Shown: positions 1-35,656 of the stretch, one piece after another
Layout: each line of letters begins with the position of its first letter
How positions within the stretch are numbered: position 1 is the stretch's first letter
Virus record (IMG/VR): IMGVR_UViG_3300048061_000271
Location: 1-35,656 of that record
Source: a virus
DNA: 35,656 nucleotides
Reading direction: 5' to 3' (one strand)
Made by a program: the position numbers and the translations under genes
Notes under the pieces: model-generated
What the model was told of the DNA's origin: nothing
Seen by the model: the letters and a program-made list of their open reading frames with translations, nothing else
Databases searched by the model: none

Positions 1-127
1 GCGAGAACTGCGAAGGAGAGCAATCAGAAGTGCTTGGGGAGAGACTTGAATCAGATGCAGAATTGGCCAACCCCACGAGCAGGCAACCCAGGCAGTCGCA
101 AGCCCGGAACGGGGGGCAAGATACTAG
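1..127. repeat. Left copy of the exact 127-bp terminal duplication
   Basis: The first 127 bases are identical to 35530-35656. The copy starts GCGAGAACTGCG and ends AAGATACTAG. Both methyltransferase-region frames read continuously across the join, so the molecule is circular or circularly permuted. A length of exactly 127 is a common assembler k-mer, so this is more likely an assembly overlap than a real phage terminal repeat. Confidence 0.97.
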
Positions 128-450
128 CGGAGGAAGCGAAGAAGAATTGGGCAACACCACAAAGCAGAGACCACAAGACTGCGGAGAGCAAGGAGAAGTG
201 GGAAGCGAGAGCGAAATTACAAGCGGAGAAAGGTGTGAATCTTCACCTTCCATTGAACACGCAATGTCAGCACATCATGGAGGACAAACACAATGGCCTG
301 CAAGACCCGGAGAAGAGCAATACGAGTGGGAAGAACCACGGGTCACCGAAGCTCAATCCTTCATGGGTGGAGCAACTAATGGGACTCAGCACAGGGTGGA
401 CAGACTTAGGCTCTTGGGGAATGGAGTTGTCCCCCAAACCGCAGAACTAG
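1..450 (+). CDS. Overlapping out-of-frame protein with W-x-T-P repeats, C-terminal part
   Basis: This is the continuation of the second long frame that begins at ATG 34903. It is +1 relative to the methyltransferase and spans 358 codons without a stop. Visible elements are NWPTPRAG and NWATPQSRDHK, and near the end LNPSWVEQLMGLSTGWTDL. I recall this WPTP...LNPxWVExLMGxxxGWT pattern from phage proteins annotated near or as cytosine methylases, but I cannot search. The TAG at 448-450 is followed by one base and the ATG of the next gene (TAGcATG), a typical operon junction. The function is unknown. It could be a true second product or a frame kept open by constraint on the methyltransferase. Confidence 0.5.
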   Translation, partial: ARTAKESNQKCLGRDLNQMQNWPTPRAGNPGSRKPGTGGKILAEEAKKNWATPQSRDHKTAESKEKWEARAKLQAEKGVNLHLPLNTQCQHIMEDKHNGLQDPEKSNTSGKNHGSPKLNPSWVEQLMGLSTGWTDLGSWGMELSPKPQN

Positions 451-488
451 CATGGAAGACTTTATGGAAGGAATTGAATGCCCAATAA
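1..488 (+). CDS. DNA cytosine-5 methyltransferase, C-terminal part (gene crosses the genome junction)
   Basis: This is the continuation of the gene that begins at 34860. The coding phase starts at base 3, which follows 35531 on the closed circle. The piece carries the variable target-recognition region and the last conserved block. Motif X is seen as RLRLLGNGVVPQTA (about residues 358-371 of 385), followed by an amphipathic helix AELAWKTLWKEL. The recognition region is low in hydrophobic residues and contains repeated LGNTT/LANPTS elements. Those elements are the +0 reading of the same DNA that gives WATP/WPTP repeats in the other frame. The stop TAA at 486-488 lies inside the next small gene, whose ATG is at 452. 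The family transfers a methyl group from S-adenosylmethionine to cytosine C5, and in phages usually protects DNA from host restriction. The target site cannot be read from sequence. Confidence 0.9.
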   Translation, partial: ENCEGEQSEVLGERLESDAELANPTSRQPRQSQARNGGQDTSGGSEEELGNTTKQRPQDCGEQGEVGSESEITSGERCESSPSIEHAMSAHHGGQTQWPARPGEEQYEWEEPRVTEAQSFMGGATNGTQHRVDRLRLLGNGVVPQTAELAWKTLWKELNAQ

Positions 489-658
489 GCACAGCAGAAA
501 TGAACGAAGCTTGGCACAGATTTTGGAACAAGAATCAACTAGCAATCAACGCCCATGGTTCAGTGTATCGAACAACGATACCACGCAAAGAACCATGCAG
601 AGGAAAATTTGATATAAAAAATCATGCAAGCAAGAGAACAATGTTACCACGAATTTAA
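452..658 (+). CDS. Small hypothetical protein (68 aa)
   Basis: I do not recognise a family. The ATG lies one base after the stop of the overlapping W-x-T-P frame and 36 bases before the methyltransferase stop, so translation is probably coupled. A later in-frame ATG at 500, just past the methyltransferase stop, would give a 52-aa product starting MNEAWHRFWNKNQ and is a reasonable alternative start. The protein has an aromatic-rich N-terminal half and a basic C-terminus (about 10 K/R in the last 25 residues), with no membrane segment. Its last 35 bases overlap the next gene. Confidence 0.5.
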   Translation: MEDFMEGIECPISTAEMNEAWHRFWNKNQLAINAHGSVYRTTIPRKEPCRGKFDIKNHASKRTMLPRI

Positions 659-812
659 GAATATGATTCATCGTTGGTCAGAGGAGTCTGATATGGAGGA
701 TGAGGAAATTGTTCAATGCATGGTGGATGCAGCTAAAGAATACTACGACCAGGATGTCATAGAGTTTGAATTTGATATGGAACTAGATGAAGACGAGGAG
801 GACGAAGAATGA
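624..812 (+). CDS. Small acidic hypothetical protein (62 aa)
   Basis: There is no recognised family. The protein is strongly acidic: its last 18 residues are nearly all D, E or hydrophobic (MELDEDEEDEE at the end). The middle looks helical (EEIVQCMVDAAKEYYDQDV). The ATG at 624 has an A-rich upstream stretch, and an internal ATG at 663 is possible. The stop TGA overlaps the next ATG (ATGA at 809-812), which supports the frame. Acidic tails of this kind are common in phage proteins that contact basic DNA-binding partners, but no role can be assigned. Confidence 0.6.
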   Translation: MQAREQCYHEFKNMIHRWSEESDMEDEEIVQCMVDAAKEYYDQDVIEFEFDMELDEDEEDEE

Positions 813-1015
813 ATATATATGCCCCCACGGGAGAGAAGTTGGAGAGTTGGCCATTATGGGTGAGGAGATTAACGGATGAGAATATGGTGCTTAAAAGCAG
901 GGTCATTGATCTGGAGAAACATAATGACGAGCTATCCAAGGAAGTAACGGATCTAAAGGTCAGATGTTGTGATATTTGGAAGCAATTAACTGAGGAGCAA
1001 GCCAGACAAGCATGA
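809..1015 (+). CDS. Small predicted coiled-coil protein (68 aa)
   Basis: There is no recognised family. After an N-terminal segment (TGEKLESWPLWVRRL) the rest shows heptad-like spacing of hydrophobic residues among charged ones (ENMVLKSRVIDLEKHNDEL and on), as expected of a coiled coil at about residues 22-60. Both ends overlap neighbours by four bases (ATGA at 809-812 and 1012-1015), so it belongs to one translationally coupled chain of tiny genes leading to the terminase. Confidence 0.65.
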   Translation: MNIYAPTGEKLESWPLWVRRLTDENMVLKSRVIDLEKHNDELSKEVTDLKVRCCDIWKQLTEEQARQA

Positions 1016-1161
1016 AGTGGATAGATGGTGATGATGAATGGACTATCGAGCAGCAGAAGTTATGGGCAAGGAAAGCCCCGTTTGGATGGCAGAGATGTTG
1101 GCAATGTGGCAAGCAATGGAAGCAATTTTATGAAGATGCCTGCAAATGTAATGACAAGTGA
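1012..1161 (+). CDS. 49-aa Trp/Cys-rich protein, possible zinc-binding knuckle
   Basis: The ATG at 1012 overlaps the previous stop (ATGA) and the TGA at 1159-1161 overlaps the next GTG (GTGA). The product is 49 aa. It has a tryptophan-rich N-terminal half (MKWIDGDDEW...LWARKAPFGW) and four cysteines arranged as CWQC about 11 residues before a CKC pair near the C-terminus. That is a plausible small zinc-binding site, but the fold is inferred from spacing only. The coupled junctions at both ends and the non-random W/C composition are the main evidence that it is real. Confidence 0.6.
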   Translation: MKWIDGDDEWTIEQQKLWARKAPFGWQRCWQCGKQWKQFYEDACKCNDK

Positions 1162-1370
1162 ATGTACCCAAGGGATACAATCCGATTTATTGGAAAAAAT
1201 ACGGGCGAGCGATATCAACATCAGTTGCAAGATTACCGAAGTGCAATTACAAAAAGCTAGGGCCACCACCCTTGCAATTAAGCCCAGAGGTGTTGGAACG
1301 GATACGGAATGCTGGACAATCGGTGAAAAGGAAATCCCGTGCAACACGCTCGAAGAAGCAATCATCGTAG
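1158..1370 (+). CDS. Small basic hypothetical protein (70 aa)
   Basis: I chose the GTG start at 1158 because it overlaps the preceding TGA in the GTGA arrangement. The N-terminal half contains YNPIYWKKYG. The second half is a short helix (LSPEVLERIRNAG) followed by a very basic tail (KRKSRATRSKK). No family is recognised. Its position directly before the large terminase is where many phages carry the small terminase, but length and sequence do not support that. A competing frame (ATG 1151, or further upstream, to 1396) is also open over the same DNA and runs into the terminase start. Confidence 0.5.
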   Translation: MNVPKGYNPIYWKKYGRAISTSVARLPKCNYKKLGPPPLQLSPEVLERIRNAGQSVKRKSRATRSKKQSS

Positions 1371-1388
1371 GTATTGAGATATTAAATC

Positions 1389-3077
1389 GTGGGTAAGATA
1401 ACCTATGCAGACGAAATAGACGCACGCTTTGGCGTGCCTTGGACAGATGACTTTAAGTATGATAGAGGAGAGTTAAAGTGTGCATTATCAGATGAAGAGA
1501 TAGATAGGTTGACTGTACAAGATCCTGTACGAGCAGAAACACTTACACGCTTGCTCCTCGATCAACCAAATAGCGAGAAGGAAGATCCAATCGAATGGGG
1601 TTGGACTCTTCCTGGGTGGCGTAGGGTGATGGAAAATTGGAAGGACACAAAAATACATGTTTGCCTTGGAGGTAACAGATCATCAAAGACCACCTTCGCT
1701 TCTCGCTTGCTTGTCCACTTGGCACAGAACATACCCGAAGCAGAGATACGTTCTTTGCATGTCAGTGAGGAAAGATCAATTTCTGATAGCCAACGTTATA
1801 TCCACGAGAGCCTGCCTGCACGATACAAGAGAAGTAAGAAAAAAGGAACTAATCATTCTTTACAATATACTCAGAAGAATGGATTTAATGCTGGTAAAGC
1901 AATCTTGCCACCAACCACACCAGATGCCGAGCGTGGGAGTACGATATACTTTAATAATTACAGGCAGTACATGGCAGACCCACAAATCTTTGAGGGATGG
2001 TCTGCACATTGCATCCATCTTGACGAGGAAGCACCTGAGAATATTTTTAATACGCTTGTCGGTGGTAGAACAGTAGACTACCACGGGCGTGTAATTCTGA
2101 CCTTTACGACCCTGCAAGGATACACGCCACTAGTTAATAGTTTATTGAAAGGAGCTACTACAGTTAGTTCAAAATACAGCGAGTTAATGGGCAGGGAACT
2201 GCCCTTGGAGCAAGTGTCTGCTAATTGGCCAGATTGTCGGATATATTATTTCTGGTCACAGGATTCACCCTTCGTTGATTCCAATGAACTTGTGCGTACC
2301 TATTCTAAGCAACCACAGGAGGTAAAGCTTGCTCGATTATTCGGCATACCAAGTAAAAGCTTTGAAGGAAAGTTCCCCAAATTCCAGCGTGAGACCAATG
2401 TAATAGAACATAGTAAGATACCATTCATCTTAGATCCATCTGTAAGTGTAACCCGTTACTTCATCTGCGATCCGGGTGGTAGTAAACCTTGGGTTGGATT
2501 ATGGGCAGGCGTGACCAAGGATGGTAAGATATATGTCTATCGTGAGTTTCCTGATAGTACAATGGGAGCATGGGCAATCCCACACATTAATGGTGCAGGT
2601 AAAGCAGTGGGTAAACCTGGCCCTGGACAACGTCCTCTAGGTTGGGGGTACAGTGATTACAAGGATTACTTTGAAGCACAGGAAGATGGTGAGGAGATAT
2701 TTGAGCGAATAGTTGACCCACGAATGGGAGCAGCCACAGTGCGTACGAAGGAGGGAGAAAGTAATATAATCAATACAATGAGTAACATGGGATTTGTATT
2801 CCGTGCTGCACCAGGTGTGTCCATAGACTCTGGTATTGCCAAGATTAATGATGCACTTAGCTGGGATGATACAGAAACCATGACAGACAAGAATTGCCCC
2901 AAGCTTTACTTCTCCGATCAATGCGAGAATACAATATCTTCCATGCTTGAATATGCAGGAGAGAGTAAGAGTGATTACTTCTCTGACCAAATTGACTGCC
3001 TGCGATATTTATTTGTAAGCGGCGCAGACCATGTCACCCATCGTGACATACAGGTCACAGGTGGTGGTGGGTATTAG
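1389..3077 (+). CDS. Large terminase subunit (packaging ATPase and nuclease)
   Basis: This is the motor protein that docks on the portal, pumps DNA into the prohead and cuts the concatemer. Its 562 aa are within the usual TerL range. The Walker A motif is GGNRSSKT (residues 94-101), a standard TerL variant. Walker B is CIHLDEE (208-214), with the catalytic glutamate present, and a coupling motif LTFTTLQG is at 237-244. The C-terminal RNase-H-like nuclease has an acidic cluster starting at ICDPGG (D361), a middle DPRMG element and DQIDCLRY near residue 535. The start is a GTG at 1389 with no strong Shine-Dalgarno site; the next Met is too close to the ATPase core. The gene is followed by a 31-bp spacer with a hairpin, then the portal. 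Confidence 0.95.
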   Translation: MGKITYADEIDARFGVPWTDDFKYDRGELKCALSDEEIDRLTVQDPVRAETLTRLLLDQPNSEKEDPIEWGWTLPGWRRVMENWKDTKIHVCLGGNRSSKTTFASRLLVHLAQNIPEAEIRSLHVSEERSISDSQRYIHESLPARYKRSKKKGTNHSLQYTQKNGFNAGKAILPPTTPDAERGSTIYFNNYRQYMADPQIFEGWSAHCIHLDEEAPENIFNTLVGGRTVDYHGRVILTFTTLQGYTPLVNSLLKGATTVSSKYSELMGRELPLEQVSANWPDCRIYYFWSQDSPFVDSNELVRTYSKQPQEVKLARLFGIPSKSFEGKFPKFQRETNVIEHSKIPFILDPSVSVTRYFICDPGGSKPWVGLWAGVTKDGKIYVYREFPDSTMGAWAIPHINGAGKAVGKPGPGQRPLGWGYSDYKDYFEAQEDGEEIFERIVDPRMGAATVRTKEGESNIINTMSNMGFVFRAAPGVSIDSGIAKINDALSWDDTETMTDKNCPKLYFSDQCENTISSMLEYAGESKSDYFSDQIDCLRYLFVSGADHVTHRDIQVTGGGGY

Positions 3078-3081
3078 ATTG

Positions 3082-3105
3082 ACTACATAAGGGTGCTAAT
3101 GTAGT
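3082..3105 (+). promoter_or_regulatory. Hairpin between terminase and portal genes
   Basis: ACTACAT (3082-3088) pairs perfectly with ATGTAGT (3099-3105) around a 10-base loop, followed by TTT and the portal ATG at 3109. It contains the decamer GACTACATAA, which also occurs at 30224-30233 and 34344-34353. It is too weak for a good terminator. It may be a regulatory site or may modulate portal translation. Confidence 0.35.
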
Positions 3106-3108
3106 TTT

Positions 3109-5205
3109 ATGCTACACATGCTCTCTGCCAGCGATCCAGAATTACTATATGTCTCAAAAGAGCCTGACATTGCTTATCTTAGTGAAGCGTACAAGCGTAC
3201 ACAGAGTGATTTAGGTGAATGGTTAGATCGTAGACAAAGAGACTATGATGTCCGTAATTGTTTATGGGCAGGTAAGAGTGATGACTTTAAGAAGCATTCA
3301 AGCCAAAGTTCCACAGGAGATGTGTTCCCCTGGGAAGGTGCGAGTGACCAAGAACAAAGGATGTGCGATGAGTTGATTAATTGCCGGGTGGCAATGTCAA
3401 TGAATGCAATCCGACGTGGTCACATAATAGCCACACCCACTGAATCAAGTGATGTCGAGCGTGCCAATGTGGTATCCATGTTTTTACGATGGTTAATTAA
3501 TTCTAAGATGCAGGAGTTTTATCCTGAGATTGAACTTGGATTAAATCATCTTTTTGAAAAAGGTATGATGGTTCATTATGCTTGGTACGAGAATCAAGAA
3601 CTGAAGCAACAACAGACCATTAAGCTTGAAGAGATTGCCCAAGTCCTTCCACAGATTGCCGGAGCGATACAGGATGGAAGTATGGACGAGGAATTAAGTG
3701 AGGCACTTAAAACACAGTTTGATATTAGCAAGTCCAAGGCACGGGCAATGTTAAAGGAAATGCGTAAGGATGGAGAAACCACAGTACCTGTCACACGCCA
3801 AGTTGTAAGTAGACCCAAGATTAAAGCCCTTGCACCCGATGAGGATGTATTTTGGCCAAGCTATTGTATAGATCCACAGGAAGCACCTTACATGTTTCAT
3901 AGCGTGAGTATGACTCCAGAGCAATTAAGGTCTAAAATTAGTACCGAAAAATGGTCAGAAGAGTTTGTGGATGCAGCGATTGAACTTGCAGGACAAGGCG
4001 AGGATACAGATGAGAACATCTATCAATTGCGAGAGAATGATGAGTTTACCAGAAACAATGATAATAGCCTTGTTAGAATTGTGTACTGTTATCAAAGACT
4101 ATTGGATGAGGATAATGTACCCGGTATTTATTGCACGATCTACCATGCCAATATTTCTGATCTTTATGCCAAGCATCAATTACTTGATTATGCACATGGG
4201 CAATATCCATTCGTGGTAACCACCCTTGAAAAAACAGACAAAAAATTATACTCGTCCAGGTCATACCCAGAGCTTATTGAAAGCTTGCAGCAGGTACTCA
4301 AGGTCGAAACAGATGCAGCGATTGATGCACAATCGTTAACAACTTTACCTCCTTTGGAACACCCTCTTGGTCGAGCCCCTTCCCGTTTTGGGCCGGGTGT
4401 AAAATTACCTTATCGTGTACCTGGTGAAGTAAGATTTGCAGACACACCCCGTGGATCTGGTGTTAATGTAGAACTTCGTAGATACATCCAAGAACAAGCA
4501 GATAGATACTTTGGTAGAAACGCACCAGGAGTAAATCCTGTGGAAGCACAGATGAAGCAACAAGAAGTGATAGATAAAGTATTTCATCACTTAAAACTTC
4601 TACTCGATCAAGTATACTCCCTTTACCAACAGTATGGCCCAGACCAAGAATACTTCCGTGTCACAGGTATGCAGGACATGCAGAAGTACGACAAAGGAAA
4701 TGCTGGTGAACGATTTGATTTTTACATGCAGTTTGATGCTGCCACGCAAGATCCAGAACAAATGCTTGAGCGTGTAAAAGCAATTGCACAACTTGGCGCA
4801 CAACTCGACAAGAATGGTACGCTGGATACCGAGAGATTATTGCAAATTGCAGTTGGGCAGATTTTACCGGGTGCTGCGGAAAGTATCATGCTTCCCAAAG
4901 AAACCGCATCGCAGAAAGCAATGGATGAAGAGAGACAGACTATTGCAGAAATCTATGCTGGCGTACCACCTAATGTTAAACCCAATGATGCCCACGAGAT
5001 GAAGTTGCAGATATTCCAGCAATGGTTAGCTCAACCCGATGTGGCACAAAAGGTACAACAAGACCCTGCCCTACAGGAGCGTATTTCCAATTACCTGCAA
5101 CAAAGACAAATGCAGGTTCAGCAAAAACAAAACGCTGAGATTGGAAGGTTGGGCGCAGCACCCACACAATTTGGATCAACAGGAGCAGCACAAACAGGAG
5201 GATAA
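3109..5205 (+). CDS. Portal protein
   Basis: At 698 aa it is in the size range of podovirus portals. It follows the terminase, as is typical. The N-terminus is DPELLYVSKEPDIAYLSEA. A central charged helical segment (about 160-240) precedes a region rich in prolines and aromatics (PDEDVFWPSYCIDPQEAPY), and the C-terminal third is a glutamine-rich helical stretch (QQRQMQVQQKQN), as in the barrel or crown of P22-like portals. It forms the dodecameric ring through which DNA enters and leaves the head. No Shine-Dalgarno site precedes ATG 3109, and ATG 3118 is an alternative. The assignment rests on position, length and composition, since I see no single diagnostic motif. Confidence 0.88.
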   Translation: MLHMLSASDPELLYVSKEPDIAYLSEAYKRTQSDLGEWLDRRQRDYDVRNCLWAGKSDDFKKHSSQSSTGDVFPWEGASDQEQRMCDELINCRVAMSMNAIRRGHIIATPTESSDVERANVVSMFLRWLINSKMQEFYPEIELGLNHLFEKGMMVHYAWYENQELKQQQTIKLEEIAQVLPQIAGAIQDGSMDEELSEALKTQFDISKSKARAMLKEMRKDGETTVPVTRQVVSRPKIKALAPDEDVFWPSYCIDPQEAPYMFHSVSMTPEQLRSKISTEKWSEEFVDAAIELAGQGEDTDENIYQLRENDEFTRNNDNSLVRIVYCYQRLLDEDNVPGIYCTIYHANISDLYAKHQLLDYAHGQYPFVVTTLEKTDKKLYSSRSYPELIESLQQVLKVETDAAIDAQSLTTLPPLEHPLGRAPSRFGPGVKLPYRVPGEVRFADTPRGSGVNVELRRYIQEQADRYFGRNAPGVNPVEAQMKQQEVIDKVFHHLKLLLDQVYSLYQQYGPDQEYFRVTGMQDMQKYDKGNAGERFDFYMQFDAATQDPEQMLERVKAIAQLGAQLDKNGTLDTERLLQIAVGQILPGAAESIMLPKETASQKAMDEERQTIAEIYAGVPPNVKPNDAHEMKLQIFQQWLAQPDVAQKVQQDPALQERISNYLQQRQMQVQQKQNAEIGRLGAAPTQFGSTGAAQTGG

Positions 5206-5209
5206 GATT

Positions 5210-5305
5210 ATGCCACCAATGGGAAAAGGAACTTATGGAAGTAAGGTTGGAAGACCTAAAAAGAAAATGACTAAAAAGAAATGTGGTGGTCGTAAGAAAA
5301 AATGA
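5210..5305 (+). CDS. 31-aa very basic peptide
   Basis: ATG 5210 follows the portal stop by four bases, with the AGGAGGATAAG stretch upstream acting as ribosome site. The product begins MPPMGKGTYGSKVGRP and ends in alternating Lys/Arg runs with one Cys (KKKCGGRKKK). The stop overlaps the next ATG (ATGA). I recall similar MGKGTYGSKxGRP peptides between portal and scaffold in marine podoviruses, but their role is unknown. Charge suggests nucleic-acid or head-interior binding. Confidence 0.75.
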   Translation: MPPMGKGTYGSKVGRPKKKMTKKKCGGRKKK

Positions 5306-5556
5306 TTACCTACCGAGGTGAGCGTTTTAGTGCTTATAACAAGCCAAAAAGGACAAGTGGTAAGTCCAAGAAGTTTGCAGTCTTAGCCAAGCAGGGAGAC
5401 CAAGTAAAACTTGTACGCTTTGGAGATCCAAAGATGTCCATCAAGAAAAACCAACCTGCACGCAAGAAGAGCTACTGTGCAAGGTCAGGTGGAATTAAAG
5501 GTAAGACAAATAAACTAAGTGCCAACTATTGGTCACGCAAAGCATGGGATTGTTAA
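5302..5556 (+). CDS. Small basic conserved phage protein (84 aa)
   Basis: The start overlaps the preceding stop (ATGA). The product contains a glycine- and lysine-rich N-terminus, then FGDPKMSIKKNQPARKKS, a CARSGG turn and a C-terminal SANYWSRKAWDC. This FGDPxMxIxKxxPxRxKSxxAR...YWSxxAW layout is one I recall from small cyanophage and pelagiphage head-region proteins of unknown function. The two spaced cysteines and the tryptophan end suggest a compact, possibly metal-bound fold. It is part of a run of four basic small genes. Confidence 0.75.
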   Translation: MITYRGERFSAYNKPKRTSGKSKKFAVLAKQGDQVKLVRFGDPKMSIKKNQPARKKSYCARSGGIKGKTNKLSANYWSRKAWDC

Positions 5557-5745
5557 ATGGTAGCTAAAAAGAAAGCCAAGTCCCGTGTAAATGAGGCTGG
5601 TAATTATACTAAGCCAACCATGCGTAAGAGACTATTTAGCAAGATTAAGTCTGGATCTAAAGGTGGTAAAGCAGGTCAATGGTCTGCACGTAAAGCCCAA
5701 ATGCTTGCCAAGGAATATAAAGCCAAGGGTGGAGGATATAGATAA
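5557..5745 (+). CDS. Small basic protein (62 aa)
   Basis: ATG 5557 immediately follows the TAA of the previous gene, and its own TAA shares one base with the next ATG (TAATG at 5743-5747). The sequence has a GNYTKPTMRKRLFSKIKSG core followed by GQWSARKAQMLAKEYK and GGGYR. This is a conserved-looking pattern of phage small basic proteins that I remember without an assigned function. About one residue in three is Lys or Arg. It is likely head-associated from its position between portal and scaffold. Confidence 0.75.
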   Translation: MVAKKKAKSRVNEAGNYTKPTMRKRLFSKIKSGSKGGKAGQWSARKAQMLAKEYKAKGGGYR

Positions 5746-5987
5746 TGCCATTAAGGAAGCCACAGAAGTCACTCAAGAAATGGACAAAACAGGGGTGGCG
5801 TACTGCATCTGGTAAGAAATCATCTGAGACAGGTGAGGTCTATGCCCCAGCAAGCAAGATCAAAAGATTAAAAAGCACAAAGGCAGGCAGAGCAAAACTT
5901 GCTGCTGCGAACAAGAAGAAAAGAGCAGCCACAAGCAAGGGCAAGCAATATGCCAAGCATGGCTTGCACAAAAGAAAACGTTCATAA
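5745..5987 (+). CDS. Lysine/arginine-rich protein (80 aa)
   Basis: It starts in the TAATG overlap and ends with KHGLHKRKRS. The N-terminal motif LKKWTKQGWRTASGK is followed by alanine/lysine-rich helices (AGRAKLAAANKKKRAATSKG) that resemble histone-tail-like composition. No family is named with confidence. It closes the run of four basic proteins. A hairpin with a T-tract lies about 65 bases after the stop. Confidence 0.72.
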   Translation: MPLRKPQKSLKKWTKQGWRTASGKKSSETGEVYAPASKIKRLKSTKAGRAKLAAANKKKRAATSKGKQYAKHGLHKRKRS

Positions 5988-6051
5988 TGTGCACAGCTTT
6001 CAACGAGAGTGGGTTGCCCTACTTACTATCTTCTTCTTTTTTTTGGAGCGT

Positions 6052-6079
6052 GATGTTATCTGCGACATCCTTTTTTTAT
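6052..6079 (+). terminator. Weak terminator-like hairpin
   Basis: GATGT (6052-6056) pairs with ACATC (6065-6069), with a possible added T-G pair, and a C plus seven T residues follow at 6070-6077. The stem is short. Its position after the run of basic genes and before the next gene at 6108 fits partial termination. Confidence 0.35.
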
Positions 6080-6107
6080 TAATAGGAATTATATACAACT
6101 ATACAAA

Positions 6108-6350
6108 ATGAGTCCCCGTAAACGAAAAACCTACCACGAGATAGATGCCGAGGAAGCAATCCAGGCATTATCCATGTTGAAGAATGACCCACACTTTAAA
6201 CAATACATTGCGATGCGAGAAGCAATGCGAGAAGAAGTTATCCGTCAATTGCAGACTAAAGCTATAGTAGATAGCACAAACAGGCACTACATGATGTGTG
6301 GAAAGCTTGAAGCAATAGACGAGGAACTTGATACCTTTTATAAGTTATAA
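6108..6350 (+). CDS. Small helical hypothetical protein (80 aa)
   Basis: It begins MSPRKRKTYHEIDAEEAIQ. The body looks all-helical (ALSMLKNDPHFKQYIAMREA and on), ending with LEAIDEELDTFYKL. No domain is recognised. It lies between two terminator-like structures, so it may be a single-gene unit or read-through product. It is a head-region gene by position only. Confidence 0.65.
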   Translation: MSPRKRKTYHEIDAEEAIQALSMLKNDPHFKQYIAMREAMREEVIRQLQTKAIVDSTNRHYMMCGKLEAIDEELDTFYKL

Positions 6351-6387
6351 TTTTCTAGGTTGGTAGATTATAGTTAGTATAGCTCAT

Positions 6388-6430
6388 GCCTCTGTGACCT
6401 TTCGTGGGGTTGGGTCACAGGGGCTTTTTT
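6388..6430 (+). terminator. Strong rho-independent terminator
   Basis: A 12-bp stem pairs GCCTCTGTGACC (6388-6399) with GGTCACAGGGGC (6413-6424), with one G-T pair. A 13-base loop separates the arms and six T residues follow at 6425-6430. It ends the terminase-portal-small-gene unit before the scaffold. Confidence 0.9.
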
Positions 6431-6453
6431 GTTGCCATTTTTGCTAGACTGCA

Positions 6454-6478
6454 CTACATTTTGCTACACTAGGCTACA
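6454..6478 (+). promoter_or_regulatory. Three CTACA boxes in 10-bp phase before the scaffold gene
   Basis: CTACA occurs at 6454-6458, 6464-6468 and 6474-6478, exactly one helical turn apart, between a strong terminator and the scaffold ATG at 6493. Two-box versions occur upstream of other transcription units. Such phasing is typical of sites bound by multimeric regulators on one DNA face. The binder is unknown. Confidence 0.5.
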
Positions 6479-6492
6479 TATGCCTTGATCTT

Positions 6493-7599
6493 ATGGAAGA
6501 AGCAATTCAAGAGGTTGACTCAGAGTCCTCTCAAAACTCCGTGGATAGTTTAACGTCTGGTGAAGGTAACCTAACAATGGCAGAACTTGCATCATCGCTG
6601 ATGCAGAAACGCCAAAGCGAGGATACTGAAACCACAACCGAAGAGGAATCCGAACCCGTTGCAGAAGAATCTACGGAAGAAGAGGAGGAATCAGAGGATC
6701 AGTCTGCTGAAGAGCCGGAGGAATCAGATGAGGAATCAGATGAGCAACCCGTACAACCTTCAGATGTTCTTTCAAAGTTTAAAGACCTGGATTTGGATTC
6801 ATTATCCGAGGAGGAGTCAAAGGAATTAGCTAAGCATCTCAATGCTTCTGCAATTAAAAGGTTTGGGAAACTGACCGCGCAGAAGAAAGCATTGCTTGCT
6901 GAGAACCAAGAACTCCAAGCACAAGTTGAGCAAGCACCCGTGCCTGCTGAACAACCTGCATTCCTAAAAGATAATGCCCTGCATAATGTCAATGATGTCA
7001 ACGCACTTACCAAGGAAGTAGAGAACCTTAACACGCTTATCGAATGGGCAGACGAAGGGATGGAAAACGAAGTGGAGTACGATGACAATGGCAATGAATA
7101 TGTGGTCAAGGATGCCGACAAGACTTACACCAAAGCGGATCTAAGGAGAATCAAAGCGAATGCCAAAAAAATCCTTCGCAAAGATGCTCCTGCAAGAGAA
7201 GCCTGGATTAAGGAAAGACAAGCAAGTGACCAACAAGCAATACAAACTTTTGATTTCCTTAGTGATGGAGAGAGTGAGGATTACAAAGTATTCATGCAGG
7301 TAAAGCAAAGTCCGCTTTACAAGCCTTTAGTCGAACACCTGCCTAACAGCAACTTTGCACTTGGGCTTATGGTGGAAGGATTAAAGGCAGTCAAAGCAAA
7401 GCAAGCCAATGCAGGTCAACCCAAGAAATTGAAGAAACCTACTGCTCCTGTCGCAAGTGCAGAAGCAGGTGCAAGTAAACCAAGATCCGAGGGAAGTAAA
7501 CATAAGAAAGCTGTACAGGCTGCTCATGCTAAATTTGAGAAGTCAGGTAATATAGCAGACTACCAAAATTACATAAAACTAAAGCGATCAATCGCATAA
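6493..7599 (+). CDS. Capsid assembly scaffolding protein
   Basis: The product is 368 aa directly before the major capsid gene. The first 110 residues are extremely acidic and Ser/Thr-rich (repeated EE/ES blocks). The centre is a charged helical stretch (KKALLAENQELQAQVEQ), and the C-terminus is basic (KPRSEGSKHKKAVQAAHAKF, with KLKRS at the end). Acidic N-terminus, coiled middle and basic capsid-binding tail is the classic scaffold profile. It would shape the procapsid and leave before or during packaging. It lies behind a strong terminator and a triple CTACA box, suggesting its own transcription start. Confidence 0.82.
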   Translation: MEEAIQEVDSESSQNSVDSLTSGEGNLTMAELASSLMQKRQSEDTETTTEEESEPVAEESTEEEEESEDQSAEEPEESDEESDEQPVQPSDVLSKFKDLDLDSLSEEESKELAKHLNASAIKRFGKLTAQKKALLAENQELQAQVEQAPVPAEQPAFLKDNALHNVNDVNALTKEVENLNTLIEWADEGMENEVEYDDNGNEYVVKDADKTYTKADLRRIKANAKKILRKDAPAREAWIKERQASDQQAIQTFDFLSDGESEDYKVFMQVKQSPLYKPLVEHLPNSNFALGLMVEGLKAVKAKQANAGQPKKLKKPTAPVASAEAGASKPRSEGSKHKKAVQAAHAKFEKSGNIADYQNYIKLKRSIA

Positions 7600-7628
7600 A
7601 TTTAAAACACAATTAGGAGGATATAAAT

Positions 7629-8594
7629 ATGGCACAAGCCAGTAGTTATAATACAGTCGGAAATAAAGAAGACATAATGTCAACGATTACCATTTTAGAG
7701 CCAGAGTCTACACCTTTGGTATCAATGGCAAAAAAGGGAAAAGCATCTGGAACATTCTTTGAATGGCAAGCTGACTCGCTTTTAAGTCCAGACTTTTCTG
7801 GAGTTAATGAAGGCGAAGACGTAACAAGCTTTACCAATCAAACTGCAAACCGCGCACGTCTTGGGAATTACGTTCAAAAATTTAGGGATACCTTCCAAAT
7901 TTCGGACATTCAAGAGCTTGTAGATACAGCCGGAGTTTCAAACGAAATGGCATTGGCCGAGTCTAAAAGTATTCGCCAAATCAAACGCTCAATCGAATCT
8001 GCATTTTGTTCTTCACAAGATCGTCAAGCAGACTCTGGAGCAGGCGCACCTTACAAGACTCGTGGTCTTCTCAAATGGTTAGGAGTTGGTGGACAACCTT
8101 CAGACGTACCTGCTGAGTATCAGAATGTTGCTAATGACACAACCGGAACGCAGACCGAAACAACCTTCAATAATGTTCTTCAAGAACTTTACGAAGCTAA
8201 CGGAATGCCTGGTGGACAGTTGACCTTACTTGCAGGCCCAAGTCTCAAGAGAGAGATTTCTGACTTCTCAAGAGTGTCTTCTTCAACTCGTAACACATAT
8301 CAAGTTAATCAGGATGCTGAGTCTAAGAAGATCACGCTTTCAGTTAATTTATATGAGGGTGATTTTGGTTTGGTTTCAGTGGCCAGTAGCCTGTTTATAA
8401 ATCGCACGAGTGGTTCTGACACAGTTGATACTGACGCAGGTCTCTTAATTGATCCTGAGTACATTGGTATGCAGTCCTTAAAATCCGAATCAGTTACTGA
8501 ATTGGAAGACCAAGGGGGCGGACGCAGAGGTTTCGTTGATGTAATTTGTGGCTTGGTTTGCAATAGCCCAAAAGCACACGGATTTTTCAACTAA
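7629..8594 (+). CDS. Major capsid protein, SU10-like (DUF5309-type) HK97 fold
   Basis: The product is 321 aa behind a strong AGGAGG site (7615-7620). Early motifs are ITILEPESTPLVSMAKKGKA and TFFEWQADSL. These are followed by RARLGNYVQKFRDTFQISD and a long helix with SNEMALAESKSIRQIKRSIE. This order (TPL..KGKA.G..FEWQ.D.L, then RLGNY and a helix that ends KR.IE) matches what I know of the SU10 major capsid family. The later part is beta-rich and ends with the GYVDVICGL-like stretch RGFVDVICGLVC. It builds the icosahedral shell. The next gene starts 28 bases later with its own strong ribosome site. Confidence 0.9.
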   Translation: MAQASSYNTVGNKEDIMSTITILEPESTPLVSMAKKGKASGTFFEWQADSLLSPDFSGVNEGEDVTSFTNQTANRARLGNYVQKFRDTFQISDIQELVDTAGVSNEMALAESKSIRQIKRSIESAFCSSQDRQADSGAGAPYKTRGLLKWLGVGGQPSDVPAEYQNVANDTTGTQTETTFNNVLQELYEANGMPGGQLTLLAGPSLKREISDFSRVSSSTRNTYQVNQDAESKKITLSVNLYEGDFGLVSVASSLFINRTSGSDTVDTDAGLLIDPEYIGMQSLKSESVTELEDQGGGRRGFVDVICGLVCNSPKAHGFFN

Positions 8595-8622
8595 TAACAC
8601 TTAAAATAAGGAGATTTAAGAT

Positions 8623-9051
8623 ATGCCAGAATTATCAAATAATGAAGCAGGACGTGGTTTCACACATGTGTATACCGCAACCTATGAAGACCTACAGACT
8701 ATCGGCAATGGTGGTCAATTAACCATCGCAACTATACCAGCAGGTGGTGCAGTTGAGTTAGCAGGTGTATACGAAGCTGAAGCGTTTGCAGGTACAACCT
8801 CCCTCGTCATTGACGTAGGAACGAGTGGTGCTGACCCGGACGAGTTCATTAATGCTCTTGATGTGGACGGAATGTCTGCACCTGTGTTCAACACAGGAGA
8901 CGCATTCACAGATGCCCAGTCACAACCTGTAGGTGGAACAAACACAGCAGCTTCCGTTATCCTGGAAGTAACAGACGCAGCGATTGCCTCTGCAACTGCT
9001 GGTAAAATTGTTATCGGATTACGTATCGTTGACTTAGGTCAATTTGCATAA
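8623..9051 (+). CDS. Capsid-associated structural protein (possible decoration protein)
   Basis: The 142-aa product is preceded by AAGGAG (8610-8615), matching the high expression expected next to the capsid gene. The sequence is beta-rich and glycine/threonine/alanine-rich, with alternating hydrophobics (SLVIDVGTSG, KIVIGLRIVDLG) and no charged patches. Immediate position after the capsid gene, a comparable ribosome site and a strong terminator right after it suggest a head decoration or stabilising protein. No signature motif was recognised. Confidence 0.68.
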   Translation: MPELSNNEAGRGFTHVYTATYEDLQTIGNGGQLTIATIPAGGAVELAGVYEAEAFAGTTSLVIDVGTSGADPDEFINALDVDGMSAPVFNTGDAFTDAQSQPVGGTNTAASVILEVTDAAIASATAGKIVIGLRIVDLGQFA

Positions 9052-9066
9052 TTGCAATTAGGATTT

Positions 9067-9100
9067 GGGGAGTGATCTACAATGTGGGTCACTCCCTTTT
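9067..9100 (+). terminator. Strong rho-independent terminator after the capsid genes
   Basis: GGGAGTGA (9068-9075) pairs perfectly with TCACTCCC (9089-9096) around a 13-base loop, followed by TTTT. G9067 can extend the stem with a G-T pair. It closes the scaffold-capsid-decoration unit and probably reduces transcription into the connector genes. Confidence 0.88.
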
Positions 9101-9115
9101 CCACATCAATTTATT

Positions 9116-9472
9116 ATGGCAGAAATATTCATCCCAAAGTGGAAAGCATCACAAGGTAATGGTTCTCAGTTTATGAAGAACCTGGAGAAGCACTTACGTT
9201 ACGAAGTTGACCTTGAGAAGTACGAGGCAAGAAAGCGTGAGATAGAAGTTGGTAAAGAGAACCAACTTGGTGGACAGGTCGAAGGACTTGGTCAGCTTAA
9301 AGGTACAATACCTGCCCGTGAGTTCTTCCGTTGGGATCAATACAAAAAGGGCTGTTGGGGAGACAAGGCGTTCGTTAATGAAATGCTACGTGACAACCCA
9401 AGCTTTAAAGCCAAATCATTTTCAAAGAAGACCTTCGTATCTGGAGGCTTCGACAAACCAAGCTTCGCATGA
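9116..9472 (+). CDS. Hypothetical virion-region protein (118 aa)
   Basis: I place the start at ATG 9116 rather than further upstream, because the upstream part lies in the terminator stem. The product begins MAEIFIPKWKASQGN, has a charged helix (HLRYEVDLEKYEARKREIE) and several aromatic and basic positions, and ends FVSGGFDKPSFA. No family is recognised. Its stop overlaps the next start (ATGA at 9469), so it is coupled to the connector gene. It is a likely head-completion or adaptor component by position. Confidence 0.65.
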   Translation: MAEIFIPKWKASQGNGSQFMKNLEKHLRYEVDLEKYEARKREIEVGKENQLGGQVEGLGQLKGTIPAREFFRWDQYKKGCWGDKAFVNEMLRDNPSFKAKSFSKKTFVSGGFDKPSFA

Positions 9473-10305
9473 GAAGAGTAGCAGTAAGCACAATGATTAC
9501 CAACCTAGTAAGTATGGTTGGCGTGGATTCATTCCTTACTGCTGAATCAACTGCTGCGGTACGCAGCTTTAATCGTTTTGGCAAGTTAGCCTGGGATCGC
9601 ACTGCATGGCCATTTGTATCCCGTATCACACAAGTCATACCAGATGTGCGTGTACGAAGCGTGCAAGTAGGTAGTGGAGGAGCGAGCTATACATCTGCAC
9701 CATCTGTCGCATTTAGTGGTGGAGGAGGTTCAAGTGCAGCAGCCACTGCAACTATTAACGCAGACGGAGAAGTGAATGGAATTGCAGTGACCAATAATGG
9801 CACGGGATATACAGGCACACCCACAGTTGCAATAAGTGGTGGTAGTGGAAGTGGAGCAACGGCCACTGCAAGCATGTTGACCTACCTAGACTTTGGCACA
9901 ACTATAAGCGAGATATTCCGGGTCACTGAGAATGACCCATATGGTACAGGTACAACATCTGACATTGCATACAAGAATGTATATGTAACAGGTGCGAGTG
10001 AGTACGGAGAAGCAATACTACCAGACCGCACATCAACTGCACCTGTATGGGTATATTACCGCGCGCCCTACCCTGAGTATGCAAGTGACGCAAGTGACTT
10101 TCCATATGTATTTAGCGAGTATGCGGTGATTGGAGCATATGGAGATTGGTTACAAGCAGACGGCCAGACAGATAAGGCACAAGTTGTCTACCAACAAGCA
10201 GAAGCAATTTTACAAAGCGAGTTGGACAAGCTTGAAAGACAAGAGGGGCAATCAACCCCAATACAATTTATTACTTACGGAACAACTGCCGTTAGTTCGG
10301 CATAA
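9469..10305 (+). CDS. Head-tail connector/adaptor with glycine-rich beta insertion
   Basis: The first about 60 residues and last about 130 form a helical connector-like protein (ESTAAVRSFNRFGKLAWDRT; later YVFSEYAVIGAYGDWLQADG and a C-terminal helix QQAEAILQSELDKLERQ). Between them, at about residues 70-130, is an inserted repeat: GGASYTSAPSVAFSGGGG followed by GTGYTGTPTVAISGGSG, each trailed by ATATA-type strands. Similar YTSAPTVAFSGGG repeats occur in many phage structural proteins. The C-terminal part recalls tail adaptor (gp11/gp4-type) proteins of podoviruses. The product is 278 aa with no strong ribosome site. It is translationally coupled to the preceding gene. Confidence 0.68.
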   Translation: MRRVAVSTMITNLVSMVGVDSFLTAESTAAVRSFNRFGKLAWDRTAWPFVSRITQVIPDVRVRSVQVGSGGASYTSAPSVAFSGGGGSSAAATATINADGEVNGIAVTNNGTGYTGTPTVAISGGSGSGATATASMLTYLDFGTTISEIFRVTENDPYGTGTTSDIAYKNVYVTGASEYGEAILPDRTSTAPVWVYYRAPYPEYASDASDFPYVFSEYAVIGAYGDWLQADGQTDKAQVVYQQAEAILQSELDKLERQEGQSTPIQFITYGTTAVSSA

Positions 10306-10320
10306 AAGGAAAAACATATT

Positions 10321-10587
10321 ATGGGATCAGCATCAGAATACAGAGGTTTAGGTTTAAATGGAGGCGAGTACATTAATGATACTGCTGCCAAAACAAACAC
10401 AAATGGATGGTTTGCAATACTTGCCACAGAGGACACAGTCATTGCGAGCATAACAAGTAACATTACTAACTTGTCTGATATTTGCACTGGGCAAGATGCA
10501 ACCACCCTATCTGCAAATACTGCGATTTACGGAAACATAAATGCAATCACCTTAACAAGTGGTGCAGTCATAGCGTACAACAAGTAA
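10321..10587 (+). CDS. Small virion-type protein (88 aa)
   Basis: The start has AAAAGGAAAA about 10 bases upstream, a fair ribosome site. The product is Thr/Asn/Ala-rich with regular short strands (FAILATEDTVIASITSNI; LTSGAVIAYNK), typical of beta-structured small phage particle proteins. The family is not named. The stop TAA is followed directly by the ATG of the next gene (TAAATG). Confidence 0.62.
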   Translation: MGSASEYRGLGLNGGEYINDTAAKTNTNGWFAILATEDTVIASITSNITNLSDICTGQDATTLSANTAIYGNINAITLTSGAVIAYNK

Positions 10588-10734
10588 ATGTGTGCTTTAG
10601 GTCTAGATTTAAATGTAGGAGCGCCTGCTGTATTTACAAGTGGTGGAGTACCATCACCTAACCTGGTCATACTTACACAGGCAGGTGCATTTATGCAGAC
10701 CGAAGATGGCAAGTATTTAGAATTTGAATTTTAA
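10588..10734 (+). CDS. 48-aa hypothetical protein in the tail-fibre region
   Basis: ATG 10588 abuts the previous TAA. The product begins MCALGLDLNVGAPAVF, has a PSPNLVILTQAG stretch and ends EDGKYLEFEF. The last part (MQTEDGKYLEFE) looks like a beta-hairpin seen at the ends of phage fibre-adaptor proteins. No domain call is possible at this length. The reading frame is tightly packed between neighbours and ends 12 bases before the fibre gene, which supports it. Confidence 0.5.
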   Translation: MCALGLDLNVGAPAVFTSGGVPSPNLVILTQAGAFMQTEDGKYLEFEF

Positions 10735-10746
10735 CCCAATTATAAA

Positions 10747-12015
10747 ATGGCTAATAAAAAGATAACCGCACTTACTGCTCTTTCAGCAACACCTGCCACA
10801 GATGATGTTTTACCCATTGTGGATGTTAGTGGAACTGCAACGACTAAAAAAGTAACTGTTGCCAACTTGGTAGCGGCCGCTCCACAAGGAGATTTACTCG
10901 CATCGAATAATTTATCTGATGTTGCGAATGCCGGAACGAGTCGGACGAATTTAGGGCTTGGTACAGCGGCAACTTCCGCAAGTACAGATTTTAGTTCAGC
11001 ATTTTTTAACATAGTCACAAAAACTGCTAATTACACTTTAACAAATGCCGAGAATGGTAAAGTAATTTTTTGTAATTCAAGCAGTCGAATTGACATTACA
11101 GTTCCATCGGGACTTACGAGTGGGTTTAATTGCCGAGTTGTTCAAGGTGGTGCTGGTCGAGTGTTATTTGTAACGAGTGGTACAACCATTAATGGATATA
11201 CTAGTGGATCGGATGCACCTAATGCAGTGATTGGTCAGCATGGCGTTGCAGATTTAGTTCCCACAGGCACAAATATTTACAGCTTACATGGTGATATTAA
11301 TTATCTGTCACTGTTTAATAATACCAAAAGTCTAAGCTTTGATGGTAGTAATGAATATGTTGCATTAGGAGGTACGCAAGCAAGTGGTAATAATACTTTT
11401 CACTATGGTACAAGTGCATTTTCTGTCTCAGCTTGGGTAAAACCCTCTGCGTTAAGTGGTAATGACCAAATTATAGGAGCACATGGCGGATCGGGATGGA
11501 CAATGTATAGTGGTTCTGGAACATTAACATTCTTTGCGGCAATAGGTAATTTAGCTGGTGGGTCACTCACTCAAGACGCTTGGAATCATTGCTTAGTTAC
11601 TAGAGATGGAACATCTTTTAATATGTATCTCAATAAAAGCAAAACATCACATACCATTAGTGCTACAGCTACAGCTAATACAAAAACTGACATTACCACT
11701 AACATCGGTTGGGACACAGGTAGCTTACAACCTTTATTTGGTATAATTGACGAAGTGGCTACATGGAATGTTGCACTTTCTGATGCTGATGTGGCTAGTA
11801 TTTATGACAATGGAGTAAACGATCTAAATGATTCGAGTTCATACGATACAGACAGAAGTAATAATTTAGTAACTTGGTATCGAAATGGAGATACAGGTTC
11901 AGACTCAACTGGGTCTACTATTACAAATGCTGCCTCTGGTTCTGCTAGTGCAGGGTCAAGTGTTAATGGTACTCTTACAAATAGCCCAACATTTTCAACC
12001 GACGTACCCTCTTAA
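10747..12015 (+). CDS. Tail fibre or spike protein with LamG-like lectin domain
   Basis: The 422-aa product starts with a typical fibre attachment region (KKITALTALSATPATDDVLP, then LASNNLSDVANAGTSRTNLG). Next is a beta-rich spacer (about 90-180). Residues about 194-357 form a concanavalin/LamG-like jelly roll: SLSFDGSNEYVALGG, AFSVSAWVKPSAL, WNHCLVTRDGTSFNMYLN and the closing FGIIDEVATWNVALSDADV. These are the usual blocks of the laminin-G3-type domain, which binds carbohydrates. It probably recognises a surface polysaccharide of the host. The end is Ser/Gly-rich. The next small gene starts seven bases later and may encode a fibre partner. Confidence 0.82.
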   Translation: MANKKITALTALSATPATDDVLPIVDVSGTATTKKVTVANLVAAAPQGDLLASNNLSDVANAGTSRTNLGLGTAATSASTDFSSAFFNIVTKTANYTLTNAENGKVIFCNSSSRIDITVPSGLTSGFNCRVVQGGAGRVLFVTSGTTINGYTSGSDAPNAVIGQHGVADLVPTGTNIYSLHGDINYLSLFNNTKSLSFDGSNEYVALGGTQASGNNTFHYGTSAFSVSAWVKPSALSGNDQIIGAHGGSGWTMYSGSGTLTFFAAIGNLAGGSLTQDAWNHCLVTRDGTSFNMYLNKSKTSHTISATATANTKTDITTNIGWDTGSLQPLFGIIDEVATWNVALSDADVASIYDNGVNDLNDSSSYDTDRSNNLVTWYRNGDTGSDSTGSTITNAASGSASAGSSVNGTLTNSPTFSTDVPS

Positions 12016-12021
12016 TAAATT

Positions 12022-12267
12022 ATGAGCAGAACATATGTAATAATAAATGCGGACGAAGTAGACTCCGTGGATTTTAGTCAAGTGGATGAGACGAGTGAAA
12101 ACACGCTAAGATATAATATTAATCCAGCTAACACGAAAACTTTTGTCAAATTTGATGGAGATACAACACCTTCATTCTTGGAAGGTAAAACACAATACAC
12201 GCATTCCGAAATACTTACCATCTTAGCAACGGACGAGTGGACTGATCCTAATCCTCCTGGCGAATAA
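12022..12267 (+). CDS. Small protein following the fibre gene (81 aa)
   Basis: The sequence opens SRTYVIINADEVDSVDFSQV, has a middle strand pattern (KTFVKFDGDTTPSFLEG) and ends with EWTDPNPPGE. I recall near-identical small proteins beside LamG or collagen-like fibre genes in environmental phages, where they may be fibre assembly factors, but none has a proven role to my knowledge. It is acidic, with no membrane segment. Its stop overlaps the next start (TAATG). Confidence 0.62.
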   Translation: MSRTYVIINADEVDSVDFSQVDETSENTLRYNINPANTKTFVKFDGDTTPSFLEGKTQYTHSEILTILATDEWTDPNPPGE

Positions 12268-12593
12268 TGTCTGCTGACGAGAAAGATGCGATAGGAGAGG
12301 ATTCAGTTGTGAAGGCAAATGTTGCTTTCATGTTGAAAACTATTTCTGCGGTGGCGGTTGCAGTCTACTCCTTCGTAACTATTAAGTCAGACATTGATGA
12401 CTTGCGAAACGCAAACATTAGATTGCATCACGAGGTTGATATGAACAGTGAGTTTCGCATAAAGTGGCCACGTGGAGAACTTGGATCTTTGCCAGACGAT
12501 GCCGAGCAAAACATGAGACTTTTATTCCTTGAGAAACAACAGGAAAAAAATGACGAACTACTTGAGGAGTTAAGGTACGGAGGGTCAAAGTGA
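12267..12593 (+). CDS. Single-pass membrane protein, possible holin or spanin-like
   Basis: The 108-aa product has one hydrophobic helix at about residues 18-39 (ANVAFMLKTISAVAVAVYSF) after a short acidic N-terminus. A long hydrophilic, helical C-terminal domain follows, rich in D/E/N with a coiled-coil look at the end (LFLEKQQEKNDELLEEL). This is the first of four consecutive small membrane proteins. The topology fits an inner-membrane anchored spanin or a regulator of holin timing. The sequence alone does not distinguish them. Confidence 0.62.
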   Translation: MSADEKDAIGEDSVVKANVAFMLKTISAVAVAVYSFVTIKSDIDDLRNANIRLHHEVDMNSEFRIKWPRGELGSLPDDAEQNMRLLFLEKQQEKNDELLEELRYGGSK

Positions 12594-12594
12594 A

Positions 12595-12819
12595 ATGGAA
12601 GTTACACACTACATGTTCGCAGGACTTGGGGTTGCACTTTCCATACTCGCATTCTTCATCAAAAGAAATAAGTGGGAGATAGATGATATGAAAGATCGTC
12701 TTCGCCAAGTGGAAATATCTGCTGCCGGGCAAATAAAAGAAGTGAGTCATCTTAATAAATTATCTGAAGACAGGCGTGAGGATATAAAGAAGTTATTTGA
12801 GAAGATGGAGGCTAAATGA
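12595..12819 (+). CDS. Small membrane-anchored coiled-coil protein (74 aa)
   Basis: It starts one base after the previous stop. An N-terminal membrane helix at about residues 6-22 (YMFAGLGVALSILAFFI) is followed by RNKW and a long charged amphipathic helix (DDMKDRLRQVEISAAGQ onward). The layout of an N-terminal anchor with a periplasm-sized coiled coil resembles i-spanins or small phage lysis accessory proteins. No lipobox-containing partner was found nearby. Part of the presumed lysis cassette. Confidence 0.6.
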   Translation: MEVTHYMFAGLGVALSILAFFIKRNKWEIDDMKDRLRQVEISAAGQIKEVSHLNKLSEDRREDIKKLFEKMEAK

Positions 12820-12820
12820 A

Positions 12821-13285
12821 ATGTTTGAACTCCTTACATTATTTCTTACGGGAGGTGGTTCTGCGGCAATGGGGTCTATTCTTAAAGGCGTGTTTGGTGC
12901 AGTCACGGATGCTCGTTCGCAGAAGCATGAAATGGAAATGGCAAGAGAATGCCGAAACAACGAAAGTGCCATTCAATTTCAGCAAGCACTCAGCAACGTA
13001 CCTGGTGGAGCTTTTACTCGTGCTACTCGTAGGATGCTTGCTCTTATCGGCATGTGCACCCTCTCGTTCATCACCTGTGTCACCACCATCTACCCAAGCG
13101 TTCCACTCATCAGTACGACAAACATTACAGGTGAAGGAAAAAAAGAGTTTCTATTCGGACTCATCAGTTTTCCAGCAGAGCAAGCCCCTTTGGTTGTTAC
13201 AACAGGACATATCGCACTCTTCGAGGCAACCGTAGTGTTACCATTAATTATAGGATTTTACTTTACACCAGGAGGACGTAGATGA
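12821..13285 (+). CDS. Multi-pass membrane protein, candidate holin (154 aa)
   Basis: I chose ATG 12821 because GGAGG lies nine bases upstream, whereas the ATG at 12797 sits inside the previous gene. Hydrophobic segments lie at about residues 3-28, 70-90 (RMLALIGMCTLSFITCVTTI) and 127-149 (HIALFEATVVLPLIIGFYF). A hydrophilic helix with ARSQKHEMEMA lies between the first two. Three segments with a charged C-terminus (GGRR) fit the three-helix holin type known from gene-transfer agents and marine phages. The match is by layout only. The stop overlaps the next ATG (ATGA). Confidence 0.62.
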   Translation: MFELLTLFLTGGGSAAMGSILKGVFGAVTDARSQKHEMEMARECRNNESAIQFQQALSNVPGGAFTRATRRMLALIGMCTLSFITCVTTIYPSVPLISTTNITGEGKKEFLFGLISFPAEQAPLVVTTGHIALFEATVVLPLIIGFYFTPGGRR

Positions 13286-13434
13286 TGCTTGATCGTGTTT
13301 CAGTAGCTGGCATGAGCGGAACGGCAGCAACCTTTGGATTGTCAACAATTGATACATTCCTTGGCATTGCAGTAGGTGCAGTCACCCTAGTCTACATGTG
13401 CATAAAACTATACCAAGAAATTAAGAAGAAGTAA
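13282..13434 (+). CDS. 50-aa membrane peptide
   Basis: ATG 13282 overlaps the preceding stop (ATGA), and the TAA at 13432-13434 shares a base with the next ATG (TAATG). GGAGG lies seven bases upstream at 13271-13275. The product has one hydrophobic helix (IDTFLGIAVGAVTLVYMCIK) and ends with a Lys cluster (EIKKK). Size and topology fit a small holin-like or antiholin-like peptide. It closes the lysis-type cassette. Confidence 0.62.
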   Translation: MMLDRVSVAGMSGTAATFGLSTIDTFLGIAVGAVTLVYMCIKLYQEIKKK

Positions 13435-15062
13435 TGGCACGTTATCGTACATCAGGCAGATTAGATGACCAAGTTCTTCAAGATGGGGATCGTGGATTTC
13501 GTGGTATAGATTCATACAAAGAAGCAACAAGTTTAGAACCGGGCTTTGTACGGACAAGCGAGAATATGCGCTTGATTGGTGACCTTGCAGAGGTGCGCAA
13601 GGGTATAGATTTTTTAGCAGGTGCAGTTACACTTAGCTACAATGGTACGAATGAGATGGTATTTGCATCCACACTCTACTCAGATCCTGCAACAGGAAAT
13701 GAATATGTGGTAGCTGCAACCAAGGATAAAGTAATCCTTTGGAATGATGCAAATAACTCAGGCATCGATATTGATTATCCAGGCAGTGAAGTTGTGGCCA
13801 CAGCAGATGGCGCGAGCTTCGTGCAGGCATTGGAAAAACTCATCTTGTTTCGTGGTAAGAATAAAACTCCACTTGAATGGGATGGAGATGTAAGCAATGA
13901 CTTTGTGGTTAAAGCAAATGGAAGCCCAGGTGCTGGACGCATACAATGTCCAAACACAGACTTTGGTGTATTCTTTCGTAATCGCTTAATCATCCCACAA
14001 CCCACAGATAGTAACTATTCCATTATCATGTCTGACCTGTTGGACACAGATAATTACTACGCTGCTGAATCACAATTTAGAATCAATAAAGGAAGTGCAG
14101 ATTTTCTTGTAGGCTTTTATCCATACCAAGAAGATCAGTTAATCGTGTTTATGCGTAATAGCATTCACATGATAAATAACATTGCGACAACCTCCGCAGC
14201 TAACACTTACGAGATTACCCGTCAGCATGGTTGTGTGGCACGCAAATCAATCGCACAGTCTGGGCCACAAACATTCTTCCTATCAGATAATGGGGTCATC
14301 GTCTTGTCACCTGGTACAGACCCTGCCAAGGGACTAGGAGTAGCTATTAGTAAAGTAAGTGGCGAGACCATACCCATGACCAGACCTATACAAGATCAAT
14401 TTGATGAGGTTAACTTTGCAGCAGCAGATAAAGCGTGTGGCATTGTGTATGACAACAAATACTACCTTGCAGTCCCAACAGGTAGTTCAACAGTAGCTAA
14501 TAAGATTTTCATATTTAACCTACTTACAAGCACCTGGACTAGCGTTGACTCCTACCCTGCCCTAGCAGGCAGTGTGGCATTTCATGTGGATGATTGGGTA
14601 ATCTGCTCGCATGGAAGCAACCCAACAAGACGCAGACTATTTGCAGGTAACAAAACAGGCTGGTATCTCATGGAAGAAAATTCCATTGATGATAGTGGAC
14701 GCAAGATAGGAAGTACATCCGAGTCAGGCACAACTGCAATTGCAGGTAAACTTATCACACGCTCATACACCTTTGGAGACATCAATGTAAAGAGTTGGAA
14801 GCGTGGTCAGTTGGGTGCAAACACAGTTAACCAAGATGCATTTAACATCAAGGTCAACACACTCGATCCAGACGCAAGTACCACAGTATTAAGCCACACC
14901 GCAGATGGCACGGAAGAAGCACTCTTCCGCTTTGGTACGGGGCGTACCCGTGGGTATGGTGCGGAAGTAGAAATCAATGTCACTGCTGGCAGACCAAGCT
15001 TTAGACATGTTAGCTTGGAAGCTATAGGCGTAGGAGCAAATGCAAGACGTGAGGTGGCATAA
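13434..15062 (+). CDS. Tail nozzle-like structural protein
   Basis: The 542-aa protein is almost entirely beta-structured, with repeating short strands. Examples are EYVVAATKDKVILWNDANNS, KLILFRGKNKTPLEWDGD, FFLSDNGVIVLSPG, KIFIFNLLTSTWTS and WVICSHGSNPTRR. The repeating W/F-x-x-D pattern suggests a beta-propeller. It begins ARYRTSGRLDDQVLQDGDRG. Long beta-propeller-containing proteins in this genome position are the tail nozzle (T7 gp12 / P22 gp10 type) of podoviruses. The gene overlaps its neighbours by one base on each side (TAATG). Confidence 0.7.
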   Translation: MARYRTSGRLDDQVLQDGDRGFRGIDSYKEATSLEPGFVRTSENMRLIGDLAEVRKGIDFLAGAVTLSYNGTNEMVFASTLYSDPATGNEYVVAATKDKVILWNDANNSGIDIDYPGSEVVATADGASFVQALEKLILFRGKNKTPLEWDGDVSNDFVVKANGSPGAGRIQCPNTDFGVFFRNRLIIPQPTDSNYSIIMSDLLDTDNYYAAESQFRINKGSADFLVGFYPYQEDQLIVFMRNSIHMINNIATTSAANTYEITRQHGCVARKSIAQSGPQTFFLSDNGVIVLSPGTDPAKGLGVAISKVSGETIPMTRPIQDQFDEVNFAAADKACGIVYDNKYYLAVPTGSSTVANKIFIFNLLTSTWTSVDSYPALAGSVAFHVDDWVICSHGSNPTRRRLFAGNKTGWYLMEENSIDDSGRKIGSTSESGTTAIAGKLITRSYTFGDINVKSWKRGQLGANTVNQDAFNIKVNTLDPDASTTVLSHTADGTEEALFRFGTGRTRGYGAEVEINVTAGRPSFRHVSLEAIGVGANARREVA

Positions 15063-15373
15063 TGGCAATTACCTGTACAGTAACTCGTGGTTTTACATAC
15101 GCAACCGGGGTAGACATTTCGGCTGCAAATTTAAATCAATTGGGCGAGCCAATAGTCACAGTACCAAGCGTAACCGATACCACAGTAGTGCTAAAGAGTT
15201 TTGCAGTTGCGGATCTACCTTCTGCTGGAACTGCGGGCAAAGTAGTGTATTGTACCAATGGAGATGGTGGCAGTCCCTGCCTGGCATTGGACAATGGTTC
15301 AGCATGGCTACGAATAAATCTAGGGGCAGCCGTAAGTGCAAGTGATGAAGAGGAGTATATAATCGCAGAATGA
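15062..15373 (+). CDS. Small beta-rich virion-type protein (103 aa)
   Basis: It begins MAITCTVTRGFTYATGVDIS and contains LNQLGEPIVTVPSV, a hinge found near the N-termini of many phage fibre proteins. Then AGKVVYCTNGDGGSPCLALD, which has two cysteines. The end is acidic (SDEEEYIIAE). The protein may be a fibre-attachment or tail-tip component. It is coupled to both neighbours (TAATG and ATGA overlaps). Confidence 0.6.
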   Translation: MAITCTVTRGFTYATGVDISAANLNQLGEPIVTVPSVTDTTVVLKSFAVADLPSAGTAGKVVYCTNGDGGSPCLALDNGSAWLRINLGAAVSASDEEEYIIAE

Positions 15374-15708
15374 ATATACTAGAACGAGCAAAGCAATTTT
15401 ACGATTCAACCAAGGGCGATATGTTCAAGGATTTAAGTGCGTATGCAGCCTATGGCTATGTATTCATTACACCGCAAACCATGTTGCTTGGAAAAGCAGT
15501 AAGGACAGATGCAGACATCCATCCAAATGAACAATGGGGTGTACTTGCACCCGATGCCTGGTATGTAAAAACTGCCATTGGAGATAATGCAATTTCAGAC
15601 TTTATAAATAGTATTCCATACCCACTGCCATTTGTTGGGTGGATGAGACAATTAAAACAAAAACCTATTAAGTGGTACGACTTTAATAGAATCAATCGGA
15701 GGAAATAA
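15370..15708 (+). CDS. Hypothetical protein (112 aa)
   Basis: It begins MNILERAKQFYDSTKGDMF and has a glycine- and aromatic-rich centre (AYAAYGYVFITPQTMLLGKA) followed by EQWGVLAPDAWYVKTAIGD. The C-terminus is basic (KWYDFNRINRRK). I see neither the catalytic signature of a lysozyme nor of an amidase. Position among virion genes suggests a minor structural or chaperone role. The family is not recognised. Confidence 0.6.
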   Translation: MNILERAKQFYDSTKGDMFKDLSAYAAYGYVFITPQTMLLGKAVRTDADIHPNEQWGVLAPDAWYVKTAIGDNAISDFINSIPYPLPFVGWMRQLKQKPIKWYDFNRINRRK

Positions 15709-15710
15709 CA

Positions 15711-17675
15711 ATGGGAGGAGGGCCAGACATTAATTATCCTGAGCAGCCAAGTTATGGCGAGGGGATGGCAGACGCACTTAAAGCGCAAGTACAATTACTT
15801 ACAGGTACAGGAGACTTTGCAGAGACAGGGTCACTTGAATCCTTGCTTCCACTTGAAGAATCAATTCGTAGAAAAACTGCACAGACAGACACGGATATAC
15901 TTAGGCAGACTTTGCTAGGTAGTGGCAGTGATGAGAAGTATGCACCAGATGGACGTATTATTGTTGGATATGAAGATCCACCTGCTAATGCTGGTGGTGG
16001 AGGTGGAGGTCAGTATAAAATTATAGGTGGTGTTGTTACTAAACAATATACTTTAGGGATGGGCGCTGGGCTACCTGGTTTTGGACTCGACATTAAAATA
16101 ATTGATACTGCTACAGGAAAAGTTGTTGATGAGAAAAAAATAGTGCCTCCGAGTCCTTGGACTTCAGAAGCTCATAATGCACAACAAAAAGCACAAACAG
16201 CACGAGCAGATTTTGTAAAAAACTCTGGATATTTTACACCACAACAAGCACAAACATATTTAGATGCAGACTATCCAGAGTCCATAGTATTTGGACAAGA
16301 AGGAGGAGTAACTGAAGCAACCCCCATCTACAAAAAAGATGCGTCTGGTAATGATGTAGTAGCACCAGCCGGAACATTCACACCAGGTGAATCCGCACAA
16401 CGTGCAGGTGATGGCATGATCGACCTACTTGGTGACACACGAAACATCACACAATACGAAACCAAAACTGCCACACAAGCAGATGTGGACGCTGGACTTG
16501 CAGATGAAGTGGGCAAGCAATTCGTACAGCAAGTCAACACAACTGACCAAGCAGGATTCCGTGATGGTGAGTTCAAAGGTCTATCTGCAATGGCAGAAGA
16601 TATACAACGTGGTAACCTATCACGCCAGCGTGAAGCAGACCTGCAAGATGTAGCTCGTTTAGAACCACTCTTTGGTCAAATCATGGAGGATTATAAACCT
16701 GGCACTACATCCGCATTGACCGGGGCAAAAGATTTAATCGAGGAACAAAAAGATAACTTGCTTGGAGAAGTAGGAATTTCCGATCCTGCAAAAGTACAAG
16801 CACAAGGTGTACAAGCAGATGCCCTACGAGCAGGTTTAATGTCCGATGCAGAAGAAGCACTTGGACAAGGATTAACAGATCGTGAGGAACGACAAATCGC
16901 AGAGGCTGCACGTGCACGCTCCACCATGATGGGTAGAACATTTGACCAATCTGGTGCAATCGCAGAAGCAGAAGCAAGGGTTGCTGAAGACAACCAGCGT
17001 AGAATGCAGAACCGAGGATTTGCACAATCTGTACTTGGGCAGGAAGCAGATATACAGACAAGTGATGATACTCGTTCCATGCAGGCAGACCAATTTAACG
17101 TGGCATCACAAATGGATGCTGAAAAGTTGCGTGAATCATTAAGGCAACAAGGATTGCTTGGATATTTAGACGCAGCCTCACGAGTATCCCAACTTGAGAA
17201 CCAAGGACAACTTGATCCATTCCAGGCAATACTTGGACGATCTGGTGGTGGAAGCTTGCAAGCCGGACAATCTGTGTTTGGTCAGGCAGGCTATGGATTA
17301 AACTCTGGCCCTGCATACCTCAACCCAGAGAGTGGCTTAGGATACATACAAAACCAAGCAACTAATGCAGCTAATATGTATGGCGCTCAAGTAGCAGCAG
17401 ATGCAACTAGGAATGCAGGTATCATGAGTGGTATTGGTTCAGCAGCAGGTGGATTACTAGGTAATACATCACTCTTCTGCTGGGTAGCAAGAGAAGTATA
17501 TGGCGAGCATAATCCAGCATGGAAGATGTTTCGTATGTGGATGTTCCTAGAATCACCAAGCTGGTTCTTTAAACTATACAAGAATTACGGAGAACGCTTC
17601 GCAAACTTCATCGCAGATAAACCACGCTTGAAAGCAGTAATCCGTAAGTGGATGGATTCAAAAATAAGGAGATAA
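15711..17675 (+). CDS. Ejection-type virion protein with CWVAREVYG C-terminal module
   Basis: The 654-aa product has a strong GGAGG site. The N-terminal region is flexible (GGGPDINYPEQPSYGEGM, later GGGGGGQ). A long alanine/glutamine-rich helical body (about 260-520) includes ARARSTMMGRTFDQSGAIA. A hydrophobic Ala/Gly segment (IMSGIGSAAGGLLGN) precedes the C-terminal module of about 65 residues. That module starts CWVAREVYGEHNPAWKMF and ends with a basic helix (LKAVIRKWMDSKIRR). I recall this module at the ends of other environmental-phage virion proteins. The body resembles internal/ejection proteins that leave the head with DNA. The function of the module is unknown. Confidence 0.68.
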   Translation: MGGGPDINYPEQPSYGEGMADALKAQVQLLTGTGDFAETGSLESLLPLEESIRRKTAQTDTDILRQTLLGSGSDEKYAPDGRIIVGYEDPPANAGGGGGGQYKIIGGVVTKQYTLGMGAGLPGFGLDIKIIDTATGKVVDEKKIVPPSPWTSEAHNAQQKAQTARADFVKNSGYFTPQQAQTYLDADYPESIVFGQEGGVTEATPIYKKDASGNDVVAPAGTFTPGESAQRAGDGMIDLLGDTRNITQYETKTATQADVDAGLADEVGKQFVQQVNTTDQAGFRDGEFKGLSAMAEDIQRGNLSRQREADLQDVARLEPLFGQIMEDYKPGTTSALTGAKDLIEEQKDNLLGEVGISDPAKVQAQGVQADALRAGLMSDAEEALGQGLTDREERQIAEAARARSTMMGRTFDQSGAIAEAEARVAEDNQRRMQNRGFAQSVLGQEADIQTSDDTRSMQADQFNVASQMDAEKLRESLRQQGLLGYLDAASRVSQLENQGQLDPFQAILGRSGGGSLQAGQSVFGQAGYGLNSGPAYLNPESGLGYIQNQATNAANMYGAQVAADATRNAGIMSGIGSAAGGLLGNTSLFCWVAREVYGEHNPAWKMFRMWMFLESPSWFFKLYKNYGERFANFIADKPRLKAVIRKWMDSKIRR

Positions 17676-17680
17676 ATATT

Positions 17681-19399
17681 ATGGCAAGAAAACCATTCTT
17701 TAGCGGAAATTACGGATCAGCGCTTGCACGGGTCGATACTCGACCCATTGTTGAAGCCGGGCGTGCGCAAGGCCAAATGTATGCCAACATGGGGCAACAG
17801 ATTGGAGGCATGATTCAGCAGTATGGGCTTAACAAGGAGAAGCGTGCAGAACTTACAGATCAAATTGAAAGTGCCATAAAGTTTAATCCTGAGTACCTAA
17901 CTCGCATGACATCAACTGGGGATGAGGCAGCAGATAAGGAAGCACAAAACAAATTAGATAAACTTGCCAAAGGTGATTTAAATATGACTCAGTTAAAAGG
18001 TCTTGCAGGTGACCTTGCGATGATGGAGAAAGTGGATCTAAAAGCACAAAGGGAAGAGGATCGAAAAATTGCAAACTTGTATAAAACTACACTTACAAAA
18101 CAAGTAGAACAATCAACTGCTAGTAAAAAACTTATAGACGATTTAAGTAAAAGTAAGCTAAAACGTGAAGATCAGTTAAGAAAGTCTTATGGGGCGCAAG
18201 GCAGGACAATTATAGAACAATTGCAGGGTTCATCTAATAAAACCCAAGCATTTAATAAACTTACTCCTGGTCAACAGAAATTAGTAAGAAATCTTGATGC
18301 AATAGAATCGGGAGTTTATGATCTTGAAAAATTAGACTTTGACCCTTTTGACAATCTAAAATTTACAGAAGGTAATATTAATATTAAAAAGTTGCTTGGT
18401 GATATTGATAAACAAGAAACAGAAGCAGCTAAAGAGCAGAAAAACACTAAGTATTATCAAGGATTACAAGAAGAGCTTGAGACAAATGTAATTTATCAAA
18501 TGGGTAATATAGATAAATTGTCACCAAGAGAACTATGGATTGCAAGCAATGAATCTAATATTGCCTTGCAAGAACCACTTGAGAAATTTGATCCAAATAA
18601 AGTAGAGGAGTACAAGCAAGCAGTCTTGCAGACACAACAAGATACAAGAGAAGGACAAGGACAGAAACAAATTATACAGGCAGGTGGCATTGTTGCACCA
18701 CAAGGTGCATTACAAATGGTAGACGGACAACTATCAAGAATTGGAACTCCTGCTGAACAAATGACCACGCAGAATTTTGAACAAGCAACGCAAGGCATTC
18801 CTGTAACTCCTACAATAAAGCCTGTCGATGAAGATACTGCATTTAGAGGTCAAGCAACTGAGATGATAGAAGATTTTGGTAATTCTGTGAAAATGTTTTT
18901 TACAGGTGAACCTATGGATACATTTGCAGATGGAAAACAAGCAGTTCAGCAAACGCAAAACTTAGAAACAATAAGAAATGTGATACAACCTATTTTATTG
19001 TCTGAATTTGGTGGCAAAATTACAAACTTTCAGCTTGAGCAAATTAAAAAGAACATCCCATTGTCTAGTGATAAACGAGCAAGAGGTAGAGAAAAACTAG
19101 AAAATTTAACAGGGTTAATGGAATCACAACTAAGTAAAGCTAATCTTTATTTACAAACTACGAAACCAGGCACAGAAAACTACGCAGATGCTGCATATGT
19201 AAAAAGACAGATTGAGGCTAACTTACCTATGTTAAAGCAAGCATTTCAATCAAAACAAAGCTATACAACGCCTCCAAATATCAGGAAGATTTTAGACAGC
19301 AATAAAACCAAACCTAAAGCTCAAGTTGATACAAATGCATCTAATGTAGACTTAAGCGGATATACAATAGATCAACTCTTGCAAATGCAAAACAGATGA
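17681..19399 (+). CDS. Putative internal virion/ejection protein (572 aa)
   Basis: I place the start at ATG 17681, which has AAGGAG ten bases upstream, rather than the ATG at 17648 inside the previous gene. The protein starts MARKPFFSGNYGSALARV and is then long, charged and helical (coiled-coil-like segments around 110-200 with many K/E/Q). It has no membrane segment and no enzyme motif. It ends NVDLSGYTIDQLLQMQNR. Position between two other large virion proteins and the 1066-aa protein matches the block of ejection proteins in podoviruses. The stop overlaps the next ATG (ATGA). Confidence 0.65.
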   Translation: MARKPFFSGNYGSALARVDTRPIVEAGRAQGQMYANMGQQIGGMIQQYGLNKEKRAELTDQIESAIKFNPEYLTRMTSTGDEAADKEAQNKLDKLAKGDLNMTQLKGLAGDLAMMEKVDLKAQREEDRKIANLYKTTLTKQVEQSTASKKLIDDLSKSKLKREDQLRKSYGAQGRTIIEQLQGSSNKTQAFNKLTPGQQKLVRNLDAIESGVYDLEKLDFDPFDNLKFTEGNINIKKLLGDIDKQETEAAKEQKNTKYYQGLQEELETNVIYQMGNIDKLSPRELWIASNESNIALQEPLEKFDPNKVEEYKQAVLQTQQDTREGQGQKQIIQAGGIVAPQGALQMVDGQLSRIGTPAEQMTTQNFEQATQGIPVTPTIKPVDEDTAFRGQATEMIEDFGNSVKMFFTGEPMDTFADGKQAVQQTQNLETIRNVIQPILLSEFGGKITNFQLEQIKKNIPLSSDKRARGREKLENLTGLMESQLSKANLYLQTTKPGTENYADAAYVKRQIEANLPMLKQAFQSKQSYTTPPNIRKILDSNKTKPKAQVDTNASNVDLSGYTIDQLLQMQNR

Positions 19400-22300
19400 G
19401 CCAAATAACACAAGAGCAAATACGTGCAGAACTTCGTAGAAGAGGAGTTTCAGAAAGAGAAATTGGTTTATCTCATATGGATGATAAGCACAAGGAATAC
19501 GAAGAGTTTTTAAAAACTAATGTTGGGCTACAAGGTGATCCAGCATACCAAGATGTTCTTAATGAATATCGAAATTTAACACAACAACGCGCACAGGCAT
19601 TCTCTGACTTTCAAGCTCAAAAGGCAGATAACTCATCACCGGGTGCAAAAGCAGATGCATTAGGCAGAGGTGTCATGGAAGGAGTTGGGCAAGTAGCTGC
19701 ACTTCCTGTTGAAGCAGTTAATGCGTCACCAAGACTTTTAAACTTAGTGCCTGGTAATGATGTGGAGTTTGAATCATTCTCAAAAGATCCACTTGGTGGT
19801 TCTAAAGACATGCGTAGAGTCACACAAGGTCTTGGCCTTGGTTATTACAAACAAAACCCAAGCAGGTTAGGTCTAACCGATAGTGATGAACCAGCACAAG
19901 TAGGAGACATGCCTCCATCAACAAGACCATTTGCGGTTGCAGGTGAGGAGATTGGTGCAGCAGCTACATTCGCTGCACCAATTGCTGTGGCTGCAAAAGG
20001 CAAGACTGCATTACAAATTGCAAGTTTAGAAAAAAGTGCAAACCCGGTAAGTCAAATGGTTGCCTACGCTGCAAAGAATCCATTGGCAAACGCTGGGTTA
20101 GAAAGCACATTTGCAGTTCTTTCAGGTGCAGGTGCTGGTGTTGCCGAATCAGTTGCACCAGGTGACTCTTCTGCAAGAATGATAGGTGCGGTTGCAACTC
20201 CTTTAGCTCCAATTGCAATACCAGGATTAACACTTGGTTTAGTAAAACTAGCAGGTGGACAAAGTTTGGAAAAACTTGGAACTAATCTGAAAATTAGATT
20301 GGGTGATACAGATTCTGCTGCTGCAAAACTATTACAACAAGGTATTATTGATGCAGGTGGTGACCCTACTCGTCTTGCTAATTCAATTGAAAGTTTCCTA
20401 AAGAAAAACCCACAATATAGAAATAAGCAAACAAAGGGAGATTTATCACCTGGGATGATAACAAACGACCCATCTATGCTCGCAGTTGAGCGTACTTTGA
20501 TCGAGACTGACAAGCAAGTTAAGAAAACTGCTGCTGACCAATCAAGGAAAGCAATCATAGAGATGGATCGTTTGTATAACTCAGTGCTTGGCATAAAAGG
20601 CGCAGATCCAGAGTTACTTCGTATAGTTGCTGATGCAAGAAAAGCACAACTTAATGCAGTTACCGGATTGCGCGTAAAAAATGCAGTTGATAAGGCAAAT
20701 GTATTACAAAGTAGATTGCAAGGATTTGCAGTGCCTGGAGTACCACAGGTTAAAGAAAAAACTGCTAGGCAAATCAAAAAGATATTTGATGATACCCATA
20801 CAGATTTAAGGACTACAGAAAATCAATTATGGAATCGAGTAGATCGCACATTACGAGTTACTCCAACAGAAACTGAGGCATCTTTATTAAAAATTGCTTC
20901 TGAACCAGAAGGAATGGTTGGTATAAATTTAACAGATGGATTACGTAAACTTACAAAAAAGACAGGAAACACCGCAGTATCTTTACAGTCGGATGATTTA
21001 TTAAAAGCTAGATCAGAAATCAGCAGTCAAATAAGGGCTGCAATGAAAGGAGATAATCCAAATCGTGATTTAGCACGTAGGTTGCATGATTTAGAAACAT
21101 CAATAGTTGACGATTTAAGAAGTGCAGGGTCTGGGACTCAGTTAGATTTAGCATCTGATGCAACTAGGAATCGATATGAGTTTTTATATCTACCGCCCGT
21201 GCAGCAAATGTGGTCAAAGGGATTACAAAGTAATTTAAAGAAACCTGACCTTGTTCTTGATTCTCTTTTGAAAGGTAAACAACAAAAGGTTTACCAAACA
21301 TTTGATGACATTATGCAAGCAGGTGCAAAGGGAGTATATCAAAAAGACATGCGTGATCCACTTGCTAGGTTTTATTACGCAATGGCAAATGAAACTATAG
21401 CAGATGGTTCAACAGTTGATCCAACAAAACTTGGAACTTTTCTTAAAACACATGAGCAAGGTCTTAAAGATTTAGGTATATTTGACGATTTAAAGAAACC
21501 AGAAGTACAAGCTCATTTAGTCAAGAGACTAGAGCAGTCTACTAAAAAGCTAAAAAATAATTTTGAAACCAAGTCGTTAGCAGGTAGAGTTTTAAAAACA
21601 GGTCGAGTTGATGATTTTATAGGAAATATTTTAAGTGGAAGTGAAAAAAGATATATTGATCTTAGAGACTCTGTAAATCTTGCAAGAAAACATTCAGATC
21701 CAAGCAGAGCATTAGAAGGTATCCAGCAATCTGTTGTGGAAAACCTGATACAACAAAGCACAATAAAATATGGCAAATCAAGTTACTTGAGTGGTAATAA
21801 GTTGCTTGAAAGTTTATCACAAAAGCAAGGCAAGCGTACATTAGAACAAGATTTAGTTTCTAGTAAATTGCTCACAAAGAAAGAAATGGATTCGATTAAA
21901 GCAATGGCAAATCGAGCTAAAGATTTTGAGGAATCATTAATGCAACGAGCAAGTGGTAAAGAATTAAAATCAATCTCTGAAGGTCTTGGAACAGACGCTT
22001 TTGTTGACATTGTAGGTAGACTTGCTGGTGCTACATTAGCTTCACAAAGTATTTTAGCAGGAGGCGCGCCTAGTCTTATTGTTGCCCATATAGGTTCTCA
22101 ATCAGGTAGGAAATTTCTTGATAAAATGCCTACTTTAAAACTGCGTGAAATTTTAACTGAGGCAATGCTAGATCCTGTTTTTATGAAAGCATTACTTGAG
22201 AAACCTACATCTGCAACTGCGAGAAGTAATTCTCAGCGTAGAATTAAATATTTACTTGCTAGTAAAGGTTTATTATCTCCTGACGATCAGTATCAAATAG

Positions 22301-22596
22301 AAGACCCGGAAGCTAATACACAAGCGCTAATGCAAGAAACAATGCAGCTTGCAAGGGCAGGTAAAAACAAGTTGCAAATCATGGACTTGTACGAGGAAGC
22401 TGCACGCAAGCCTAACTCAGATATTGGCCCATACATGCTTGACCAAGTGCAGTCTCTGGTTGGAGTTAATGACGAGCAACGAGCAAGGATAATGAAGCAA
22501 TACGAGGACAAGAAGATGGATTACTTCCTTAAACGTAGAGGTAGATTTCAAGAAAAAGAAAACCTAGCAAGAGACCTTTTATTATTCCCTTTTTAA
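19396..22596 (+). CDS. Large internal virion/ejection protein (1066 aa)
   Basis: This is the largest gene of the genome and the last of the late block, ended by a strong terminator 100 bases later. The N-terminus is helical (TQEQIRAELRRRGVSEREIG). Residues about 170-300 hold long glycine/alanine-rich hydrophobic segments (EIGAAATFAAPIAVAAKG; GAVATPLAPIAIPGLTLGLV) that could enter membranes. A further one lies near 870 (LAGATLASQSILAGGAPSL). The rest is charged helix. This fits a protein expelled into the host envelope to form a DNA conduit. I saw no lysozyme or transglycosylase signature. An antisense frame of 237 codons across it is treated as a shadow. Confidence 0.7.
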   Translation: MSQITQEQIRAELRRRGVSEREIGLSHMDDKHKEYEEFLKTNVGLQGDPAYQDVLNEYRNLTQQRAQAFSDFQAQKADNSSPGAKADALGRGVMEGVGQVAALPVEAVNASPRLLNLVPGNDVEFESFSKDPLGGSKDMRRVTQGLGLGYYKQNPSRLGLTDSDEPAQVGDMPPSTRPFAVAGEEIGAAATFAAPIAVAAKGKTALQIASLEKSANPVSQMVAYAAKNPLANAGLESTFAVLSGAGAGVAESVAPGDSSARMIGAVATPLAPIAIPGLTLGLVKLAGGQSLEKLGTNLKIRLGDTDSAAAKLLQQGIIDAGGDPTRLANSIESFLKKNPQYRNKQTKGDLSPGMITNDPSMLAVERTLIETDKQVKKTAADQSRKAIIEMDRLYNSVLGIKGADPELLRIVADARKAQLNAVTGLRVKNAVDKANVLQSRLQGFAVPGVPQVKEKTARQIKKIFDDTHTDLRTTENQLWNRVDRTLRVTPTETEASLLKIASEPEGMVGINLTDGLRKLTKKTGNTAVSLQSDDLLKARSEISSQIRAAMKGDNPNRDLARRLHDLETSIVDDLRSAGSGTQLDLASDATRNRYEFLYLPPVQQMWSKGLQSNLKKPDLVLDSLLKGKQQKVYQTFDDIMQAGAKGVYQKDMRDPLARFYYAMANETIADGSTVDPTKLGTFLKTHEQGLKDLGIFDDLKKPEVQAHLVKRLEQSTKKLKNNFETKSLAGRVLKTGRVDDFIGNILSGSEKRYIDLRDSVNLARKHSDPSRALEGIQQSVVENLIQQSTIKYGKSSYLSGNKLLESLSQKQGKRTLEQDLVSSKLLTKKEMDSIKAMANRAKDFEESLMQRASGKELKSISEGLGTDAFVDIVGRLAGATLASQSILAGGAPSLIVAHIGSQSGRKFLDKMPTLKLREILTEAMLDPVFMKALLEKPTSATARSNSQRRIKYLLASKGLLSPDDQYQIEDPEANTQALMQETMQLARAGKNKLQIMDLYEEAARKPNSDIGPYMLDQVQSLVGVNDEQRARIMKQYEDKKMDYFLKRRGRFQEKENLARDLLLFPF

Positions 22597-22698
22597 ATGT
22601 TCCCGTAGACTTGACAAAATAAATAACTCAAACTAACTTAGCATTTACAAAAGGGACGTAGTAATTCCTTGAGTTAGCTGGCAGGAGTGTCAGCACCT

Positions 22699-22723
22699 AG
22701 CCACCTCCGGGTGGCTTTTTTTT
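22699..22723 (+). terminator. Strong rho-independent terminator ending the late genes
   Basis: AGCCACC (22699-22705) pairs with GGTGGCT (22710-22716) around a TCCG tetraloop, followed by a run of T residues. It terminates the structural operon before the integrase. Confidence 0.93.
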
Positions 22724-22800
22724 GGACTGTATTACTAGCATTGCCTAATGATTTTAAAAAAAATACACAATTTGTTTGACACTAAAACATTTTTTGCTTT

Positions 22801-22828
22801 TTGTGATTCCAAGACAAGGAATTATACA
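22801..22828 (+). promoter_or_regulatory. Possible sigma70-type promoter for the integrase
   Basis: A TTGTGA (-35-like, 22801-22806) and TATACA (-10-like, 22823-22828) are spaced 16 bp apart. The spacer overlaps CAAGGAAT of the ATTCCTTG repeat family, which could place a repressor on the promoter. It lies about 105 bases upstream of the integrase ATG. Matches are imperfect. Confidence 0.3.
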
Positions 22829-22847
22829 TCTACTAAAATAGTATTCC

Positions 22848-22894
22848 TTGCACTTTCGTTCAGAAATGTCACGCATGTCTTAAAGAAAGTGCAA
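22848..22894. repeat. 10-bp inverted repeat upstream of the integrase
   Basis: TTGCACTTTC (22848-22857) is the exact reverse complement of GAAAGTGCAA (22885-22894), with 27 bases between. The 12-mer CCTTGCACTTTC (from 22846) recurs at 32871-32882 in the origin-like region. The arms may be integrase or excisionase binding sites. Confidence 0.6.
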
Positions 22895-22931
22895 TGGGGT
22901 ATTAAAACCCACAAAATAAACAATTAAAAAA

Positions 22932-23930
22932 ATGCACTTATCCAATAAAGATATAAATGCTTTACATACAAGCAGAATGGATTTAGATAATCGTGGACAT
23001 TTACCCCGAACCCCACGAACTATGTCTAATAATATTGTACTGAATTATGAGAAGCCACCTGCACGGACAATTCTTTTAAGCGAATTAATTTTTGCATACA
23101 AAGATTGTAGAAGCACTTCTTTTAATGTTCCGAAGTATGAGACGATGCGTAATTGTGCGAATGCATTTAAGTATGTCATGGACAAATTAGAGATGAGTTT
23201 GGATCTTGATACCCGGTACTTGGGTGGAAGGCATCCTGAGAGTGGATTAATTTTGCCTAAGCATTTTTTGCGTAACTTCCCAGAAGGCGCACAAAGATTG
23301 AAATTAAGTAAGTCTTTATTCTCACGTGGTATGATCGAATGGTATGATGAGCAGGGAATTGAGACTTCCTACATGGTAAATTGGACAACCACAGTGGTTA
23401 AGCAACAACCTGTTAAATCATTTATACCTACTAATGACATTCATAGGGTTATTGAGAAGTGCGAATCGATCAAGCACACCAAACCAATATTTTACAAAGC
23501 GTACTTACTTGCGTATGGCCTTGGCTTGCGTAACTCAGAGATGAGGCGAGCAAGGTGGAGTGATTTATATGAGGACATCGAAGGCAATAAATGCATTCGT
23601 ATTCATAATCCTAAATGTGGTGGTGAGTTCCAGGACAGGCCATGCGATCCTACATTTTGGGACAAGGTCATGGAGATGCGTGACTTTAATGATTTAATAT
23701 TAAATTGTAAACAGGTACAAATACGTGAGCGCTTTGCACAATTCTTGAAAGAAGAGTGTGGCGTGAAGGAAAAGTATGCTGTTCATTTATTAAGAAAATA
23801 CTGCGGACATCGATTGATGCGAAGCAATGGAATTTATCCGGCAAGTAAAGCGTTAGGACACGCAGACACTAAGTTGACGGATCAGATATATAGTGGGTTA
23901 CCTACTATAAGTGCGACTAAGATCGCATAA
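22932..23930 (+). CDS. int: Tyrosine-type site-specific integrase
   Basis: The 332-aa product has the catalytic set in order. R200 is in GLGLRNSEM, H285 and R288 in AVHLLRKYCGHR, H310 in ALGHADTKLTDQIY, and the nucleophile is Y320. The fold boundary lies near residue 160, with an N-terminal core-binding domain before it (helical, from about 45). The extra N-terminal 35 residues may be an arm-binding segment. It would insert the circular phage genome into the host chromosome through attP/attB. An inverted copy of TGGGGTATT flanks the gene (22895-22903 and 23936-23944). No excisionase next to it is certain; the 78-aa protein at 25950 is a candidate. Confidence 0.93.
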   Translation: MHLSNKDINALHTSRMDLDNRGHLPRTPRTMSNNIVLNYEKPPARTILLSELIFAYKDCRSTSFNVPKYETMRNCANAFKYVMDKLEMSLDLDTRYLGGRHPESGLILPKHFLRNFPEGAQRLKLSKSLFSRGMIEWYDEQGIETSYMVNWTTTVVKQQPVKSFIPTNDIHRVIEKCESIKHTKPIFYKAYLLAYGLGLRNSEMRRARWSDLYEDIEGNKCIRIHNPKCGGEFQDRPCDPTFWDKVMEMRDFNDLILNCKQVQIRERFAQFLKEECGVKEKYAVHLLRKYCGHRLMRSNGIYPASKALGHADTKLTDQIYSGLPTISATKIA

Positions 23931-23979
23931 TTAAAAATACCCCATGCATATAACCAATATGCAAAAACGATAATTTAAA

Positions 23980-23994
23980 CTACAATCAACTACA
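23980..23994 (+). promoter_or_regulatory. Two CTACAAT boxes in 10-bp phase
   Basis: CTACA at 23980-23984 and 23990-23994 (CTACAATCAACTACAATTAG) sit 8 bases before ATG 24002. Just upstream is GCAAAAACGATAA, close to ACAAAAACGATAA before the SSB gene. It belongs to the phased-box family described in the findings. Confidence 0.5.
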
Positions 23995-24001
23995 ATTAGT
24001 T

Positions 24002-24247
24002 ATGATAACAACAGCAGTATTTAATGGTATAGAATTTCGTATACAAGAAAACGGGGCAGTCGAGATATTTGCCGACCGCCCTAGTGTAGTACAGATTACA
24101 GACTTGCAGGAATTACTTACTTCTTTTTTGAAAGCTCAAACTTCAACGGAAGTTCAAAACAATAATCATTCTCTCGAATCGTCTTACAAGCTGCACGAAG
24201 AACCATGTCGTAAAGCTGGGCTTGGAGGAGACCTGTATCCTCACTAA
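24002..24247 (+). CDS. Small hypothetical protein (81 aa), overlaps an antisense gene
   Basis: The first 50 residues look like a real small fold: two strands (TTAVFNGIEFRIQENGAVEI) and a helix (ITDLQELLTSFLKAQ). The last about 43 codons lie over the antisense ribbon-helix-helix gene and look less protein-like. The ATG follows a phased CTACA pair. No family is recognised. If the C-terminal part is real, the two genes overlap tail to tail by 131 bases. Confidence 0.5.
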   Translation: MITTAVFNGIEFRIQENGAVEIFADRPSVVQITDLQELLTSFLKAQTSTEVQNNNHSLESSYKLHEEPCRKAGLGGDLYPH

Positions 24248-24326
24248 CTGTTTTAATCGTTTTACGCACTTCAGAGTGTAAACGTAGGGATAAGGGTTTG
24301 GTTAGATTTTCACGTGTCTTGCTCAT
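24117..24326 (-). CDS. Ribbon-helix-helix DNA-binding protein (69 aa), candidate regulator
   Basis: I choose the ATG at 24326 (MSKTRENLTKPLSLRLHSEV). The sequence KPLSLRLHSEVRKTIKTVSE followed by TGLLQAQLYDMVLRAAC has the strand, helix and helix order of Arc/CopG/MetJ-type ribbon-helix-helix proteins, with alternating residues in the strand (S-L-R-L) that would face the major groove. It is transcribed away from the replication operon, from a shared 69-bp region that contains three 10-bp-phased TACAA-like boxes. Such proteins bind tandem short repeats as dimers of dimers, so it is a good candidate for a repressor of the early operon. This link is inference. Confidence 0.72.
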   Translation of the reverse strand: MSKTRENLTKPLSLRLHSEVRKTIKTVSEDTGLLQAQLYDMVLRAACKTIRENDYCFELPLKFELSKKK

Positions 24327-24349
24327 GCACCTTAAAAAGCATGACAAAA

Positions 24350-24374
24350 TACAATAAGCAACAATAAAATACAA
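24350..24374. promoter_or_regulatory. Three phased TACAA/AACAA boxes between the divergent regulator and early operon
   Basis: TACAA (24350-24354), AACAA (24360-24364) and TACAA (24370-24374) are exactly 10 bp apart. The first part, TACAATAAGCAACA, closely matches TACAATAAGTTACA upstream of 28351. The position between the divergent ribbon-helix-helix gene and the SSB-like gene is where an early-operon operator would be expected. Confidence 0.5.
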
Positions 24375-24395
24375 AAACGATAAATAAATAATATT

Positions 24396-24974
24396 ATGGC
24401 ATTCTTACCTAGTAATATAAAAGCACCTTCAGAAGGTGGTGGTGGCGCTGGAAACTATATGAGGTTTCAGCAGGGAGATAATAAGTTCCGAATAATCGGA
24501 AGTAGTGATGATAAGCCTACTCCAGGCTTTATATGTGGAACGTTAGGCTGGGCAGTTGTGGATGGCAAGAAGCGTCCCATCCGTTGGGCAGAAGGTGAAG
24601 AAGCACCCCAGGCATTTGATAATAAACCACGCAGCTTTTTTGCGTTTGTGGTTTATAATTATGCAGAGAGTAAAGTGCAGATATTGGAAATGACGCAGAC
24701 AAAACTACAATCAGAGTTGCTTCAGCTTGCCAATGATGAGGATTGGGGTGACTGCCGTAAGTACGACATCAGTGTGGTGCGTAATGGTGAAGGAAGGGAT
24801 GATACAACTTATGCCATGAATCCAAAGCCAATCAAAAAGTTGGATGAGGATTTGCGTGCAATTGCCAAGGCAGAGTTAAAACGCATCAATCTTCCAGCAT
24901 TGTTCAAAGGTGAAGATCCATTTGCAGCATTTGAACCACCCGTTGAGGAGGACGAGGACGAAGTCCCTTATTGA
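24396..24974 (+). CDS. Single-stranded DNA-binding-type protein
   Basis: The 192-aa product heads the recombination/replication block. The core has OB-fold-like strands (NKFRIIGSSDDKPTPGFI; RSFFAFVVYNYAESKVQILE) and the dipeptide-rich YDISVVRNGEGRDDTTYAMN, which resembles the gp32-like ssDNA-binding family pattern. The tail is strongly acidic and ends EEDEDEVPY, as is usual for SSBs that recruit partner proteins through the C-terminus. It would coat single-stranded DNA made by the exonuclease encoded next, whose ATG is two bases after this stop. Confidence 0.78.
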   Translation: MAFLPSNIKAPSEGGGGAGNYMRFQQGDNKFRIIGSSDDKPTPGFICGTLGWAVVDGKKRPIRWAEGEEAPQAFDNKPRSFFAFVVYNYAESKVQILEMTQTKLQSELLQLANDEDWGDCRKYDISVVRNGEGRDDTTYAMNPKPIKKLDEDLRAIAKAELKRINLPALFKGEDPFAAFEPPVEEDEDEVPY

Positions 24975-24975
24975 T

Positions 24976-25950
24976 ATGTTACGTCCCAACATTAGCAACG
25001 AAGACTATCATGCGGACACTGCGTTGGGTTCGAGTCGAGCAAGACAATTGCTCGGCTCTTGCCCGGCAAAGGTGAAGCATTCGATGAAGTTCCCCACGCC
25101 AAGTACCCCTGCCCTATTAAATGGTAGCCTGGTACATACTGCTACACTTGAGCCTGCATTAGTTGATATTGAATTTGGATGCAAGCCAACAGAGATTGAT
25201 GGCAATTCTAGCAGAACCAAAGCGTACAAGGATGCATTTGCAGAGATGGAAGCAGCAGAACCAAACAAGCGTTGGTTACCAGAATCTGATTATAATATGT
25301 GCATGGAGGTAGCTGCATCTGCAAGAATGCATCCATTGCTACTAGAGATGCTATACCATCCGGCAAGTAAGACTGAACATACAGGATACTTCGAGATCGA
25401 AGGCACGCCCTGCAAGGTTCGTCCTGACTTGTATAATAGCGAGAATGGAATGGTCATAGATTTAAAGACTACCATGGATGCAAGTGAGAAAGGATTTGCC
25501 AAAAGCGTTCGTCAATTTGGCTATGCATTTCAAGCTGCATTCTACATGACTGCATTAAGGCAGATGGGCGAGCGACCCAAGCAGTTTGTGTTCTTGGTTG
25601 TCGAGAAGTCTGAACCATATGCAACTGCATGTTACCATATAGACAACAATGATATTGAACGTGAAGTACCCCGTGTGCTTGAAGCAATTAAAATATATGG
25701 TGAATGTTTGAGAACCGATGTATGGCCGGGCTATTCCGATGATATTAAAACATTAAATCTTGGCACGCCTTTCACAGAGAATCGTTTGTCTATTAGTAAG
25801 ACTAGCGAGAAGTTTGGTGTGAGTCGCAGTTATGTTTACAAGATAATTAAGGAACATAATATTGAGACCAGGAAGATCCGTAATAGGCAGACCATATCGA
25901 TGTATGAATTTTCCAATGCACTGCGTTGGGCCAACCAAAAGGTGGCGTAA
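24976..25950 (+). CDS. RecE/DUF3799-like PD-(D/E)XK exonuclease with C-terminal HTH
   Basis: The start is ATG 24976, two bases after the SSB stop; the upstream extension is inside that gene. Residues 1-265 match the phage RecE-type nuclease layout. It shows ISNEDYHADTALGSSRARQL, GSLVHTATLEP (H54), KVRPDLY (D151), the active-site IDLKTT (D162, K164), FGYAFQAAFYM and FVFLVVEKSEPYATACY, ending WPGYS. It would resect double-stranded ends for strand annealing. Unusually, residues about 270-324 add a helix-turn-helix-like domain (SISKTSEKFGVSRSYVYKII, then RNRQTISMYEFSNALRW). That module is normally separate. The next gene overlaps by one base (TAATG). Confidence 0.85.
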   Translation: MLRPNISNEDYHADTALGSSRARQLLGSCPAKVKHSMKFPTPSTPALLNGSLVHTATLEPALVDIEFGCKPTEIDGNSSRTKAYKDAFAEMEAAEPNKRWLPESDYNMCMEVAASARMHPLLLEMLYHPASKTEHTGYFEIEGTPCKVRPDLYNSENGMVIDLKTTMDASEKGFAKSVRQFGYAFQAAFYMTALRQMGERPKQFVFLVVEKSEPYATACYHIDNNDIEREVPRVLEAIKIYGECLRTDVWPGYSDDIKTLNLGTPFTENRLSISKTSEKFGVSRSYVYKIIKEHNIETRKIRNRQTISMYEFSNALRWANQKVA

Positions 25951-26186
25951 TGGGCAGGAATCAAGGTGCAAAGAAGTATCTTATTACCAGCAAGAAAGCA
26001 CTCAAACTACTTGGGTTTAAATCACAGACATCCTTGGATCAATTCCATGCGGATGAAGGATTAACCTGTTACATAGTAGATGGCATGGCCTGCCGTGGTG
26101 GACGTGGATTTGCATGGGATAAAAGAGAAATCAACAAGTGGATGAAAAATGAAGGAAGGAGCAGTGACGAATGGCTAATAGATTGA
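25950..26186 (+). CDS. Small HTH/excisionase-like protein (78 aa)
   Basis: The ATG at 25950 shares a base with the previous TAA. The product begins MGRNQGAKKYLITSKKALKL, with LLGFKSQTSLDQF as a possible recognition helix and GRGFAWDKREINKWMK near the end. Both are typical features of small winged-helix AlpA/excisionase-type DNA binders. It could be the excisionase partner of the integrase, or a replication accessory protein given its operon. I cannot decide between these. Confidence 0.58.
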   Translation: MGRNQGAKKYLITSKKALKLLGFKSQTSLDQFHADEGLTCYIVDGMACRGGRGFAWDKREINKWMKNEGRSSDEWLID

Positions 26187-26653
26187 AAATAAACGAGATG
26201 GATAAAGTGCTGGGATATGCTGAAGATCATATCAGTAATCAGAACTTTGAAGGCGCGGTTGTGGTATTACATGCAGCACTAAAACAATTAGTGGCTACAT
26301 TGGCAGGTGAGGATATGAATAATCAGAGTGACCCTGACATCACTATATATACACACAGAGAATGTATGATCTCTATTGATGATATCAAAAAGATATGTGC
26401 CAAGACTCTAGGTGTAAGTGTTGCAGAGATAGAAAGTAGGAAGCGGACACAAGATGTGTCCTTGGCACGCCAATGTGCAATCTTCTACTCTCGTAAACAA
26501 GGATATAAGGTGGAAGAGCTGGGCAAGGTCTTCGATCGTAATCATAGCAATATATCTCACACCTGTAGTAAGATTCATGATTTGCTTGAATGTGATCGGG
26601 AGATGGCAGCCAAGATTAACCTGGTGGGAAGAAATATAAATGGGCAAAATTAA
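26171..26653 (+). CDS. DnaA domain-IV-like DNA-binding protein (160 aa)
   Basis: The C-terminal half (about residues 74-140) resembles the DNA-binding domain of DnaA. It has ICAKTLGVSVAEIESRKRTQ, then VSLARQCAIFYSRKQGY and the signature-like FDRNHSNISHTCSKIHDLL, equivalent to the GRDHTTVLHA..KI motif. There is no AAA+ ATPase domain. The N-terminal half is helical and unrelated. A stand-alone domain-IV protein suggests origin recognition without ATP-driven melting. It lies in the operon with DnaT-like and DnaB genes. It overlaps its neighbours by 16 and 14 bases. Confidence 0.82.
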   Translation: MANRLKINEMDKVLGYAEDHISNQNFEGAVVVLHAALKQLVATLAGEDMNNQSDPDITIYTHRECMISIDDIKKICAKTLGVSVAEIESRKRTQDVSLARQCAIFYSRKQGYKVEELGKVFDRNHSNISHTCSKIHDLLECDREMAAKINLVGRNINGQN

Positions 26654-26978
26654 TTCTCGATCCAAAGGAGCTAGATACGAGAGAGAATTAGCACGTTACT
26701 TATCCGAAAATGGCTTTCCAGATTCACGTAGAGGACAACAATTCTCTGGTGGATCGGATAGCCCGGATGTGGTGAGTGACTTTCCATTTCATATTGAGGC
26801 CAAGCATGTCCAAGCATTGAACTTATATAGTGCTATGACCCAAAGCATACGAGATGCAGGTGAGAAACCACCATGCGTAATTCACAGAAAGAATAACACG
26901 GAGAGCATGTTCACATGCAAATTGGAAGACCTAATTAAATTATTAAACGAGAAGTCATGGACTTCCAAAACTAACTAA
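26640..26978 (+). CDS. Holliday-junction-resolvase-like PD-(D/E)XK endonuclease
   Basis: The 112-aa product has the small resolvase layout. KGARYERELARYLSENGF carries the first acidic residue (E14 or E16). SGGSDSPDVV holds the active-site Asp (D43), and the strand FHIEAKH holds E53 and K55. This fits Hjc-like or phage resolvase nucleases that cut branched DNA. It would trim recombination intermediates or replication forks before packaging. It overlaps the preceding gene by 14 bases. Family assignment beyond the nuclease superfamily is uncertain. Confidence 0.78.
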   Translation: MGKINSRSKGARYERELARYLSENGFPDSRRGQQFSGGSDSPDVVSDFPFHIEAKHVQALNLYSAMTQSIRDAGEKPPCVIHRKNNTESMFTCKLEDLIKLLNEKSWTSKTN

Positions 26979-26990
26979 CTCAAAAATACT
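26974..26990 (+). promoter_or_regulatory. AACTAACTCAAAAATACT leader before the ParB-like gene
   Basis: ACTAACTCAAAAATACT is directly joined to ATG 26991, with no Shine-Dalgarno sequence. Near-identical leaders precede minus-strand genes starting at 31503 and 32362. It may be a compact promoter, operator or translation signal. Confidence 0.4.
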
Positions 26991-27920
26991 ATGATAAATA
27001 CAGCACAAAAACCAATTAACTCACAGATAACTGACTCACAATATTTATACGATAGTGAATTAGGTTTATATATCGACGTACAAACAATAACCCCACAAGA
27101 AGCAAAAGAAATTCTTGCTGGTCAAATAAAAAACAGGAATGTCTCAAGTGTAGTAGTCACAAGATATGCCAATCAAATGAAAGCTCTCAAATGGAAACTT
27201 AATGGAGAGACTATTACCTTTGGTAGTGGCATGTTAATTGATGGTCAGCACAGACTACATGCCTGCATTAAGGCAGATGTGCCAATAAAGGTAATATGTG
27301 TTGTCCTGGATAACAATGAAGCATTCAACACAATTGATTCTGGTAAAAGAAGAAATGTGGCAGATGTGTTTAGCATTAATGGAATGAAGCGAACAGGAGC
27401 AATGGCTGCCTCATTAGCAGTTATTCATAAGATTGATACTACAGGAGAGATTTCTGCTGCTGGTGGTGGTCGATCTGCAAGAATAGAGAACCATGAATGC
27501 GAGGAATTACTTCTTAAGTATCCTAATCTTGATACCTCAGTCAAGCAGGCACAAAAGTGGTATAAACTTCTCAAAATTAAAGCAACTGCAACTTCTTGCT
27601 TAAATTATATGCTAAGAAGAGTAGAAGGTAGGGTAGAAGATGCAGAGTCAACCACATTGGCAGACAAGTTTTTAAACCAAGTTTTTTATGGAGAAAACTT
27701 AACAAAAGGAAGTCCATGTTTGGTACTTAGAAATGCGTTTGTTAAGCATGTTACACACAATGCACAACCAGAGACTCGATATATTTTGAAAGCAGGTATA
27801 TTATGCTGGAATAATTGGTTGAAGGGTAAAGACATGGATAGAATTACTGTTCGGGGCGATAATGTAATTCCCCAACCTGACACACCAACAATCAATGACA
27901 GAGTTCGACACGAGTCTTAG
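26991..27920 (+). CDS. ParB-like (Noc/Srx fold) protein (309 aa)
   Basis: The product has the block RYANQMKALKWKLNGETITF followed by GMLIDGQHRLHACIKADVPI (DGQHR at 84-88) and NTIDSGKRRNVADVFSINGM. This matches the ParB/sulfiredoxin-like domain found in many phage and actinobacterial proteins with the GxLxDGQHRLxA motif. ParB-family proteins bind CTP and DNA; some phage members act as nucleases or in replication control. The C-terminal half is helical and unassigned. A shared AACTCAAAAATACT leader precedes its ATG. The next gene overlaps by 26 bases. Confidence 0.8.
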   Translation: MINTAQKPINSQITDSQYLYDSELGLYIDVQTITPQEAKEILAGQIKNRNVSSVVVTRYANQMKALKWKLNGETITFGSGMLIDGQHRLHACIKADVPIKVICVVLDNNEAFNTIDSGKRRNVADVFSINGMKRTGAMAASLAVIHKIDTTGEISAAGGGRSARIENHECEELLLKYPNLDTSVKQAQKWYKLLKIKATATSCLNYMLRRVEGRVEDAESTTLADKFLNQVFYGENLTKGSPCLVLRNAFVKHVTHNAQPETRYILKAGILCWNNWLKGKDMDRITVRGDNVIPQPDTPTINDRVRHES

Positions 27921-28329
27921 TGTTGGCAAGCTGCGTGAGGCCGAATTAATTGAGTTCTTCCAATCCAAAGGGCATAAGCCCATACCCATACCAGGCAAGT
28001 TCTCTGGCTTTGATTTCTTCTTAGCCAATACGAAGCAAGGCTATGAGGTAAAGCAGGATTGGAAGGCTCATTATTCCGGCAATCTCGTGGTGGAAGTGGA
28101 GATGTATGGCAAGCGATCCGGGTTGATGGCAACCACCGCAGATTGGTGGATATTTGATACCAAGGATGAGTTTATATTTATCACTCCAAAACAACTAAAG
28201 GATCTCATTGTGGAGCAGAATCCACCCTTGAGGCAATTCACAGGCAAGGGAGATACCCATCCAAAGAAGGCGTACTTGATACCGGTGCAACGCATAAAAA
28301 ACTATGCCAGCAGTATCATTAAACGATAA
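27895..28329 (+). CDS. PD-(D/E)XK restriction-endonuclease-like protein (144 aa)
   Basis: Nuclease-like residues appear in order. GKLREAELIEFFQSKGH holds E15/E17, GKFSGFDFF holds D40, and GYEVKQD holds E51 and K53. Then comes SGNLVVEVEMYGKRSGLMAT. This is the arrangement of small phage or restriction-type nucleases. The substrate is unknown. It is the third nuclease-fold protein in this operon. The C-terminal third is basic and may bind DNA. Confidence 0.72.
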   Translation: MTEFDTSLSVGKLREAELIEFFQSKGHKPIPIPGKFSGFDFFLANTKQGYEVKQDWKAHYSGNLVVEVEMYGKRSGLMATTADWWIFDTKDEFIFITPKQLKDLIVEQNPPLRQFTGKGDTHPKKAYLIPVQRIKNYASSIIKR

Positions 28330-28334
28330 ACTAA

Positions 28335-28349
28335 CTACAATAAGTTACA
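28335..28349 (+). promoter_or_regulatory. Phased CTACA/TTACA pair
   Basis: CTACA (28335-28339) and TTACA (28345-28349) are 10 bp apart, and the ATG at 28351 follows after one base. It belongs to the phased-box family. No ribosome site is visible. Confidence 0.5.
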
Positions 28350-28350
28350 C

Positions 28351-28467
28351 ATGAATACACTTAATAAAATCATGAATAAAATAATAATAACAGCAATATT
28401 TACAGCAGCAGTTATCACCTGGGCATGGATGATATTGGCATGGATAGCAGCATTAATAGGAGCATAA
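28351..28467 (+). CDS. 38-aa hydrophobic peptide
   Basis: ATG 28351 follows a phased CTACA/TTACA pair by one base. After a short N-terminus with two Lys, the rest is one long hydrophobic segment (IIITAIFTAAVITWAWMILA and on) to the end, so the peptide is probably embedded in the membrane. The stop is two bases before the next ATG. No family can be assigned. The frame is supported by composition and by tight spacing. Confidence 0.5.
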   Translation: MNTLNKIMNKIIITAIFTAAVITWAWMILAWIAALIGA

Positions 28468-28469
28468 AA

Positions 28470-28958
28470 ATGACAACAGAAAAGCAAGATTTACGAGTCA
28501 AAATAAACAACGAAACACATATATTGTTAGATGCCTACTGCGAGCAGTCAGGTACAACTAAAGGACAAGTTATTACTGACCTGATTTGGGGCAGTATTCC
28601 CGAACGCCTCGCGCACACGCGGGTATTTCTTACGAAATACCTTAGTAATAATATATATAGTACCCCTGACATTTCTGAGGTCAAAAGCAAGACCCGTGGA
28701 AAGCGATTATTACCATCTGATTTTTCACCTGACAAATCCATAGCAGATGATGCAGGCATCGATTACGATGGTGCGCTTGAAGCGTTTACAGATTGGGCAA
28801 AAGCAGGAGGTAAAAGATACTTGGATTGGGATGCGTGTTTTCGCACTGCGTGCAAGACATGGATTAAGGAACGCTATCCACATCTTCGCAGAGCAAGCAC
28901 AAGCGTTTCAACTCATGGCTTAAATTTTGATGTGACTACCAAGCACCCGGATGATTGA
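28470..28958 (+). CDS. Ribbon-helix-helix plus DnaT-like protein, predicted helicase loader
   Basis: The start is ATG 28470. Residues 5-45 look like a ribbon-helix-helix domain (QDLRVKINNETHILLDAYCE, then GTTKGQVITDLI). Residues about 83-138 match the DnaT-like / phage replication-protein C-terminal block: LPSDFSPDKS, then FTDWAKAGGKRYLDWDACFR with the conserved F..W...G....DWDA.FR spacing. DnaT-like domains help load the DnaB helicase. The next gene is DnaB, and the two overlap by eight bases, which supports the role. The domain pairing is unusual. Confidence 0.75.
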   Translation: MTTEKQDLRVKINNETHILLDAYCEQSGTTKGQVITDLIWGSIPERLAHTRVFLTKYLSNNIYSTPDISEVKSKTRGKRLLPSDFSPDKSIADDAGIDYDGALEAFTDWAKAGGKRYLDWDACFRTACKTWIKERYPHLRRASTSVSTHGLNFDVTTKHPDD

Positions 28959-30213
28959 TGTTGAATTAGCAGAGCAAGCAGTTCTCTCCGCCATGTTGCA
29001 TGATGAAAGTGGAGTAGCCACCGCACAAGCAGGTGAAGCATTAACCAAGGATGACTTCTCCTGCATGGATCGTTCCACGATCTTTGAGACGTGTTTACGC
29101 TTATCACCTGCCAATGAGATTGATGTAATCATAGAACATCCAGAGCTAAAACAAGAAGTAATCTTTTTGAGCGAGAAGTTTGGTGGTGGTGGCATAGAAA
29201 GATACATTGAATATTTGATAGATCATCGTAACACGAGATCCGTGGAGCGTGCCTTATGGCAAGCCAATGATGATTTAAAAGCAAGTAAACCAGCAGAAGA
29301 GATTTCTCAGACATTTGTGAACACCATTGCAAAATCACTTTCTCAAAGAAAGGGTGTGGTTGCATGTGGAGCAGCAAGCAAAGAAGCATTTGCAGAATTT
29401 CTTGAAGTGGATGCAGGTGGCACGCAAGCAATCCCAACAGGATTGGAAAAGTTAGATGCTATTCTTGGAGGTGGATTCAAGAAAGGTAGCTTGTATGTCC
29501 TTGCAGCACGCCCAGGAGTAGGCAAGAGTGCATTAGCAATACAAATGACATACGAGACTGCAAAGCGTGGTTTAAGGGCAAGCTATGCAAGCTTAGAAAT
29601 GTCATCATCAGAATGTGCTGGTAGATTACTTTCCAATGCAAGTGGTGTACGCAAACCTACAGGCAAGGGGTTTCTCAATGCAGGTCACAAGCAAAAACTA
29701 GAGACTCAAGTGCAAGCTATGCAGACATGGCCAATTACATTCAAGGATGATAACCAAGCCACCATGCAAAGTATTGAGGCATTCATTGCCAAGCAAAGAC
29801 TTGAAGGCGAGCTTGGTTTAATCGTGGTCGATTACTTGCAGCTACTCTCTTCACCTGGGCATGACTCACGAGTGCAAGAGGTTAGCGCAATCTCACGACA
29901 GTTAAAAAGTATGGCAATGGAATATGAAGTTCCTGTGCTTGCACTCTCGCAATTAAATCGTGCCTTAGAAAGTGCTAACCGCAATCCCATGCTATCAGAT
30001 CTGCGTGAGTCAGGAAGTATAGAGCAAGATGCAGATTGTGTGCTTCTCATGCATCGAGAAAAGGAAGTAGATCCAACCAATGATGATATTATTTGCAATG
30101 TTGCTAAGAACAGAAATGGAGAGGTGCGTGCAACTAAGCTAACCTTTACCAAGCCAACCGGGCGTTTCTCAACACGAGTTGAAACAAGATTACATGATAA
30201 GAAACCATTTTAG
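28951..30213 (+). CDS. dnaB: Replicative DNA helicase, DnaB family
   Basis: The 420-aa product has an N-terminal helical domain (LAEQAVLSAMLHDE onward) and a RecA-like motor. Walker A is ARPGVGKSA (186-194), LEMS follows at 215-218, and Walker B is IVVDYLQLL (291-299). Then ALSQLNRALE and RESGSIEQDADCVL (about 351-365), the arginine-finger-side block. All DnaB hallmarks are present, and the length is slightly short for a DnaB. It unwinds DNA at the fork, 5' to 3'. No primase or polymerase is encoded nearby, so host enzymes are likely used. Confidence 0.95.
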   Translation: MIDVELAEQAVLSAMLHDESGVATAQAGEALTKDDFSCMDRSTIFETCLRLSPANEIDVIIEHPELKQEVIFLSEKFGGGGIERYIEYLIDHRNTRSVERALWQANDDLKASKPAEEISQTFVNTIAKSLSQRKGVVACGAASKEAFAEFLEVDAGGTQAIPTGLEKLDAILGGGFKKGSLYVLAARPGVGKSALAIQMTYETAKRGLRASYASLEMSSSECAGRLLSNASGVRKPTGKGFLNAGHKQKLETQVQAMQTWPITFKDDNQATMQSIEAFIAKQRLEGELGLIVVDYLQLLSSPGHDSRVQEVSAISRQLKSMAMEYEVPVLALSQLNRALESANRNPMLSDLRESGSIEQDADCVLLMHREKEVDPTNDDIICNVAKNRNGEVRATKLTFTKPTGRFSTRVETRLHDKKPF

Positions 30214-30225
30214 ACTAAGAGCAGA

Positions 30226-30290
30226 CTACATAATGTTACATATGATACCATATGAAGCCCAAGAAGGCATCTAAAAAGCGTTTTGATTGA
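30226..30290 (+). other. Phased box pair followed by a 12-codon mini-ORF
   Basis: CTACA (30226-30230) and TTACA (30236-30240) are 10 bp apart. A palindrome CATATG-ATAC-CATATG (30239-30254) overlaps them. ATG 30252 opens a 12-codon frame (MKPKKASKKRFD) that stops at 30288-30290, just past the left arm of the next terminator. It has the same box-then-ATG layout as real genes. Whether it is translated is unknown. Confidence 0.3.
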
Positions 30291-30335
30291 TTATGAGGGT
30301 GTTTACTCATGTGGCACAACCAAAACGCTTTTTAG
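30271..30335. terminator. Bidirectional terminator between convergent operons
   Basis: CTAAAAAGCGTTTTG (30271-30285) is the exact reverse complement of CAAAACGCTTTTTAG (30321-30335), a 15-bp perfect inverted repeat with a 35-base loop. The loop can form a small inner hairpin (ATGAG/CTCAT). T-rich and A-rich arms serve both strands. It separates the DnaB operon (+) from the minus-strand accessory genes. Confidence 0.85.
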
Positions 30336-30354
30336 AGGGGTAACGGGGTAGAGT

Positions 30355-31008
30355 TTACATTTCTCCTATAAACTCACGAATATAATCTTTCGTTGAATAA
30401 TCTGAGTAGACTTCTGGAGCAAGACAAGGTTCACCATCATCATCCTTGTGAGCTATTGCAAAAACTCGATTGGCTTTTCCTTCGCCATAAAAAGTTTTCT
30501 TATTGGCATGAATGAAAAGCCACTTTGCATTCTTTTGAGCTTTATCAATATTTATATCTTCTCCCCACCTTTCGGATAAGTAAAATTCTGTTTTTGACTT
30601 GTCTGTATCTTTTACTCGCAGATCCCTAACAATTTCAAACTTTCCATAGGTTTGCTCAATAAACTCAGGTTCATGGTAACATAAATCCCAGGATGTTCTT
30701 GCATCATATTTGCTGGTAAAGAATCCAATACTTCTAAGTTTGTTGAAATGATCATAATATTCATCATCTAGTTTATTAGATTTCTGCCATTCATCTTCCT
30801 TTGAAGTTTTCATTATAAGAGAATTTAGTCTAAAGGATTGGTCTGTTTCTCTTTTTACCTGTGCAATCAAAAAGTTAGTAACCACATCAGAATATTCTCT
30901 ATTGAAAATAATAACATGCGCAGTATCTCCCATGCCATGTGCTGACATGTCTCCATATTTAGCCACAAGGCAAAAGGTTTCTAAAGTATCTTCTTTCTCT
31001 TCACTCAT
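30355..31008 (-). CDS. Hypothetical protein (217 aa)
   Basis: I place the start at ATG 31008, which overlaps the previous stop (ATGA). The sequence is acidic and polar with many aromatics (EYYDHFNKLRSIGFFTSKYD; SERWGEDINIDKAQKNAKWL). It has no membrane segment and no motif I recognise. It is the last gene of the minus-strand accessory operon, directly before the bidirectional terminator. Non-conserved proteins at such positions are often host-takeover or defence-related, which is speculative here. Confidence 0.65.
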   Translation of the reverse strand: MSEEKEDTLETFCLVAKYGDMSAHGMGDTAHVIIFNREYSDVVTNFLIAQVKRETDQSFRLNSLIMKTSKEDEWQKSNKLDDEYYDHFNKLRSIGFFTSKYDARTSWDLCYHEPEFIEQTYGKFEIVRDLRVKDTDKSKTEFYLSERWGEDINIDKAQKNAKWLFIHANKKTFYGEGKANRVFAIAHKDDDGEPCLAPEVYSDYSTKDYIREFIGEM

Positions 31009-31316
31009 GCTGGTACTCCATCCTTCCATGCTACGAAAGTGCCATGCTTAGATTCCGGATCTATCTCTTTGCCATTCTCCTCAAACAAAGATACGTGACA
31101 TTTCTCTTCAATGTGTTCCATGTGTCTATTCCATGCGTGAGTACCCCATCCATACTCTGAGTCAATATTTTCTACAAGAGATGCGATCTTATGTTTTATT
31201 AATAGCTCAGTATAGCAATGCAAGTAAACTGCATCATCATCAATATTACCATGCCATGTGCCTTCCATGGTATCTTGTGTTGTCTTTGTTATATCAAATT
31301 CTAGTTCTATTTTCAT
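31005..31316 (-). CDS. Hypothetical acidic protein (103 aa)
   Basis: It begins MKIELEFDITKTTQDTMEGT and includes WHGNIDDDAVYLHCYTELLI, then a His/Glu-rich stretch (HAWNRHMEHIEEKCHVSLFE). The end is HGTFVAWKDGVPA. Alternating strands at the N-terminus suggest a beta-rich fold. No family is recognised. It starts one base after the previous stop region and is coupled to the next gene by ATGA overlap. Confidence 0.6.
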   Translation of the reverse strand: MKIELEFDITKTTQDTMEGTWHGNIDDDAVYLHCYTELLIKHKIASLVENIDSEYGWGTHAWNRHMEHIEEKCHVSLFEENGKEIDPESKHGTFVAWKDGVPA

Positions 31317-31317
31317 G

Positions 31318-31503
31318 TTACTTAATCCTTTCGAGTTCTGCCTCTACCTCTTTCTCCCATTTGTCAATCCATGCCTGGTCATCGCCATGCACATGTGCTT
31401 GGCTGCGCTTAAATGGTATAGTTTCATAAAGATCCGCTTCAAGGTCTTCAATCCTTTGCTCTAGTTCTTCTCTTTCTAGTTCTTTCTCGTTGTAATAGCT
31501 CAT
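31318..31503 (-). CDS. Small charged helical protein (61 aa)
   Basis: It begins MSYYNEKELEREELEQRIED and is nearly all helix-forming charged residues, with a short break at IPFKRSQAHVHGDD. It ends EKEVEAELERIK. It is probably an antiparallel coiled coil. There is no Shine-Dalgarno sequence; instead the ATG is preceded by the AATTAACTAAAAATATACT leader shared with other genes. The function is unknown. Confidence 0.6.
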   Translation of the reverse strand: MSYYNEKELEREELEQRIEDLEADLYETIPFKRSQAHVHGDDQAWIDKWEKEVEAELERIK

Positions 31504-31522
31504 AGTATATTTTTAGTTAATT
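31504..31522 (-). promoter_or_regulatory. AACTAAAAATATACT leader (minus strand)
   Basis: On the minus strand the sequence AATTAACTAAAAATATACT abuts ATG 31503. It matches the leaders before 26991 (+) and 32362 (-). TATACT resembles a -10 hexamer, but it touches the ATG, so the transcript would be leaderless if that is its role. Confidence 0.4.
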
Positions 31523-31641
31523 TGTTTCTTGTTTCTCTTAGCCCACCATGCAAGCACTTTCGGCACGAATTTCATCGCTATGAAGAGCGCCAAGCCCATG
31601 GCGAGCTTTGGTAGTAGGTCATTGTTGTCTTGTTTACTCAT
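31513..31641 (-). CDS. 42-aa single-pass membrane peptide
   Basis: The ATG at 31641 shares a base with the preceding TAA (TAATG) and has GGGAGG upstream (GGGAGGTAAGGTAATG), a good ribosome site. After a polar start (SKQDNNDLLPK) it has one hydrophobic helix (LAMGLALFIAMKFV) and a basic end (KRNKKQIN). The TAA lies in the leader of the next gene. Function unknown. Confidence 0.6.
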   Translation of the reverse strand: MSKQDNNDLLPKLAMGLALFIAMKFVPKVLAWWAKRNKKQIN

Positions 31642-31838
31642 TACCTTACCTCCCTTACATGTGAATATTCATAGCTCATCATCTTGCTAAATGATTGCCC
31701 GGTCTTTCCTGCATCCTGCGCAGTTCTCGCTTCCACCTCTAGAACCTTCATACAGGCACGCTGGCCTTTGATTTGCTTGTATGCGAATACCTCAAAGCTT
31801 GTAAGCTTGGGTGCTTGTTTATGTGCTGCTATTCTCAT
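31641..31838 (-). CDS. Small basic hypothetical protein (65 aa)
   Basis: It begins MRIAAHKQAPKLTSFEVFAY, followed by QIKGQRACMKVLEVEARTAQ, a strand-helix pattern, and ends SYEYSHVREVR. No family is recognised. It is coupled to the membrane peptide by TAATG. It is preceded by an A/T-rich two-base gap after the previous gene. Confidence 0.58.
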   Translation of the reverse strand: MRIAAHKQAPKLTSFEVFAYKQIKGQRACMKVLEVEARTAQDAGKTGQSFSKMMSYEYSHVREVR

Positions 31839-31840
31839 AA

Positions 31841-32041
31841 TTATTTAAGGTTAAATGTTAGTTGTATTTTCTCTTTTTCTGTAAAGGATTGCCCTCTTGC
31901 ACCATGCTTACATGCCCTCGTTTCACGAGGCCTTGCCTCATGCTTTGCACGCTCCCTTTGCTCTCTTTGTTTCCTCGCTTTCTCGCCTATCTCTAGCAAT
32001 TGTTTGAGTGCTTCCGGGAACATCTCGCTTGCGTGTTTCAT
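31841..32041 (-). CDS. Small Arg/Glu-rich helical protein (66 aa)
   Basis: It begins MKHASEMFPEALKQLLEIGE and continues as a highly charged helix (KARKQREQRERAKHEARPRE), then RACKHGARGQSFTEKEK. This layout recalls small phage proteins with a conserved ACKHGARGQ-like knuckle, but I cannot name one. The ATG overlaps the previous stop (ATGA at 32041-32038). Confidence 0.58.
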   Translation of the reverse strand: MKHASEMFPEALKQLLEIGEKARKQREQRERAKHEARPRETRACKHGARGQSFTEKEKIQLTFNLK

Positions 32042-32130
32042 AGCTCCCCTTTCTCATTGATAATATCTTGCAGCATTAACCAAGCTGGAAAGATCCAGGG
32101 TAAAATTAAAAGTAGTATGTCGTAAGTCAT
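32038..32130 (-). CDS. 30-aa hydrophobic peptide
   Basis: The ATG at 32130 is preceded by the phased pair CTACA-N5-TTACC, and the stop overlaps the next ATG (ATGA). After MTYD it is almost wholly hydrophobic (ILLLILPWIFPAWLMLQDII), ending NEKGEL. It is probably membrane-embedded. Its length is too short for a family call. Confidence 0.45.
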   Translation of the reverse strand: MTYDILLLILPWIFPAWLMLQDIINEKGEL

Positions 32131-32131
32131 T

Positions 32132-32146
32132 GGTAACCTTTTGTAG
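32132..32146 (-). promoter_or_regulatory. Phased CTACA/TTACC pair (minus strand)
   Basis: On the minus strand CTACA (32146-32142) and TTACC (32136-32132) are 10 bp apart, directly upstream of ATG 32130. The sequence AACTCAAAATATACTAC, which belongs to the second leader family, precedes it, so both motif families meet here. Confidence 0.45.
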
Positions 32147-32164
32147 TATATTTTGAGTTGATTT

Positions 32165-32362
32165 TTATCTTGAAATAGTTTGAGAAAATATCTTTTCGCT
32201 TTTCACGCCGTTAGCATGCACTTCAATAGTAAAATTACCATAACGTGGTAAGTAATTCATGATATACTTTTTAGCTGTTAAGATTGCCTTGTCAGCGCTC
32301 CACTCCCAACCAAGTTGCATAACAAAGCCTGATTCGTTTCTTCGATAAATGTAATAAGTCAT
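32165..32362 (-). CDS. Small hypothetical protein (65 aa)
   Basis: I chose the start at ATG 32362 (MTYYIYRRNESGFVMQLGWE) because the shared AACTCAAAAATTACTACT leader directly precedes it; the alternative ATG at 32437 would run through that leader. The sequence reads as two strands, a helix (SADKAILTAKKYIMNYL) and a strand (NFTIEVHANGV), a compact alpha/beta layout. No family is recognised. It is the first gene of the minus-strand accessory operon. Confidence 0.6.
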   Translation of the reverse strand: MTYYIYRRNESGFVMQLGWEWSADKAILTAKKYIMNYLPRYGNFTIEVHANGVKSEKIFSQTISR

Positions 32363-32382
32363 AGTAGTAATTTTTGAGTTAA
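32363..32382 (-). promoter_or_regulatory. AACTCAAAAATTACTACT leader (minus strand)
   Basis: TTAACTCAAAAATTACTACT abuts the ATG at 32362. It is the closest relative of the leaders at 26974-26990 and 31504-31522. No Shine-Dalgarno sequence is present. Confidence 0.4.
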
Positions 32383-32627
32383 TAAAAACAAGCAATTGCG
32401 CTTGCATGAATACAACAAAACACAACGATTGCACCATGTCAACTTATTTTGTAGTCAATCGTCACACAACTAATAAAATCTTGCGTCCCACTATACATGC
32501 TACATGCAAGCGTGCCATCGCAAAGCGATGCCATGCACCATGCAAAAAAAGTTTCATGCAATCTTGCAAACTTAGTACCATGTGATCCTTGCAAACAAGT
32601 AGCATGAAATCATGTGGCTTGGGAAGC

Positions 32628-32667
32628 ATGGAAGTATGGAAGTAAGGAAGTATGGAAGCATGGAAGT
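32628..32667. repeat. Tandem octamer array ATGGAAGT (5 copies)
   Basis: Five head-to-tail 8-bp units span 32628-32667: ATGGAAGT, ATGGAAGT, AAGGAAGT, ATGGAAGC, ATGGAAGT. A decayed unit TGGGAAGC lies just before (32620-32627). It may be an iteron array bound by an initiator, or simple slippage expansion. Confidence 0.85.
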
Positions 32668-32722
32668 ATTAATGCAAGTAAGTTGCGTTTAAAAAGCATT
32701 CCTCCCCGGTAACCACTTTTTA

Positions 32723-32740
32723 GCTTTACATGTGTAAAGC
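32723..32740. promoter_or_regulatory. Palindrome GCTTTACA-TG-TGTAAAGC
   Basis: The two arms are perfect 8-bp reverse complements around two bases, a typical dimer operator. A half-matching second copy GCTTTACATGTGTA lies at 32913-32926. Confidence 0.6.
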
Positions 32741-32870
32741 AAATCTAGGTTTGCATGGTGGCTTGCAAAGTTGAAAGACCAGCTTGCAATCAATCGAGCT
32801 AGACCACGCAATCACACGTAATCATGCAATCTTGCCAAGTCAATCCACGCAATCCCACTATCCATGCATA

Positions 32871-32895
32871 CCTTGCACTTTCTAACAAAAAGTGC
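32871..32895. repeat. CCTTGCACTTTC element with inverted repeat
   Basis: The 12-mer CCTTGCACTTTC (32871-32882) is shared with the integrase leader (from 22846). GCACTTT (32875-32881) pairs with AAAGTGC (32889-32895) across a 7-base loop. At both places this element forms an inverted repeat. Confidence 0.5.
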
Positions 32896-33138
32896 GACCT
32901 CTTTCCATGCCTGCTTTACATGTGTATACCAAGTGCATTTACACTAACTAGGGGGGAGGAGGGGGTAGCCCGATTCCCCTGCGTTCTTTCTATATTATTA
33001 TCACCCCCCGCATAACTTTTTTTGCAATATTGCCCCCCTTGGTGGGGCGTTGTTTGCGCATGGTTATGATGGGGTATTACGCTATCATGCCCCCATACCT
33101 TTCATGCCCCCCTACCCCCTTGCATAGCATACAGCATG

Positions 33139-33153
33139 GCCTCGAATCGAGGC
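33139..33153. repeat. Perfect 7-bp palindrome GCCTCGA-A-TCGAGGC
   Basis: The arms at 33139-33145 and 33147-33153 are exact reverse complements around one base. It overlaps the edge of a phased GTAG box array and could be a protein-binding site or a hairpin at the end of the origin-like segment. Confidence 0.55.
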
Positions 33154-33177
33154 GTAGGGTAATGTAGTTTGAGTTAG
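33153..33177 (-). promoter_or_regulatory. Three phased CTAAC/CTACA/CTACG boxes (minus strand)
   Basis: On the minus strand CTAAC (33177-33173), CTACA (33167-33163) and CTACG (33157-33153) are exactly 10 bp apart, and the first is part of TAACTCAAAC. The array lies in the spacer between the HNH gene and the origin-like segment. It faces away from the HNH gene, so it may control transcription through the segment. Confidence 0.45.
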
Positions 33178-33195
33178 TAGATCGGGAATACGATC

Positions 33196-33780
33196 TTATT
33201 TATCCATAGGTTTGTATATCCGATGTCCTGCATGGATAACAATTTCCTTACATAGATCGAGGAACTCTTGATCTGTCATCATACCTTTTGCCCGGTTTGC
33301 TTCTGGGCATACAATTTGGAGATTATCCATAGAATTATCCCCACCACGAGCTGTGGGAGTCTTATGGTCATATTCATAGGTATCTGGATCGTGAAAGTCT
33401 ATAGGTCTACCTGTAAGCGCGCATGGGAAAGTGTCACCATACTTTGCATGAACATCTTTATAATTGAAAGTCATAGGTCTTTGGAAACGATTGGCTTTAT
33501 CTGATATTGCTTTGGATGTCTGTCTTTTTGATTTATTAAGATACCAGGCAGGCTTAGGTTGTTTGGAAAGTGGTTTAGGATTTTGGAAGGAATAGATTTT
33601 ATTAAGGATTACTTTATAATTTCTTGGATAGTTTTTATTTTTTTCTTTGGCAAGATCCCGTGTTTTTTTACGCAGGGCATAGGATACAGTAGATTTGGAA
33701 CATTTAAGTTTCTTTGCAATTTGGTTAAAGGACAGACCTTTTTTGCGTAGGGCGATGATTTGTTTATTTAGAGGAGTCAT
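33196..33780 (-). CDS. HNH endonuclease with N-terminal HTH
   Basis: The 194-aa product begins with a helix-turn-helix (LRKKGLSFNQIAKKLKCSKS, then TVSYAL, residues 11-36). The HNH core is at about 118-166: PCALTGRPIDFH, then EYDHKTPTARGGDNSMDNL and CPEANRAKG. H139, N153 and N162 fit the catalytic and metal-binding triad. HNH proteins next to terminases are needed for cos packaging in phages such as HK97. Others are homing enzymes. Its neighbour is a TerS-like gene, and the two overlap by 17 bases, which favours the packaging role. It is on the opposite strand from TerL. Confidence 0.88.
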   Translation of the reverse strand: MTPLNKQIIALRKKGLSFNQIAKKLKCSKSTVSYALRKKTRDLAKEKNKNYPRNYKVILNKIYSFQNPKPLSKQPKPAWYLNKSKRQTSKAISDKANRFQRPMTFNYKDVHAKYGDTFPCALTGRPIDFHDPDTYEYDHKTPTARGGDNSMDNLQIVCPEANRAKGMMTDQEFLDLCKEIVIHAGHRIYKPMDK

Positions 33781-34297
33781 CTGGAGTGATGTCTACAACT
33801 TTATCTTCGGATGCCTGGGTGGGTTGTTTTTTAACTTCTTTGGTTGCTCCTTTAAGGATGGAGCGTACTTGATCGGGGGACATATCAGATGAACCGAGGG
33901 TTACATTTGCGGATGCGGTGATGTTGGATGGTCTACCTGAGACGGTAAGGAATTTATCCATGAGTACTGCCACAGCATAGGCTAGATTTTGAGGGGGTAT
34001 TTCGTCTAGTTTATTGTGTAAGGTGTTTAAGGAGTCTGCCACCATAGTGGATAGCTTGGAGTTTACTTGATTGAGGAACTCCTGCTCAGTCATGTCCAAA
34101 CGATAGCGTAGGAAATTACCAATGGACTTACGAAGTTCTGGATCTTGTTTCATTAGGATCTCTGCTTCTTTTTTCCCATTTGATTGTTTGGCTGCAATCT
34201 TAGCTGCTGATTTAATTATATTATTTTTTGTCATATCATCACAGAATCCACGGACTGTACCTGGTTTCCTTGCTTGTCGTTTATATTGCTTAGGCAT
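33764..34297 (-). CDS. Small-terminase-like protein (177 aa)
   Basis: It begins MPKQYKRQARKPGTVRGFCD, which is basic. The middle is helical (SIGNFLRYRLDMTEQEFLNQ). Then comes the block LAYAVAVLMDKFLTVSGRPS followed by NITASANVTLG. Blocks like AVAxxILxDKxLxxxGRPS are typical of the oligomerisation end of some phage small terminases and of homeodomain-like phage proteins. No clear N-terminal HTH was seen. It shares the operon with the HNH gene. The call is tentative; a replication or regulatory protein is the alternative. Confidence 0.5.
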   Translation of the reverse strand: MPKQYKRQARKPGTVRGFCDDMTKNNIIKSAAKIAAKQSNGKKEAEILMKQDPELRKSIGNFLRYRLDMTEQEFLNQVNSKLSTMVADSLNTLHNKLDEIPPQNLAYAVAVLMDKFLTVSGRPSNITASANVTLGSSDMSPDQVRSILKGATKEVKKQPTQASEDKVVDITPDDSSK

Positions 34298-34345
34298 GGT
34301 ATTTTTATTTTTTTTCAGAAAATACTTGCATTGTCAAGTGTAAGA

Positions 34346-34360
34346 CTACATAAGGCTACA
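34346..34360 (+). promoter_or_regulatory. Two CTACA boxes in 10-bp phase before the HTH gene
   Basis: CTACA at 34346-34350 and 34356-34360, with ATG 34362 one base later. The sequence GACTACATAAGGCTACA is nearly identical to GACTACATAATGTTACA at 30224. The region also separates this gene from the divergent TerS-like gene, so it may control both. Confidence 0.5.
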
Positions 34361-34361
34361 A

Positions 34362-34790
34362 ATGGATGTTGATAGGGGAAAAGAGATATTAAAGAAGGCG
34401 TGTATGAACTACACGGAGTTTAGCAAGTTGATGGGAGTAAAGCCTATTACAGTGAGGCTTGCGTTTAGTCAGAAGCGACTGAGCAAGAAGATGGTTGCTA
34501 AATTGCTTGAGATGGAAGAACCGCAGAAGGAAGAGGAAGAGAAGAGTGAGCGTACTTTGATTAAGGAAGGAATGATTAAACAGAGTATGGGGGAAGTACG
34601 CAGCGCTAAGGTCTATCTGTTACCTAAGAATCCATATTTACGCTTTATAGAATTTATTGATGGCACACATGGCAAGTTCCGGGCAAAGCCGGGTACGTTT
34701 GGATTGGGAAGTGTGGTCAAGGTTAAGAGGGAAGATGGAGATATGTACACCTTGGAAGGCGAGTACGATAGGAAAGGAAGATTAGTATGA
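34362..34790 (+). CDS. HTH DNA-binding protein (142 aa), candidate regulator
   Basis: The N-terminal 50 residues form a helix-turn-helix-like unit (ILKKACMNYTEFSKLMGVKP, then ITVRLAFSQKRLSKKMVAKL). A charged linker (EEPQKEEEEKSERT) follows. The C-terminal half is a beta-rich domain (RSAKVYLLPKNPYLRFIEFI; GTFGLGSVVKVKREDGDMYT) of the kind found in small oligomerisation or cap domains. It has one phased CTACA pair before its ATG and lies divergent to the HNH/TerS-like genes. A repressor or early-gene regulator is plausible. It is coupled to the next gene by ATGA. Confidence 0.65.
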   Translation: MDVDRGKEILKKACMNYTEFSKLMGVKPITVRLAFSQKRLSKKMVAKLLEMEEPQKEEEEKSERTLIKEGMIKQSMGEVRSAKVYLLPKNPYLRFIEFIDGTHGKFRAKPGTFGLGSVVKVKREDGDMYTLEGEYDRKGRLV

Positions 34791-34903
34791 TAGATGATGA
34801 TGAAGTTGATTACGATGTAAGGGGAGACATGCCAGACGAGGAGGAGGAAGAGAGTGAGGATGAGCTTCAACGCATTGAATGGGAACGTATCAAGAGAAGG
34901 TAA
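34787..34903 (+). CDS. 38-aa acidic peptide
   Basis: The ATG overlaps the HTH-gene stop (ATGA at 34787-34790), and the TAA at 34901-34903 shares its last base with the ATG of the overlapping W-x-T-P frame (TAATG). The peptide begins MIDDDEVDYDVRGDMPD, followed by a run of Glu, and ends EWERIKRR. Half of its residues are acidic. The methyltransferase ATG at 34860 lies inside it. The frame is supported by both junctions. Confidence 0.6.
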   Translation: MIDDDEVDYDVRGDMPDEEEEESEDELQRIEWERIKRR

Positions 34904-35656
34904 TGTGGATAATACCCAAAACATTATCAGCTTTTGTACCGGATACGGAGGGCTTGAACTTGGAATTAGACGAGCAGGCGTGGATGTTAGAGTCATCTGC
35001 AATGTGGAGATCGAAGCCTTCGTCCAAGCAAACCTGGTTGCGAAGACTGAAGAAGGGAGGATGGATAACGCACCTATCTACTCGGATCTTAAAACCTTCC
35101 CTGCACGAGAGTTTCGTGGAAAAGTACACGGACTCATTGGAGGATATCCATGCCAGCCATTCAGTTCAGCAGGCAAGCGACAAGGAGAAAAAGACCCAAG
35201 ACACTTATGGCCATACATCCTCAAGCACGTCAGGGCAATTAGACCTGTTTGGTGTTTTTGGGAAAATGTCCAAGGACACACCACGATGGGGCTATGGCGA
35301 GTCTTGTCCGATTTGGAAGAAGAAGGTTATAGATGCACGTTCGGCATATTCAGCGCGGAAGAAGTTGGCGCTCCACACCAAAGGAAACGAGTGTTCATCT
35401 TGGGGTACTCCGAAGGAACAGGACTCCCGTGCGGCATCATGGGACAGAGGGAAGAGCAACTTGGGGGAGCAGGTGCATGGGATGGCAAAGTCCTGGGCAA
35501 CACCACAAGCCTCCGACCACATCGAGGGCGCGAGAACTGCGAAGGAGAGCAATCAGAAGTGCTTGGGGAGAGACTTGAATCAGATGCAGAATTGGCCAAC
35601 CCCACGAGCAGGCAACCCAGGCAGTCGCAAGCCCGGAACGGGGGGCAAGATACTAG
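34860..35656 (+). CDS. DNA cytosine-5 methyltransferase, N-terminal part (continues at base 1)
   Basis: The closed gene is 385 codons (34860 through 35529, then 1-488). Motif I is ISFCTGYGGLELG (23-35). Motif IV is GGYPCQPFS with catalytic C98, motif VI is ENVQGH (E135), and motif VIII is PHQRKRVFILG (172-182). A target-recognition region follows, and motif X is in the other piece. It transfers methyl groups to cytosine C5. I take ATG 34860 because GAGGAGGAAGAG lies just upstream. A GTG at 34905, 45 bases downstream, also has a ribosome-site-like sequence and is closer to motif I. Either start gives a full catalytic domain. A second frame is open through the whole gene. Confidence 0.92.
   Translation, partial: MSFNALNGNVSREGNVDNTQNIISFCTGYGGLELGIRRAGVDVRVICNVEIEAFVQANLVAKTEEGRMDNAPIYSDLKTFPAREFRGKVHGLIGGYPCQPFSSAGKRQGEKDPRHLWPYILKHVRAIRPVWCFWENVQGHTTMGLWRVLSDLEEEGYRCTFGIFSAEEVGAPHQRKRVFILGYSEGTGLPCGIMGQREEQLGGAGAWDGKVLGNTTSLRPHRGRENCEGEQSEVLGERLESDAELANPTSRQPRQSQARNGGQDT
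34903..35656 (+). CDS. Overlapping out-of-frame protein with W-x-T-P repeats, N-terminal part
   Basis: The closed frame is 358 codons (34903-35529, then 1-450), +1 to the methyltransferase. It begins MWIIPKTLSAFVPDTEGLN, with the ATG in the TAATG junction of the preceding 38-aa gene. Key segments are WLRRLKKGGWITHLSTRIL, EKYTDSLEDIHASHS, QASDKEKKTQDTYGHTS, GQLDLFGVFGKMSKDTPRW and EYS-like SARKKLALHTKG. Then come the repeats SSWGTPKEQDSRA and KSWATPQASDHIEG. The ILKPSxxxxFVEKxT...HASHS...KTQDTYGH...KTSKDT order is one I remember from phage-encoded proteins, which argues that this frame is conserved. Translation is unproven. Confidence 0.5.
   Translation, partial: MWIIPKTLSAFVPDTEGLNLELDEQAWMLESSAMWRSKPSSKQTWLRRLKKGGWITHLSTRILKPSLHESFVEKYTDSLEDIHASHSVQQASDKEKKTQDTYGHTSSSTSGQLDLFGVFGKMSKDTPRWGYGESCPIWKKKVIDARSAYSARKKLALHTKGNECSSWGTPKEQDSRAASWDRGKSNLGEQVHGMAKSWATPQASDHIEGARTAKESNQKCLGRDLNQMQNWPTPRAGNPGSRKPGTGGKIL
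35530..35656. repeat. Right copy of the exact 127-bp terminal duplication
   Basis: It is identical base for base to 1-127. The duplicated segment lies within the methyltransferase gene. See the left copy for interpretation. Confidence 0.97.

Follow-up and report, generated by a model that had tools for sequence, protein, structure and literature searches.

The genome of a marine phage, 35,656 nt in length (35.7 kb; IMG/VR record IMGVR_UViG_3300048061_000271, positions 1 to 35,656, referred to here as the window), carries a family of CTACA boxes that recur in pairs and triples exactly 10 bp apart, near the starts and junctions of early, late and regulatory genes. The best explanation, to which we would give about an even chance, is that these are operator- or stoperator-like arrays read by a single phage regulator, that the regulator is a ribbon-helix-helix protein and that it acts by repression. 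The late region is arranged as TerL-portal-scaffold-capsid and the early region as SSB-exonuclease-DnaA-like-DnaB, and the genome ends in a 127-base direct terminal repeat (1-127 and 35530-35656), which is spanned by a methyltransferase-like gene. A tyrosine recombinase (integrase) is present and is the one feature that points to lysogeny; no prophage of this group was found. Neither a phage RNA polymerase nor a sigma factor was recognized among the genes translated and scanned.

The pattern CTACA-N5-YTACA occurs six times on the plus strand of the whole window and not at all on the minus strand, while dinucleotide shuffles gave means of 0.1 (plus) and 0.09 (minus) pairs, with maxima of two and one, respectively. 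CTACA ranks first among all 5-mers of the window repeated at a 5-base gap, and in a scan of gaps from 0 to 20 no gap other than 5 yielded more than two pairs. Shuffles, gap scan and conservation together reject a chance origin. A coding-sequence artefact was likewise rejected, with families inside coding sequences set aside; chief among these is TTACA-N5-CTACA at 13627 within a tail gene, which is probably a coding coincidence. The plus-strand sites listed in a first-pass annotation of the sequence (6454/6464/6474, 23980/23990, 28335/28345, 30226/30236 and 34346/34356) matched exactly, as did the recurrence of GACTACATAA at 3081, 30224 and 34344. Its two minus-strand sites fared less well: the pair at 32146/32136 is plausible but weaker (CTACA-N5-TTACC at 32132-32146, before a small ORF; pair score 16.5) and lacks the claimed YTACA second box, and the triple at 33177/33167/33157 reads CTAAC/CTACA/CTACG, with a profile score at chance level. 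A box profile built from relatives only, and then run on the window, recovered 6454, 23980, 28335, 30226 and 34346. Over 26 families, this profile repeats RYTACAW-N2-R, and a third in-phase repeat is weakly visible.

Relatives were gathered by scanning IMG/VR with the tail, HTH, DnaB, scaffold and ribbon-helix-helix proteins, which returned more than 300 loci. In 11 related genomes, intergenic DNA makes up 7.4% of the sequence and contains 27 N5 pairs, 26 of them in the sense orientation and one in the antisense. Many relatives retain pairs in front of the HTH gene, 3′ of dnaB and in the 28335 junction; pairs are also kept at the scaffold gene and at ORF 24002, and the strict pair is missing after dnaB or at 28335 in some relatives. 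The two-box array before ORF 24002 (23980-23994, plus strand) has its counterpart in other clades with the ATG between both boxes. At the short gene junction at 28335-28359 (plus strand), three boxes read CTACA/TTACA/ATACA, the third, in-phase unit at 28355 being an addition to the sites annotated earlier; here the boxes are kept and the flanks replaced, such that one pair is found within four different flanking sequences among relatives. A further two-box array (30226-30240, plus strand) lies directly 3′ of dnaB and is followed by a 10-codon ORF and a terminator-like hairpin. In some relatives a PAPS-reductase-like gene has been inserted between TerL and the small gene at 1025, and a box pair of its own abuts the ATG. 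This gene, named by its sequence motif only (LGAGVQSS), occupies 12012-12797 in contig L087 and 6434-7219 in L103. No -35 element is visible in the short junctions at 28335, 30226 or the PAPS-reductase sites. The pattern is neither as frequent in coding or shuffled DNA as between genes nor absent from relatives, in which the same genes keep their boxes. Statistics, conservation and the retention of boxes where flanks differ all give good support to the earlier proposal of a phage-wide regulon of helically phased boxes.

The likeliest binder, as the annotation had also proposed, is the 69-aa ribbon-helix-helix-like protein encoded at 24117-24326 on the minus strand, judged by where its gene lies, by co-occurrence with the boxes and by its conserved strand. 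In every relative with sufficient sequence (103 of 103), its gene is placed opposite SSB, and an array lies between them. In the window this array (24349-24373, plus strand) reads ATACA/CAACA/ATACA and overlaps both of the divergent promoters predicted from the sequence, ATGACA-N18-TAAAAT for SSB (24341-24370, plus) and TTGTAT-N17-TATTTT for the ribbon-helix-helix gene (24346-24374, minus). The annotation had reported it as a TACAA/AACAA/TACAA triple, and it holds up as a weak three-unit array whose period-10 signal recurs in relatives, the mean score being 10.5 at period 10 versus -2.5 to 0.8 at periods 7-9 and 11-14. The N-terminal strand of the protein follows P-x-S-x-R-L, and 12 diverse sequences show no variation at P11, S13, R15 or L16; alternate residues, the candidate DNA contacts, are conserved, as is characteristic of ribbon-helix-helix proteins. 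In a monomer model, helices at 18-31 and 35-52 follow an N-terminal extended stretch, and the top Foldseek matches are Arc and CopG, both weak (best E 1.3, Z below 4, about 3); Pfam gave no hit for the protein.

The same operators could be read by the HTH protein encoded at 34362-34790 (plus strand), an assignment that we consider unlikely. Its gene is as widespread as the ribbon-helix-helix gene, is conserved in all sequences that extend over the region, and bears a conserved box pair on its own -10 and start codon. In the window the two-box array is at 34346-34360 (plus strand), with box 1 at the -10 position (TACATA) and a -35-like TTGCAT (34326-34331; TTGACA in distant clades) 15 bp upstream; a TTG stands 15 bp 5′ of box 1 in 34 of 36 HTH promoters. 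The predicted HTH fold resembles phage Aca2, with an additional C-terminal OB/S1-like domain. However, the recognition helix differs between clades and the box does not, and a separate dyad-like element (TTGACAGGTCAA or CTTGnnTTGTCAAG) upstream in the HTH promoter would suit a dimeric HTH protein better. As an observation in its own right, the combination of an HTH with a predicted OB/S1/IF1-like domain hints at RNA or dual DNA/RNA binding.

The relation of boxes to promoters is clearest at the scaffold gene, where a terminator-like hairpin and T run end immediately 5′ of the array, so that the next 60 bases should contain a promoter of the scaffold operon. A -35 element, TTGCCA (6432-6437, plus strand), is followed after 17 bp by the three-box array CTACA-N5-CTACA-N5-CTACA (6454-6478, plus strand), of which box 1 supplies the -10 hexamer TACATT (6455-6460). 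Among the distinct scaffold regions whose box can be read, 53 of 53 have a TTG exactly 17 bp 5′ of box 1; the other bases of that hexamer vary, and the -10 is TACATT, TACAAT, TACACT or TATATT. With box 1 as the -10, scaffold mRNA would start in box 2. The core TTTTGCTACACTAGG is nearly invariant in relatives and the sequence upstream varies; some relatives have reverse TGTAG boxes inside the site. Near the predicted 5′ end of the mRNA, a short hairpin (AGGC..GCCT, 6470-6488, plus strand) shows paired changes in relatives (AGGC/GCCT, AGGTA/TACCT, ACGCT/AGCGT) and may protect the scaffold transcript. The annotation had placed most boxes 1-15 bases before an ATG; starts do lie 1 to 14 bases after most arrays, but the ATG directly after 6474 opens a two-codon dead end and the scaffold start is at 6493. 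Upstream of the portal gene, single boxes at 3083 and 3112 (3083-3116, plus strand) are out of phase in the window, and several relatives have a clean phased array. Other clades carry TTGACC-N17-TACAAT at the portal, and a contig binned in an Opitutia MAG carries TTGACT-N17-TATAAT with three phased boxes, CTACA/CTATA/CTACA.

Read in this way, the boxes overlie ordinary sigma70-type promoters, and one box often doubles as the putative -10. It is improbable that they are promoter elements and nothing else, that is, variant -10 hexamers (TACAAT, TACATT, TACACT) for the host sigma factor, with the extra copies serving as alternative starts. The fixed TTG spacings, N17 in 53 of 53 scaffold and N15 in 34 of 36 HTH regions, and the portal TTGACC-N17-TACAAT all favour such a reading, but it leaves unexplained the strict 10-bp period, the boxes in promoter spacers or codons 2-3, the -10 positions such as TACGAG that are kept as boxes, and the arrays without any -35. 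Sigma70-type -35/-10 pairs with a spacing of about 17 bp are found at the scaffold and at the portal of relatives, and are not seen at 28335 and 30226. The array as a whole also slides relative to the promoter, and its position ranges from the spacer to codons 2-3, as would be expected of an operator more than of a promoter element with a fixed place. The choice between -10 element and operator, posed by the annotation, has a mixed answer: one box is the apparent -10 in several promoters, and an operator role better fits the boxes that fall in the spacer, on the transcription start or within the first codons.

That the boxes are sites for an activator akin to lambda CII, which would turn on early and late genes, is about as improbable. 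One clade (L381, L387 and L281) has inverted repeats of the TGTAAGG..CCTTACA type in the spacer of its scaffold and portal promoters; part of it has no CTACA array after the -10, and some of its boxes lie upstream of the -35, in an activator-type position; all of this speaks against the repressor reading. These upstream boxes in the portal promoter, the box pair that belongs to the inserted PAPS-reductase-like gene, the poor -10 and -35 at some arrays and the 10-bp direct-repeat geometry shared with CII sites are what activation has in its favour. Against it, most arrays overlap the -10, the transcription start or the initiation codon, positions from which a bound protein would ordinarily obstruct transcription. 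Portal and scaffold switch jointly in the inverted-repeat clade: under a strict rule, 59 pairings are array/array, three repeat/repeat and seven array/repeat, but the portals shown for the seven array/repeat cases bear a slightly shorter GTAAGG..CCTTAC. A joint change of protein and box, sought by means of this clade, was not found, and protein alignments singled out no one regulator. Finally, an RNA-level leader signal, such as translation control or masking of the start codon, is highly improbable: several pairs do stop one base 5′ of an ATG, and a Shine-Dalgarno sequence is missing from most box-led genes but present at the capsid gene; on the other side, the distance from box to start codon ranges from -9 to +24, boxes also occur in promoter spacers, which would go untranscribed, and the reverse TGTAG boxes are easier to accommodate in a double-stranded DNA site than in an RNA site.

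Repression from operator arrays would then work as follows. The site would consist of two to four 10-bp units, RYTACAWNNR, presented on one helix face and nearly always oriented along transcription. Arrays over the -35, the -10 or the start of the scaffold, portal (in relatives), SSB, ribbon-helix-helix and HTH promoters would allow bound protein to block RNA polymerase, and in the junctions at 28335 and 30226, where no promoter is visible, the protein could act as a roadblock. The ribbon-helix-helix protein (24117-24326) would bind the boxes and, being encoded divergently from the early replication operon, across an intervening array, would form an autoregulated switch repressor that silences early and late genes together, as lysogeny requires. 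From the arrays, their statistics, orientation and conservation, and their position relative to promoter-like sequences, we infer binding, the identity of the binder and repression over activation. A fuller version, in which a ribbon-helix-helix protein of about 70 residues stacks on phased arrays and confers genome-wide immunity that includes elongation roadblocks at gene junctions, in a large group of uncultured phages with perhaps marine Verrucomicrobiota as hosts, is possible, if doubtful.

Several known systems offer parallels. Lambda CII sites are TTGC-N6-TTGC direct repeats one helical turn apart, and the boxes share this spacing; CII sites, however, flank the -35 and activate, whereas the boxes mostly cover the region from the -10 to the start codon. 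In mycobacteriophage L5 (Cluster A), many asymmetric operators and stoperators occupy promoters and the short gaps between genes, and their orientation follows transcription (PMC9283540). The window resembles L5 both in its many asymmetric copies in such places and in their orientation along transcription, but L5 uses single 13-mers and a monomeric HTH repressor, where here there are arrays of 10-bp units and probably a small ribbon-helix-helix binder. Family scans of the candidate regulators (PHROGs, Pfam and NCBIfam) named no L5-type repressor family with an HTH and a stoperator domain. The operator of the phage P2 C repressor also comprises direct repeats around the -10 of its switch promoter (PMC4752584), as the boxes do around theirs, although the P2 repeats are 8 bp, 22 bp from centre to centre, and serve one switch, whereas the boxes are 10 bp apart and genome-wide. 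In ParR/parC and omega-type systems, ribbon-helix-helix dimers bind short direct repeats, of 10 bp for ParR, and the neighbouring promoter is repressed (PMC5016525); the window has similar short direct repeats, with the 10-bp period of ParR, but ParR/parC and omega are single plasmid centromere or operator loci and here the sites are spread genome-wide. A partition site was rejected on this spread, and no motor gene was recognized. Overall, the distribution resembles that of L5 stoperators and the geometry is nearer to P2 C, lambda CII and ribbon-helix-helix arrays, and the boxes seem to work like these.

If the regulon reading is true, a phage group known almost solely from metagenomes would gain a readable regulatory code, in which promoters are located and a candidate master regulator is named. 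Should the junction sites truly halt elongation, control of the stoperator type would have evolved a further time, on another protein fold. The boxes could also mark contigs of this group and predict immunity types. Literature searches on the motif and on this phage group returned nothing specific, and among named phages the closest, C75C1 (29% in TerL), has no YTACA pairs and no match to the ribbon-helix-helix protein. The only relatives found in the genome collection are in two contigs, L297 and L298, binned in Opitutia and Verrucomicrobiota MAGs; this binning may hint at Verrucomicrobiota as hosts, bearing in mind that phage contigs can be binned wrongly. A host-wide motif was rejected, as the two Verrucomicrobiota MAGs are near control (three forward and one reverse versus one and one; two and none versus two and one). 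Elsewhere in the window, the accessory region at 32560-32680 contains low-complexity, GGAAGTA/GGAAGCATGGAAGTA-like repeats.
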